Positions 1 to 49,657 of a stretch of DNA of 49,657 bases are shown here, one piece after another. A model generated the notes under the pieces. It was not told the DNA's origin. It did no database searches and was given only the letters and a program-made list of their open reading frames with translations. The stretch is taken from positions 1-49,657 of the forward strand of contig JADGEK010000030.1 of assembly GCA_016744395.1 (NCBI GenBank), in the 5' to 3' direction. Source of the DNA: Gammaproteobacteria bacterium. GTDB lineage: Bacteria > Pseudomonadota > Gammaproteobacteria > GRL18. Numbering within the stretch: the first letter of the stretch is position 1; every line of letters starts with the position of its first letter. Both the position numbers and the translations under genes were made by a program.

Positions 1-303
1 GATATTACCGTCACCATGACGACTGCCTGATTTTTCTATGGTAATACCAGGCTCGTAACGGAACAGATCAGATTGTGAATAAGGTTGCAGTCTTTGAATA
101 TCTTCATTTTCAATAACACTGACAGAAGCCGGAATGTCATTAATATCCTGCTCTAATCGATGAGCCGTCACCTGAATTACTGCCTGTTCCACAGAGTCAT
201 TCATTGGTTCTACTGCGACCGCTGAATTGACCGGAATCATAATTACTGGTAACCAGCAATTTATCCAAATTTTATTCATTATTCGTTTTTGAAAACTATT
301 CAT
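1..303 (-). CDS. TonB-dependent outer-membrane receptor, N-terminal part (ZnuD-like by context)
   Basis: The reverse strand encodes 101 residues from the ATG at 303 to the left edge, with no stop. The start is a signal peptide with a hydrophobic stretch ending near NSAVAVEP. A TonB-box-like AVIQVTA follows, then the start of a plug domain (DIPASVSVIE, then RYEPGITIEKSG). This order is typical of TonB-dependent receptors, which bring metal chelates or haem through the outer membrane using TonB energy. The barrel lies outside the window, so the substrate cannot be read from sequence. A Zur-type palindrome 26 bp upstream suggests a zinc receptor of the ZnuD kind; that is inference. A second in-frame ATG eight codons later could also be the start. 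Confidence 0.85.
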   Translation of the reverse strand, partial: MNSFQKRIMNKIWINCWLPVIMIPVNSAVAVEPMNDSVEQAVIQVTAHRLEQDINDIPASVSVIENEDIQRLQPYSQSDLFRYEPGITIEKSGSRHGDGNI

Positions 304-328
304 AAAAGTACCTACAACACATCAAAAA

Positions 329-350
329 ATGATATGATATATTATATCAT
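329..350. promoter_or_regulatory. Zur box 1, upstream of the TonB receptor
   Basis: A 22-bp palindrome with half-sites ATGATATGATA and TATTATATCAT, broken by only one symmetric pair. On the reverse strand it contains TATAAT, which could be the -10 element of the receptor gene, so binding would block RNA polymerase. It matches the boxes at 1388, 8551 and 11362. Confidence 0.8.
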
Positions 351-386
351 TTACCTAAGCAAATAAATTAGTCTGATTAAAATATA

Positions 387-512
387 TTAGTCCCTACAGT
401 CGGGACACAGACAGTCAAGTTCCAGGTGAAAGCTGACCAGATGATAGCCAACTGATTGAATATTTTTTTCCTGTGCTTTGAGAATTATGGCTTCAATGGT
501 AATTGCAGTCAT
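387..512 (-). pseudogene. C-terminal remnant of a second zur/fur-family gene
   Basis: Forty-one codons on the reverse strand end in GYHLVSFHLELDCLCPDC and a stop. This aligns with the last part of the intact Zur at 11519-11980 (GFHLVSPQLEMNCICEQC), including the three-cysteine zinc motif. There is an in-frame stop three codons upstream of the ATG, and the DNA-binding domain and first CxxC are missing, so the fragment cannot be a working repressor. A Zur-like box at 534-555 sits where the missing coding sequence should be, which suggests a deletion joined a zur promoter region to the gene's tail. It was too short to stand out as an ordinary open frame. Confidence 0.75.
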
Positions 513-533
513 AAGTTGAACTTACAATAGAAC

Positions 534-555
534 AATAGATGATACTTCATATCTT
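534..555. promoter_or_regulatory. Zur box-like site near the zur remnant
   Basis: The stretch GATGATACTTCATATCTT agrees with the consensus built from the other boxes at 17 of 22 positions. The right half is almost perfect and the left half weaker. It lies between the end of the DUF1826 gene and the zur remnant, so it may be a relic of the lost zur promoter. Confidence 0.5.
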
Positions 556-646
556 AGGCCATCAATATAATATGGCTGATAAAATTTTGTATTAGTGGAC
601 ACTCAAAAAAACTTGACGTAGTTCATGTGAAATTTACAAACTGGAC

Positions 647-1324
647 TTATTCAATAAAATCAAGTGTGAGTAAAAGGCGCTTTTCTCCTGTCCTGAGAGA
701 GGGTGAACGATGAACCAGACCTGCATTTGCATTTCCTTCCCATAATTCACCTTTCATCAGCGCCACATCACAACGATTCAGCTGTTGTATATCTTTGGCA
801 TTCTGATAGATATTGGATAGTTCATCAGGAAGGCCATTGTTTCCTGTGCCGAGCTTGGTACGATTAACCGTATAATCAGGTAGCCATTCAGTCCCACTGC
901 CCTGATAGGTCGTGATCAAACGACAAGGTACTTTATCGACATGAAAGCGTGGACACATAGTTCGGTCTATAATTGTTAAACGCAGCCCTGCCTGTTTCAG
1001 ATCAAATAAGCTACAGAACATGTCTACTAATTCTGCTATATCTTCTCTTAATTCCAGCATGCAACTAGAAGTTTGCAGTGCTATAGACATTTCACTCTGA
1101 ATAGTTTGTGGTGATACAGAGCTTTCGAATTGAAAGTTATTATTTGACAACAGAAAATCATTTACTGAATGAAGAAAATCAGATGATAAGCTACGACGCC
1201 AAATGGTCATATTACATAGCTCCTGATAAATATCAGTGAAAATAACAGGTTCATCTGATTCGGATGATATCCGTATATTTGAAGTTTTTGTCGGGGTAAT
1301 TTCTATCGCTTGCATGGTGGTCAT
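647..1324 (-). CDS. DUF1826 family protein, zinc-starvation associated
   Basis: A 225-residue protein with no signal peptide or membrane segment, matching my knowledge of the DUF1826 family, which is found in Zur-controlled loci of Pseudomonas and relatives. Its function is unknown. The C-terminal half has FHVD (His128, Asp130) and a later VHRSP (His205) followed by arginines and a strand-like LLLTLDF. This spacing recalls the HxD...H metal triad of Fe(II)/2-oxoglutarate oxygenases with a jelly-roll fold; that link is my inference. The gene is read away from the ZrgA operon. The shared 231-bp spacer holds Zur box 1388-1409, so both directions could be controlled together. Confidence 0.8.
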   Translation of the reverse strand: MTTMQAIEITPTKTSNIRISSESDEPVIFTDIYQELCNMTIWRRSLSSDFLHSVNDFLLSNNNFQFESSVSPQTIQSEMSIALQTSSCMLELREDIAELVDMFCSLFDLKQAGLRLTIIDRTMCPRFHVDKVPCRLITTYQGSGTEWLPDYTVNRTKLGTGNNGLPDELSNIYQNAKDIQQLNRCDVALMKGELWEGNANAGLVHRSPSLRTGEKRLLLTLDFIE

Positions 1325-1387
1325 TTCTTCTACCTGGTGAATTAACTGTTATCGGTGTAATAAAAAATATTTATATATTATATTTTT

Positions 1388-1409
1388 ATGATATGATACA
1401 ACATATCTT
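1388..1409. promoter_or_regulatory. Zur box 2, between DUF1826 and the zrgA-like operon
   Basis: ATGATATGATACAACATATC is closely related to the other palindromes. The 15-bp core GATACAACATATCTT occurs identically, in inverted orientation, in the box in front of zur. It contains TATGAT on the forward strand, a possible -10 for the zrgA operon, and lies about 150 bp from that start codon and 64 bp from the DUF1826 start. Confidence 0.75.
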
Positions 1410-1555
1410 TATGGTTATTTTAATTGCTTAGCAATTAGTTTGCAATGCCATTACTGGTAACTCGTATGCAGTGCCACTACAAATGAGAAAATTAGACTTA
1501 TGTCAAGCCCACTTCAGATACTCTAGTCAATCTAAATTACAAGGAGACATCCATT

Positions 1556-2167
1556 ATGAACCTAAAGCAAATTGCTTTAACTGTTTTTCTTTTTCCTGCT
1601 GCATTGTATGCCTTGCCCGGAGTATCGGCAGAGGAGGAACACGAGCATGAACATCGCCAGCATGATGCTCATGTGCATGGTATTGCTGCTCTGAATCTTG
1701 TGCTTGAAGGCAAAGAGGTCCACATTGAATTTGAAAGCCCAGCAGCCAACATTGTCGGTTTTGAGCATGCACCATCAACGGAAGCTGACTACGCAGTTTT
1801 GGATAAGGCAGTCGCTACATTAAAAGAAGGAAATCCGCTTTTTAAGTTTAATGACAAGGCGGGTTGTCGCATGGAAACAGCAAAGGTTGTCTCCTCTTTA
1901 CTGGATGAAGAACATGATGGACATGAGGATGAGGATGAACATGCCTATGAAGAAAAAAATAATAAAGAACAGGAACACCAAGAAGATCATTCAGACATCG
2001 AGGTAAGCTATCATTTTGAATGCACTGCACCAGATAAACTGAAGCAATTGACGGTCGAGCTGTTCGATGTTTTTCCTGGGACAGAAAAACTCAAAGTGCA
2101 ATACATTATTGAAAACAAACAAGGTGGCCTTGAGTTGACAGCAGCCGACCATGTTATCAAGTTTTAA
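1556..2167 (+). CDS. zrgA: ZrgA-like DUF2796 periplasmic zinc protein
   Basis: A 203-residue protein with a clear signal peptide (cleavage near GVSA-EEEH) and a strong AAGGAGA ribosome site nine bases before ATG. The mature N-terminus is rich in His and Glu (HEHEHRQHDAHVHG), and a second His/Asp/Glu-rich loop lies at about residues 118-150. These would bind metal ions in the periplasm. The family is DUF2796; its Vibrio cholerae member ZrgA belongs to a zinc-uptake system with an ABC transporter. Here it heads an operon of ATPase, permease, DUF3299 lipoprotein and folE2, behind a Zur box, which fits zinc capture for the transporter. Confidence 0.85.
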   Translation: MNLKQIALTVFLFPAALYALPGVSAEEEHEHEHRQHDAHVHGIAALNLVLEGKEVHIEFESPAANIVGFEHAPSTEADYAVLDKAVATLKEGNPLFKFNDKAGCRMETAKVVSSLLDEEHDGHEDEDEHAYEEKNNKEQEHQEDHSDIEVSYHFECTAPDKLKQLTVELFDVFPGTEKLKVQYIIENKQGGLELTAADHVIKF

Positions 2168-2242
2168 AAACCGAGTTCATGAGTAGCTCGATTTATCCGC
2201 CTGGGATAGACAGGTTTCACTCAAACCATAGAGGTCTTTAAA

Positions 2243-2950
2243 TTGATCATTGATGTAAAGGATCTGGAGTTTTGCTGGCAGCCCGATACACCAACGGTGT
2301 TGTCTATTGATGCTTTTCAAGTTGCTGAAGGAGAGCGCCTGTTCATTAAGGGGCCAAGCGGAAGTGGTAAAAGTACATTGCTAAGCCTGTTGTCAGGGGT
2401 TACGGCGGTCGTTGATGGATCGGTCCGCGTCATGGACCATGCATTGGAACAACTTGACAGTGTTCAACGAGATCACTTTCGGGCTAATCACATCGGTTAC
2501 ATCTTCCAAATGTTCAACCTGATTCCCTATCTATCAGTAGTCGACAACGTTATGTTGCCGTGTCGCTTCTCAGCTTACCGACACGCCAGAGCATTGACTC
2601 GTGGCAAGCAACTGGAGAGTGAGGCAATGCGCTTGCTGCAGCATCTCGATATGGACCATGGTGAACTTCACCAACGTGCCGTCATGATGCTGAGTGTCGG
2701 ACAGCAGCAACGTGTTGCTGCAGCACGTGCACTCATGGGGTCACCGGAATTGCTGATTGCCGATGAGCCGACATCCTCTCTCGATGCAGATCATCGTGAG
2801 TCTTTCATTCGTTTATTATTTAACGAGTGCCGTGAAATGAATACCACGTTGATCTTTGTCAGCCATGATGCTTCGTTGCAACACCTGTTTGATCGAACTG
2901 TCGATCTTTCCGAGATCAATCGATCAAACCAATATACGACGGAGGTTTAG
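2243..2950 (+). CDS. ABC transporter ATPase, LolD/MacB type, zinc system
   Basis: A 235-residue nucleotide-binding subunit. Visible motifs are Walker A GPSGSGKST (residues 37-45), a Q-loop near IFQMFNL, signature LSVGQQQR, Walker B LLIADEPTSSLD and the switch histidine in SHD. The signature form LSVGQ is usual in the LolD/MacB branch rather than in classical importers. Translation appears to begin at TTG after AGAGGT. It ends three bases before the FtsX-type permease, so the two should form one complex at the inner membrane, powered by ATP. Its link to zinc rests on the ZrgA-like neighbour and the Zur box. Confidence 0.85.
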   Translation: MIIDVKDLEFCWQPDTPTVLSIDAFQVAEGERLFIKGPSGSGKSTLLSLLSGVTAVVDGSVRVMDHALEQLDSVQRDHFRANHIGYIFQMFNLIPYLSVVDNVMLPCRFSAYRHARALTRGKQLESEAMRLLQHLDMDHGELHQRAVMMLSVGQQQRVAAARALMGSPELLIADEPTSSLDADHRESFIRLLFNECREMNTTLIFVSHDASLQHLFDRTVDLSEINRSNQYTTEV

Positions 2951-2953
2951 ACT

Positions 2954-4213
2954 ATGGCGATTCTTTCACTGGCTTGGAAGAGCTTAATCAATCGATATTT
3001 CACCGCCATGCTGACCGTGACTTCCATTGCACTGAGTGTGGCTCTGCTTGTGGGTGTCGAACGATTACGTATCGAAACCCGCGCAAGCTTTGCCAATACC
3101 CTGTCAGGAACGGATCTGATCGTAGGGGCACGTAGTGGACCAGTACAAATTTTGCTCTATTCTGTGTTTCGGATGGGAGATGCCACCAACAATATCTCCT
3201 GGAAAAGTTACCAGGATATTGCCACACATAAGAAGGTGGCCTGGACCGTGCCGATTTCGCTGGGTGATTCGCATCGAGGTTTCCGTGTTCTGGGAACAAC
3301 GACCGCCTATTTCCAATATTATCGCTATGCTCGTGATCGCCGACTAAAAATTGCCGAAGGACAACAGTTTGCCGATCTTTATGACGCCGTTCTCGGTTAC
3401 GAAGTAGCTGAAAAACTGGGCTACAAAATCGGTGATCCGATCATTATTGCCCATGGCGCAAGTGACGTGAGCTTTGCACGACACGATGATAAACCGTTTC
3501 GTGTGGCAGGCATACTGGCACGAACTGGTACTCCAGTCGATAGAACAGTGCACGTCAGCCTTGAAGCCATCGAGGCAATCCACATCGACTGGCAGAGCGG
3601 CGCGCCAATGCCCGGTTTGTCGATCTCGGCAGAGCAAGCTCGAAAGATGGACCTGACACCCAAGGTGATCACTGCAGCCCTGATCGGCTTGAAGTCGAAA
3701 ACCGCCACTTTCCATATGCAGCGTTTTATTAATGACTATCCCAAGGAGTCACTATCGGCTATTATTCCTGGTGTGGCACTCAGTCAGCTCTGGAATTTGA
3801 TTGGCATTGCCGAAAATGCGTTACTGATCGTTTCTGGATTTGTGGTCGTGATTGGGTTGTTTGGTATGTTGACAGCCTTATTGATAAGTCTCAATGAGCG
3901 ACGCCGAGAAATAGCCATTTTACGTTCAGTCGGTGCGCGTCCGGTTCATGTATTCACGTTAATTATGAGCGAGGCGGGTTTTCTTACCTTGCTCAGTGTG
4001 CTGTTAGGTCTGGTGTTTCTCCACCTTATACTACTCGCAGGTCAACCAATTATTGAGAATCAATTTGGAATCTTTATCGAAATTGGTGGCTTATCCCCTT
4101 ATGCCTGGAGCCTTCTTGGGGGTGTGACGTTGGCGGGTTTCCTAGTGGGTGTCATCCCCAGTTATCGAGCTTACCGATTGTCGCTTGTCGATGACTTGTC
4201 AGTGAGAGTATAG
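2954..4213 (+). CDS. ABC transporter permease, FtsX/MacB type, zinc system
   Basis: A 419-residue inner-membrane protein. One membrane helix lies near the N-terminus (about residues 15-37), then a large periplasmic domain, then three helices near residues 285-315, 335-360 and 380-405. The cytosolic loop NERRREIAILRSVGA is the typical FtsX/MacB/LolC coupling motif. Such proteins usually push substrates or conformational change across the envelope rather than import ions, so how this pair helps zinc uptake is open. It starts three bases after the ATPase stop and ends four bases before the lipoprotein gene, so the genes are co-transcribed. Confidence 0.85.
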   Translation: MAILSLAWKSLINRYFTAMLTVTSIALSVALLVGVERLRIETRASFANTLSGTDLIVGARSGPVQILLYSVFRMGDATNNISWKSYQDIATHKKVAWTVPISLGDSHRGFRVLGTTTAYFQYYRYARDRRLKIAEGQQFADLYDAVLGYEVAEKLGYKIGDPIIIAHGASDVSFARHDDKPFRVAGILARTGTPVDRTVHVSLEAIEAIHIDWQSGAPMPGLSISAEQARKMDLTPKVITAALIGLKSKTATFHMQRFINDYPKESLSAIIPGVALSQLWNLIGIAENALLIVSGFVVVIGLFGMLTALLISLNERRREIAILRSVGARPVHVFTLIMSEAGFLTLLSVLLGLVFLHLILLAGQPIIENQFGIFIEIGGLSPYAWSLLGGVTLAGFLVGVIPSYRAYRLSLVDDLSVRV

Positions 4214-4217
4214 GTTA

Positions 4218-4862
4218 ATGCGCACCTGGTTCTTCATATTTCTTGTCTTAGTCTACACCACGATGCTCGGCGGATGTGATCTGTTCAATGATGAGCAGGT
4301 GCAAACTGTGTCTCAGCTTTCCCAGCCGATGTCTCCAAAAAAATCAACTGCAAAAGAGAGTAGTGTCAGTGAAGAGCGGTTAAATCGGCTCGACAATAGC
4401 TCGAATGTAAACGCTAAAGAGATAGAATGGGATGCTCTGATCCCCGAGGGTTGGCAACCGTACGAGTTACTGGAACAATATAATATCAATGAGATGAGTG
4501 ATGATGATATACGTTCACAGCAATTACTCGATAAACTCAAAGATCACTGGAAAAAAGCCCCCGTCATGTCAACTTATGATGGGAAGAAAATCAAGATCCC
4601 TGGCTTTGTTGTACCGATCGAAATGGATGCGAAAAACATCACTCAGTTCCTTCTTGTGCCTTACTACGGAGCTTGCATCCATGTCCCACCGCCACCAGCT
4701 AACCAGACCATCTATGTCGTGATTCGTGAAGGAGATACTTTTGATGGAGAGCTTTTCGATACAGTATGGGTAACGGGTATGATGCGTGTCGAACGTTTGT
4801 CAAGTGATTTAGCAGAAGCAGGGTATCGATTGGAGGGAGCAACTGTAGTGCCATATGAGTAG
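4218..4862 (+). CDS. DUF3299 lipoprotein of the zinc operon
   Basis: A 214-residue protein with a lipoprotein signal peptide ending in the lipobox LGGC (Cys20), so it should be lipid-anchored. A Ser/Lys-rich linker follows, then the DUF3299 domain with its landmark FLLVPYYGACIHVPPPPANQ. Cysteine and histidine in this segment could bind metal. DUF3299 proteins are often encoded with DUF2796 proteins and FtsX-like transporters; this gene starts four bases after the permease stop. The exact role is not known. The unusually polar linker (residues 28-65) would let the domain reach away from the membrane. Confidence 0.8.
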   Translation: MRTWFFIFLVLVYTTMLGGCDLFNDEQVQTVSQLSQPMSPKKSTAKESSVSEERLNRLDNSSNVNAKEIEWDALIPEGWQPYELLEQYNINEMSDDDIRSQQLLDKLKDHWKKAPVMSTYDGKKIKIPGFVVPIEMDAKNITQFLLVPYYGACIHVPPPPANQTIYVVIREGDTFDGELFDTVWVTGMMRVERLSSDLAEAGYRLEGATVVPYE

Positions 4863-4931
4863 CACTTTTAATGTTTGCCTGGATGAAAAAAAACCTTATA
4901 TCAAGCTTTATAACCCCCAATTAGGAACAAC

Positions 4932-5831
4932 ATGTTAATTAGCAATACACTACCTGATGTGACTTCTGATGTTACTGCAGAGAACCCCTTGCCTTTACAG
5001 TGGGTCGGCATGGAAGACATTTCAATCCCTATTTCAATGAGCCTACAGGATAGCCTGCAAGCGCTTGCTGCAAAAGCGGATGTATTTGTCAGTCTTGAAA
5101 GCTCAAAGGCAAAAGGCATTCACATGTCTCGCTTGTATACCATCATCAATCAATTAGTAGAGCATGAGTGTAACAAAGACACTATTGATCACTTGTTGGA
5201 CGAGATGATACGTTCACAGAATGGTATATGTGATAGTGCCAAAATAAAACTGGTCTTTGGTATACTGGTGAAAAAGATGGCACTGCTAAGTGATGAGTAC
5301 GGCTATCAATCCTATCCCCTGGCGATCAGTGCCCAGCGCAAAAATAAAAGTAGCAACTATGATTTTGATATCACCATCCCTTATTCAAGCACTTGCCCGT
5401 GTTCTGCATCACTTGCGCGGCAGTTGCATTTCAATGCGATTAATCAGCAATTTCCGGACTCAACAATTGACAAGAAAAAATTACTGGAATGGGGGCAATC
5501 AGAGGCTGGAACCATTGCTACCCCCCATAGTCAACGTTCTTATGCCTATCTCAAACTGCAATATAGTGATAATGAATGGCCGGACTTGATGGACTTAATA
5601 CATCAACTGGAAGAAATTATCGGTACACCGGTTCAGACTGCGGTGAAACGTAGCGATGAACAGGAGTTTGCCCGTCTTAATGCAGAGAATCTTATGTTTT
5701 GTGAAGATGCCGCAAGACGCATAAAAAACTGTTTAGAACAAATACCATTCGTAACTGATTATTGGTTTAAGGTAGAGCATCAGGAAAGCCTGCATGCCCA
5801 TAATGCCGTAGTGATTGATCAAAAATTTTAA
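4932..5831 (+). CDS. folE2: GTP cyclohydrolase IB (FolE2)
   Basis: A 299-residue enzyme that converts GTP to 7,8-dihydroneopterin triphosphate, the first step of folate synthesis. The active-site segment STCPCSASLARQ (Cys155, Cys157) and GIHMSR (His64) are characteristic of FolE2, not of the zinc-dependent FolE1. FolE2 accepts other metals, and it is an established Zur-repressed substitute for FolE1 in several bacteria. A TAGGAA ribosome site precedes the ATG. The gene lies 69 bp after the DUF3299 gene and 25 bp before thrS2, on the same strand, so it is probably in the Zur-controlled operon. Confidence 0.93.
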   Translation: MLISNTLPDVTSDVTAENPLPLQWVGMEDISIPISMSLQDSLQALAAKADVFVSLESSKAKGIHMSRLYTIINQLVEHECNKDTIDHLLDEMIRSQNGICDSAKIKLVFGILVKKMALLSDEYGYQSYPLAISAQRKNKSSNYDFDITIPYSSTCPCSASLARQLHFNAINQQFPDSTIDKKKLLEWGQSEAGTIATPHSQRSYAYLKLQYSDNEWPDLMDLIHQLEEIIGTPVQTAVKRSDEQEFARLNAENLMFCEDAARRIKNCLEQIPFVTDYWFKVEHQESLHAHNAVVIDQKF

Positions 5832-5856
5832 TTAAAAAGTATCCTGGTTATCTTGT

Positions 5857-7839
5857 ATGCATGACAATAAAAAACAAATAACGATAAGCTTAGCTGATGG
5901 CTCCCAGCGCCAATTCCATGCTGGTGTAACTATTATGGAAATTGCCGAAGCTATCGGTTCGGGATTAGCAAAAAAGACTATAGCCGCTGAAGTGAACGGG
6001 AATCTTGTTGATAGTTGTGATGCTATTTGTCACGATGCGACTATTAAAATAATTACACCACGTGATGCACAAGGTGTTGATATTATTCGCCACTCATGCG
6101 CCCATCTATTAGGTCATGCGGTAAAACAACTCTACCCAACAGCGCAAATGGTGATTGGTCCGGTTATTGAAAATGGTTTCTATTATGATATTGCCTATGA
6201 GCGGCCTTTTACACGAGAAGATCTTGCGTCGATTGAAGAGCGAATGCGAAAATTGATCGCCACACACTACAATGTGGTAAAACGCCTTGTACCCCGTAAC
6301 GAAGTTATAGAAATATTTCACAATCGCCAGGAAAGCTATAAATTACAGCTGATAGCTGACATGCCTGATACAGAAGAAATGGCCCTTTATTATCATCAGG
6401 AATATATTGATATGTGTCGTGATCCTCATGTGCATAATACCCGTTTTTTAAAACACATGAAGTTAACTAAAATTTCTGGTGCTTATTGGCGTGGTGATTC
6501 AAAAAATGAACAACTGCAAAGGATCTATGGCACCGCCTGGGCCAATAAGAAAGATTTACGCAGCTATTTGATTATGATGGAAGAAGCGGAAAAACGTGAC
6601 CACCGTCGCCTGGGTCGAGAACTGGATCTTTTTCATTTTCATGAAGAGGCACCAGGTGCAGTATTCTGGCATGCGAAAGGCTGGATTATTTTTCAACAGC
6701 TCATTGAGTATATGCGTCGTCGTCAACAGCAGACAGGCTATGTAGAAGTGAATACGCCGGATGTTATGGATAGAAGTTTATGGCAAACCTCTGGACATTG
6801 GCAGAATTACAATGAGCATATGTATACCACGGATACATCCGATGGGCGCCTGCTGGCACTTAAACCCATGAATTGTCCAGGTAGCGTACTTATGTTTAGC
6901 CATGGCTTAAAAAGCTACCGTGATTTACCCATCCGTATGGCGGAATTTGGCAAGGTCCATCGTTATGAACCTTCCGGTTCGCTACATGGTTTATTTCGAG
7001 TGCGTCATTTTACCCAAGATGATGCACATATCTACTGTACGCCGCAACAGATGCAACAGGAATGCACTCAATTAGTTTCACTGGTTCTCGACATTTATCG
7101 TCAATTTGGCTTTGACGATGTGGGTATTAAACTGTCTACTCGGCCTGATAGTCGTATGGGGGATAATGCGATGTGGGATGTTCTTGAATCAGCATTGCTG
7201 GAATCTCTGCAAAGCCTGACTTTAGATTACCAGTTAAATCCAGGAGAAGGCGCGTTTTATGGCCCTAAACTAGAGTTTGTTTTACGTGATGCCATTGGTC
7301 GTGACTGGCAGTGCGGCACTTTACAGGTAGATATGAATTTACCCGCCCGATTTTCCCTTGAATACATCGATGAGAAAAACCACCGGCAGCCACCTGTAAT
7401 GCTGCATCGTGCCTTATTTGGTTCACTTGAACGTTTTACCGGCATTCTTATCGAACATTATGCAGCTAAGCTGCCTGCCTGGCTAGCCCCCGTACAGGTA
7501 TCTATATTAACTATATCGCAGGCATTCAATGGATACGCATCAGGTTTACATAAAGTAATGGAGGCTGCTGGCTTACGAAGTGAATTGGATACTAGCAAGG
7601 AAAAAATCGGTTATAAAATTCGTCAACATAGCCTGCAGAAAGTCCCTTTTATGCTGATAATCGGTGCTAAAGAAGTTGCAACCAACCAGCTCAACCTACG
7701 CTTGCGCAGTGGTGAAAACCTGAGCTTTCCTAATATAAAAAGTGCTGTGGACTATCTCCTTCAGTCCTGTATAGCACCCGATATGACTGAGCAAACTGAT
7801 ATGCTTGAAACAGCGATACAGCTTTTGCATACGGCATAA
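5857..7839 (+). CDS. thrS2: Threonyl-tRNA synthetase, zinc-locus paralogue type
   Basis: A complete 660-residue ThrRS that charges tRNA-Thr in the cytosol. Domains in order are TGS (about 5-70), the editing domain with HSCAHLLGH (79-87) and DMCRDPH, the class II catalytic core with motif 2 (HRYEPSGSLHGLFRVR) and motif 3 (HRALFGSLERF), and an anticodon-binding domain from about 545. The catalytic zinc ligands are all kept: Cys340, His391 and His517 match E. coli Cys334, His385 and His511. The gene is not next to infC-rpmI-rplT as housekeeping thrS usually is. It follows folE2 by 25 bp in the Zur locus, like known zinc-starvation ThrRS paralogues. Whether a second copy exists elsewhere cannot be seen here. 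Confidence 0.92.
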   Translation: MHDNKKQITISLADGSQRQFHAGVTIMEIAEAIGSGLAKKTIAAEVNGNLVDSCDAICHDATIKIITPRDAQGVDIIRHSCAHLLGHAVKQLYPTAQMVIGPVIENGFYYDIAYERPFTREDLASIEERMRKLIATHYNVVKRLVPRNEVIEIFHNRQESYKLQLIADMPDTEEMALYYHQEYIDMCRDPHVHNTRFLKHMKLTKISGAYWRGDSKNEQLQRIYGTAWANKKDLRSYLIMMEEAEKRDHRRLGRELDLFHFHEEAPGAVFWHAKGWIIFQQLIEYMRRRQQQTGYVEVNTPDVMDRSLWQTSGHWQNYNEHMYTTDTSDGRLLALKPMNCPGSVLMFSHGLKSYRDLPIRMAEFGKVHRYEPSGSLHGLFRVRHFTQDDAHIYCTPQQMQQECTQLVSLVLDIYRQFGFDDVGIKLSTRPDSRMGDNAMWDVLESALLESLQSLTLDYQLNPGEGAFYGPKLEFVLRDAIGRDWQCGTLQVDMNLPARFSLEYIDEKNHRQPPVMLHRALFGSLERFTGILIEHYAAKLPAWLAPVQVSILTISQAFNGYASGLHKVMEAAGLRSELDTSKEKIGYKIRQHSLQKVPFMLIIGAKEVATNQLNLRLRSGENLSFPNIKSAVDYLLQSCIAPDMTEQTDMLETAIQLLHTA

Positions 7840-7927
7840 GGCTGTGTGCCTGGAATTTAATCATAAGAACTGCAAGTCTGACTGACAGCAGTGTGACAGT
7901 AATCAAATCACTTTTTTAGGTATTACC

Positions 7928-8509
7928 TTGAGCTATCCCATAATACTCGCATCAAGCTCACGCTTTAGAAAAAAAATACTGACAAAGCTTGCATTGCCAT
8001 TTGTTGCATTTTCGCCTGATATAGATGAACAGAGGATGACGGGAGAATCACCTGAGCAGCTGGTGACACGGCTTTCCAGCTTAAAAGCGCAGGTTATCAA
8101 AGCAGATTATTCAGAGCATCTCATTATTGGTTCCGATCAGGTCGCTTGTATTGAAGGTGAAATACTGGGCAAACCCGGTAATTATGATAAAGCACGGGCA
8201 CAGCTGCAATTCGCATCCGGTAAAGTAATCACTTTTTATACTGGCTTAACACTACTCAATAGTAAAACAGGGCATGAGCAAACAAGCTGTGAAACATTTA
8301 AGGCTCACTTTAGGAATTTAAAGGATGAGCAAATCACCCGTTACCTTAAAAAGGATAAACCTTATGATTGTGCAGGCAGCTTTAAATCAGAAGGATTGGG
8401 TATTGCTTTATGTAAAAAACTTGAAGGTGATGACCCGAATACTCTGATTGGATTACCTTTGATAAAACTCATTCATATGTTGGAAAAAGAGGGTATTCCT
8501 GTACCCTAA
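7928..8509 (+). CDS. yceF: Maf-family nucleotide pyrophosphatase, YceF type
   Basis: A 193-residue Maf protein, starting at TTG and closely resembling E. coli YceF. Motifs are LASSSRFRKK (residues 7-16), the catalytic GSDQV and the C-terminal CAGSFKSEGLGIAL with DPNTLIGLPL. YceF-type enzymes hydrolyse 7-methyl-GTP and related modified nucleotides to the monophosphate in a metal-dependent way. It normally sits near rluC or rpmF-plsX, but here it is 88 bp after thrS2 and just before the znu promoter, on the same strand. It may be co-transcribed with the zinc operon; its link to zinc is not established. Confidence 0.88.
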   Translation: MSYPIILASSSRFRKKILTKLALPFVAFSPDIDEQRMTGESPEQLVTRLSSLKAQVIKADYSEHLIIGSDQVACIEGEILGKPGNYDKARAQLQFASGKVITFYTGLTLLNSKTGHEQTSCETFKAHFRNLKDEQITRYLKKDKPYDCAGSFKSEGLGIALCKKLEGDDPNTLIGLPLIKLIHMLEKEGIPVP

Positions 8510-8550
8510 CTATCGTACTGCAAAAATTAAGACTGGATTCTCAAATAAAT

Positions 8551-8574
8551 CATGATATGATACATCATATCATG
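8551..8574. promoter_or_regulatory. Zur box 3, upstream of the znu operon
   Basis: The best palindrome of the set: 24 bp with arms CATGATATGAT and ATCATATCATG, and only the two central bases unpaired. TATGAT at 8556-8561 inside it could serve as the -10 element. It lies 38 bp before the likely GTG start of the small membrane protein that begins the znu operon. Confidence 0.85.
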
Positions 8575-8611
8575 ATTGTATGGTGTTTTTATTGAGGGGA
8601 GTGTTGTCGTT

Positions 8612-8779
8612 GTGAAAGCTGTTAGTTCCGCTGGTGCCAGGGAAGTGCCTAAAGATAAAACGGAGATGACAAAGAGCCAACGCCATTCTTTGCTCCAACT
8701 TGGTGTTGGCTTACGTTTGGTTCTGGCAGGCCTGGGCTCGGCGGTCATCTGGGGAGCTATTGCATGGGCGCTGATATGA
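8612..8779 (+). CDS. Small single-span membrane protein coupled to znuC
   Basis: A 55-residue protein from GTG at 8612, ten bases after the ribosome site GAGGGGAG; a TTG at 8576 without a ribosome site would add 12 residues. The first half is polar and basic (REVPKDKTEMTKSQRH). The second half is one hydrophobic helix rich in Leu, Gly and Ala (residues about 29-55). Its stop TGA overlaps the ATG of znuC (ATGA at 8776-8779), the mark of translational coupling. It is the first gene after the Zur box. I do not recognise a family. A helper subunit or regulator of the importer is possible but not shown. Confidence 0.65.
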   Translation: MKAVSSAGAREVPKDKTEMTKSQRHSLLQLGVGLRLVLAGLGSAVIWGAIAWALI

Positions 8780-9516
8780 AAAAGGAAATACTCCGATTTG
8801 AAAATCTGACATTGGGATATGAGCGTCATCCAGCAGTGCATCATCTGGATTTCAGTGTTCGACGCAATGCTATGGTGGCGGTGGCGGGTCCCAATGGCGC
8901 TGGCAAATCCACCCTGCTCAAAGGAATTATCAGAACCATCAAACCCATGGGCGGTTCGATTCGACTCTGTGGGATCAAGCAGCGGGAAATTGCCTATTTA
9001 CCACAGAGGACATCACTGGATACAACCTTCCCCATCACCGTTTTTGACATGGTTGCTATGGGTATGTGGCAAGCAGCGGGTGCCTTTGGATGCTTTGATA
9101 GACAAAGAAATGCCCGTGTTATGCAAGCATTGCAGCGTGTGGGTTTGGCTGGTATGGAACACCGTCCTATTGGTTCCTTATCTGGAGGACAGGCGCAGCG
9201 TGCGCTGTTTGCCCGCCTGCTATTGCAAGATGCCTCTTTAATTCTTCTTGATGAACCCTTCAATGCCATTGACTCAGCCAGTGTGCGGGATCTTTTGGGG
9301 CTGATCCATACCTGGCGCGAGGAGGACAAAACCATACTGGTGGTGCTTCATGATCTGGATCTGATCCGGTCTGCCTTTTCGGAAACGATACTGCTTGCCC
9401 GGGAGTTGGTCGCAGGCGGAGCGACCGACAAGGTACTCTCAGCATACAATTTAAGTCAGGCGCAACACCTTTGCGAGAGATTTGAAAGCCAATCTCTTCT
9501 GTGTGAAAGAGGATAA
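8776..9516 (+). CDS. znuC: Zinc ABC transporter ATPase (ZnuC/AztA type)
   Basis: A 246-residue ATPase from the ATG at 8776, chosen because it overlaps the stop of the upstream small gene; an ATG at 8764 would add four residues. Motifs are Walker A GPNGAGKST (residues 38-46), Q-loop LPQRTS, signature LSGGQAQR, Walker B LILLDEP and the switch His in VLHDLD. It belongs to the zinc/manganese importer branch and energises the ZnuB permease next to it. The order ATPase-permease-binding protein matches aztABC of Paracoccus as well as znu operons. The local base composition looks richer in G and C than the housekeeping genes further right. Confidence 0.92.
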   Translation: MKKEILRFENLTLGYERHPAVHHLDFSVRRNAMVAVAGPNGAGKSTLLKGIIRTIKPMGGSIRLCGIKQREIAYLPQRTSLDTTFPITVFDMVAMGMWQAAGAFGCFDRQRNARVMQALQRVGLAGMEHRPIGSLSGGQAQRALFARLLLQDASLILLDEPFNAIDSASVRDLLGLIHTWREEDKTILVVLHDLDLIRSAFSETILLARELVAGGATDKVLSAYNLSQAQHLCERFESQSLLCERG

Positions 9517-9523
9517 CAGTGTT

Positions 9524-10390
9524 ATGTATGATTTTTTTATCGGACCATTTGAGGAGTTCGCCTTTATGCGTCGTGCCATGGCTGGTTGCCTGGCACTTGC
9601 TTTGGGGGCAACTCCAGTAGGGGTCTTCCTGACACTGCGTCGAATGAGCTTGACCGGTGATGCCATGTCCCATGCCATTCTGCCTGGAGCGGCAGTGGGG
9701 TATCTACTGGCTGGTCTCTCCCTTGGAGCCATGACGATTGGTGGAGCAATTGCTGGATTCACCGTCGCCATGTTATCGGGTTGGGTGGCACGTGTCACTG
9801 CTGCCAGGGAAGACTCGAGTTTGGCTGCCTTCTATCTGATCTCCCTTGCGACTGGTGTTTTAATCGTCTCCATGCGAGGTAGCAATGTTGATCTGCTGCA
9901 TATCCTGTTCGGTAGCGCCTTGGCATTAAACAATGCGGCGCTGTTTCTGATTGCTGGTATCAGTACCACCACCCTAGTGGCTCTGGCTATTTTGTACCGC
10001 CCTTTGGTTATGGAGTGCCTGGATCCTGAATTTCTTCGCTCAGTGAGCCGCCTGAGTCCTGTGGCACACTACGGTTTTCTTTTTCTGGTTGTGCTCAATC
10101 TTGTGGGAGGCTTTCATGCACTTGGCACCCTTATGGCTGTTGGTATCATGATCCTACCAGCAGCAGCGGCACGATTCTGGTCCCGAGATATTAGCAGATT
10201 GCTGGCGGTTGCGGTAACGGGAGCTGTGGTGAGTGGTTACGTGGGTTTGCTGCTTTCTTACCATGTCGGACTGCCTACTGGGCCAGCAATCATCCTCACT
10301 GCGGGTTCATTCTACATTCTATCATTAACATTTGGTGTCGATGGCGTAATTCGCTCACACATCCACCCTAAACGCCATTTTCAAAAATGA
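9524..10390 (+). CDS. znuB: Zinc ABC transporter permease (ZnuB/AztB type)
   Basis: A 288-residue ABC-3 family permease with about eight hydrophobic segments, which forms the inner-membrane channel for zinc. The ATG at 9524 is preferred because AAGAGGATAA precedes it; a frame open from 9482 would overlap znuC. The conserved segment LTGDAMSHAILPGAAVGY near residues 40-57 and the later SVSRLSPVAHYGFLF region are typical. It starts seven bases after the znuC stop and ends 33 bp before the binding-protein gene, so the operon is tight. Confidence 0.92.
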   Translation: MYDFFIGPFEEFAFMRRAMAGCLALALGATPVGVFLTLRRMSLTGDAMSHAILPGAAVGYLLAGLSLGAMTIGGAIAGFTVAMLSGWVARVTAAREDSSLAAFYLISLATGVLIVSMRGSNVDLLHILFGSALALNNAALFLIAGISTTTLVALAILYRPLVMECLDPEFLRSVSRLSPVAHYGFLFLVVLNLVGGFHALGTLMAVGIMILPAAAARFWSRDISRLLAVAVTGAVVSGYVGLLLSYHVGLPTGPAIILTAGSFYILSLTFGVDGVIRSHIHPKRHFQK

Positions 10391-10423
10391 CACTTTTCCC
10401 ATTAACCTTAAGGAGAACTTTCT

Positions 10424-11308
10424 ATGATCTTCAGATGTTGGCTTCACACTATCGCCATGTACTTAATAGCACTGGCCATCTCAACCCCTCTATGGGCGGA
10501 ACAGCCGTTAAAGGTCGTTGCCTCGTTCAGTATTCTTGGCGATATGATTCAGCAGGTAGGCGGGAATCGAATCGAGGTCACCACCCTCGTTGGAGCGGAT
10601 GCCGATGGACATGTTTATCAACCCACGCCTGCTGATGCTCGTAGCGTGGCACGTGCGGAACTTCTGGTGGTCAATGGATTGGGATTCGAAGGCTGGATTG
10701 AGCGTCTCATCCAGGCTTCTGGCTACAATGGTACGGTCATTACGGCGACAGATGGCATCAAGCTGCGAAAGATGCAAGAGGCTGACACTGATCCCCACGC
10801 ATGGCAGAGCCTGGCTAACGCCAGAATCTATATCCGCAATATTGTTCATGGACTTTCCCTGGCTGATCAGGCAGGTGCATCAGTCTATAAGGCCAATGCA
10901 GCACGTTATCTGGATAGGCTGGACGCTGTTGAGGCTGAAGTGATCAGCACCATTGCTTCCATCCCGGCGCATCGCCGTAAGGTCGTGACCATGCACGATG
11001 CTTTTGGCTATTTTGAGACGGCTTATGGTCTTGTATTCCTGGCACCAGTTGGGCTCAGCACGGAGTCTGAAGCATCGGCAGCGGATGTGGCCAGCTTGAT
11101 CCGTCAAATCCACAAGGAGCAGATACCAGCTGTGTTTATAGAAAATATATCCGATCCCCGGCTGTTGCAACAAATCAATCGCGAAACGGGTGCACGGATC
11201 GGTGGTGTGCTTTATTCGGATGCCCTCTCATCCAGGGATGGACCTGCGTCAACCTACCTGGATATGTTTCTTTACAACACTCATACCCTTACAAAGGCGC
11301 TCAAGTAA
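10424..11308 (+). CDS. znuA: Zinc ABC transporter periplasmic binding protein (AztC/ZnuA type)
   Basis: A 294-residue cluster A-I solute-binding protein with a signal peptide ending near LWA-EQPL and a good AAGGAGAA ribosome site. The likely zinc ligands are His63 (ADGHVYQP), His125 (DPHAW), His191 (MHDAF) and Asp266 (YSDAL). The His-His-His-Asp set and the absence of a long His-rich loop resemble AztC more than E. coli ZnuA, whose fourth ligand lies in its loop. No aztD chaperone gene follows; the next gene is zur. It hands zinc to the ZnuB/ZnuC pair encoded upstream. Confidence 0.9.
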   Translation: MIFRCWLHTIAMYLIALAISTPLWAEQPLKVVASFSILGDMIQQVGGNRIEVTTLVGADADGHVYQPTPADARSVARAELLVVNGLGFEGWIERLIQASGYNGTVITATDGIKLRKMQEADTDPHAWQSLANARIYIRNIVHGLSLADQAGASVYKANAARYLDRLDAVEAEVISTIASIPAHRRKVVTMHDAFGYFETAYGLVFLAPVGLSTESEASAADVASLIRQIHKEQIPAVFIENISDPRLLQQINRETGARIGGVLYSDALSSRDGPASTYLDMFLYNTHTLTKALK

Positions 11309-11361
11309 GAACAACCATCATGAAGCTGACATACAGAAAAATCATTTATTTTGCAAAACTA

Positions 11362-11383
11362 ATGATAAGATATGTTGTATCGT
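11362..11383. promoter_or_regulatory. Zur box 4, upstream of zur
   Basis: ATGATAAGATATGTTGTATC is an imperfect palindrome. Its reverse complement contains GATACAACATATCTT, identical to box 2. It sits 136 bp before the preferred zur start, within the znuA-zur spacer, which suggests zur represses itself. A short ATG frame of four codons follows it at 11395. Confidence 0.65.
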
Positions 11384-11518
11384 AGAGGTGATGATATGTT
11401 GGCTAAGTGACTGTTTTCTTAATAAAGAGGTTTAAGTCAAAGGTAAAGCATTTAGCAGACAAAGCAGGGGGTTATGACCCATGATATAATTAAAGAACAA
11501 TCATTAGAGGTGGATTTC

Positions 11519-11980
11519 ATGAACAAGATACAGGCAATCATTGAACACGCAGAGCGACATTGCAATGAACATGGCGCACGATTAACCAATAAGCGAAAAC
11601 AAGTGCTTTCTGGATTGTTGCAGTCTGAAAAAGCCTTGTCAGCCTACGAACTGGTGGAATATTGTAAAAGTGAATTTGGTGAAAGCCTTCCGGCAATGTC
11701 TGTTTATCGTATTCTGGACTTTCTTGAAGATGAGCAGCTGGTACACAAACTTAACCTGGCTAATAAATATGTTGCTTGTGCCCATATTACCTGTAAACAT
11801 GACCATGAGGTACCGCAATTTTTAATTTGTTCAAAGTGTCAAAGGGTTAATGAAATCAGCATCAATAAGTCAACGATTGATGCGTTAAAGCGCAATGTAG
11901 AAAAAGCAGGGTTCCATTTGGTCAGCCCTCAGTTGGAAATGAATTGTATTTGCGAACAATGCATAAATAAAGCAGCTTAG
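11519..11980 (+). CDS. zur: Zinc uptake regulator Zur (Fur family)
   Basis: A 153-residue Fur-family repressor. The N-terminal winged helix contains RLTNKRKQVL and PAMSVYRILDFL. The C-terminal half has CAHITCKHDHEVPQFLIC, typical of Zur rather than Fur, and structural zinc cysteines Cys104/Cys107 with Cys143/145/148. The ATG at 11519 follows AGAGGTGG and matches the length of E. coli Zur before LTxxR; an ATG at 11474 would add 15 residues. With zinc bound it should repress genes bearing the palindromes in this island. It lies just after znuA on the same strand but with its own box-bearing leader. Confidence 0.92.
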   Translation: MNKIQAIIEHAERHCNEHGARLTNKRKQVLSGLLQSEKALSAYELVEYCKSEFGESLPAMSVYRILDFLEDEQLVHKLNLANKYVACAHITCKHDHEVPQFLICSKCQRVNEISINKSTIDALKRNVEKAGFHLVSPQLEMNCICEQCINKAA

Positions 11981-12053
11981 GCACAGTAAATAAAAATCGG
12001 ATGGTATTTATTTGAATCACACAGAAAAATAAAGATATTTTTCTCAAGTACCT

Positions 12054-12449
12054 ACCTATGAGCAAAGGATAAAGGCCAATAGTCTTTTTACCAGACAAAT
12101 GATCATAAATTGCCTCATGATCTAGAGGCATGAAGGAACGATGTCTACAATCCCTATACTTAACTCTGGGTTTAGTACATATATTACTGGTTGCCACTCA
12201 TTTGAACAGGCTACAGAATAACCACTTCTTGTTTTCCTGGCGTGTTGCAAAGATATTTTTACAACCATGAAATAATTGAGCAAACAGCTCAACCTTTTGG
12301 TTTGTGGAAAGTTTATAATTATGGAATCTCTGGCTAGAATTATTTTCAATTGCTCTATAAGAAAAAGCCTGCTTAAGAAATTGTTTCTTTTGAGAAAGCA
12401 GAGTGGCCTTTTCTTGTTCTAACTCAAGTAGACGTTTGTCAATTAGAGG
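12054..12449 (-). pseudogene. Remnant of a TOTE-type archaeo-eukaryotic primase gene
   Basis: Read on the reverse strand, this spacer encodes a broken protein. It has a coiled N-terminal part (DKRLLELEQEKATLLSQKKQ), then VELFAQLFHGCKNIFATRQENK, a jump in frame near 12225 into SGYSVACSNEWQP, a second jump near 12180 into ICTKPRVKYRDCRHRSFMPL, and then HLSGKKTIGLYPLL. This order (LFRSLFRGR, then SGYSPACxNEW, CxKPRVKCxxCxxRxFxPL, HLxGxxTIGxYPLL) is what I know from the N-terminal region of TOTE conflict-system primases. Two frameshifts and loss of everything after YPLL make it a relic. The match is from memory of the family, so a search should confirm it. Confidence 0.75.
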
Positions 12450-12580
12450 TAACTTTTATACTTACATACAGTATTATAAAAATAATGCATCTCAGACTTG
12501 AAAGTCGCCCCTAGAGAAAATATTGTAATATACAGAAGAATGATTTTTAATAAGAATACCAACCAAATCAAAGATTTAAT

Positions 12581-12657
12581 TGGTAGGCGCGAGTAGATTC
12601 GAACTACCGACCCCCACCATGTCAAGGTGGTGCTCTAACCAACTGAGCTACGCGCCT
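12581..12657 (-). tRNA. tRNA-Val (anticodon GAC)
   Basis: A full cloverleaf on the reverse strand: acceptor arm AGGCGCG/CGCGCCT, D-loop AGCTCAGTTGGTTAGAGC, anticodon arm CCACC-TTGACAT-GGTGG with GAC in the middle, T-arm GGTAGTTCGAATCTACT, discriminator A and an encoded CCA end. It is very close to E. coli tRNA-Val(GAC), apart from the acceptor stem. The TOTE remnant lies just downstream of its 3' end. Confidence 0.97.
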
Positions 12658-12779
12658 ATAGGGCCAACTGAGTTTCAATGTTTACACAGTGAAATCAGTG
12701 TGTTTCATGAGATACGAGATGTACCAGAAACGAAGCGTATGATACCTAGGCTTATGGGATTTGGCAAGTCTTTTTTGAC

Positions 12780-14786
12780 TTAAAGCCTTATAAATTTATC
12801 TTGAAGGACTTTTATCTGGTCCCGTAGGTGTGCAGCTTCTTCAAATTCCATATTTTGCGCATGAGCATACATTTTATCTTCCATTTCTTTCATTTGTTTC
12901 TCCAGCTCTGGCCCAGTCATTACATCATACCGACCTGCTTGTTCAGCCACTTTCCTATTTTTTGCCACTGCCAGACCTGCGCCTGGAATTGTGGCCTCCA
13001 GAATATCCTTAACTGATTTTATAATACCCTGAGGCGTAATACCATGCGCCTGATTATAGGCCATTTGTTTTTCTCGCCTCCTGGCGGTTTCACTCATGGC
13101 TCGCTCCATTGAGCCTGTTACTCGATCGGCATAAAGAATCACTCGGCCATTGATATGTCGGGCAGCACGTCCCATTGTCTGAATCAGTGAGCGTTCAGAA
13201 CGCAAAAAACCTTCTTTGTCAGCATCGAGAATCGCCACGAGTGAGACCTCAGGGATATCCAAACCTTCCCGAAGCAAATTAATCCCCACCAGCACATCAA
13301 ATTCGCCCAGCCTCAAATCTCGAATGATTTCAACTCGTTCAACGGTATCAATGTCTGAATGCAAATAACGCACCTGAATACCATGTTCCAGATAATATTC
13401 GGTTAAATCTTCAGCCATTCTTTTGGTCAATGTCGTGACTAGAACACGTTCTTTTTTTGCTATATTTTTATGAATTTCTGAGATTAAATCGTCCACCTGT
13501 GTGGTTGCCGTTCTCACTTCAACAGGTGGGTCAATCAATCCTGTAGGGCGGACAATTTGCTCTGCAACCGTTTCTGATTTTTCTGCTTCATAATTACCTG
13601 GCGTGGCTGACACAAAAATGGTTTGGGGGGCAAGACGTTCAAATTCATCAAATTTCAAAGGACGATTATCCAGTGCTGACGGTAAACGAAAACCATACTC
13701 CACTAAATTTTCTTTTCGTGATCGATCCCCTTTATACATTGCCCCCACTTGCGACACCGTCACATGGCTTTCATCAATAAAAATTAAGGCATCATCAGGC
13801 AAGTAATCTAAAAAGGTAGGGGGGGCAGCCCCTGGTTCACGCCCTGAAAGATAGCGTGAATAATTTTCAATGCCTGAACAATAACCCAACTCCATGATCA
13901 TCTCAATATCAAGCTGTGTGCGCTGTTCTAAGCGTTGTGCTTCAACCAGTTTGTTTTGAGAATACAGTTGAGCCAGTCGCTCTTTCAGTTCAACTTTGAT
14001 CTTTTCAACGGCTTCCAGTAGTGTTTCTCTGGGTGTCACATAATGCGTTTTTGGATAAACGGTGATTCGCGGTACACGACGTAAAATTTCTCCAGTCAAA
14101 GGATCAAAATAACTTAAGGCTTCTACTTCATCATCAAATAGTTCAATCCGTACAGCTTCACTGTCAGAGTCAGCGGGGTAAATATCAATCACATCACCAC
14201 GAACTCGATAAGTGGCTCGATGTAATTCAACATCATTTCGCTTGTATTGTAATTCCGCTAAACGTCTTAAAATGGTTCGCTGATCAACCACATCTCCCTT
14301 AACCACATGCAATAACATTTTAAGGTAGGATTTGGGATCACCTAAACCATAAATACAGGAAACAGAAGCAACAATAATGGTATCTTTTCGTTCCAAAAGA
14401 GCCTTAGTCGCTGACAGCCGCATTTGTTCAATATGTTCATTGATAGAAGCATCTTTTTCAATAAAAGTGTCTGATGAGGGAACATAAGCTTCAGGTTGAT
14501 AATAATCATAATAAGACACAAAATATTCAACGGAGTTATAGGGAAAGAATTCTTTCATTTCACCGTATAACTGTGCCGCTAATGTTTTGTTATGGGCAAG
14601 AATTAAAGTCGGCCGTTGCAGGTTCTGCATGATATTAGCCATAGTAAAGGTCTTACCTGAGCCTGTCACACCCAATAAGGTCATTGCAGCCTCACCATCT
14701 TGAATTCCCTCGGTCAGGGTCTTAATTGCCGAGGGTTGATCACCTCCAGGTGTGTACGATGAAACCAGCTCGAACGGCTTTCCCAT
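12780..14786 (-). CDS. uvrB: Excinuclease ABC subunit B
   Basis: A 668-residue helicase-like subunit of nucleotide excision repair, close to the 673 residues of E. coli UvrB. Walker A is at 39-46 (GVTGSGKT). The beta-hairpin region has [12 protein letters not shown], the DESH motif is present, and the C-terminal helicase motifs include [13 protein letters not shown] domain ([11 protein letters not shown]) that contacts UvrC ends the protein. UvrA loads it on damaged DNA and UvrC then cuts. I see no clear LexA box upstream. The gene is divergent from the aminotransferase gene. Confidence 0.98.
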
Positions 14787-14851
14787 AGTGTTTTATTTCT
14801 CTTTTGTTGTGACGAAAATGAGTAAAAAATATGCCCTTCCAAACACAGGTG

Positions 14852-14860
14852 TGCTAGAAT
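14852..14860 (+). promoter_or_regulatory. Possible extended -10 promoter of the aminotransferase gene
   Basis: TGCTAGAAT is an extended -10 element (TGn plus TAGAAT) about 60 bases before the TTG start. No good -35 is visible 17 bases upstream, which extended -10 promoters tolerate. Confidence 0.4.
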
Positions 14861-14920
14861 TACCACTGTTTTTTTTATTAACTTTTTTACACCCGTTATT
14901 TTACGCTAGAGGTGCTTCAC

Positions 14921-16120
14921 TTGGCTACACACGTATCCCAAATTAAATTATCCAATCGAGTTCAAGCAATCAAACCTTCTGCTACCCTGGTCATCACGGC
15001 AAAAGCAAAAGCGCTTAAGGCTGAAGGCAAAGCAATTATTGGTCTTGGGGCTGGTGAGCCTGATTTCGACACACCTGAACACATAAAAAATGCAGCAATT
15101 AAAGCCATTAATGACGGTTTCACAAAATACACTGCTGTAGGTGGCACACCTGAACTGAAGCAAGCGGTTTGTGACAAGTTCAAGCGTGATAATTCATTGA
15201 CCTACACACCCGATCAAGTACTGGTTTCCAGTGGCGGTAAGCAAAGTTTTTATAATTTATGCCAGGCTTATTTAAATGAAGGTGATGAAGTCATTATTCC
15301 TGCACCTTATTGGGTATCCTACCCTGACATGGTGATATTAGGTGGTGGCAAGCCCGTCATTATCAGCACGGGAATAGATGAAGGTTTTAAAATTTCTCCT
15401 GAGCAGCTCAAAGCAGCCATTACCGATAAAACTCGTCTGGTGGTTTTAAATACACCCTCCAACCCAACAGGAGTGGCCTATACTCGCGAAGACTTAAAAG
15501 CCATTGGTGCTGTTTTCAAAGATCAGCCTGACATTATTATTGCCAGTGATGACATGTATGAACACATTGTCTGGTCAGATGAGCCATTTTGTACCATTGC
15601 AGAAGTCTGCCCAGACTTATATGAGCAAACAGTGACCATGAATGGTGTCAGTAAAGCTTACTCAATGACAGGATGGCGCATAGGTTATGCCGCCGGGCCA
15701 GCCAATTTGATTGCTGCAATGACAAAGATTCAGTCTCAAAGTACTTCTAATCCCTGCTCGATTTCTCAAGCAGCGACTCTGGAAGCTTTAAATGGCGATC
15801 AAAGTTGTATTCAAGTGATGTTAAAATCATTTAAAGAGCGCCATGATTTTGTTGTTGAAACCATTAATAACATTCCTGGAATGCAGGCTTTACCATCACA
15901 AGGGGCATTTTATACTTTTGTCAATATGCAGGACTTAATTGACCAAACTGAAGGTATCAATGATGATGTTGAGTTGACTGAGTACATCCTCAACCAGGCT
16001 GAAGTTGCTTTGGTTCCAGGTTCTGCATTTGGTGCGCCTGGGTATATGCGAATTTCATTTGCAACCAGTATGGAAAACTTACAAGAAGCAATTGCACGTC
16101 TGAAAAAACTATTTGCTTAA
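14921..16120 (+). CDS. Pyridoxal-phosphate aminotransferase, aspartate type (class Ib)
   Basis: A 399-residue fold-type I aminotransferase. The TTG at 14921 follows AGAGGTG and gives the usual N-terminus; a GTG at 14912 would overlap that ribosome site. The conserved pieces are GLGAGEPDFDTPEHI, NTPSNPTG, the PLP lysine Lys245 in NGVSKAYSMTGWRIGY, and the C-terminal arginine in YMRISFA. This subgroup usually transfers the amino group between aspartate or glutamate and oxaloacetate or 2-oxoglutarate, and some members also take prephenate. Substrate choice cannot be fixed by eye. It stands alone between uvrB and cnoX. Confidence 0.92.
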   Translation: MATHVSQIKLSNRVQAIKPSATLVITAKAKALKAEGKAIIGLGAGEPDFDTPEHIKNAAIKAINDGFTKYTAVGGTPELKQAVCDKFKRDNSLTYTPDQVLVSSGGKQSFYNLCQAYLNEGDEVIIPAPYWVSYPDMVILGGGKPVIISTGIDEGFKISPEQLKAAITDKTRLVVLNTPSNPTGVAYTREDLKAIGAVFKDQPDIIIASDDMYEHIVWSDEPFCTIAEVCPDLYEQTVTMNGVSKAYSMTGWRIGYAAGPANLIAAMTKIQSQSTSNPCSISQAATLEALNGDQSCIQVMLKSFKERHDFVVETINNIPGMQALPSQGAFYTFVNMQDLIDQTEGINDDVELTEYILNQAEVALVPGSAFGAPGYMRISFATSMENLQEAIARLKKLFA

Positions 16121-16153
16121 GCGGTTACTGAAAAGCAATAAAGAAAACAGTCA

Positions 16154-16179
16154 TACCCCAGGGACACTTCCTCCGGGCG
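16154..16179. repeat. Solo copy of the 27-bp GC-rich intergenic repeat
   Basis: The stretch ACCCCAGGGACACTTCCTCC followed by GGGCG matches the tandem units at 20077-20156. As there, it is followed at once by a run of A and a GC-rich hairpin. Confidence 0.7.
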
Positions 16180-16216
16180 AAAAAAAGGCGGCCAAGTTAA
16201 AACCCTTTGCCGCCTT
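16180..16216. terminator. Hairpin downstream of the aminotransferase gene
   Basis: A run of seven A leads into AAGGCGGC (16185-16192) and its perfect complement GCCGCCTT (16209-16216), with a 16-base loop. On the forward strand the T-tract is short; on the reverse strand it is seven T. It may end aminotransferase transcription weakly or shield cnoX from antisense reads. Confidence 0.5.
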
Positions 16217-16261
16217 AATACCTCCATACCAAGCTACTTTAAATTTCAGGATTAATACACT

Positions 16262-17128
16262 ATGAGTGACACTCCTTTTGTTATCGATATACAAGATTCA
16301 GCACACTTTGAACAGCAGGTCATTGAAGCATCCAAACAACAACCTGTACTGGTCGATTTTTGGGCAGAATGGTGTCAGCCCTGTAAAACACTAATTCCCC
16401 TGCTCACGCAATTAGCCAATGACTATAATGGTGCTTTTATCTTAGCCAAGGTCAATGCTGATGAACAACAAGAGCTTGTGGCGGCCGCTGGAGTCCGAAA
16501 CTTACCCACCGTTAAACTATTTAAAGATGGTATGGTGGTTGATGAATTTATGGGGGCTAAACCTGAGAGTGAACTGCGCGACTTCCTCAATGCTCATGTT
16601 GATAAAGAAGAGGATAATAAAATCAATGAGGCTTTAGCCTTATCTGAATCAGGAGAACACGAACAAGCAATTACAATGCTAAAATCACTGAATCAAGAAG
16701 AGCCATCAAATGTAGACGTTTATGTGGCAATTGCTCAGGTGTATTTACAGTCAGGAGATTTAGATAATTGCGATGCAGTTTTAAAAGCACTGCCTGCAAA
16801 CGTTCAGGTTTCTAATGAAGCAAAACAAATTCAGGACGAACTTAATTTGATCAGAGCAACCAGTGATTCGCCCGAAGTGGATGAATTGTTATCACAACTG
16901 GAAAAAGATCCTGAACAACATGATATTCGTATTCAATTGGCCAACCAATATATTGTGAGTCATCAATATGAACAAGCATTGGAATCATTACTTTATATTT
17001 TAGTACGGGATATGAATTTTCAAGAAGGTGAAGCAAAAACAAGCATGCTCAAAATATTTGAAATATTAGGCCCTGGTGAGCCTCTGACACGGAAATATCG
17101 CAGTAAATTAGCAACGTTACTTTATTAA
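16262..17128 (+). CDS. cnoX: Chaperedoxin CnoX (thioredoxin-TPR protein, YbbN family)
   Basis: A 288-residue cytosolic protein. The N-terminal thioredoxin domain has the active site WCQPC (Cys38, Cys41) and cis-proline NLPT; tetratricopeptide-like helices cover about residues 115-288. CnoX proteins hold unfolded clients under oxidative or chlorine stress and pass them to GroEL or DnaK. The E. coli protein lacks the first active-site cysteine, while this one keeps both, so it may also reduce disulfides, as reported for some other bacterial members. It is convergent with dsbC, with a perfect palindrome between them. Confidence 0.93.
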   Translation: MSDTPFVIDIQDSAHFEQQVIEASKQQPVLVDFWAEWCQPCKTLIPLLTQLANDYNGAFILAKVNADEQQELVAAAGVRNLPTVKLFKDGMVVDEFMGAKPESELRDFLNAHVDKEEDNKINEALALSESGEHEQAITMLKSLNQEEPSNVDVYVAIAQVYLQSGDLDNCDAVLKALPANVQVSNEAKQIQDELNLIRATSDSPEVDELLSQLEKDPEQHDIRIQLANQYIVSHQYEQALESLLYILVRDMNFQEGEAKTSMLKIFEILGPGEPLTRKYRSKLATLLY

Positions 17129-17135
17129 TGGGATT

Positions 17136-17159
17136 AGAGACAAGGCATGCCTTGTCTCT
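17136..17159. repeat. 24-bp perfect palindrome between convergent genes
   Basis: AGAGACAAGGCA and TGCCTTGTCTCT form a perfect inverted repeat with no loop, centred on GCATGC. It begins eight bases after the cnoX stop and ends nine before the dsbC stop. A related element lies at 43173-43207, also between convergent genes, so both could stop transcription in either direction. Confidence 0.8.
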
Positions 17160-17167
17160 GCACTTAA

Positions 17168-17938
17168 CTATTCCTTAGTACTAATCGCTGCAGAAAGGCG
17201 TTTCGCAGGCACATAACCTGGCAAACTGGTCCCATCTTCTAGAAACATGGCTGGGGTACCCTGAACACCTAACGCCTGCCCCAATTGAAATTGCTGAGCC
17301 ACAGGATTATCACAGCTTTTCTCAGGAAGAGAATTACCTTCTTTAGCATCACCCATTGCCTTAGCAGGATCGTCTGAACACCAGACGCTCACTGCCTTAT
17401 TATAAGAACGTGTGCCAATACCTGAACGAGGATAAGCCATATAGCGTATGGTTATTCCTTCTGCATTGTAGTCACTCATTTCACGATGCAATTTAACACA
17501 ATAAGGGCAATCAATATCAGTAAATACCGTTACCTTGGCTTTTTCATCTTTTGCCGGGTAGACAATCATTTGACTCTCATCCATGGAATTGAGCAATTTG
17601 CCTCTCGCCTCACCCCGTTTTTTTTCAGTCAGGTTAGTACGTGTTTTCACATCAATCATGTCACCTCTGAACAGCATAGAAGCATCTTTATTGAAGTAAA
17701 AAATAGTAGAGCCAAAGCTCACTTCATAAATACCAGGCATTAAGGTTTCTTCAATACTCGTCGGTACAGTGCCTGGCATGAGTTTATCCAAGGCCGCATC
17801 CAGTTCGGGGGTTGATTTTGCTATGGCACTCATACTCAAAACGCTCATTGTAATGAGCGCTGCCATTCCAGGTATCGTATTCTTTTTCACTAATTTATTA
17901 CTCTTATTTTTATTGCTGTTTTCATTAAAGAAGGTCAT
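17168..17938 (-). CDS. dsbC: Thiol:disulfide interchange protein DsbC
   Basis: A 256-residue periplasmic disulfide isomerase that corrects wrong disulfides. After a basic N-terminal stretch of 20 residues comes a signal-type hydrophobic segment (residues 23-40). The dimerisation domain follows, then the thioredoxin fold with active site CPYC (Cys144, Cys147), a second cysteine pair (VWCSDD and EKSCDN) and cis-proline GTPA. The region before the signal is longer than usual, so translation might start later. It lies 15 bp after yajQ on the same strand and is probably co-transcribed with it. Confidence 0.93.
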   Translation of the reverse strand: MTFFNENSNKNKSNKLVKKNTIPGMAALITMSVLSMSAIAKSTPELDAALDKLMPGTVPTSIEETLMPGIYEVSFGSTIFYFNKDASMLFRGDMIDVKTRTNLTEKKRGEARGKLLNSMDESQMIVYPAKDEKAKVTVFTDIDCPYCVKLHREMSDYNAEGITIRYMAYPRSGIGTRSYNKAVSVWCSDDPAKAMGDAKEGNSLPEKSCDNPVAQQFQLGQALGVQGTPAMFLEDGTSLPGYVPAKRLSAAISTKE

Positions 17939-17953
17939 TCAATCTTTTCCGTT

Positions 17954-18436
17954 TTAGTCTCTAAAATTTGTAAATTGCAATGGCACAGAGAGATCTTCTT
18001 TCTTTAGCATTGCCATTACAGCTTGTAAATCATCACGTTTTTTACCTGTTACTCGAACTTGTTCACCCTGAATTGCAGACTGAACTTTAAACTTTTTATC
18101 TTTGATGAGTTTGACAATTTTTCTGGCACTGTCTTTATCAATGCCCGAACGGATAAGCAATTTTTGCTCCATTGTTTTACCGTTAGGTTTAATATCACCC
18201 TGCTCCAGACTTTTTACATCGACTTTTCGACGCACAAGCTCAGTCAGCATAATATCCAGCACCTGCTGGACCTGAAAATCACTTTCACTGATCAATGTGA
18301 CTTCTTCTTTTGACTGCTTAATAGTCGTTTGAGTTCCCTTAAAATCAAATCTTTGTGTAATTGCTCTATTCGCATTACTGACAGCATTGGTTAATTCATG
18401 CATATCAATCTCTGAAACAATGTCAAATGCAGGCAT
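17954..18436 (-). CDS. yajQ: YajQ family nucleotide-binding protein
   Basis: A 160-residue protein of the YajQ family, near the usual length of about 163. The N-terminus (MPAFDIVSEIDMHELTNAV) and RFDFKGT are typical, as is the C-terminal DDLQAVMAMLK with LQFTNFRD. Family members bind nucleic acid or nucleotides; a Xanthomonas member is a cyclic-di-GMP receptor. The role here is not known. The promoter must lie in the 170 bp shared with the xerD side. Confidence 0.93.
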   Translation of the reverse strand: MPAFDIVSEIDMHELTNAVSNANRAITQRFDFKGTQTTIKQSKEEVTLISESDFQVQQVLDIMLTELVRRKVDVKSLEQGDIKPNGKTMEQKLLIRSGIDKDSARKIVKLIKDKKFKVQSAIQGEQVRVTGKKRDDLQAVMAMLKKEDLSVPLQFTNFRD

Positions 18437-18606
18437 TTTCTTTCCTATATGAGTTTCCTGGCGAATATAGCGTAATATAACAGATATATTCCATGAAACA
18501 GATGTATGTATAAAGACTGTGTCTTAAAGTATGTATTAAGACAACCTATTTTAATTAGCACAAAGAAATTGTCAATTTTTGTACAGTTCCATACTCCAGA
18601 AAGCAT

Positions 18607-19533
18607 TTATCCCCTGGGGTGATGCTGTGCATGTAGATCTTTTAAGCGCTCTTTTGCAATATGTGTGTAAATTTGAGTCGTTGATAAATCACTATGCCCT
18701 AATAACATTTGCACCACGCGTAAATCAGCACCATGATTCAACAAGTGCGTGGCAAAAGCATGTCGTAAAACATGAGGCGATAATGTACTTGAAATCCCCG
18801 CTCTTTGAGCATAACGTTTGATCATATGCCAAAATGTTTGCCGCGTCATGCCACCACCTCGACGTGTCACAAATAATTTATCTGAAATAGCAACACCTAA
18901 TAAATCTGCTCTGGCATTTTTGAGATAGTGGTCAATCCAGCTGAGCGCTTCTTCCCCCATGGGAACCAGACGCTCCTTGCTCCCTTTACCCGTCACTCGA
19001 ACAACTCCTTGCTGGAGATTAGCCCCATAAATTTCCAGACCAACCAGCTCAGAAACCCGTAACCCAGTGGCATAAATAAGTTCCAACATGGCTCTGTCTC
19101 GTAAGCCCAGCGGATCGTCTATATCAGGGACCTCTAAAAGTGCTTCTACTTCTCTTTCAGACATTGTTTTAGGTAGTGGGCGTCCCAGTTTAGGAGACTC
19201 TAATAAAGCACTGGGATCAATGCTCAACTGATTTTCTCGGATTAAATACTGGTAAAATCGACGAAAAGTGGACAGCATGCGTGCAGTGGAGCGAGCCTGA
19301 ATACCTTGTTCAAATCGATACGCCAGATAAGCTTGTAAATCCACTTTATCCAATAGGAGTAATTCAGAAGCTTGCCCAGCAGCAGACCATTTTGACAGCC
19401 CTTTTAAATCACTTTGATAGGCACTTAAAGTATGTTTGCTTAAACCATGCTCCATCCATAAAGCATCGATAAACTGCTCAATCAAGCGTTCATCTTTTTC
19501 AATTTGGACCTTATTTAAGACCTGTTTATTCAT
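18607..19533 (-). CDS. xerD: Tyrosine recombinase XerD
   Basis: A 308-residue site-specific recombinase that with XerC resolves chromosome dimers at dif under FtsK control. An N-terminal SAM-like DNA-binding domain (about 10-105) precedes the catalytic domain. The catalytic residues are Arg159 (GLRVSELVGL), Lys183, His254 and Arg257 (HVLRHAFATHLL), His280 (LLGHSD) and Tyr289 (TTQIYTH). The sequence looks like XerD rather than a phage integrase because of its length and housekeeping neighbours. It overlaps the ogt stop by four bases and shares its transcript. Confidence 0.94.
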   Translation of the reverse strand: MNKQVLNKVQIEKDERLIEQFIDALWMEHGLSKHTLSAYQSDLKGLSKWSAAGQASELLLLDKVDLQAYLAYRFEQGIQARSTARMLSTFRRFYQYLIRENQLSIDPSALLESPKLGRPLPKTMSEREVEALLEVPDIDDPLGLRDRAMLELIYATGLRVSELVGLEIYGANLQQGVVRVTGKGSKERLVPMGEEALSWIDHYLKNARADLLGVAISDKLFVTRRGGGMTRQTFWHMIKRYAQRAGISSTLSPHVLRHAFATHLLNHGADLRVVQMLLGHSDLSTTQIYTHIAKERLKDLHAQHHPRG

Positions 19534-20060
19534 CCTTTTCTTTTTTCGTATAAAGCAGCTTCATGAGCGAGTAACCACTGTTTTATCCGTAAAAAATTAA
19601 TGTCGCCTTTCTGCACATCAAGTGTATCACCCGCATAGCCACCCACTCCGGAAGCTGAAACCACTCGATGGCAAGGGATAATGACTGGAAAAAGATTTCT
19701 CCGACAAGCGTTTCCAACCGCACGGGCACTTGTATCGAGTTCTTTTGCCAATGCCCCATAAGTTTTTACTTCGCCTGAAGGGATTTCAGTTAAAGCCTGC
19801 CATACTTTTTGTTGGAACAGAGTACCCAGTTGAAAATTACAGGGCAAGGAAAATTGAAATGAAGCATCACTCAGATAGCATTCCAGCTCATTTTTTATTT
19901 TTTGAATGAATGAGTCATGATTTGGTTCAGAGTTAATTGATTCCCTTTCATTCTGACAATATCGGACGCCTGACAGCAAAAGCTTATCTTCTGCAGCAGA
20001 AAAAGAAATCGACAGTTGAAGTTGTTTATCAATAGGAAATGAGGTGATGATCTTGGTCAT
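19530..20060 (-). CDS. ogt: Methylated-DNA--protein-cysteine methyltransferase
   Basis: A 176-residue suicide repair protein that takes methyl groups from O6-methylguanine onto its own cysteine. The active site is IIPCHRVV with Cys130, and the helix-turn-helix contains TSARAVGNACRRN. The length fits Ogt rather than the two-domain Ada. Its last bases overlap the xerD start (ATGA), so the two are translationally coupled. Confidence 0.95.
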   Translation of the reverse strand: MTKIITSFPIDKQLQLSISFSAAEDKLLLSGVRYCQNERESINSEPNHDSFIQKIKNELECYLSDASFQFSLPCNFQLGTLFQQKVWQALTEIPSGEVKTYGALAKELDTSARAVGNACRRNLFPVIIPCHRVVSASGVGGYAGDTLDVQKGDINFLRIKQWLLAHEAALYEKRKG

Positions 20061-20076
20061 ATTATCTAACGAGCAT

Positions 20077-20156
20077 ACTCCAAGGACACGTCCTCCGGGG
20101 CGCGCCCCAAGAGCACTTCCTCCGGGGCGCGCCCCAAGAGCACTTCCTCCGGGGCG
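20077..20156. repeat. Three tandem copies of a 27-bp GC-rich repeat
   Basis: Units start at 20077, 20104 and 20131 with a 27-bp period. The unit reads GCCCCAAGAGCACTTCCTCC followed by GGGGCGC; the first unit has a few changes. The ends of each unit are complementary (GCGCCCC/GGGGCGC), so each can fold into a hairpin, and the junctions form the palindrome GGGGCGCGCCCC. The array lies between ogt and the rplS terminator. It is far more GC-rich than its surroundings. Confidence 0.88.
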
Positions 20157-20157
20157 T

Positions 20158-20191
20158 AAAAAAAGGACGCTTGATTCAAGCGTCCTTTTTT
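20158..20191 (-). terminator. Intrinsic terminator of the rpsP-rplS operon
   Basis: A run of seven A, the perfect 9-bp stem GGACGCTTG/CAAGCGTCC with loop ATT, then six T. It lies 36 bp past the rplS stop. The shape works on both strands. Confidence 0.93.
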
Positions 20192-20226
20192 AGTTATGTT
20201 TTTTACATAAACCACAGTTAAAAAAC

Positions 20227-20574
20227 TTAACTTAATCTCTCTTTAATACGGGCAGACTTACCACGAAGGTTACGTAGGTAGTACAGCTTAGAGCGACGAA
20301 CATCACCACGACGTTTTACTTCAATCTTATCAACCATCGTGCTGTAAGTTTGGAATACACGCTCAACACCTTCACCGTAAGAAATCTTACGAACTGTAAA
20401 TGCAGAGTCAATACCACGGTTACGAACACCAATCACAACACCTTCAAAAGCCTGGATACGCTCACGATCGCCTTCTTTTACTTTTACACTCACAACCACT
20501 GTATCACCAGGGCCAAACTTAGGCACTTCACGTCCCATCTGTTCTGCGTTTATAGCATCAATTATATTACTCAT
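20227..20574 (-). CDS. rplS: Large ribosomal subunit protein bL19
   Basis: A 115-residue ribosomal protein at the interface of the two subunits. Family landmarks are [41 protein letters not shown] and [19 protein letters not shown]. It is the last gene of the rpsP-rimM-trmD-rplS operon. The 129-bp gap after trmD is unusually AT-rich and holds degenerate short repeats. Confidence 0.98.
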
Positions 20575-20645
20575 TCACTTGCTCCGATTAGCTTAGGCCC
20601 TGAACCCTGGCTGATGTTAAAAAATATTTAAAGATAATATTTAAG

Positions 20646-20702
20646 GTATATATTTTAATAGTACATATTTAAATGCACATATTTTAATATACATAGTTAA
20701 AT
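20646..20702. repeat. Degenerate AT-rich tandem repeats between trmD and rplS
   Basis: About four copies of a 14-15 bp unit: GTATATATTTTAATA, GTACATATTTAAAT, GCACATATTTTAAT and ATACATAGTTAAAT. The array ends directly at the trmD stop codon. It may be an A/U-rich processing region in the operon mRNA. Confidence 0.6.
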
Positions 20703-20703
20703 G

Positions 20704-21510
20704 TTAACTAATTCCATTCTGTTCTTGGATGAACTCCTGCAGCAATCGCTGTTCCTGTTCACTCAATTGACGATTTTCCAATAAGTCTGGCCTTCGTTGC
20801 CAGGTACGTCCTAAAGACTGCTTAAGACGCCATTGTTCAATTTTTTTATGATTACCACTCAATAACACCTCGGGTACACATTGACTGACCTCGCTACCCT
20901 TTTCAAAAATAAGAGTTTCTGGTCGTGTGTAGTGCGGGTGATCTAATAATCCAGAATAAAATGAGTCATTCTCTGCTGATTCATTGTGCCCCAAAGCACC
21001 TGGTATCAGCCGGATTAAGCTATCAATTAAAACCATTGCGGGTAATTCACCACCACTGAGAACATAATCCCCAATAGAACATTCATAATCAACATAATGT
21101 TCAATCAGGCGTTCATCAACACCTTCGTAGCGCCCAGCAAGTAAAATCAGTTGTTCATTATCACTCAGTTCTTTGACTATCTGTTGTGTCAAAGGTTGCC
21201 CTTGTGGTGACAAATAAACGACTTTTGTCTTTTGAGGGTCAATCTCTTCATTAGAAATTGTCCCATTTTCTTTTGTAGACTCTTTTATAGAAAAAAGGGC
21301 CTCTTTAATTGGTTCTACTTTCATCAGCATTCCAGGTCCGCCGCCATAGGGTCGGTCATCCACTGTTTTATGCCTATCTTTAGTAAAATCTCTGGGATTT
21401 GTTATCTCCAGACTGATCAAACCATCACGTAATGCCCTGCCAGTTATCCCCGACTGCATCGCTTCAAACATTTCGGGAAACAAACTGATCACATTAATAC
21501 GTTTTAACAT
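20704..21510 (-). CDS. trmD: tRNA (guanine-37-N1)-methyltransferase
   Basis: A 268-residue SPOUT-class enzyme that methylates G37 next to the anticodon to prevent frameshifting. Motifs are [34 protein letters not shown] and the knotted cofactor site [14 protein letters not shown]. An acidic stretch at about residues 75-92 ([19 protein letters not shown]) is a variable loop. It starts 21 bp after rimM within the operon. Confidence 0.97.
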
Positions 21511-21531
21511 ATCTGCCTGAACATCAATTTG

Positions 21532-22164
21532 TTATTTACTGTCGCTACTTTCATTCCAATCAACAAGCCAGTCAACCTTAATGGTCCCAGCTTCCAGATC
21601 CACTTTTTTTACATAGTGTTCAAAAACAAAAGGTATTAAAATTTCAACTTCAGTTTCATTGAGAGTGTTGCTTTTATTTTGAATGGGTGTAATCACCAAA
21701 ACATCGTTTGCAGCAGTCTCTATTAAGCGGTCCACTTGTCCCAACTCAATGTCTTCCAGATTAAACACGGTTAATCCAATTAAATCTGTCCAGTAAAACT
21801 CATCTTTAGCAGCCAGTTTAAACTCTGAACGATGTACGGCTAATTCTGCACCTATTAATTGGGCTGAAATTTCACGGTCATCATAGCCAGTAAAGTGTGC
21901 AACTACGCCTTTACCATGCGCTTTACCATTGTCCAGTTGAATGTCTTGCCAGTCGCCTTTTGAAGTACGATGTGCTTTATTCGAACTCATTTGATTAGAA
22001 GAGCCAGCCAACTTTATTTTTAAAGTTTTATAACGAACGATGTTTTCTCTAGGCTGCGTGTATGAGTAAATTTTCACCCATCCTTTCACACCATAGTATC
22101 CTGAGACTTCGCCCAGAATATGTAATTCGTTCGACTCTTCAGACATTCTTTCAGATCGCAGCAA
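21532..22164 (-). CDS. rimM: Ribosome maturation factor RimM
   Basis: About 210 residues, longer than the 182 of E. coli RimM because of an insert near residues 50-65. It helps mature the head of the 30S subunit by binding uS19. The N-terminal beta-barrel has GEVSGYYGVKGWVKIYSYT; the C-terminal PRC barrel has FYWTDLIGLTVFN and the usual IPFV segment. I prefer TTG at 22164, seven bases after AGAGG; ATG at 22146 or TTG at 22179 are alternatives. Confidence 0.93.
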   Translation of the reverse strand: MLRSERMSEESNELHILGEVSGYYGVKGWVKIYSYTQPRENIVRYKTLKIKLAGSSNQMSSNKAHRTSKGDWQDIQLDNGKAHGKGVVAHFTGYDDREISAQLIGAELAVHRSEFKLAAKDEFYWTDLIGLTVFNLEDIELGQVDRLIETAANDVLVITPIQNKSNTLNETEVEILIPFVFEHYVKKVDLEAGTIKVDWLVDWNESSDSK

Positions 22165-22248
22165 TAGTCCACCTCTCAATTAACAACCAACCAGTCAGTT
22201 AACAACTAATCAGTTATGCAGCAAGTAGTGCGACCAATGAAGCAGGCC

Positions 22249-22497
22249 TTAAGCAGCCGCCTTAGACTCTTTAAGTAAAGTATTAACACGAACTGAAGTT
22301 TGTGCACCTTTACCTAACCAATGCTCAACACGTTCATTTTCCACTTCAAGACGAACTTCCTGTCCACGAGCCATAGGATTAAAGAAGCCTACCTTCTCAA
22401 TGAAACGACCATCACGAGCAGAACGGCTATCTGTTACAACAATCTGATAAAATGGGCGTTTCTTAGAACCACCACGAGCTAGACGTATAGTAACCAT
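22249..22497 (-). CDS. rpsP: Small ribosomal subunit protein bS16
   Basis: An 82-residue ribosomal protein needed for 30S assembly, identical in length to the E. coli protein. It starts [17 protein letters not shown] and contains [15 protein letters not shown]. It is the first gene of the rpsP-rimM-trmD-rplS operon, with a leader of about 80-100 bases that can fold. Confidence 0.98.
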
Positions 22498-22526
22498 TAA
22501 TCTAAATTCCTCAATATATTCAATAA

Positions 22527-22568
22527 GTTCCAGAGAAATATTTAATCTGGACTGTGCATTTCTGGAAC
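22527..22568 (-). promoter_or_regulatory. Hairpin in the rpsP operon leader
   Basis: GTTCCAGA (22527-22534) and TCTGGAAC (22561-22568) form an 8-bp perfect stem 30 bp before rpsP, with a 26-base loop. A TATATAA sequence just upstream on the reverse strand (about 22572-22580) could be the -10. The hairpin may regulate the operon at the RNA level; I know of no named element that fits. Confidence 0.35.
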
Positions 22569-22839
22569 CTTTATATAATGATGGTTGAAATGCTAATTGA
22601 AAAAAATCAAATTACAATTTCACCCCTAGTTAAACTAGGTGCTCATTAAGGCAGCTCAGAAAAGACGGGCATTTTACTCTAATTTCCACGCCAAAGAAAG
22701 TAATTTTTGTTTTTTTTTAGTCTTATTTAGCAAACAAGCCTTATGAAAATAAAAAGAACCCAGAGTTTTATTTTACTCTTATGTTTTTAATCAAAAAACA
22801 ATCAAATAGGACTGTCGCGTTAATGGATTTCAACTCGCC

Positions 22840-24216
22840 CTAAAAAGGCATTTTTCCCATGCCACCGCCCATTCCTGGTGGCATACGCCCTTTCATACTG
22901 CGCATCATATTCTTCATGCCACCTTTTGAGAATTTTTTCATCATTTTTTGCATTTGCTTAAATTGTTTCAATAAGCGATTCAAATCTTGAATCTGAGTAC
23001 CTGAACCAACAGTAATCCGTTTCTTACGTGAACCTTTAATCAACTCGGGTCTCTGACGTTCATTAGGTGTCATTGAGTTAATGAGTGCTTCAATTTTCAC
23101 CAATTCTTTATCATTGACCTGTTCTTTCACCTGGTTGGGAATATCGCTTACTCCAGGCAGCTTTTCCATAAGACTGCTCATTCCACCCATTTTTTTCATT
23201 TGCAATATCTGATCCCGGAAGTCTTCCAGGTCAAAGTTTTTGCCTTTCTTAATCTTTTTTGCCAGTCGAGCTGCTTTTTTATGATCAACTTTCTGTTGCG
23301 CTTCTTCAACCAGACTAAGAATGTCGCCCATTCCCAAAATGCGTGATGCCAGGCGGTCAGGGTGAAATGCTTCCAGAGCATCGACTTTCTCACCCACACC
23401 CATGAATTTAATCGGCTTGCCTGTAATTTGGCGAATTGACAGTGCCGCACCACCACGCGCATCACCATCTGTTTTGGTCAGAATAACACCAGTTAATTCC
23501 AAGGCATCATTAAAGGCTTTTGCTGTGTTCGCCGCATCCTGACCTGTCATGCTATCAACAACAAACAAGGTTTCAACAGGGTCAATAGCTGCGTGCAGTC
23601 CTTTAATTTCACCCATCATTTCATCATCAATATGCAGTCGACCTGCGGTATCAACAATGACCACATCTAAATGTTTTTTTCGAGCATGCTCTATAGCATT
23701 AAGGCCAATATCGACTGGTTTTTGTGAGACATCGCTGGGGAAAAATTCAACATCCACTTCCTTAGCCAATGTGGCTAACTGTTCAATCGCTGCTGGACGA
23801 TAGACGTCAGCACTGACCACCAAAACCGATTTTTTTTCTTGCTTTAAAAGTCGGGAGAGTTTGGCCACACTGGTGGTTTTACCAGAACCTTGTAAACCTG
23901 CCATTAAAATGACGGCGGGAGGCTGAACATTTAATGACAGCGCATCATTGCTCTCACCCATCATGGTGATCAGTTCATCGTTAACAACTTTAATGAATGC
24001 CTGCCCTGGTGAAATGCTTTCAATCACTTCTTTACCAATGGCACGCTCTTTTATTTGAGCAATAAATTCTTTGACTACAGGAAGGGCAACATCAGCCTCC
24101 AGTAATGCCATACGAACTTCACGCAGAGTATCTTTGATATTATCTTCAGATAAGCGTCCCTGACCACGTAAATTCTTAACCGTTTTGGCAAGACGTTCCG
24201 TTAAACCATCAAACAT
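22840..24216 (-). CDS. ffh: Signal recognition particle protein Ffh
   Basis: A 458-residue GTPase that binds 4.5S RNA and signal sequences to target proteins to the membrane. It has the N domain, then the G domain with GLQGSGKTT, DTAGR and TKTDGDARGG, and the methionine-rich M domain with a tail of repeated Met, Gly and Lys (MGGGMGKM). The ATG at 24216 follows AAGGGC; an upstream ATG at 24255 would add 13 unusual residues. It is divergent from ypjD and transcribed toward rpsP, as in E. coli. Confidence 0.98.
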   Translation of the reverse strand: MFDGLTERLAKTVKNLRGQGRLSEDNIKDTLREVRMALLEADVALPVVKEFIAQIKERAIGKEVIESISPGQAFIKVVNDELITMMGESNDALSLNVQPPAVILMAGLQGSGKTTSVAKLSRLLKQEKKSVLVVSADVYRPAAIEQLATLAKEVDVEFFPSDVSQKPVDIGLNAIEHARKKHLDVVIVDTAGRLHIDDEMMGEIKGLHAAIDPVETLFVVDSMTGQDAANTAKAFNDALELTGVILTKTDGDARGGAALSIRQITGKPIKFMGVGEKVDALEAFHPDRLASRILGMGDILSLVEEAQQKVDHKKAARLAKKIKKGKNFDLEDFRDQILQMKKMGGMSSLMEKLPGVSDIPNQVKEQVNDKELVKIEALINSMTPNERQRPELIKGSRKKRITVGSGTQIQDLNRLLKQFKQMQKMMKKFSKGGMKNMMRSMKGRMPPGMGGGMGKMPF

Positions 24217-24498
24217 AAATTTAATGCCCTTAAAATAATGTGTAAAACAGTCCATTATAATGACTATTTATGTGACTATAAAGTGTTTTTTGAGGATATT
24301 ACTTGTCTCGATTCAAATATAAAAAAATGCCTCTGCCAACCAGGGACAAATAAAGAGCACATTCAATAACTTTACTTGCCTGGATTTCAAATATTTGCTA
24401 TTGGAAAAATATTCTTTTTGCAAGAACTGCATAATGAAAGAGTTGCCATTAGCAATAAAGCATTCTATTATAGTCCCTTCACTCACAGATGAATTTAT

Positions 24499-25302
24499 AT
24501 GTTTATTACAGGATTTATTACAGGTATCCTTTACTTGGCTTCTGGAGCCTGGTTAGGCTACAACCTACTTAATGCCAAAATTGTTCAGGATGAACCCAAT
24601 AAAAGCATTCTTTTAATCGGTGTCCTGGCTTCAATACTTCACGTCATTATTTTATTTTCAGATACCATTACCAGTGATGGATTGAATCCATCATTTGTTA
24701 ATAGTGTTTCTCTGGTCTCCTGGCTAGTGGTACTCCTCTACCTGATAGCTGAATTACGTAAACCCGTTGAAACACTAGGCGTACTCCTTTTCCCTACAGC
24801 AGGTTTGGCCGTACTTCTACAACTATTCTGGCCTGGAGAAAGCACCATTAATAATATGAGCTTTGAACTGGAAGTTCATATTCTGTTATCGCTTCTTGCC
24901 TATGGTTTACTTGCCATTGCTGCAGGACAGTCCATTTTATTATTGATACAAACCCGATATTTAAAAAGCAAACACCCTGGCGGTTTTATTCGTTCCTTGC
25001 CTGCATTGCAGAGTATGGAGACATTACTCTTCCAAATGATACAAGTTGGCTTTATTCTGCTGACATTAGCATTGCTCAGTGGCTTTATTTTCCTGGATAA
25101 TATTTTTGCACAGCATTTAGTTCATAAAACGGTTCTTTCAATGGTTGCATGGCTCTTATTTGCAATTCTTCTATGGGGTCGTTGGCATTTTGGATGGCGC
25201 GGTAAAAAAGCCATTCATTTTACTTTGGGTGGTTTTATCTTTTTGATGCTTTCTTATTTTGGCAGCAAAATGGTATTAGAAATCATTCTGCAAAAAATCT
25301 GA
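24499..25302 (+). CDS. ypjD: Inner-membrane protein YpjD (CcsA-like)
   Basis: A 267-residue protein with about eight membrane helices of the cytochrome c assembly (CcsA/CcmC-like) superfamily. It lacks the tryptophan-rich WWD haem motif of true cytochrome assembly proteins, and ends with the basic RGKKAIHFTLGGFI segment and a last helix. Its place beside ffh and before corB is the conserved position of E. coli ypjD. Work on E. coli connects ypjD with CorB in magnesium handling; I regard its role here as unproven. Confidence 0.88.
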   Translation: MFITGFITGILYLASGAWLGYNLLNAKIVQDEPNKSILLIGVLASILHVIILFSDTITSDGLNPSFVNSVSLVSWLVVLLYLIAELRKPVETLGVLLFPTAGLAVLLQLFWPGESTINNMSFELEVHILLSLLAYGLLAIAAGQSILLLIQTRYLKSKHPGGFIRSLPALQSMETLLFQMIQVGFILLTLALLSGFIFLDNIFAQHLVHKTVLSMVAWLLFAILLWGRWHFGWRGKKAIHFTLGGFIFLMLSYFGSKMVLEIILQKI

Positions 25303-25372
25303 TTGCTCTCCTATTTTCCTCACCAATTCTATAGACATGCTGAACACTGTTTTTAATCAGGTTTACTAAAAT

Positions 25373-26674
25373 ATGAACGACATTCCTATTAGTGCGCTTT
25401 TTTCTGTTTTAGGTGTTCTTGTTCTAATGTCTGGTTTTTTTTCTGGCTCAGAAACAGCACTGGTCAGCCTTAATCGATACCGTCTAAGACACCTGGTCAA
25501 TTCAGGCCACAAAGGTGCCAAAGTAGCGAGTAAACTCCTGTTGCGCCCCGATCGTTTATTCGGTCTGATCCTCATTTTTAATAATTTTGTCAATATTCTT
25601 GCTTCAGCAATTGCAACCGTCATTGGTTTAAAACTCTTTGGCGAAGCTGGCATTGCCATTGCGACAGGAATTTTAACCTTCGTTATTTTAATTTTTGCTG
25701 AAGTAACACCAAAAACTTATGCTGCTCAGCATCCAGAGCAGCTGGCATTTCCCGCAGCTTACATTCTTAAATTTCTCATGCTGATTTTCTACCCATTGGT
25801 TTATTTCATCAATATGATCACTAATGGCTTACTCACTCTATTTGGTGTACACAGGTCTGCAGATAATGATTCCTTAAGTCCTGAAGAGTTACGAACAATT
25901 GTCAATGAAACAGGTTCTTTAATTCCAGCAAAGCACCAAAAAATGCTCATCAACATTTTAGATCTCGAAGCCGTTAAAGTTGAGGATATCATGATATCTC
26001 GAAATGAAATCGTAGGTCTGGATATGAGTGAAGAGTGGGAAGAAATTCTTGAGCAACTGACACACAGCCTCCATACACGACTCCCCGTCTATGAGAATGA
26101 TATCGATCATATATTTGGAGTTGTTCATTTAAAAAAAGCTCTTAGCATTATCACTAAGCCTGGTTCAAGTAAAGATGATTTAAAGAAAATCATTGCGCAG
26201 TGTTATTTTATTCCCGAAGCAACACCACTGAATAAACAACTGCTCAATTTCCAACAAAATAAACGTCGAACAGCACTGGTTGTCGATGAATATGGTGATA
26301 TTCAAGGAATGGTCACATTAGAAGATATTTTGGAAGAAATTGTCGGTGAATTCACAACCGATCCAGCCGACACATTGATGAAAGAGGTTCATCCACAAGA
26401 TGATGGTACGATACTGGTTGATGGCAGCGCTAATATTCGAGAACTGAATCGAATAATGGACTGGGCATTGCCTACAAGCAATGCAAAAACAATCAATGGC
26501 CTTTTACTTGAATACTTAGAGTCTATTCCTGAGCCTGGAACAAGCGTACTCATCGGAAATTACCCAATTGAAATCAAACAAATAGCAGGAAATACAGTGA
26601 AAACCGTCATAATATCACCTCAACTTCATCAGGAAGTGACGCCTGATGAAGTTGAGCAAGAAGAAATGACTTAG
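25373..26674 (+). CDS. corB: CorB-type membrane protein (DUF21-CBS-CorC/HlyC domains)
   Basis: A 433-residue protein with an N-terminal DUF21 membrane domain (four hydrophobic segments, starting FSVLGVLVLMSGFFSGSETA), a CBS pair at about 195-325 (EDIMISRNEIVGLD and VVDEYGDIQGMVTLEDILEEI) and a C-terminal CorC_HlyC transporter-associated domain. Related CorB/CorC/CNNM proteins bind ATP at the CBS pair and export magnesium. It lies 70 bp after ypjD on the same strand. A 13-bp perfect inverted repeat lies at the very end of its coding region. Confidence 0.9.
   Translation: MNDIPISALFSVLGVLVLMSGFFSGSETALVSLNRYRLRHLVNSGHKGAKVASKLLLRPDRLFGLILIFNNFVNILASAIATVIGLKLFGEAGIAIATGILTFVILIFAEVTPKTYAAQHPEQLAFPAAYILKFLMLIFYPLVYFINMITNGLLTLFGVHRSADNDSLSPEELRTIVNETGSLIPAKHQKMLINILDLEAVKVEDIMISRNEIVGLDMSEEWEEILEQLTHSLHTRLPVYENDIDHIFGVVHLKKALSIITKPGSSKDDLKKIIAQCYFIPEATPLNKQLLNFQQNKRRTALVVDEYGDIQGMVTLEDILEEIVGEFTTDPADTLMKEVHPQDDGTILVDGSANIRELNRIMDWALPTSNAKTINGLLLEYLESIPEPGTSVLIGNYPIEIKQIAGNTVKTVIISPQLHQEVTPDEVEQEEMT
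26621..26654 (+). repeat. Inverted repeat at the 3' end of corB
   Basis: CAACTTCATCAGG (26621-26633) and CCTGATGAAGTTG (26642-26654) are perfect complements separated by eight bases. It lies in the last 20 codons of corB with no T-run after it, so it is not an ordinary terminator. It may stabilise the mRNA end. Confidence 0.7.
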
Positions 26675-26839
26675 ATAAATACACTAAGAATTATGTTAAG
26701 TAAGCTTAACGCATAAAGACTGCTCATCGATAACTCAAGGGTGTCTATCTGTTAAAAAAGCGAAACTCACACAGACTGTGAACCAGAGCATGAAAAATCT
26801 TTTCTTTTTTACTATAGTTAAATGAAATCAGTCTCAAAA

Positions 26840-26869
26840 TTGTGAGTCATTAGCTAAATAGCTTATAAT
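26840..26869 (+). promoter_or_regulatory. Likely promoter of the FHA gene
   Basis: TTGTGA (26840-26845), an 18-bp spacer and TATAAT (26864-26869) give a good sigma-70 promoter 55 bases before the start codon. A small inverted repeat (CTCA-N6-TGAG) overlaps the -35. Confidence 0.55.
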
Positions 26870-26923
26870 TAAAGAATTTTTAAGCTATCCATTTTAATTT
26901 GATTTAATTTACTACAGGGATCA

Positions 26924-27547
26924 ATGACAGTGTCGCAGGTGAGACTTCTATTTAAAGACCGAATTTTAAGCATTCATCCTTTAGATCAACACAATGAATT
27001 TATTATTGGCCATTCGCCTGATTGCCAAATTCACATCGATAGTCTGGCTGTCAATCCACATCATGCCAAAATTAAGTATGATGCTCATACTTATACCATT
27101 GAAAAGTTAGAGGGTGAGTCAAATATTCGAGTCAACAATAAAAATGTCGAGACAAATATTCATTTATCCGATGGTGATCACATCAGCCTGGGTAAACACA
27201 CACTCATATTCACTTTCGATGAGCGTAATGAAGATCATAAATTCAGAGAACCAAAGCTAACTCCTACAATTGCCACTAAAAGTGGTACAGGCTGGATGCA
27301 ATACTTAAACGGTCAGAAAATGGGTAAAACCCTACAGATAAAAAAGAATATGACCAATATCAGTGATGAAAAGTCAGAGCATGTTGCTTTAATTTCTGTT
27401 CGCTCAGATGGATTTTACCTGTCTTATCTCAAAGGTAAACATTCACCCACAGTTGATACAGTCAGCATTGAAGAGAAAAGTACAAAACTCACTTCTAACT
27501 GTCGAATTACTCTAGGCTCTCAAGAAATTTTATTTTACATTGATTAG
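26924..27547 (+). CDS. FHA domain protein
   Basis: A 207-residue protein with one FHA domain at about residues 20-100 (FIIGHSPDCQIHIDSLAVNPHHAKI, then LSDGDHISLGKHTLIF). FHA domains bind phosphothreonine peptides. The usual GR...S...H pattern is partly changed (GH for GR, NPHH for SxxH), so phosphopeptide binding may be altered. The C-terminal 90 residues have no signal or membrane segment and I do not recognise them. No kinase gene is beside it; the gene has its own promoter. Confidence 0.75.
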   Translation: MTVSQVRLLFKDRILSIHPLDQHNEFIIGHSPDCQIHIDSLAVNPHHAKIKYDAHTYTIEKLEGESNIRVNNKNVETNIHLSDGDHISLGKHTLIFTFDERNEDHKFREPKLTPTIATKSGTGWMQYLNGQKMGKTLQIKKNMTNISDEKSEHVALISVRSDGFYLSYLKGKHSPTVDTVSIEEKSTKLTSNCRITLGSQEILFYID

Positions 27548-27751
27548 ACATTTAATGTTTATTCAAACCTGAAAACAAGGCAAAAAACACACCCATTACT
27601 TTCAGATCAATTGGTTTACTATTACAAGGCTCAAGCCACTTCCCCCAGTCATGCCATTCCGATATTCGCAAGCAATTATAGATGTAGTAGATAGCCCAAC
27701 TTAATGCTATGGTAAACACCATCTACAAAGTCATTTTTTAAGGAGATAATT

Positions 27752-29140
27752 TTGTCTAATAAGCGTTGGTATTTCTTTATTCCTGTTTTTATTGGGATTA
27801 TTGTTATCGTGTTGTTAAAACAAAACAGCACTGCTCCCAAACAAACACCTGCACAAGAAATGACCAAATCTGTTAGAACACTTTCTATTCCCAAATTAAC
27901 AGTGACCCCGATGGCAATAGGCTATGGTACAGTGCGTCCAGTTTCAACCTGGGAGGCAGTTGCTCAAGTTGAAGGCATTGTCCTGGAAAGGCACCCACAT
28001 CTTGGCAAAGGGGCCATTATTGAAAAAGGCAGTTTATTATTTCAAATTGATCCCGTTGATTATGAATTAGACATTGCTCAAATTGAAGCCGATGTCTTAG
28101 CCACTAAAGCACAACTGGAAGAACTTGACACCAAACTTAAAAATACTCAGGCTTCTCTTGAAATTGAGAAAAAATCACTTCAACTGACAAAAAATGAACT
28201 CAACCGTTTAAATAAACTGCTGAAAAAAAGCAGTGTCAGTCGTTCTGATTTTGAAACTCAAGAGCGCAGTATGCTGGCTCAGCAACAAAGCGTTTTATCT
28301 CAAAATAATTCACTTAAATTAATACCCAATCAAAAAGCATTGCTTGATGCACAACTCCAGCAAAAATATTCACAACTCAAACGTGCACATAGAAATCTGG
28401 AAAACACAAAAATTACAATGCCTTTTACTGGACGTATCTCAGCTGATAATGTTGAACTGGCTCAATATATTCGTGTCGGCGATACCTTGGCGTCAGCCGA
28501 TGCATTGGATAAAGCTGAAATAGAAGTACAGATACCAATAGGCTATTTCCGAGGATTGTTACGTTCCGATAAAAAAATTAACCTACTTGAACTATCGACT
28601 CAACAGCTGAATAACAAACTGGGAATCACAGCACAGGTTGTTTTACGTGAAGGTGGCCTAATTACCCAATGGGATGCAAAATTTGCTCGTCTCACCGATA
28701 CTCTGGATCCAAAAACACGTACCATTGGTGTCATTGTCGAGGTAGATAACCCTTATAGCGAAGTCACACCAGGTAGTAAACCACCCTTAGTGAAAGGTTT
28801 TTTTGTTGAGGTTCATCTGCAAGGTGCCCCCAGAGAAAATCGTTTAATTGTGCCCCGTTCTGCATTACATAATACACACCTTTATTTGGTCAACAAAGAC
28901 TCTCGATTAGAGATCAAAAAAATAAAAGTGGAACTGTATCAGCCCGAATATGCAGTGATTTCAGATGTCATAGAAGATAAAAAAAGCAGCCCACTCAAAG
29001 CAGGCGATAAAATCATTATTTCTGATCTACTCCCCGCCATTCGAGGAATGCTCCTTTCTGCACAAGACGATCAAGATGCCAGTGACTACCTCAAAGCACT
29101 TACCCAAGATTCCAGTGCAAGAGCTCAGGGAGTCCAATAA
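27752..29140 (+). CDS. RND efflux membrane fusion protein (periplasmic adaptor)
   Basis: A 462-residue adaptor that links the RND pump to an outer-membrane channel. It starts at TTG after the strong ribosome site AAGGAGAT. One N-terminal membrane helix is followed by a lipoyl-like half (VLERHPHLGKGAIIEKGSLLFQID), a coiled-coil hairpin (about 105-215) and a beta-barrel domain. Its stop overlaps the pump gene start (TAATG). No outer-membrane channel gene is next to the pair. It is longer than most AcrA-type adaptors. Confidence 0.9.
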   Translation: MSNKRWYFFIPVFIGIIVIVLLKQNSTAPKQTPAQEMTKSVRTLSIPKLTVTPMAIGYGTVRPVSTWEAVAQVEGIVLERHPHLGKGAIIEKGSLLFQIDPVDYELDIAQIEADVLATKAQLEELDTKLKNTQASLEIEKKSLQLTKNELNRLNKLLKKSSVSRSDFETQERSMLAQQQSVLSQNNSLKLIPNQKALLDAQLQQKYSQLKRAHRNLENTKITMPFTGRISADNVELAQYIRVGDTLASADALDKAEIEVQIPIGYFRGLLRSDKKINLLELSTQQLNNKLGITAQVVLREGGLITQWDAKFARLTDTLDPKTRTIGVIVEVDNPYSEVTPGSKPPLVKGFFVEVHLQGAPRENRLIVPRSALHNTHLYLVNKDSRLEIKKIKVELYQPEYAVISDVIEDKKSSPLKAGDKIIISDLLPAIRGMLLSAQDDQDASDYLKALTQDSSARAQGVQ

Positions 29141-32100
29141 TGCTTGATTTTTTTACTCGCCATCCAACAGCAGGTAATTTATTAATGCTGTTGCTACTGT
29201 CCCTTGGACTCATGTCTCTACCTTCGTTAAAGCGAGAAACGTTTCCAGATTTTGACCCTCAAAAAGTCGAAGTCCGAATTATTTATCCTGGTGCAAATAC
29301 CGAGGACGTTGAAGAAGCTATCTGTCAACGAGTTGAAGATGCCATTGATGGAATCAATGATGTTGAAGAAGTCATTTGCATCGCCCGTGAAGGTATCAGC
29401 ACGACCGCTGTCGAAATGATTGAAGGTGGTGATATTTCCCGCTTTATGGATGATGTGAAAAGTGAAATAGAGGCCATTGACAACTTTCCCGATGAAGTTG
29501 AACTCCCTGTTATCACAGAACTTGGGCGAACGGATCAAGTCGCTTCGATTGCAATCACAGGCCCCATGAATGAAAGTGATTTAAAAGCTTATGCAGAGCA
29601 GATTAAAACGAGGATGTTACGCGATCCTGACATTGCTCAAATCAACGTACTCGGTTTTTCAGAGCATCAGCTACGCATTGAAATCCCCAAACACATCTTG
29701 CATCGATACAGTTTAAATATGTCCGATATTGCACAGACTATCGCTCGACAAGGTGTTGATCTCCCCTCTGGTTCTCTTGAAACTCATGACTTAGATGTTC
29801 TGCTGCGTTTTACTGATCTGCGCAGAACACCTGACGAGCTCTCAGAGCTCAAAGTCGTCAGTGCCGACTCAGGAGCCGAAATTCGTTTAGGAGACATCGC
29901 CACCATAACGGATCGATTTGAACAAGACGAAGAAAAAACACTCTTTAACGGGCAACGTGCCGCCCTGTTAGAAATCATCAAACCCAAACAACAAGACTCA
30001 CTCACCGTGGTTGATGCGGTCAAACGTGTATTAAAAGTCGAACGGGCTCGTGCTCCACCAGGTGTTACATTTAATATCACCAATGATCGTTCTTCCATTG
30101 TACGCGACCGTCTTTCTATGTTAGTCAAAAATGGTGCACAAGGATTAATTCTTGTCTTTTTAACCATGTGGCTTTTTTTTCAGGGACGGTTTGCTTTTTG
30201 GGTGGCACTTGGCTTGCCTGTTTCATTTATGGGTGCGCTCTTTGTTATGAGTCTGGTGGGTTTAACCATCAATATGATATCAATGGTGGCTTTATTAATT
30301 GCCACTGGACTTTTAATGGATGACGCCATTGTTATTTCAGAAAATATTGCAACCCACCTTAAAAAAGGGAAAAGTGCCGTTCAGGCTGCCATTGATGGTA
30401 CCAAGCAAGTATCCCCTGGTGTTGTGTCTTCCTTTTTAACCACCATCGCTGTTTTTGGGCCTCTGGCCTTTTTATCAGGTGATATGGGAAAAGTATTGCA
30501 ATTTATCCCAATGGTTTTAATCATCGTATTAGCGATCAGTTTGATTGAAGCTTTTTTGATTCTACCTCATCATTTGGCACATGCCCTTAAAGATCCAGCC
30601 ACTCAAGAAACCTCACATTTTCGCCAGGGTTTTGAAAAAAGACTGGATATTTTTCGTGAAAAAACCCTGGGTTCCGCCATTGATTTTGTCATACACCAGC
30701 GTTATTTATTTGTTGGCAGTGTCATTGCACTCTTTCTCATCAGTCTGGGCATGATGGTGGGAGGCGTCTTAAAATTTCAGCCTTTTCCTGATATTGAAGG
30801 TGATACCATTGAAGCTCGTTTACTACTCCCTCAGGGAACCCCTTTATGGCGTACAGAAAGTATTGTCAAGAAAATAACAGACGCTTTAGCTGTCGTTGAC
30901 AAAGAATTTACCCCAATTCAAAAAGATCAACAAAAAATCATTAAAAACATTCAAGTTAATTTCAATAAAAATTTGGATTCAGGTGAGTCAGGTCCTCACA
31001 TTGCAACGATTACCGTTGACTTACTCACTGCAGAAAAACGCTCAGGCTCTCTGGATGATATTATCAATCTCTGGCGAAATTCTGTCGGAAAAGTGCCTGA
31101 TATTATTGCCTTAAATTTCAAAGAACCCATGATCGGTCCTGGTGGTATACCATTGGAAATTCGTCTCTTCGGTGACAATATACAAGAACTTAAAGAAGCC
31201 TCATTTACATTACAAAACTGGTTATCCCGCTATGAGGGTGTACTTGATTTATCCGATAACTTGCGCCCTGGAAAACCAGAAATTCGCCTAAGCATGAGAG
31301 AAGGCACTTTTGCTCTTGGCATTGATGCTGCGACAATATCCAGCCAACTGAGGGCTGCCTTCTGGGGAACAACGGCCAATGAAATTCAAGTGGGTCGTGA
31401 AGCTTATGAAATTGATGTCCGTCTGGCAGAAGCAGATAAAAATACACTCTATGCGTTAGATGATTTTCGTATCACCGACAAAGACGGTAAACAAATTCCT
31501 TTGACCACTTTAGTTGACATTGAGCGGGCAAGAGGCTTTTCTCGAATCGAGCGTATTAACAGTCAACGCAGTGTCACTATCACTGGTGATGTCAATACCA
31601 AAATTGCCAATGCCAGTGAAATTGTTGCGCACACAAAGAAAAATTTTATCCCTGATCTCCTAGAACAATATCCAGGAGTCAATGCAGGTTTTGAAGGCCA
31701 ATCCAGAGAAACAGCCAAAACAGCGGGTTCAATGATTCGCGGTTTCAGTCTGGGTTTGTTAGGCATATTTATCTTACTGAGCTTTCAATTTAGAAGTTAT
31801 CTTGAGCCCTTATCCGTCATGTTTATTATTCCATTGTCACTGATTGGTGTTATATGGGGGCATTTATTGATGGGGCTCAATATGACCATGCCTGGCATTA
31901 TTGGTTTTGCATCACTCAGTGGTATCGTGGTCAACGATTCAATTCTATTGGTCGAGTTTCTAAAGATTAAAATGGAAGAAGGTCATAATGTGATAGAAGC
32001 CGCTAAATTAGCCAGCAGAGCCCGCTTTCGAGCCGTACTATTGACGTCAGTCACCACCATTGCAGGCTTGATCCCCCTACTTCTGGAAAAGAGCTTGCAG

Positions 32101-32223
32101 GCGCAAATTTTAATCCCTCTGGCGACCAGCATTATTTTTGGCTTACTGGCAACCACATCGCTTGTTTTGTTAGTAGTACCCGCTCTATACAGCATTTTGA
32201 ATGACTTTAAAACAAAAACTTAG
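29140..32223 (+). CDS. RND family efflux pump, inner-membrane transporter
   Basis: A 1027-residue pump of the AcrB/MexB (HAE1-like) superfamily with twelve membrane helices and two large periplasmic loops, driven by protons. The proton-relay acids are visible in TM4 (GLLMDDAIVISENI), and the second half repeats this as VVNDSILLVEFLK. The periplasmic start FPDFDPQKVEVRIIYPGANTEDVE is typical. The branch resembles poorly studied pumps paired with a single adaptor rather than well-known drug pumps, so the substrate is unknown. Confidence 0.93.
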   Translation: MLDFFTRHPTAGNLLMLLLLSLGLMSLPSLKRETFPDFDPQKVEVRIIYPGANTEDVEEAICQRVEDAIDGINDVEEVICIAREGISTTAVEMIEGGDISRFMDDVKSEIEAIDNFPDEVELPVITELGRTDQVASIAITGPMNESDLKAYAEQIKTRMLRDPDIAQINVLGFSEHQLRIEIPKHILHRYSLNMSDIAQTIARQGVDLPSGSLETHDLDVLLRFTDLRRTPDELSELKVVSADSGAEIRLGDIATITDRFEQDEEKTLFNGQRAALLEIIKPKQQDSLTVVDAVKRVLKVERARAPPGVTFNITNDRSSIVRDRLSMLVKNGAQGLILVFLTMWLFFQGRFAFWVALGLPVSFMGALFVMSLVGLTINMISMVALLIATGLLMDDAIVISENIATHLKKGKSAVQAAIDGTKQVSPGVVSSFLTTIAVFGPLAFLSGDMGKVLQFIPMVLIIVLAISLIEAFLILPHHLAHALKDPATQETSHFRQGFEKRLDIFREKTLGSAIDFVIHQRYLFVGSVIALFLISLGMMVGGVLKFQPFPDIEGDTIEARLLLPQGTPLWRTESIVKKITDALAVVDKEFTPIQKDQQKIIKNIQVNFNKNLDSGESGPHIATITVDLLTAEKRSGSLDDIINLWRNSVGKVPDIIALNFKEPMIGPGGIPLEIRLFGDNIQELKEASFTLQNWLSRYEGVLDLSDNLRPGKPEIRLSMREGTFALGIDAATISSQLRAAFWGTTANEIQVGREAYEIDVRLAEADKNTLYALDDFRITDKDGKQIPLTTLVDIERARGFSRIERINSQRSVTITGDVNTKIANASEIVAHTKKNFIPDLLEQYPGVNAGFEGQSRETAKTAGSMIRGFSLGLLGIFILLSFQFRSYLEPLSVMFIIPLSLIGVIWGHLLMGLNMTMPGIIGFASLSGIVVNDSILLVEFLKIKMEEGHNVIEAAKLASRARFRAVLLTSVTTIAGLIPLLLEKSLQAQILIPLATSIIFGLLATTSLVLLVVPALYSILNDFKTKT

Positions 32224-32267
32224 TCCTATTCTTGATAGGCTTAAAGTTCACTTCCAGGAGGTTAATT

Positions 32268-33653
32268 TCAGATTGAATCCAGCGCATCAATGGCTTCAAC
32301 TAATGTGTCAACACCATAAACCGTCATGCCTGGAGGTACTTTTTTAGGCGCATTGGCTTTAGGACAGATGCAGTGACTGAATCCTTGTTGAGCCGCTTGT
32401 TTGATGCGTTCTAAACCACTGGGGACGGCTCGTATTTCTCCAGACAAGCCCACTTCTCCAAAAGCAAGCCATTCTTGAGGAATCACTCGGTTTTGAAAAG
32501 AAGAAACCATCGATAAAATGAGAGGTAAATCGGTACTGGGATCTGAAATTTTAAGCCCCCCCACCAGATTAACATACAGTTCTTGATCAAAAATAGCCAA
32601 ATCACCATGGCGCATCAAAATTGCGACCAGCATATTAAGACGATTGGGATCCAGACCAACAGCTAAACGTCTGGGATTGCCCTGACTGGATTCAACCACC
32701 AATGATTGCAGCTCAACCAACATGGAGCGAGAGCCTTCCCATAGTGCCGCAACCATTGAACCTGGATGTGGCTGACGACTGCGATTCAGAAAGATGGCAG
32801 AAGGGTCAGTTACCGCCCTCAAATAACCGTTGTCAGGCATCATGGCAAGAATGCCTAATTCATTAATTGAGCCAAAGCGATTTTTCTGAGAACGTAATTC
32901 GCGAAAACGAGAACTGTCCATCACCAGTAAATGCATCATCACATCAGCGATGTGTTCCACCACTCTTGGGCCAGCCACACTGCCATCTTTGGTCGTGTGA
33001 CAAATCACAATCATCGCTACACCATTTTGCTTAGCATATTGAGTCAGGGCATGGGCACATTCTTTTAATTGCGTCACACCGCCTGGAACGCCCTGGACAT
33101 CAGGATGATACATTGATTGAAGGGAATCAATGACAACCAGTTTTACTTTCAGCTCACTGATCATCGTCAGCACTGCTAACACATCAGTCTCTGCCGCAAT
33201 ATCCAGCTGCTCTGTGGGCAGTTTCAATCGCGCCGCTCTCATCGCGATTTGTGATAGTGATTCTTCCCCACTAAAATAGAGGGCGGGAGTATCATTGCTG
33301 AGTTCACAGAGCGTTTGCAGGGTGAGAGTCGACTTTCCCGCCCCTGGTGTGCCTGCCAATAAAATCACACTGCCAGGGACGATTCCTCCCCCTAGAACAC
33401 GATCAAATTCACTGTTACGAGTACTAAACCTGGGCACTTCATCCAGTTTAACTTCACTGAGTTTCTGTACCGATTCTTTTGCCCCTGCATACCCCTTAAG
33501 ACTCACCGATCCTTTTGAGCTTTTAAGTCCCTTGGGTTCTTTGAATTCTTTTAATGTATTCCATTCACCACAACTGTCACATTGTCCCTGCCATTTTGAA
33601 AAAGTATCACCACATTCATTACAGAGAAAAACTGCTTTGCTTGTTTTTGCCAT
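32268..33653 (-). CDS. radA: DNA repair protein RadA
   Basis: A 461-residue RecA-related helicase that extends heteroduplex in recombination. It has an N-terminal zinc finger (Cys11, Cys14, Cys25, Cys28), Walker A GTPGAGKS at 101-108, the RadA-specific KNRFG at 257-261 and a C-terminal Lon-protease-like domain without a protease site. It is convergent with the RND pump and lies 33 bp after the cupin_8 gene on the same strand. Confidence 0.97.
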   Translation of the reverse strand: MAKTSKAVFLCNECGDTFSKWQGQCDSCGEWNTLKEFKEPKGLKSSKGSVSLKGYAGAKESVQKLSEVKLDEVPRFSTRNSEFDRVLGGGIVPGSVILLAGTPGAGKSTLTLQTLCELSNDTPALYFSGEESLSQIAMRAARLKLPTEQLDIAAETDVLAVLTMISELKVKLVVIDSLQSMYHPDVQGVPGGVTQLKECAHALTQYAKQNGVAMIVICHTTKDGSVAGPRVVEHIADVMMHLLVMDSSRFRELRSQKNRFGSINELGILAMMPDNGYLRAVTDPSAIFLNRSRQPHPGSMVAALWEGSRSMLVELQSLVVESSQGNPRRLAVGLDPNRLNMLVAILMRHGDLAIFDQELYVNLVGGLKISDPSTDLPLILSMVSSFQNRVIPQEWLAFGEVGLSGEIRAVPSGLERIKQAAQQGFSHCICPKANAPKKVPPGMTVYGVDTLVEAIDALDSI

Positions 33654-33686
33654 TGAGATATTCTTTGTTACTTGATTAAAAGAGAC

Positions 33687-34568
33687 TTATTGTACTCTTT
33701 CGTTGGTCCTGGAAACAGCCAGACGTGCATTGCGATCATTCCATCGTTGACCAACAAACTTTCTCATCAGGCCTTCAAATGTTCGGACAAAAACAAGATT
33801 TTTCATCATTTTATAAAAATGGCCAGGTTTTCTGGGAAATGCTCTAAGGGCCATGGATAAGCCAATTTCATCATAAACAATGTAGTGCCAATAGCCAGGT
33901 GGAATGTAAAGAACATCACCATGATTCAATTCCGCTATCTGCCCATCTAAATGCCGCAATGCGGGGTATTTTTCATAGTCAGGTTTATCATAATCAACAC
34001 TGAATAAACTGCTAAAGGAAAAAGGCACATGGTACATAAATTGGCTTTGCTCTGGAGGAAACAGTAAAACCCTTTTTTTACCCCCAAAATGGCATAAAAA
34101 GATATCTGCATAATCAATGTCAAAGTGCATTTGCACTTTGGCTCCTTTACCACCCGCAAATAAGACGGGTAATTTCTTAAAAAAGCTCAGGCCAATTTCA
34201 GGGTATGAAAAATCTTTTACTAATTCAGGCACTTCAGCCAGGATATTATAAAAAAATAACCTCAGATCGTTTTCACCTTGCTCAAGCATCTCAAAATAGC
34301 TTTTTAACTCCATTTTTGAGGCCGGATCGTATTGGTGCCGGTAATCCAACGACGGTTTACTATCATATAGTGGCACCATTTTATGACCCGCTATTTCTTT
34401 GATGTACTCAATGCTCCATTTTTCACGAGCAGGCCAGTTTTCAGTCAATTGTTCCATGACAACAGGTTTTTCAAGGTGCTTATAGTTCTCTAGAAACTCA
34501 GTTTTGGTCAGAGTTTCGACTCTTTGCACAGGTGATTGTTTGATCATTTTATGCGTTGTGCTCATCAC
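33687..34568 (-). CDS. Cupin_8/JmjC-domain oxygenase-like protein
   Basis: A 293-residue protein of the JmjC-like cupin_8 family. The iron triad is visible as His148 and Asp150 (MHFDIDYADIF) and His228 (PPGYWHYIV); lysine in GGKKRVLLFPPE could hold 2-oxoglutarate. Such enzymes hydroxylate proteins or other substrates in the cytosol, but the target here is unknown. Its start is MMSTTHK or the second Met. It shares the strand with radA and may be read with it. Confidence 0.85.
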   Translation of the reverse strand: MMSTTHKMIKQSPVQRVETLTKTEFLENYKHLEKPVVMEQLTENWPAREKWSIEYIKEIAGHKMVPLYDSKPSLDYRHQYDPASKMELKSYFEMLEQGENDLRLFFYNILAEVPELVKDFSYPEIGLSFFKKLPVLFAGGKGAKVQMHFDIDYADIFLCHFGGKKRVLLFPPEQSQFMYHVPFSFSSLFSVDYDKPDYEKYPALRHLDGQIAELNHGDVLYIPPGYWHYIVYDEIGLSMALRAFPRKPGHFYKMMKNLVFVRTFEGLMRKFVGQRWNDRNARLAVSRTNERVQ

Positions 34569-34822
34569 TATTGTTTATTGAATCCATTACATCTTAACGT
34601 ATTTCTTACAAAATTAATCCGAACTAATACTAATCAACAAGAGAGTGATCTTATAAGGGCTTTCCCTATTCCTCATAAGAATATTAGTAAATTCTATTTT
34701 ATTTATATGCAAAATAAATTACTATACCCTCATCGATACATCAAAACAAAAAAATATAACGTGTTGTATTGTTCGAAAAATAATTAAAACACATAATTCG
34801 ATAGAGACCAAAGGAGAGTAAG

Positions 34823-35215
34823 ATGGAGCTTTTTTCAGCAGATTGGATGAAAAAATTCATGACCGAGTGGAATAACGAAGCAACACTATCAGGTGAATTA
34901 GAAAAAATTGGCTTCAATTCTACAATCGCATACGGTATTGATGGTGAAGACCAGCCAAGAGGCATCATTCATATTGAAAACGGTAAAGCAACCAAAGCAG
35001 GTGCTTTTGCTGGTGAAGAAAATAACTGGGATCTACGTGCAAAAGAAGAGACCTGGAAAAGCTGGATGAAAAAAGAGATGGGTATGATGGGTCTTGGTGC
35101 TGCTTACACCACTCGTAAGTTAAAATTTGCCAATGGTGATTACAAAGCCATGATAAAAGACCCGCGTATGGCTGGCCCTTTCATTAAGAGTTTTACAGTC
35201 ATGGGACGGGTATAG
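34823..35215 (+). CDS. SCP2 sterol-transfer-like protein
   Basis: A 130-residue cytosolic protein that I place with SCP-2-like proteins by its GIIHIENGKATKAGAF core and the C-terminal KLKFANGDYKAMIKDPRMAGPFIKSF pattern. Small bacterial members are thought to hold lipid or acyl ligands. A good AAAGGAGAG ribosome site precedes the ATG. It is alone on its strand, with a nested hairpin beginning 42 bp after its stop. Confidence 0.7.
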   Translation: MELFSADWMKKFMTEWNNEATLSGELEKIGFNSTIAYGIDGEDQPRGIIHIENGKATKAGAFAGEENNWDLRAKEETWKSWMKKEMGMMGLGAAYTTRKLKFANGDYKAMIKDPRMAGPFIKSFTVMGRV

Positions 35216-35257
35216 TTTTAGACTCTATTTTAAGACAGTTCAGGCTAAAAGAATACC

Positions 35258-35359
35258 CCTTTTTTGTACGTTTGGCTCCATGTTTTATCTTCATTCACAG
35301 CCCTCGGATGATAAAACATGTTGTGCAGGATGCTTTAGCAAGCAAACATACAAAAAAGG
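35258..35359. repeat. Nested imperfect inverted repeat (102 bp)
   Basis: Outer arms CCTTTTTTGTACGTTTG (35258-35274) and CAAACATACAAAAAAGG (35343-35359) differ by one base. Inner arms CATGTTTTATC (35279-35289) and GATAAAACATG (35310-35320) are perfect. Together they could fold into a long hairpin. It lies between the SCP2-like gene and the phosphatase remnant. It could be a small non-autonomous element, a two-way terminator or a structured RNA. Confidence 0.75.
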
Positions 35360-35410
35360 TTTTCTCATTTAGGGGCTTCTTGTTTAGATACACCCTTATT
35401 AAAGTACATC

Positions 35411-35918
35411 TTACTTAAGTAAAGAGTTTTGCGCCTTTTTAAAATAGCCTATCATTGTTTTACCTATCTTTGTATTATCCCAAATTCCAGTAAAATCAGA
35501 AGCGCCTGGCCCATAGGCAAAAACAGGCACCATTTTCAGCCGTATGATAGGTGCTGGTAAATTTGGATTCAGTCATAACCTTTTCTGGTCATCTCAGGTA
35601 AACTCACTCTTCGTTCATTGGCTTTAGAAAGGTGTTTTCTTGAAAAAAGACCAACCACTGAACTCACATCACCTAGTTGTTTAAATTCTTCTTCAGTTTG
35701 AATCACATAAGTTCTTTGAGTTAAATCAGCCCCAAATGCTTAAATTGTTCTAAATTAATCTGGCCTTTGGCAATTTTTCCTGCCGGTATCTGAGCAATGC
35801 CCATACCATCACCAATAAATAGGATGATATTTTTAGGTATGGGTGGTGGTTCAAGCGCAGAGACAGGCAATAAGAACAAAGATAAGGCAAGGAATATAAA
35901 CCGTTTCAAAATATTCAC
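35411..35918 (-). pseudogene. Alkaline phosphatase pseudogene with large deletions
   Basis: Three pieces of a PhoA-type alkaline phosphatase appear in order on the reverse strand. First is a signal peptide plus KNIILFIGDGMG, which carries the first metal-site aspartate. Next is GADLTQRTYVIQTEEEFKQL with VVGLFSRKHL and LPEMTRKGYD, after a frame change at the stop near 35720. Last is VPVFAYGPGASDFTGIWDNT to the stop at 35411. The parts carrying the phosphorylated serine and most metal ligands are missing. About 500 bp remain, far short of a normal phosphatase gene. Confidence 0.82.
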
Positions 35919-36018
35919 CTATAAAATCGTAAGACATCAATTAATGATAAATTTTACCATTAATTGTTTGAAAATGATCTATCCATTACAAATGGCACCC
36001 AACCAAAAACAATAAAAA

Positions 36019-36741
36019 TTAAAAACCAAGTATTTTATTTAAGTATGCGCCTCGAATGTATCTAATTTCACCACTAAGAGACATTTCTTTTAAAACCGGG
36101 GTGATCAGGGGGAGCAAATTAACATTTTTTTTATTAACAAAATGAAATAAATCAAGGCGTTGAAGCACTGAACCTACAGGCTTGATGTTATGATATTTGT
36201 ACTTATAAATCATAAAGAGACCTGTGGCTTTTGCAGTGACGACCAGATCTACTTCATTATTCTGTAATAATTCAAAAGCGTCTATAAATCCTGGAGCCAT
36301 CACTCTATCCATTCCCAAAGTGCCTTTTTCAATAAATTTAGCCCCCTTTACAATGGCAATTTTATAAGACTCTAAATCCGACCATTTTTCAATTTTTACT
36401 AATGGATCTTTACTAAAAGAAATGGCTTCAACATAATTAATCACCACAGGCACTTCTACCAGATTAGGGTATTTAGTGGTAATTTTTCTGATGCGGCTAA
36501 TTTCACCATCAGTACGTCCTGAATTGGCTTGAATTAGCGACTCTTGAAGTGCCATATAATCAAATTTCGGGTTCAATCCAACTTTGGTATAAGCACGCTG
36601 AAGCACTTCAGCTGAAATCAGATGAACCATATTATCTTTACCACCAGAAAAAGTCAGAGCTTGAGTGACCGAAGTAAAGAATAATAATATCAGAGAAAAT
36701 AATTTCAAAAGAAGTCCTTTTGAGAAAAAAAGGAAAGACAT
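36019..36741 (-). CDS. Periplasmic solute-binding-like protein (SBP_bac_3 type)
   Basis: A 240-residue exported protein with a hydrophobic signal sequence (about residues 9-28, cleavage near TQA-LTF). The body resembles family 3 binding proteins (SAEVLQRAYTKVGLNPKFDY, the middle NEVDLVVTAKATG, and the C-terminal PVLKEMSLSGEIRYIRG). No ABC transporter genes adjoin it, so it may be an orphan binding protein or a sensor input. I cannot name the ligand. Confidence 0.75.
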   Translation of the reverse strand: MSFLFFSKGLLLKLFSLILLFFTSVTQALTFSGGKDNMVHLISAEVLQRAYTKVGLNPKFDYMALQESLIQANSGRTDGEISRIRKITTKYPNLVEVPVVINYVEAISFSKDPLVKIEKWSDLESYKIAIVKGAKFIEKGTLGMDRVMAPGFIDAFELLQNNEVDLVVTAKATGLFMIYKYKYHNIKPVGSVLQRLDLFHFVNKKNVNLLPLITPVLKEMSLSGEIRYIRGAYLNKILGF

Positions 36742-36784
36742 CTATTTAAAAATAGTATAGAAGAGAAAGCAATAACGATCAAAT

Positions 36785-36813
36785 AAAAAAGCCTGGTAGA
36801 ACCAGGCTTTTTT
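36785..36813 (-). terminator. Intrinsic terminator after pepN
   Basis: AAAAAAGCCTGGT, loop AGA, then ACCAGGCTTTTTT: a perfect stem with T-runs on both strands. It lies 19 bp past the pepN stop and would end the dnaB-alr-pepN transcript. Confidence 0.92.
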
Positions 36814-36831
36814 ATAAATAATTGAAAAAAT

Positions 36832-39504
36832 TTAAGTCAAACTTTTCGTTACTATTTCAAAAACATCTGGAGACAATTTGTCTCTTGCTGCCCTTTCAAG
36901 CTCAGCTTTCATCAAATTTTGTCGTGTCTCATCATAACGTCTCCAACGACTAAAGAGTTTAACCATACGTGAGGCAATTTGAGGATTAAACTTATCCAGA
37001 GCGAGGATTTGATCCATCACAAATTGGTAACCCAGGCCATTTGTATTATGAAAAGCTTGCAGGTTCATTCCAGCAAAAGCACCAATCAAAGAGCGTACTT
37101 TGTTAGGATTTTTAAGATCGAAACAAGGGTGTTCCATTAATGTTTTTACTTTTTCCAACACATTATCATGTTGTGATGATGCTTGAACAATAAACCACTT
37201 ATCCATCACCAGCGCATCATCAGACCAGCGCTGTTCAAAGGCATCCAAGGCATTACAAGTCTGTTCAGACTCCAGGTGTGATAACTGTGATAGTGCCGCA
37301 ATAGAATCAGTCATATTATTAGCAGATTGGAAATGTTTATAGCCCAAGGCTGCAGAAGCATCATCCTCCTTAGCCATTAAATAACTTAGAGCCAGATTTC
37401 GTAAGCTTCGTTTACCTGCTTCTTCAGCATTGAATTGATATTCCTCTGAAGAACTTAATTTATCATAACAGGCTTTAAACTGAGAATTAAGACGTTCAGC
37501 CATAAGCAATTTAAGCTGCTTGCGTATTGAAAAAACAGCGTCAACTTCAGCGACCTCAAGTTGTTCTAAAAGGTAAGATTCAGAAGGTAAAACCAGAGCT
37601 TGTGCTTTTAAGGCATTATCCAGAGTTGCATCCGTGAGTATCTGCTCACAGGCGTGAATAAACTTTTCCAGAGTCGCTGCATTAAAGTCTTCTTTTTTCT
37701 CAATGGCATCAAGAATCAATTGACTCGCTAATTGTTGTCCTGCTTCCCAGCGATTAAAGGGATCGGAGTCATAAGCCATAAGAAATGCGCGTTCAGCAGC
37801 AATGGTTTCTTTAGATAAATCATCTGGATACTCTAGAATAATGGGGGCAGAAAAGTCTCTCAGTAAAGATAGAACAGGTTTTTCATTAATATCTGTAAAC
37901 TCAAAAGTTTGCTGTTTTTCTGTCAAAATCATCATGTCTTCGAGAATTTGTTCACCCTTTGCATTTAATAGTCCCATTTTAACCGGAATATAAAAAGGAA
38001 CTTTTATTTTTTTCCCTGGGCTATTGAGTGTTTCATAGGGAGTAATGGCACAAAACTGTTCCAACTCAATGATAAATTTTTTCTCATCCGCAAGATAAGT
38101 TGTTTTAACGGTCACTCTTGGTGTACCCGCTTGATTATACCAACTCGAGAACTGGCTTAAATTAATTTGGCTGGCATCACTCATTGCAGAAACAAAGTCT
38201 TCTGTAGTCACCGCCTGGCCATCATGACGATCAAAATAAAGTTTCATACCTTTTTGAAAATTTTCTTCGCCTAGAACCGTATGAATCATACGAATAACTT
38301 CAGCGCCCTTATTATAAACAGTGACGGTGTAAAAGTTATTGATCTCCATGTACTGAGCAGGACGAATAGGATGAGCCATTGGGCTGGCATCCTCTGCAAA
38401 CTGATGAGCCCGCAGAATTCTAACGTCACTGATACGCTTAACAGCTCTGGATTGCATATCAGAGGTAAACTCCTGATCACGAAAAACCGTTAAACCTTCT
38501 TTAAGGCTGAGCTGAAACCAATCTCGGCAAGTGACCCGATTACCCGTCCAGTTATGAAAATATTCATGACCAATAACACCTTCAATGCCTTCATAATCGT
38601 TATCAGTCGCACTTTGTGGATCGGCCAATACATATTTCGCATTAAATACATTCAGACCTTTATTTTCCATTGCTCCCATATTAAAGTCTTCAACAGCAAC
38701 GATCATATAAATATCCAGGTCATATTCCAAACCGAAGACTTCTTCATCCCACATCATTGAATTTTTCAATGAGTGCATGGCATGCTCACATTTCTCTCCA
38801 TTTTGTTTCTCAACAAAAAGTTGCAGTGTCACGTTTCGACCCGATATTGTCGTATAAGAATCTTCAATTTTTAATAAGTCACCTGCGACTAATGCAAACA
38901 GATAACAAGGCTTTTTAAAGGGGTCATGCCATATCGCATAATGGCGACCTTCGGGCAGTTCACCTTGCTCAACCAAATTACCATTTGACAGCATCACAGG
39001 GTATTTTTCTTTATTAGCAATAATAGCCGTTGTGAAAGTGGACATGACATCAGGTTGATCCAGATAAAAGGTAATGCGTCTAAAACCTTCTGCCTCACAT
39101 TGTGTACAAAAATTACCACTGGACTGATAAAGACCTTCCAGAGCTTTGTTGGCTTCAGGCTGAGTCCATGTTTCGACTTCCAGAATAAAAGAGTATGGTA
39201 CATCAGGAATGATTAAGTGCTCATCAGTGCACTGATAATCCAGCTCGCAAAGGGGCTGACCATTTAATAGAATTGATTTTAACTCTAATCCCTGACCATT
39301 TAATTTAAGCGTTTCATCACGGAAATCTGCTTTATGATTACGCAAAATTTCTAAACGGCTTTTAACGATAGTGACTGTTTTTTGCTCGCCCTGTTCATCT
39401 AAAACAGGTACTTCCAGCTCAAAACTCAGTTCTGTTCTGTTAATCACATAGCTGGGATACTGATAGTCTTTCAGGAAAATTGTGGTATTGTTACTCATAT
39501 TCAA
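36832..39504 (-). CDS. pepN: Aminopeptidase N
   Basis: An 890-residue M1 metallopeptidase (E. coli: 870) that removes N-terminal residues from peptides in the cytosol. The substrate-binding GAMEN is at 277-281, the zinc site HEYFH at 313-317 with Glu336 as third ligand. The long C-terminal helical domain ends LSPDVFEIVTKSL. Translation may begin at the second Met. Its start overlaps the 3' end of alr by 14 bp, so it belongs to the dnaB-alr transcript. Confidence 0.97.
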   Translation of the reverse strand: MNMSNNTTIFLKDYQYPSYVINRTELSFELEVPVLDEQGEQKTVTIVKSRLEILRNHKADFRDETLKLNGQGLELKSILLNGQPLCELDYQCTDEHLIIPDVPYSFILEVETWTQPEANKALEGLYQSSGNFCTQCEAEGFRRITFYLDQPDVMSTFTTAIIANKEKYPVMLSNGNLVEQGELPEGRHYAIWHDPFKKPCYLFALVAGDLLKIEDSYTTISGRNVTLQLFVEKQNGEKCEHAMHSLKNSMMWDEEVFGLEYDLDIYMIVAVEDFNMGAMENKGLNVFNAKYVLADPQSATDNDYEGIEGVIGHEYFHNWTGNRVTCRDWFQLSLKEGLTVFRDQEFTSDMQSRAVKRISDVRILRAHQFAEDASPMAHPIRPAQYMEINNFYTVTVYNKGAEVIRMIHTVLGEENFQKGMKLYFDRHDGQAVTTEDFVSAMSDASQINLSQFSSWYNQAGTPRVTVKTTYLADEKKFIIELEQFCAITPYETLNSPGKKIKVPFYIPVKMGLLNAKGEQILEDMMILTEKQQTFEFTDINEKPVLSLLRDFSAPIILEYPDDLSKETIAAERAFLMAYDSDPFNRWEAGQQLASQLILDAIEKKEDFNAATLEKFIHACEQILTDATLDNALKAQALVLPSESYLLEQLEVAEVDAVFSIRKQLKLLMAERLNSQFKACYDKLSSSEEYQFNAEEAGKRSLRNLALSYLMAKEDDASAALGYKHFQSANNMTDSIAALSQLSHLESEQTCNALDAFEQRWSDDALVMDKWFIVQASSQHDNVLEKVKTLMEHPCFDLKNPNKVRSLIGAFAGMNLQAFHNTNGLGYQFVMDQILALDKFNPQIASRMVKLFSRWRRYDETRQNLMKAELERAARDKLSPDVFEIVTKSLT

Positions 39505-40624
39505 AACTGACTCTTTGTGTTATTTGACATAATAATTCATAGGCAATGGTGCCTGCTTTCTGGGAAATTTTTTCAATGGGTAAGCCCTTACCCCAAAGTA
39601 TTGCTCTATCACCCATTTGAAATGGAATTTGATTTTTTTCTAAAGCACCCAAATCAACGGTGATCATATCCATAGAAACACGTCCCACTAAAGGCACTTC
39701 CATATTATTAATCAATACTGGTGTCCCTGATGGTGCATGGCGGGGATAACCATCACCATAGCCAATGGCAATCACACCAATGGTCATGTCCTCAGGACAA
39801 CACCAACTCGCACCATAACCGATACAATCCCCTTTCTTCAAATTTTTTATTGAAATCAATTCGGATGAAAGTGTCATCACGGGTTTCAGATTTTCATCCA
39901 GTCCATTTCTAGAGGGTGTCGCTGTTTCAAAAGGCGAAATACCATAAAGCATGATACCTGGCCTGACCCAATCAAAATGTGCATCAGAATGGGATAGAAT
40001 GGCGGCAGAATTCGCCATGCTTTTTTGGAATGAGTCTACCCCTTTCAGACAGGCTAATAAATCAGATTGCTGATTGAATTGTTTTATTTGGGTTTGGTTC
40101 GTAGGATTTTCAACTTCATCGGCACAAGAAAAATGAGAAATGACCACCGCAGGCAAATAATCTGCATCTATTTGTTGGTATTGATTGATTAAATATTCAA
40201 GATCATTTTCGGATAAACCAAGACGATGCATTCCCGTATCAATTTTTAGCCAGTAATCCAGAGTACAGCCACTCTCATATAACCATTGAAATTGTTCCAG
40301 ACTATGAATCACTGGAATTAATTTTTGTGCTTTACATTGTTGATAGTCTTCAGCACAAAATACACCTTCTAACAGAATAATATTTTTTTTAATCTCGTGC
40401 TCAAGCAAGTACTTCTGTAAAATAAGTGCCTCATCGAGTCGAGCAACAGCAAAAGCATCACTTGCACTCAAAGCTTCTGCAACCTCTAAAACACCATGAC
40501 CGTAAGCATTTGCTTTAATGACACTGAGTATTTTAGTCTCTGGTGCTGCTTGTTTAACCCGTGCTAAGTTATGTCTTAGAGCATCCAGATTAATTAATGC
40601 TCTTGATGTCACACTAGTCTTCAT
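39491..40624 (-). CDS. alr: Alanine racemase
   Basis: A PLP enzyme of 377 residues that makes D-alanine for peptidoglycan. The PLP lysine is Lys37 in VIKANAYGHG, the catalytic tyrosine is in GYGDGYPRHAPSGTPV, and RPGIMLYGISPF is typical. I place the start at ATG 40624, which gives the usual N-terminus and an 11-bp overlap with dnaB; a start at 40666 would add 14 residues inside dnaB. The dnaB-alr order is conserved in Gammaproteobacteria. Confidence 0.96.
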   Translation of the reverse strand: MKTSVTSRALINLDALRHNLARVKQAAPETKILSVIKANAYGHGVLEVAEALSASDAFAVARLDEALILQKYLLEHEIKKNIILLEGVFCAEDYQQCKAQKLIPVIHSLEQFQWLYESGCTLDYWLKIDTGMHRLGLSENDLEYLINQYQQIDADYLPAVVISHFSCADEVENPTNQTQIKQFNQQSDLLACLKGVDSFQKSMANSAAILSHSDAHFDWVRPGIMLYGISPFETATPSRNGLDENLKPVMTLSSELISIKNLKKGDCIGYGASWCCPEDMTIGVIAIGYGDGYPRHAPSGTPVLINNMEVPLVGRVSMDMITVDLGALEKNQIPFQMGDRAILWGKGLPIEKISQKAGTIAYELLCQITQRVSFEYE

Positions 40625-41969
40625 AGTCAATGGATGCATGATTCTCAAATTTAGTGTATTGTCCAATAAAGGTCAATCTTGCTGTACCTAAAGGTCCGTT
40701 ACGATGTTTACCAATAATAATTTCACCCGTACCTTTATCTGGACTGTCTTCGTTATACACTTCATCTCGATAAATAAAAACAATTAAATCTGCATCCTGC
40801 TCAATCGCACCAGATTCACGTAAATCTGACATCACAGGACGCTTGTTAGGACGTTGTTCCAAACCACGGTTTAACTGAGATAACGCAATAACTGGCACAT
40901 TCATTTCTTTAGCCAGTGCTTTTAAGCCACGTGAAATTTCTGAAATTTCATTCACCCGGTTTTCAGAACCGCCTTTTACCTGCATTAACTGAAGATAATC
41001 CACCACAATCAAACCAATATCATGTTTACGCTTTAAACGTCTGACCCGGGCTCGCATTTCGGTTGGTGATAATGCTGGCGTGTCATCAATAAAAAGTTTG
41101 GCTTCATTTAAAATAGAAACCGCTGAGGTCAGCCGAGGCCAATCATCTTCATCCAATTGTCCAGAGCGCACTTTAGTCTGATTGATACGCCCCAGAGATG
41201 ACAGCATACGTAAAGTCAGTGACTCAGCAGGCATTTCCATACTGAATACGGCCACTCCAACACCAGCACCAATAGCTGCATTTTCAGCCAGGTTCATCGC
41301 GAAAGTCGTCTTTCCCATCGACGGCCGGCCAGCAACAATAATCAAATCTGCGGGCTGTAATCCAGAAGTCATTTTGTCAAAATCAGTAAATCCGGAAGGA
41401 ATACCCGTGAATGTGCCACCATTTTGGTACAGTTCATCAATTCTATCGACTGTTTTTTTCAACAGTTCGGTCATGCCCTTAAAATCCTGACCAGCGCTGG
41501 CACCTTTATCCGCAATCTCAAAAACGGTCTTTTCGGCCGCTTCTAGAATATCATCACTTTTTCGCCCATCAGGATTAAAAGCACTATCGGCAATTTCATT
41601 ACCAATCTGGATGAGTCGCCTTAAAACTGAGCGCTCACGAACAATATCCGAATAAGCACGAATATTCGATGCACTGGGTGTATTATTGACCAAACTCCCA
41701 AGATAGGCCAAACCACCTGCATCATCAATCTCATTATGGGTCTCCAGGCGCTCTGATATGGTCACTACATCACAGGGCTTGCCTTCCTCTATCTGCTCAC
41801 GAATTGCCTTAAAGATGATTCGGTGATCACGACGATAAAAATCATCTTCGTTCACAATACTGGCAATGTGATCCCAGGACTCATTATTAATCAGCAAGCC
41901 ACCAAGAATGGATTGTTCAGCATCAATGGAATGTGGGGGTAATTTGATAGAGTCTGTTATTTGATCCAT
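40614..41969 (-). CDS. dnaB: Replicative DNA helicase DnaB
   Basis: A 451-residue hexameric helicase of the replication fork. The N-terminal domain begins PPHSIDAEQSILGGLL; the RecA-like domain has Walker A GRPSMGKT at 214-221, VVDYLQLM and the arginine finger region SDLRESGAIEQDAD. The start at 41969 (MDQITDS) is preferred over an ATG eight codons upstream. There is no sign of an intein, which often sits at the Walker A of this gene. It heads the dnaB-alr-pepN transcript. Confidence 0.98.
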   Translation of the reverse strand: MDQITDSIKLPPHSIDAEQSILGGLLINNESWDHIASIVNEDDFYRRDHRIIFKAIREQIEEGKPCDVVTISERLETHNEIDDAGGLAYLGSLVNNTPSASNIRAYSDIVRERSVLRRLIQIGNEIADSAFNPDGRKSDDILEAAEKTVFEIADKGASAGQDFKGMTELLKKTVDRIDELYQNGGTFTGIPSGFTDFDKMTSGLQPADLIIVAGRPSMGKTTFAMNLAENAAIGAGVGVAVFSMEMPAESLTLRMLSSLGRINQTKVRSGQLDEDDWPRLTSAVSILNEAKLFIDDTPALSPTEMRARVRRLKRKHDIGLIVVDYLQLMQVKGGSENRVNEISEISRGLKALAKEMNVPVIALSQLNRGLEQRPNKRPVMSDLRESGAIEQDADLIVFIYRDEVYNEDSPDKGTGEIIIGKHRNGPLGTARLTFIGQYTKFENHASIDYED

Positions 41970-42085
41970 ATTTCTCTCTAGTAAGAGTATCAATTATTAT
42001 CGATGTACAGCGAAAATTAATAGGAAATTTTACTTCTTCGCAGTTCACAAAAGCAAGGAGTTTACCCTCTAAAAAAATAACTTTC

Positions 42086-42094
42086 TGTTATAAT
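42086..42094 (+). promoter_or_regulatory. Extended -10 promoter of the membrane thioredoxin gene
   Basis: TGTTATAAT is a perfect extended -10 (TGn plus TATAAT), 65 bases before the preferred start at 42160. The -35 region is weak. Confidence 0.55.
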
Positions 42095-42159
42095 TTACCG
42101 ATTAAATCAATTGCTGCTCTGTGCCTCTACGTCACACAGAACATAAAAAAGGAATGCAA

Positions 42160-43092
42160 ATGGCTGTATCACCCGATGATGTCTACCTGGTTATTTTAAA
42201 TAACCAGTTGGCTAAAGGCCGAACATTAGATGAAGTGATTCAAAATTTATCTCATGAACTGAATCAAGGCCCCGATGAGATAAAAAATATGCTGAGCAAA
42301 CAAATGTTTGTTATTGAATCAGGCGTCAGCCAGAAAAAAGCAAAAGAAACTCAAACACGCATCATCAATGCAGGCGTTGGCTGCCAGGTAAAAAAAATAC
42401 CCCGAACCGATACGGTGGATGTCTCCACTTTAGCACGAAATACTCAGATTATTTGTGCCAAATGTGGCAAACAACAGGCTGTCAGCAGTAATTGTCCAAG
42501 TTGCGGCATTGCTTTCTCAAAATTCAGTCCAGATCCTGTGGGAGTTCACTCCAAAACACAACAAAAACCCACAAACAGACATTTTAGAGCGAACAAAAAC
42601 ACCTATAAAAAGCCCAGCAGCACTTCAAATTCAGCTCGAAATGCTTTTATAGGGATATTTGTGATGATTGCTATGGTTTTTGCTGTTGCTGCATTAAACA
42701 AGAATGGTCAAAGCAGCAAAAAAGCCATTATTTCAGACAGTGGTGAAACACTTTATGCGATTGAAACACATAGCATTTCTAATATCGATCACTATGAAGA
42801 TTTAATTGTACCAGGTTACATCACAATCATTGATTTTTCAGCGGATTGGTGTCCTGTTTGTAAAAAGCTGGATAAATTTGAAAATCGATTAGTGGATGAA
42901 AGAGAAGATGTCATCGTCAGAAAGTTGGATGTATCCAAAGCAGACGATTTTAGGTTGGCCCTGAAAAAATATGACTTAAATTTCCGTGGCGTACCACACT
43001 CGATTATCTTTGGAAAAAACGGGGACTTTATTGCTAGTGACAGTAACAATCAACAAGAAGGACGGCGATACATTCACTCCCTGATACAATAA
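42160..43092 (+). CDS. Membrane-anchored thioredoxin-like protein with zinc ribbon
   Basis: A 310-residue protein from the ATG at 42160, six bases after AAAGGAA; a GTG at 42121 would add 13 residues. An N-terminal domain of about 80 residues, which I do not recognise, contains SKKQMFVIESG-like helices and ends AGVGCQVKKI. A zinc ribbon follows (Cys99, Cys102, Cys112, Cys115), then a basic linker, one membrane helix (about 162-179) and a C-terminal thioredoxin fold with WCPVC (Cys231, Cys234) and a cis-proline GVPH. With a cytosolic N-terminus the thioredoxin would face the periplasm, as in DsbD or thiol-reducing proteins. Its partner is unknown. Confidence 0.8.
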   Translation: MAVSPDDVYLVILNNQLAKGRTLDEVIQNLSHELNQGPDEIKNMLSKQMFVIESGVSQKKAKETQTRIINAGVGCQVKKIPRTDTVDVSTLARNTQIICAKCGKQQAVSSNCPSCGIAFSKFSPDPVGVHSKTQQKPTNRHFRANKNTYKKPSSTSNSARNAFIGIFVMIAMVFAVAALNKNGQSSKKAIISDSGETLYAIETHSISNIDHYEDLIVPGYITIIDFSADWCPVCKKLDKFENRLVDEREDVIVRKLDVSKADDFRLALKKYDLNFRGVPHSIIFGKNGDFIASDSNNQQEGRRYIHSLIQ

Positions 43093-43172
43093 GAAAGGGG
43101 TTTCAAAATTGTGTACTATTATCAGGTTCATTATCATGGGCATCAAACACATTGCGGTTTAATGATGTGAGC

Positions 43173-43207
43173 GTAGAGGCATAGGCATGCCTATGCCTTG
43201 TCTCTAC
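43173..43207. repeat. GCATGC-centred palindrome between convergent genes
   Basis: AGGCATAGGCA (43177-43187) and TGCCTATGCCT (43188-43198) form a 22-bp perfect palindrome, flanked by GTAG and TCTAC that extend it with a bulge. A T-run follows. It shares the GCATGC centre and the CTTGTCTCT end with the element at 17136-17159. Confidence 0.75.
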
Positions 43208-43250
43208 CTTTTTTAAAGCGGTAGTTTAACGCTGTGAATTGAGGATAATA

Positions 43251-43469
43251 CTAGTGATTTAATAACCACTCAGGCAGTTTTTGCTTAGCATTTTCAGAAA
43301 TGCGACGAGAAACATCATCTTGCCTGGCATTATCGTGATCAGGATCTGGCTGAATTTCTGTCTTTTCTTCTTCCTGAACTTTTCTCTGTGTTGATAAAAT
43401 TGACATCATGTCATCGTAAGAAATTTCTTCAACAGAATACTCATCTTGGTTTGCTAGAAATGGGCTCAT
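43251..43469 (-). CDS. Small acidic protein of unknown function
   Basis: A 72-residue protein, very polar and rich in Asp, Glu and Gln, with no signal or membrane segment and no motif I recognise. A GAGGA ribosome site five to six bases before the ATG supports translation. It lies convergent to the membrane thioredoxin gene and divergent from the phosphatase gene. The middle (QRKVQEEEKTEIQPDPDHDN) is likely unstructured. Confidence 0.6.
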   Translation of the reverse strand: MSPFLANQDEYSVEEISYDDMMSILSTQRKVQEEEKTEIQPDPDHDNARQDDVSRRISENAKQKLPEWLLNH

Positions 43470-43682
43470 TTATTCCTCGATGTATAGAATTCTCAATGTA
43501 TAAGTACATTCTATCCAATCTTCCCTCATTCGTCAGTCAGCAATATCCTACTTTAGTCGTTTCATTAATAAATGTTCTATTTAGTCTTGTGAATTTCCAT
43601 CATTTAACTGATATAATCGCATATTAGCATCATACTCAGCATACAGTATGTTTAATTTCTCATGCTTTAGGCACACAACCAA

Positions 43683-44417
43683 TTGAAAATTAAATATTTC
43701 TTTAAAAACAACAAAGGTCGCGACTTTGTCTGTGGAGATATCCATGGTTGTTTTGGTTTACTAGAAGAAAAGTTGGCTGAAGTTCATTTCGATACTCTTA
43801 CGGATCGATTATTCAGTGTTGGAGATATCATTGATCGCGGCATTGAGTCAGAGAAAGCCATTGAATATCTGAATAAAAGCTGGTTTCATTGCATTCGTGG
43901 TAACCATGAGCAAATGTTTCTAGACTGGTGCACCGAAGATGAATCAATCTATCGAAATGATGCCTTTCGATTCCACATTCATAATGGTGGTATCTGGGTT
44001 GCTGACTTTCTAGGAGTCCATATCCAAAAACTAGCCGATGACATGAATAAAGATGAGCCCATTGCCGAACTCTATCCAGACTTAAATATCTGGATCGAAG
44101 CCATCAACCAATTACCCTATGCTATTGAAATCAAGTCCTATAAGAAAAAAATAGGTATTGTTCATGCAGAAATCCCAGAACACGTTCAGTGGCCCTCACT
44201 TGAAGCTGAATTGAACAAAACCAACGTACTTTACAGTATCCTTTTCTCCCGTAAATACATTTTGTCTTCAAAAAGAAAGAAATACAAAATTGATGGTGTG
44301 GATGAAATTTATTGTGGCCATACCATTGTCGACATGCCTCAAAAAAGAGGTAATGTTAATTATATTGATACAGGTGCCTACTCCCATCATAATTTAACTT
44401 TGCTTGAACTTAAATAA
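43683..44417 (+). CDS. Serine/threonine protein phosphatase-like metallophosphoesterase
   Basis: A 244-residue PPP-family protein related to lambda phosphatase and PrpA/PrpB. The metal motifs are GDIHG (Asp19, His21), GDIIDRG (Asp48) and GNHE (Asn74, His75), with later histidines in GIVHAEIP and CGHT. It would remove phosphate from proteins or small molecules in the cytosol. It starts at TTG with only a weak ribosome site. No kinase gene is close by. Confidence 0.88.
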   Translation: MKIKYFFKNNKGRDFVCGDIHGCFGLLEEKLAEVHFDTLTDRLFSVGDIIDRGIESEKAIEYLNKSWFHCIRGNHEQMFLDWCTEDESIYRNDAFRFHIHNGGIWVADFLGVHIQKLADDMNKDEPIAELYPDLNIWIEAINQLPYAIEIKSYKKKIGIVHAEIPEHVQWPSLEAELNKTNVLYSILFSRKYILSSKRKKYKIDGVDEIYCGHTIVDMPQKRGNVNYIDTGAYSHHNLTLLELK

Positions 44418-44433
44418 TGAGGGTTAAAAAAAA

Positions 44434-44916
44434 GTGACTATCAATAACAACCACATCCCTTTGATTTTCACTCTATTACTCATCTCTTTTTCTTTGTGGG
44501 GAAACCAAGCTATGGCTAACACAACAAGCAATCAAAATTTAAACAAAACTCCATTAAAAAAATGTCCAGACAAGCCCAACTGCATTAACACTGAATATCC
44601 TGAGCAGACCAGGCATTATTTACCTGCTATTGATTTTCCTGATTCAAAGAAAGAGCAATTATTGTCACAGGTTAAAATTCTTATTGTGAACATGGGCGGG
44701 GTTATTATAAAAGAAGAAAAACACTATATTGCCGCCACATTCACCTCTAGTCTCTTTAAATTCATCGATGACTTTGAACTCAGACAAGACAATGCAACGC
44801 ATAAATTGCATATTCGTTCTGCATCACGAACAGGCTATAGTGATTTTGGTGTGAATAAACGACGTGTTAACAAGTTTTCAGAGCAGTTTAAACGATTATT
44901 AGAAGACAATGAATAG
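44434..44916 (+). CDS. DUF1499 family exported protein
   Basis: A 160-residue protein with a signal peptide (hydrophobic residues 9-25, cleavage near AMA-NTT) and the DUF1499 core: CPDKPNCINTEYP, VIIKEEKHYIAATFTSSLFKFIDDFEL and SASRTGYSDFGVNKRRV. The start is GTG after GAGGG. It follows the phosphatase gene by 16 bp on the same strand. The function of the family is not known. Confidence 0.85.
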   Translation: MTINNNHIPLIFTLLLISFSLWGNQAMANTTSNQNLNKTPLKKCPDKPNCINTEYPEQTRHYLPAIDFPDSKKEQLLSQVKILIVNMGGVIIKEEKHYIAATFTSSLFKFIDDFELRQDNATHKLHIRSASRTGYSDFGVNKRRVNKFSEQFKRLLEDNE

Positions 44917-44984
44917 AAAATAACGCTTTAACAAACCGCTTTTTAGTAAATAATTATAATAAGACAATCAGGACTTTATAAAAA

Positions 44985-45578
44985 ATGAATCAAAAAGGCA
45001 TCACAGAAACCATTGAAACGGTCATCAACCTGATGGCTGCATCTGCCATGACTGCACCTAAAGCAGGCGGCAAAGACTGTCTGGAAATTGTGGCATTAAC
45101 AGACAGTGACGACTTTCAAAAAATCGCTGATGAAATGCGAAAGTATGCCCATAACAGCTCAAAAGAAAATTACTGGCACCGAGATGCTGCCAACATAGAA
45201 AATGCTCAAGGGGTTTTATTAATTGGTCTGGCAGGCCCTGTCACTGCAGGATATGATTGTGGGGGCTGTGGCTATGCAACCTGTAAAGAATTTGAAGATT
45301 CGCGCGAATTGAAAAATTTTGAAATGGGTTACACAGGGCCTCATTGCATTATGCGTATGATGGATATTGGTGTTGCCCTTGCATCAGCGGCCAAACAAGC
45401 CAGTTTATTTAATGTGGACAACCGAGTTCAACAGCGTGTAGGAGCCGCCGCTCGTGCATTGGGCTATATCGATTGCGAAGTGGCTATGGGGATACCTGTC
45501 AGTATCAGCGGTAAGAGCATTTTTTATGATAGAAAAACACTGAGTAAAAAAGCTCTGGCTGAAAAGAAGCCCACATAA
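44985..45578 (+). CDS. DUF2148 (ferredoxin-domain) protein
   Basis: A 197-residue protein with a cysteine cluster (YDCGGCGYATCKEF at about residues 87-100) and TGPHCIMRMMDIGVALASAAKQASLFN, which fit the DUF2148 ferredoxin-like family. The cysteines could hold an iron-sulfur cluster. It is 9 bp ahead of the DnaJ-related gene on the same strand. Role unknown. Confidence 0.82.
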   Translation: MNQKGITETIETVINLMAASAMTAPKAGGKDCLEIVALTDSDDFQKIADEMRKYAHNSSKENYWHRDAANIENAQGVLLIGLAGPVTAGYDCGGCGYATCKEFEDSRELKNFEMGYTGPHCIMRMMDIGVALASAAKQASLFNVDNRVQQRVGAAARALGYIDCEVAMGIPVSISGKSIFYDRKTLSKKALAEKKPT

Positions 45579-45587
45579 GTACTGTCA

Positions 45588-46184
45588 ATGACATATGAAG
45601 TGATACACAATCCACTCAAGCGCCCTATCCTTGAGATACTAAAAGATGCCACCAAGCCTCTCAAAGAATATGATCTCCACTCGACTTTGGGAGGTTCAGC
45701 ATTCTCCGACTTCATTAAAGACTGCAGCAATGATCTCAGCTTGTTTCGTAAGCATTTCCTGGTCATGAATGCTCTCTATGAACTGCATGACGAATTGTTA
45801 TCGGAGGGTGTTTATTTGCACATATCTGCACTTGAAATCTATCTAAAAGAAATCGTTTATCTGCCATCAACAGATAACACATTAAGTACTGACAGTACTT
45901 TTCAAAAACTCAGCCTTTATTATCAGGATTGGCAACATTTTAATAAAACCAATGATAACAATGTCTCTGACTTATTGCAGAACTTCTGGGCCAAATTCTT
46001 GGCAAATGAAGAAAAAAACCAATCACTCCAGTGCCTTGAGCTCCCGCATGAAGCAAGCTGGTCTGAGATTCAACAAAGATACAAGCAATTATGCCAACAA
46101 TATCATCCCGATAAAGGCGGAGATAACCTATACTTCATAGAAATACGTCAAGCCTATGACAACTTAAAGTGTCTATTTAAATAA
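45588..46184 (+). CDS. DnaJ-related protein with C-terminal J domain
   Basis: A 198-residue protein. The N-terminal two thirds resemble the DNAJ_related domain (MTYEVIHNPLKRPILEIL, FRKHFLVMNALYELHDEL); the C-terminal J domain has the DnaK-stimulating HPD in QQYHPDKGGDN and ends shortly after helix IV. It probably recruits DnaK to a particular substrate or place. It follows the DUF2148 gene by nine bases. Confidence 0.85.
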   Translation: MTYEVIHNPLKRPILEILKDATKPLKEYDLHSTLGGSAFSDFIKDCSNDLSLFRKHFLVMNALYELHDELLSEGVYLHISALEIYLKEIVYLPSTDNTLSTDSTFQKLSLYYQDWQHFNKTNDNNVSDLLQNFWAKFLANEEKNQSLQCLELPHEASWSEIQQRYKQLCQQYHPDKGGDNLYFIEIRQAYDNLKCLFK

Positions 46185-46202
46185 ATTCTGGAGCACCGCA
46201 TT

Positions 46203-46823
46203 ATGAGCATGAATAAGCTCTTATTATTGAGTATATTTCTGATAGTGGCGGGAATCATCGCAAAAGATCCATTTTCCAGCGTGACCTATGGCCCTGGCGT
46301 TATCGCGCCCGATAACCCCACTCAAAACAGCACCAGCGAAGATTCCTTTGTTTATAATAATATTCTGATCAAACCTCAGGCTTCATTTGAAATTGAAGCC
46401 AAAGTACTCTCCAGGAAAAATTATTCATCAGATCCTGAAAGTATTGCATCCCCTGTTGATTTAGCTCTCGGCTGGGGACGAATGTCTGATGAGTCCATTT
46501 TAGAAAACATCAGCATCAGTCAAAGCAGACGTTTTTTCTATTGGCGTGTCGAGAACTTTCCAATACCTCGAGATGAAATTGAACAACACAGTGCCAATAT
46601 GCATCTCATACCTGCTAATGATGAAATCGCAGAACAAATCGATAAAGTACAGCCAGGAGAACTGGTTCGTTTTAATGGTTTTTTAGTCAATCTTGAGCGT
46701 GATAATGGCTGGTATTGGAAATCATCACTCACACGAAAAGATACTGGCAAAGGTGCTTGCGAGTTAGTTTGGGTTGAAGAATTTGAAATAGTGCACAATT
46801 CGGACGTGGAATTTTATGAATAA
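46203..46823 (+). CDS. Unknown membrane-anchored or exported protein, coupled to recQ
   Basis: A 206-residue protein with a short hydrophobic N-terminus (residues 4-19) that may be a signal or anchor. Conserved-looking parts are ILIKPQASFEIEAKVLSRKNY, LALGWGRMSDES and the C-terminal RKDTGKGACELVWVEEFEI. I have met such proteins as uncharacterised in Gammaproteobacteria but know no function. Its stop overlaps the recQ start by eight bases, so the two are translated together. Confidence 0.75.
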   Translation: MSMNKLLLLSIFLIVAGIIAKDPFSSVTYGPGVIAPDNPTQNSTSEDSFVYNNILIKPQASFEIEAKVLSRKNYSSDPESIASPVDLALGWGRMSDESILENISISQSRRFFYWRVENFPIPRDEIEQHSANMHLIPANDEIAEQIDKVQPGELVRFNGFLVNLERDNGWYWKSSLTRKDTGKGACELVWVEEFEIVHNSDVEFYE

Positions 46824-48777
46824 TATAGAAGAACAACTACAACATTATTTTGCTTTTAATTCCTTTCGCCCAGGTCAAAAGGAAGTCATTCAAAGCATTA
46901 GTGATGGTCAATCTGCTGCTGCAATATTTCCAACAGGCTCAGGTAAGTCTTTATGCTATCAGCTGCCTGCTCTGATATTACCTCATCTCACTTTAGTCAT
47001 TTCACCACTACTGGCTTTAATGAAAGATCAAATCGACTTTTTAAGAAATCATCACATTCCAGCGGCTAGTATTGACTCGACACAAAGTAGAGATGAAAGC
47101 AATACAGTGATGCAAGACGTAAGAAGTGGCAAGCTTAAAATATTAATGATTTCAGTTGAACGCTTGAAAAATGAGCGTTTCAGAGAGTTTATTAAACAAG
47201 TACCTGTCTCATTAATGGTGATTGATGAGGCGCATTGTATTTCAGAATGGGGGCACAATTTTCGCCCTGATTACATTAAATTACCGGTGTATCAAAAAGA
47301 ATTTAATATTCCTCAGGTTTTACTTTTAACAGCCACAGCTACAACACATGTCATTAATGATATGTCTCAGGAATTTCAAATCACACCAGACAATATTATT
47401 ACAACGGGTTTTTATCGTAACAATCTCAATCTATTAGTTTATCCCTGCAGCGAAGAAAAAAAACTTACTTTGCTGGGTAAGTATCTAAAAAAACATCATG
47501 GAGAAGCAACCATTGTTTATGTCACATTGCAAAAAACCGCAGAGGATATCAGCAATTGGCTCAATCAGAATCAAATTCCATCACAGGCCTATCATGCAGG
47601 TTTGAAAAGTGACGTACGAGAAAAAATTCAAGAGCGATTTATGAATTCACAAGACCAATGCATTGTGGCCACTATTGCTTTTGGTATGGGGATTGATAAA
47701 AATAACATTCGAAACGTCATTCACTTTGACTTACCTAAATCCATTGAAAATTATGCTCAGGAAATTGGCCGTGCAGGTCGAGATGGATTAACATCCAATT
47801 GTTTGTTACTGGGCAACTTGAATGGTTTGAATGTTTTAGAAAACTTTGTTTATGGCGATACACCTGAGTTATCGGGCATTGAAACCATTCTCAAGGAAAT
47901 AAAAAAGACCGAAGCTCTGACTCCAGGTATATGGGAAGTATTATCAAACCCACTTTCAACTCTCAGTAATATTCGTCAACTGCCGTTAAAAACATTATTA
48001 GTGTATTTAGAAGTTGAAGGCATTATTAAAGCAAAATACAGTTATTTTGCTGAGTACAAATTCAAATTACTTATTACTCAAACAGAACTGATACAGCAAT
48101 TTCAGGGTGAAAGACAAACCTTTGTTCAAGCTATTTTAGACCATAGCCAGCAGGCAAAAATTTGGGCTACTCTGGATTTTGAGCAATTACAAAACAATTA
48201 CCAAACCGATCGTCAACGTGTTATCACTGCGCTTGAATACTTTCAGGAAAAAAATTGGCTTGAGCTTGAAAGCAAACAAATGACAGATGTTTATCAGGTG
48301 CTCAATGACCAGTTTGACATATCTGATTTAACACAAAAAATACACCAAAAGTTCAAGCATAAAGAGCAAAGTCAGATTCAACGACTCAAAGAAATGATTA
48401 AACTATTTCAATCACAGGACTGCCTAAGTCAACAACTGGCTTGCTATTTTTCTGATAATCAATTGACTCAAAATTGCGGTCACTGTTCTGTCTGTCAGGG
48501 TGAGTATCGAATCTGGCCACAACCGAAATCACACCCAATAATAGCTGATGACGAATTACAGAAGATTATCTCACCACTTAACGAGATTATTGAAACACAA
48601 TTTGGGCAAAGTGCATCTGTTGAACTGATATGCCGCTACTTATGCGGGATCACTTCACCCTGGTTGACTAAAGTCAGAGCCAGAAAACTGGGCAGCTTTG
48701 GTCGTTATGAGAAATATGCTTATGCTGTAGTAATGTCTACGTTAATAGCATTAAATTCATCCGCAAACAAATTGTAA
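46816..48777 (+). CDS. recQ: RecQ-family ATP-dependent DNA helicase
   Basis: A 653-residue superfamily 2 helicase of the RecQ family. Walker A is TGSGKS at 40-45, then DEAHCISEWGHNFRPDY, TATAT, and QEIGRAGRDG. The C-terminal zinc site has CLSQQLACYF with CGHCSVC. The aromatic loop keeps HNFRPDY in place of the usual HDFRPEY. The last 60 residues do not look like a standard HRDC domain. RecQ unwinds recombination intermediates and stalled forks. It overlaps the unknown gene upstream. Confidence 0.92.
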   Translation: MNNIEEQLQHYFAFNSFRPGQKEVIQSISDGQSAAAIFPTGSGKSLCYQLPALILPHLTLVISPLLALMKDQIDFLRNHHIPAASIDSTQSRDESNTVMQDVRSGKLKILMISVERLKNERFREFIKQVPVSLMVIDEAHCISEWGHNFRPDYIKLPVYQKEFNIPQVLLLTATATTHVINDMSQEFQITPDNIITTGFYRNNLNLLVYPCSEEKKLTLLGKYLKKHHGEATIVYVTLQKTAEDISNWLNQNQIPSQAYHAGLKSDVREKIQERFMNSQDQCIVATIAFGMGIDKNNIRNVIHFDLPKSIENYAQEIGRAGRDGLTSNCLLLGNLNGLNVLENFVYGDTPELSGIETILKEIKKTEALTPGIWEVLSNPLSTLSNIRQLPLKTLLVYLEVEGIIKAKYSYFAEYKFKLLITQTELIQQFQGERQTFVQAILDHSQQAKIWATLDFEQLQNNYQTDRQRVITALEYFQEKNWLELESKQMTDVYQVLNDQFDISDLTQKIHQKFKHKEQSQIQRLKEMIKLFQSQDCLSQQLACYFSDNQLTQNCGHCSVCQGEYRIWPQPKSHPIIADDELQKIISPLNEIIETQFGQSASVELICRYLCGITSPWLTKVRARKLGSFGRYEKYAYAVVMSTLIALNSSANKL

Positions 48778-48876
48778 TCAATCTGATCTGGATTTTAATT
48801 TTTATCGGTTCGCTTAATAAACTTTCTTAACTTGAGACTATTGCAATTCTCTTTCATATTAACAATTCCCTTATAT

Positions 48877-49657
48877 TTAGAGTTTAAACTGACTGACCGA
48901 TTCCTGTAATTCTGATGCTATTGTTACTAACTCATTACTGGTTTGATGAATGCGCTTGGCTCCATCCAAATTTTCGGAGGCCATTGCACTAATATGTTCA
49001 ATATTAACACTCATGTTTTCTGTCACTGCATTTTGTTCATGCGCTGCACTGGCAATTTGTTCACTATTTTCCGCAATACCTGAAACTGACAGCACAATTG
49101 TTTCCAGTGACGTTCCAGCCAAAGCAGCTTCCTCAACTACGCCATTGGCTTGTGTCTGACTTTCAGTCATTACCATCACCGCTTGTCGAGTGGCAGAATG
49201 TAGTTTCTCAATAATTTGGTTAATTTCTGATGTTGACTCCTGAGTTCTTACTGCCAGAGTACGGACCTCATCCGCTACCACGGCAAATCCACGGCCTTGC
49301 TCACCTGCTCGTGCAGCTTCAATAGCAGCATTAAGTGCCAGTAAATTAGTTTGCTCAGCAATACCTTTTATTACTTCTAGCACACTATTTATATTTGTAC
49401 TGTCTTTCTCCACATTGGTAATAACTAATGCAGCTTCGTTAATTTTTTTTGACAATGCACTGATACCCTGTACGGTATTATTAACCACTGATGCTCCATT
49501 TTTCGCCTCATCATTTGATTGACTGGCCATATTTGACACAGACTGAACATTCTTCGACACTTCTTCTACAGTAATACGCATTTCAGACATAGCATTAGAG
49601 GCCTGTGTTGTTTCTTGCTGTTGTTGCTCAATGTTACTATTAGTTTGAGTCACAATC
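48877..49657 (-). CDS. Methyl-accepting chemotaxis protein, C-terminal part
   Basis: The frame runs off the right edge; about 260 C-terminal residues are visible. They form the long coiled-coil signalling domain, with the conserved hairpin tip region [20 protein letters not shown], then [17 protein letters not shown]. This part binds CheA and CheW. No CheR/CheB tether pentapeptide ends the protein (it ends ESVSQFKL). The sensor and HAMP domains are outside the window, so the stimulus is unknown. Confidence 0.93.

What the first reader, a model, noticed from the sequence alone, without database searches (positions are those of the whole stretch)
8612..8779. Unrecognised 55-residue membrane protein translationally coupled to znuC
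It is the first gene after the strongest Zur box, has a good ribosome site, one clear membrane helix, and an ATGA overlap with znuC. Small proteins of this kind can act as regulators or subunits of transporters and are easily missed.
Basis: seen in the sequence. Interest (0 to 1): 0.6.

Follow-up and report, generated by a model that had tools for sequence, protein, structure and literature searches.

The report
Overlooked small subunit of zinc importers
The 55-residue reading frame is a real gene: it belongs to a widespread family of tiny one-helix membrane proteins, absent from the protein-family libraries searched here, that is almost always encoded just before, and usually overlapping, one branch of bacterial zinc-uptake pumps, so that branch probably has a fourth membrane subunit nobody has counted.

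Summary
The frame at 8612-8779 has a Shine-Dalgarno site, follows a perfect 14-bp palindrome (Zur-type operator), and ends in an ATGA overlap with the transporter ATPase, which is AztA-like rather than ZnuC. The single sequence has no database match, but other operons carry a protein relative at the same place. A profile of 24 of them, searched blind in 398 Pseudomonadota genomes, gave 53 hits; all 53 lie directly upstream of an AztA-like ATPase gene. Of 88 Azt-type loci 76 have it; of 12 ZnuB/Mn-type loci none. On the permease tree, absence is one clade (canonical AztABCD plus Rhizobiaceae-like) and two single losses. One Arg is invariant (53/53), one Trp nearly so (50/53); substitutions favour third codon positions (115/95/300). 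No Pfam, NCBIfam or PDB relative was found; it is mostly unannotated or 'hypothetical'. In several lineages the N-terminal tail became His-rich (up to 18 His). Most likely it is a single-pass, N-in subunit of the AztAB membrane complex, with the tail as a clade-specific metal-binding add-on; physical association is inferred, not shown.

The parts
8548..8577 (.). Zur-type operator: perfect 14-bp inverted repeat, 2-nt spacer
   Evidence: inverted repeat; unique in window, 0 in shuffles; Zur-type boxes (>=12/17) within 200 nt upstream of the small gene in 53 of 89 homologous loci against about 1.4 expected from shuffles
8594..8601 (+). Shine-Dalgarno-like GAGGGGAG for the small gene
   Evidence: sequence
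8612..8779 (+). small membrane protein gene (55 codons, GTG start; alternative ATG at 8666)
   Evidence: family shown
8714..8716 (+). codon of invariant Arg35
   Evidence: 53 of 53 aligned homologues have Arg
8717..8776 (+). conserved transmembrane helix (residues 36-55) with Trp47 (50/53), Trp52 (45/53), Ala53 (44/53)
   Evidence: helix in model
8776..9516 (+). aztA-like ATPase gene, start overlapping the small gene's stop (ATGA), no SD of its own
   Evidence: (NF040873, 216.8 bits, cut-off 220)
9524..10390 (+). aztB-like permease gene (ABC-3)
   Evidence: NF040871, 257.8 bits, cut-off 280
10424..11308 (+). aztC-like zinc-binding protein gene
   Evidence: NF040870, 305.7 bits, cut-off 350
11474..11980 (+). 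zur-like regulator gene (Fur family)
   Evidence: PF01475 above cut-off; best NCBIfam match Zur, 80.5 bits, below its cut-off of 167

Best explanation
The gene encodes a single-pass inner-membrane protein, N-terminus in the cytoplasm, that is a constitutive fourth subunit (accessory helix) of AztABC-type zinc importers. Shown by sequence evidence: it is a protein-coding gene under purifying selection, tied to this transporter branch in location and inheritance, often the first gene after a Zur-type box, and overlapping aztA so that aztA translation is probably coupled to it. Inferred: its helix packs against the AztB permease through the conserved Arg/Trp face and helps assemble, stabilise or set the activity of the AztA2B2 complex, as CcmD does for CcmABC, CydX for cytochrome bd and AcrZ for AcrB. 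In several lineages the cytoplasmic tail has become His-rich and probably binds the imported zinc (acceptor or feedback sensor); the window's copy lacks that elaboration.
For: Blind profile search: 53/53 hits adjacent to AztA-like genes (G000 and G293 also gave seed sequences). 76/88 Azt-type and 0/12 other cluster A-I loci have it; shuffled upstream DNA passes the score in 19/1760. Permease tree: all absences are one 12-row clade (100/100) plus two singletons; 79 other rows keep it. Arg 53/53, Trp47 50/53. Codon-position differences 115/95/300; dN/dS about 0.06-0.38 in the pairs with a computable ratio. The reading frame relative to aztA differs between loci, so DNA conservation cannot explain it. 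Overlap ATGA/GTGA in 70 of 90 loci, TGATG/TAATG in 6 more; SD of 4+ bases at aztA in only 3 of 70 overlapping loci, at the small gene in 24. Net charge +1.7 on the N side, +0.07 on the C side of the helix. Zur-type box just upstream in many loci.
Against: No physical interaction, expression or phenotype data. Canonical AztABCD and Rhizobiaceae-like transporters are kept without it, so it is not indispensable to the chemistry. AztB has the same length with and without it (289 and 291 aa on average), so it does not replace a missing helix. The helix outside Arg/Trp/Ala is loosely conserved.
Confidence: 0.66

Rival explanations
1. It is mainly a translational leader: its translation opens the aztA start by termination-reinitiation and the peptide itself has no function.
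For: aztA starts overlap its stop and lack an SD in 67 of 70 loci.
Against: An invariant Arg, near-invariant Trp and third-position bias need protein-level selection; a mere leader would not keep them over such distances; the His tails also evolve under purifying selection (L137-L149).
Confidence: 0.08
2. It is a regulator of the transporter rather than a structural subunit: a cytoplasmic-tail zinc sensor that inhibits AztABC when cytoplasmic zinc is high (trans-inhibition).
For: His-rich tails of up to 18 His; 3 or more His in 28 of 75 tree rows, with 9 changes on the permease tree; tail predicted on the cytoplasmic side.
Against: Most members, the window's included, have no metal-binding tail; the conserved part is the helix. 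Tail length depends on predicted start codons.
Confidence: 0.14
3. It helps membrane insertion or quality control of AztB (assembly factor), without staying in the complex.
For: Encoded first and probably co-translated, single helix; same genetic linkage as a subunit.
Against: Nothing in sequence data separates this from a subunit; co-inheritance over the whole clade suits a stoichiometric partner at least as well.
Confidence: 0.1
4. Chance ORF over an operator-to-start spacer.
For: The single sequence alone has no convincing relatives by simple search.
Against: All.
Confidence: 0.01

Closest known systems
AztABCD zinc importer (Paracoccus denitrificans; NF040873/NF040871/NF040870, AztD chaperone)
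   Same: ATPase, permease and binding protein are homologous and best matched by these NCBIfam models; Zur-controlled operon
   Different: Window proteins score just under the curated cut-offs (216.8/220, 257.8/280, 305.7/350); no aztD in the window operon; canonical AztABCD operons (Paracoccus versutus L032, Klebsiella plasmid L033) lack the small gene and fall in a separate clade
CcmD of the CcmABC haem-handling ABC complex
   Same: tiny one-helix membrane subunit of an ABC transporter, encoded with it
   Different: CcmD is N-out/C-in (PMC10903887, citing Richard-Fogal 2008); here N-in is predicted; no sequence relation found
CydX, KdpF, AcrZ (one-helix partners of cytochrome bd, Kdp ATPase, AcrB)
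   Same: about 30-50 aa single-helix partners of large membrane complexes, easily missed in annotation (PMC4325964, PMC7267776, PMC10903887)
   Different: different complexes, no detectable sequence relation; not metal ABC importers
ZnuABC (E. coli type)
   Same: zinc importer of the same ABC cluster A-I, Zur-regulated
   Different: ATPase matches ZnuC poorly (106.5 bits, cut-off 306); ZnuB/Mn-type loci have no small gene (0/12)

Membership tests
AztABCD zinc importer | AztA, AztB, AztC above curated NCBIfam cut-offs | tested here: not met
   216.8 vs 220, 257.8 vs 280, 305.7 vs 350: near misses, hence 'Azt-type', not AztABCD
AztABCD zinc importer | aztD metallochaperone gene in the operon | tested here: not met
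   after aztC comes zur; an AztD profile was found in only 2 of 100 loci, both without the small gene
AztABCD zinc importer | permease inside the AztABCD clade | tested here: not met
   window AztB lies outside the 12-row clade with Paracoccus and Klebsiella AztB (100/100); the tree is midpoint-rooted
ZnuABC | ATPase above the ZnuC cut-off | tested here: not met
   106.5 bits vs 306
the small-protein family described here | Arg at helix start, Trp 12 residues on, Trp-Ala near the C-terminus | tested here: met
   R35, W47, W52-A53
the small-protein family described here | directly upstream of or overlapping an Azt-type ATPase gene | tested here: met
   ATGA at 8776-8779
any named family in Pfam, NCBIfam or PDB | significant profile match | tested here: not met
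   no match for the window protein; only isolated weak matches of single members among 24 (YshB 0.0041, Pkr1 0.041)
small subunits of transport complexes (CcmD/CydX/AcrZ kind) | physical association with the large subunit | not testable with these tools
   only single chains can be modelled here

The most novel reading that the evidence does not exclude
A whole branch of bacterial zinc importers is a four-component machine whose single-helix subunit carries, in repeatedly evolved versions, a cytoplasmic zinc-binding tail that takes zinc at the exit of the permease or closes the transporter when the cytoplasm is zinc-replete.
Probability: 0.25. Interest if true: 0.78.

Novelty: new variant of a known kind. 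Interest (0 to 1): 0.64.

Why it matters
Cluster A-I zinc importers are textbook three-protein systems. If a large branch of them has a fourth subunit, reconstitutions, structures and gene deletions that left it out are incomplete, and its recurrent His tails give a concrete place to ask how zinc leaves the permease or how import is shut off. It also corrects annotation: the gene is missed or called 'hypothetical', and in an E. coli genome the ATPase start seems to have been called too early because the small gene was not recognised.

Tried and rejected
Single-sequence searches: tblastn in plasmids gave nothing; the one extra genome hit (L002) is ATP synthase subunit c, a chance helix match. 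The search for related loci in genome contigs gave only distant ATPases of no use here. Missing-helix idea (small protein supplies a helix that AztB lost): rejected, AztB aligns over its full length in both groups and has equal length. AztD-replacement idea (small protein and AztD as alternatives): AztABCD operons do lack the small gene, but most loci without it also lack aztD, so it is not a simple swap. AztB FM[R/Q]RAL motif as contact site: R with and Q without the small gene, but most absences are one clade, so this is not independent evidence. Searching other phyla was not possible: the centre must be a genome handle. Literature: no paper found in the held library describes it; subscription papers are not covered.

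Full report
What is there. The ORF GTG 8612 to TGA 8779 encodes VKAVSSAGAREVPKDKTEMTKSQRHSLLQLGVGLRLVLAGLGSAVIWGAIAWALI. It follows a perfect 14+14 bp inverted repeat at 8548-8577 and an SD-like GAGGGGAG, and its stop overlaps the start of the ATPase gene (ATGA, 8776-8779). Upstream lie folE2, a threonyl-tRNA synthetase gene and a maf gene; downstream aztA-, aztB-, aztC- and zur-like genes. The ATPase, permease and binding protein are best matched by the AztA, AztB and AztC models and fall slightly under their curated cut-offs; 'znuC' is therefore not the right name.

Is it a gene family? The window protein alone matches nothing in Pfam, NCBIfam or plasmids, and the family profile nothing significant in the PDB. 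But reading the DNA upstream of related ATPase genes in other genomes and plasmids showed a different-looking short ORF at the same place with the same pattern: Arg, eleven residues, Trp, four residues, Trp-Ala. An alignment of 24 has Arg and Trp invariant. Its profile was then searched in all six frames of 398 Pseudomonadota genomes without reference to the transporter: 53 hits, and every one of them lies directly upstream of an AztA-like ATPase gene on the same strand. Of these genomes G000 and G293 had also supplied seed sequences.

How tightly is it tied to the transporter? The same 398 genomes were searched with the ATPase and 100 of the best places were fetched with flanks. 88 have an Azt-type permease; 76 of these carry the small gene, none of 12 ZnuB/Mn-type loci do, and shuffled upstream sequences reach the score in 19 of 1760 trials. 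On a maximum-likelihood tree of 93 permeases, loci without the small gene form one clade of 12 (support 100/100: Paracoccus and Klebsiella AztABCD and the f219, Rhizobiaceae-like, genomes) plus two singletons, one in a 1-Mb genome and one on a very long branch. The small gene has thus been inherited with the permease through the rest of the tree.

Is the protein what selection sees? Across fourteen close pairs, differences fall 115/95/300 on codon positions 1/2/3 and dN/dS is about 0.06 to 0.38 where both rates could be computed (smaller and less clear set). In 53 representative sequences Arg35 is 53/53, Trp47 50/53, Trp52 45/53, Ala53 44/53. The frame relation to aztA varies between loci, so DNA conservation of the aztA start cannot be the cause. 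Start codons are rule-based predictions.

How does it probably work? One helix of about 19 residues, basic on the N side and neutral on the C side: N-in, C-out is expected by the positive-inside rule (established knowledge). It is often first in Zur-type operons: a 17-bp Zur-like box scoring 12 or more lies within 200 nt upstream in 53 of 89 loci against about 1.4 by chance. Its stop overlaps the aztA start in 76 of 90 loci, and in the 70 with ATGA/GTGA, aztA has its own SD in only 3, so aztA is probably translated by reinitiation after the small gene; this would fix stoichiometry and gene order. The best explanation is a one-helix subunit of the AztAB complex. That it touches AztB is inference. 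The N-terminal tail is variable; in 28 of 75 tree rows it holds three or more His, up to 18 in one member (for example MVPAASHAHHHDHAHGHSHDHGHSHGHAHAHVHDAASPHPAQ in L143, MSEHTHRHNKEGPCHFS in L220), with 9 changes on the tree. Such tails are likely metal binders on the cytoplasmic side; the window copy has one His only, so metal binding is not the core function.

What is known. CcmD is the nearest functional parallel among ABC systems; CydX, KdpF and AcrZ among other membrane complexes (PMC10903887, PMC4325964, PMC7267776). AztABCD is described from Paracoccus with an AztD chaperone (PMC7463823, PMC5387054); the Paracoccus versutus operon read here has no small gene, which agrees with its place outside the small-gene part of the tree. 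No paper found in the held library mentions a small membrane protein in this position. In plasmid records it is 'hypothetical protein' or not annotated (the PLSDB gene table is incomplete). In E. coli KC-Dl-1 the gene is present at L236:3905-4021 but unannotated, and the ATPase CDS is started at 3883, across it.

Origin of the window's copy. GC is about 49-54% over aztA-aztC against mostly 33-46% nearby, the nearest permease is in another class (L136, 80% identity), and none of 23 sampled genomes of the same genus or family has the small gene: the operon was probably acquired horizontally.

Limits. Only Pseudomonadota were sampled; complexes could not be modelled; no expression data. The claim 'real conserved protein of Azt-type operons' I hold at about 0.97, 'subunit of the membrane complex' at about 0.66.

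Noticed in passing
L236:3883-4719 (E. coli KC-Dl-1, NZ_CP063046.1): The small gene (3905-4021, MGDTVVSLYAFSAIARLGIVGVLLVLLWTLISWAVVLT) is not annotated and the ABC ATPase CDS is started upstream of it in another frame; the true start is probably the ATG of the ATGA overlap. Related ABC DNA in 11 of 5426 complete E. coli genomes.
   Followed up: partly
window 8501-11308: The small gene-aztABC stretch is about 49-54% GC in mostly 33-46% GC surroundings, with nearest relatives in another class and no copy in sampled congeners: probable horizontal acquisition.
   Followed up: partly
window 4932-8509: folE2, a full-length threonyl-tRNA synthetase gene and maf stand before the operator; folE2 and a second thrS would fit zinc-sparing genes of a Zur regulon.
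   Followed up: no
window 329-350 and 1388-1404: Two further Zur-like palindromes (around ATGATATGATATATTATATCAT and ATGATATGATACAACATATC) score 13-14 of 17 against the generic box.
   Followed up: no
L137, L139-L149 (f216, Bradyrhizobium-like), L168, L172, L189, L191, L220-L229: His-rich N-terminal tails on the small protein, arisen several times; L220-type tails share a HRH-x(1-2)-EGPCHFSLMSL segment.
   Followed up: partly
AztB N-terminus, FM[R/Q]RAL (window 9524 onwards): Arg in nearly all permeases with the small gene, Gln in most of the clade without it; confounded by shared descent but a candidate contact site.
   Followed up: partly
L232 (G848) and L222 (G699, 1-Mb genome): The only two isolated absences of the small gene outside the AztABCD clade; the DNA before the L232 ATPase ends a folE2-like reading frame.
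   Followed up: no
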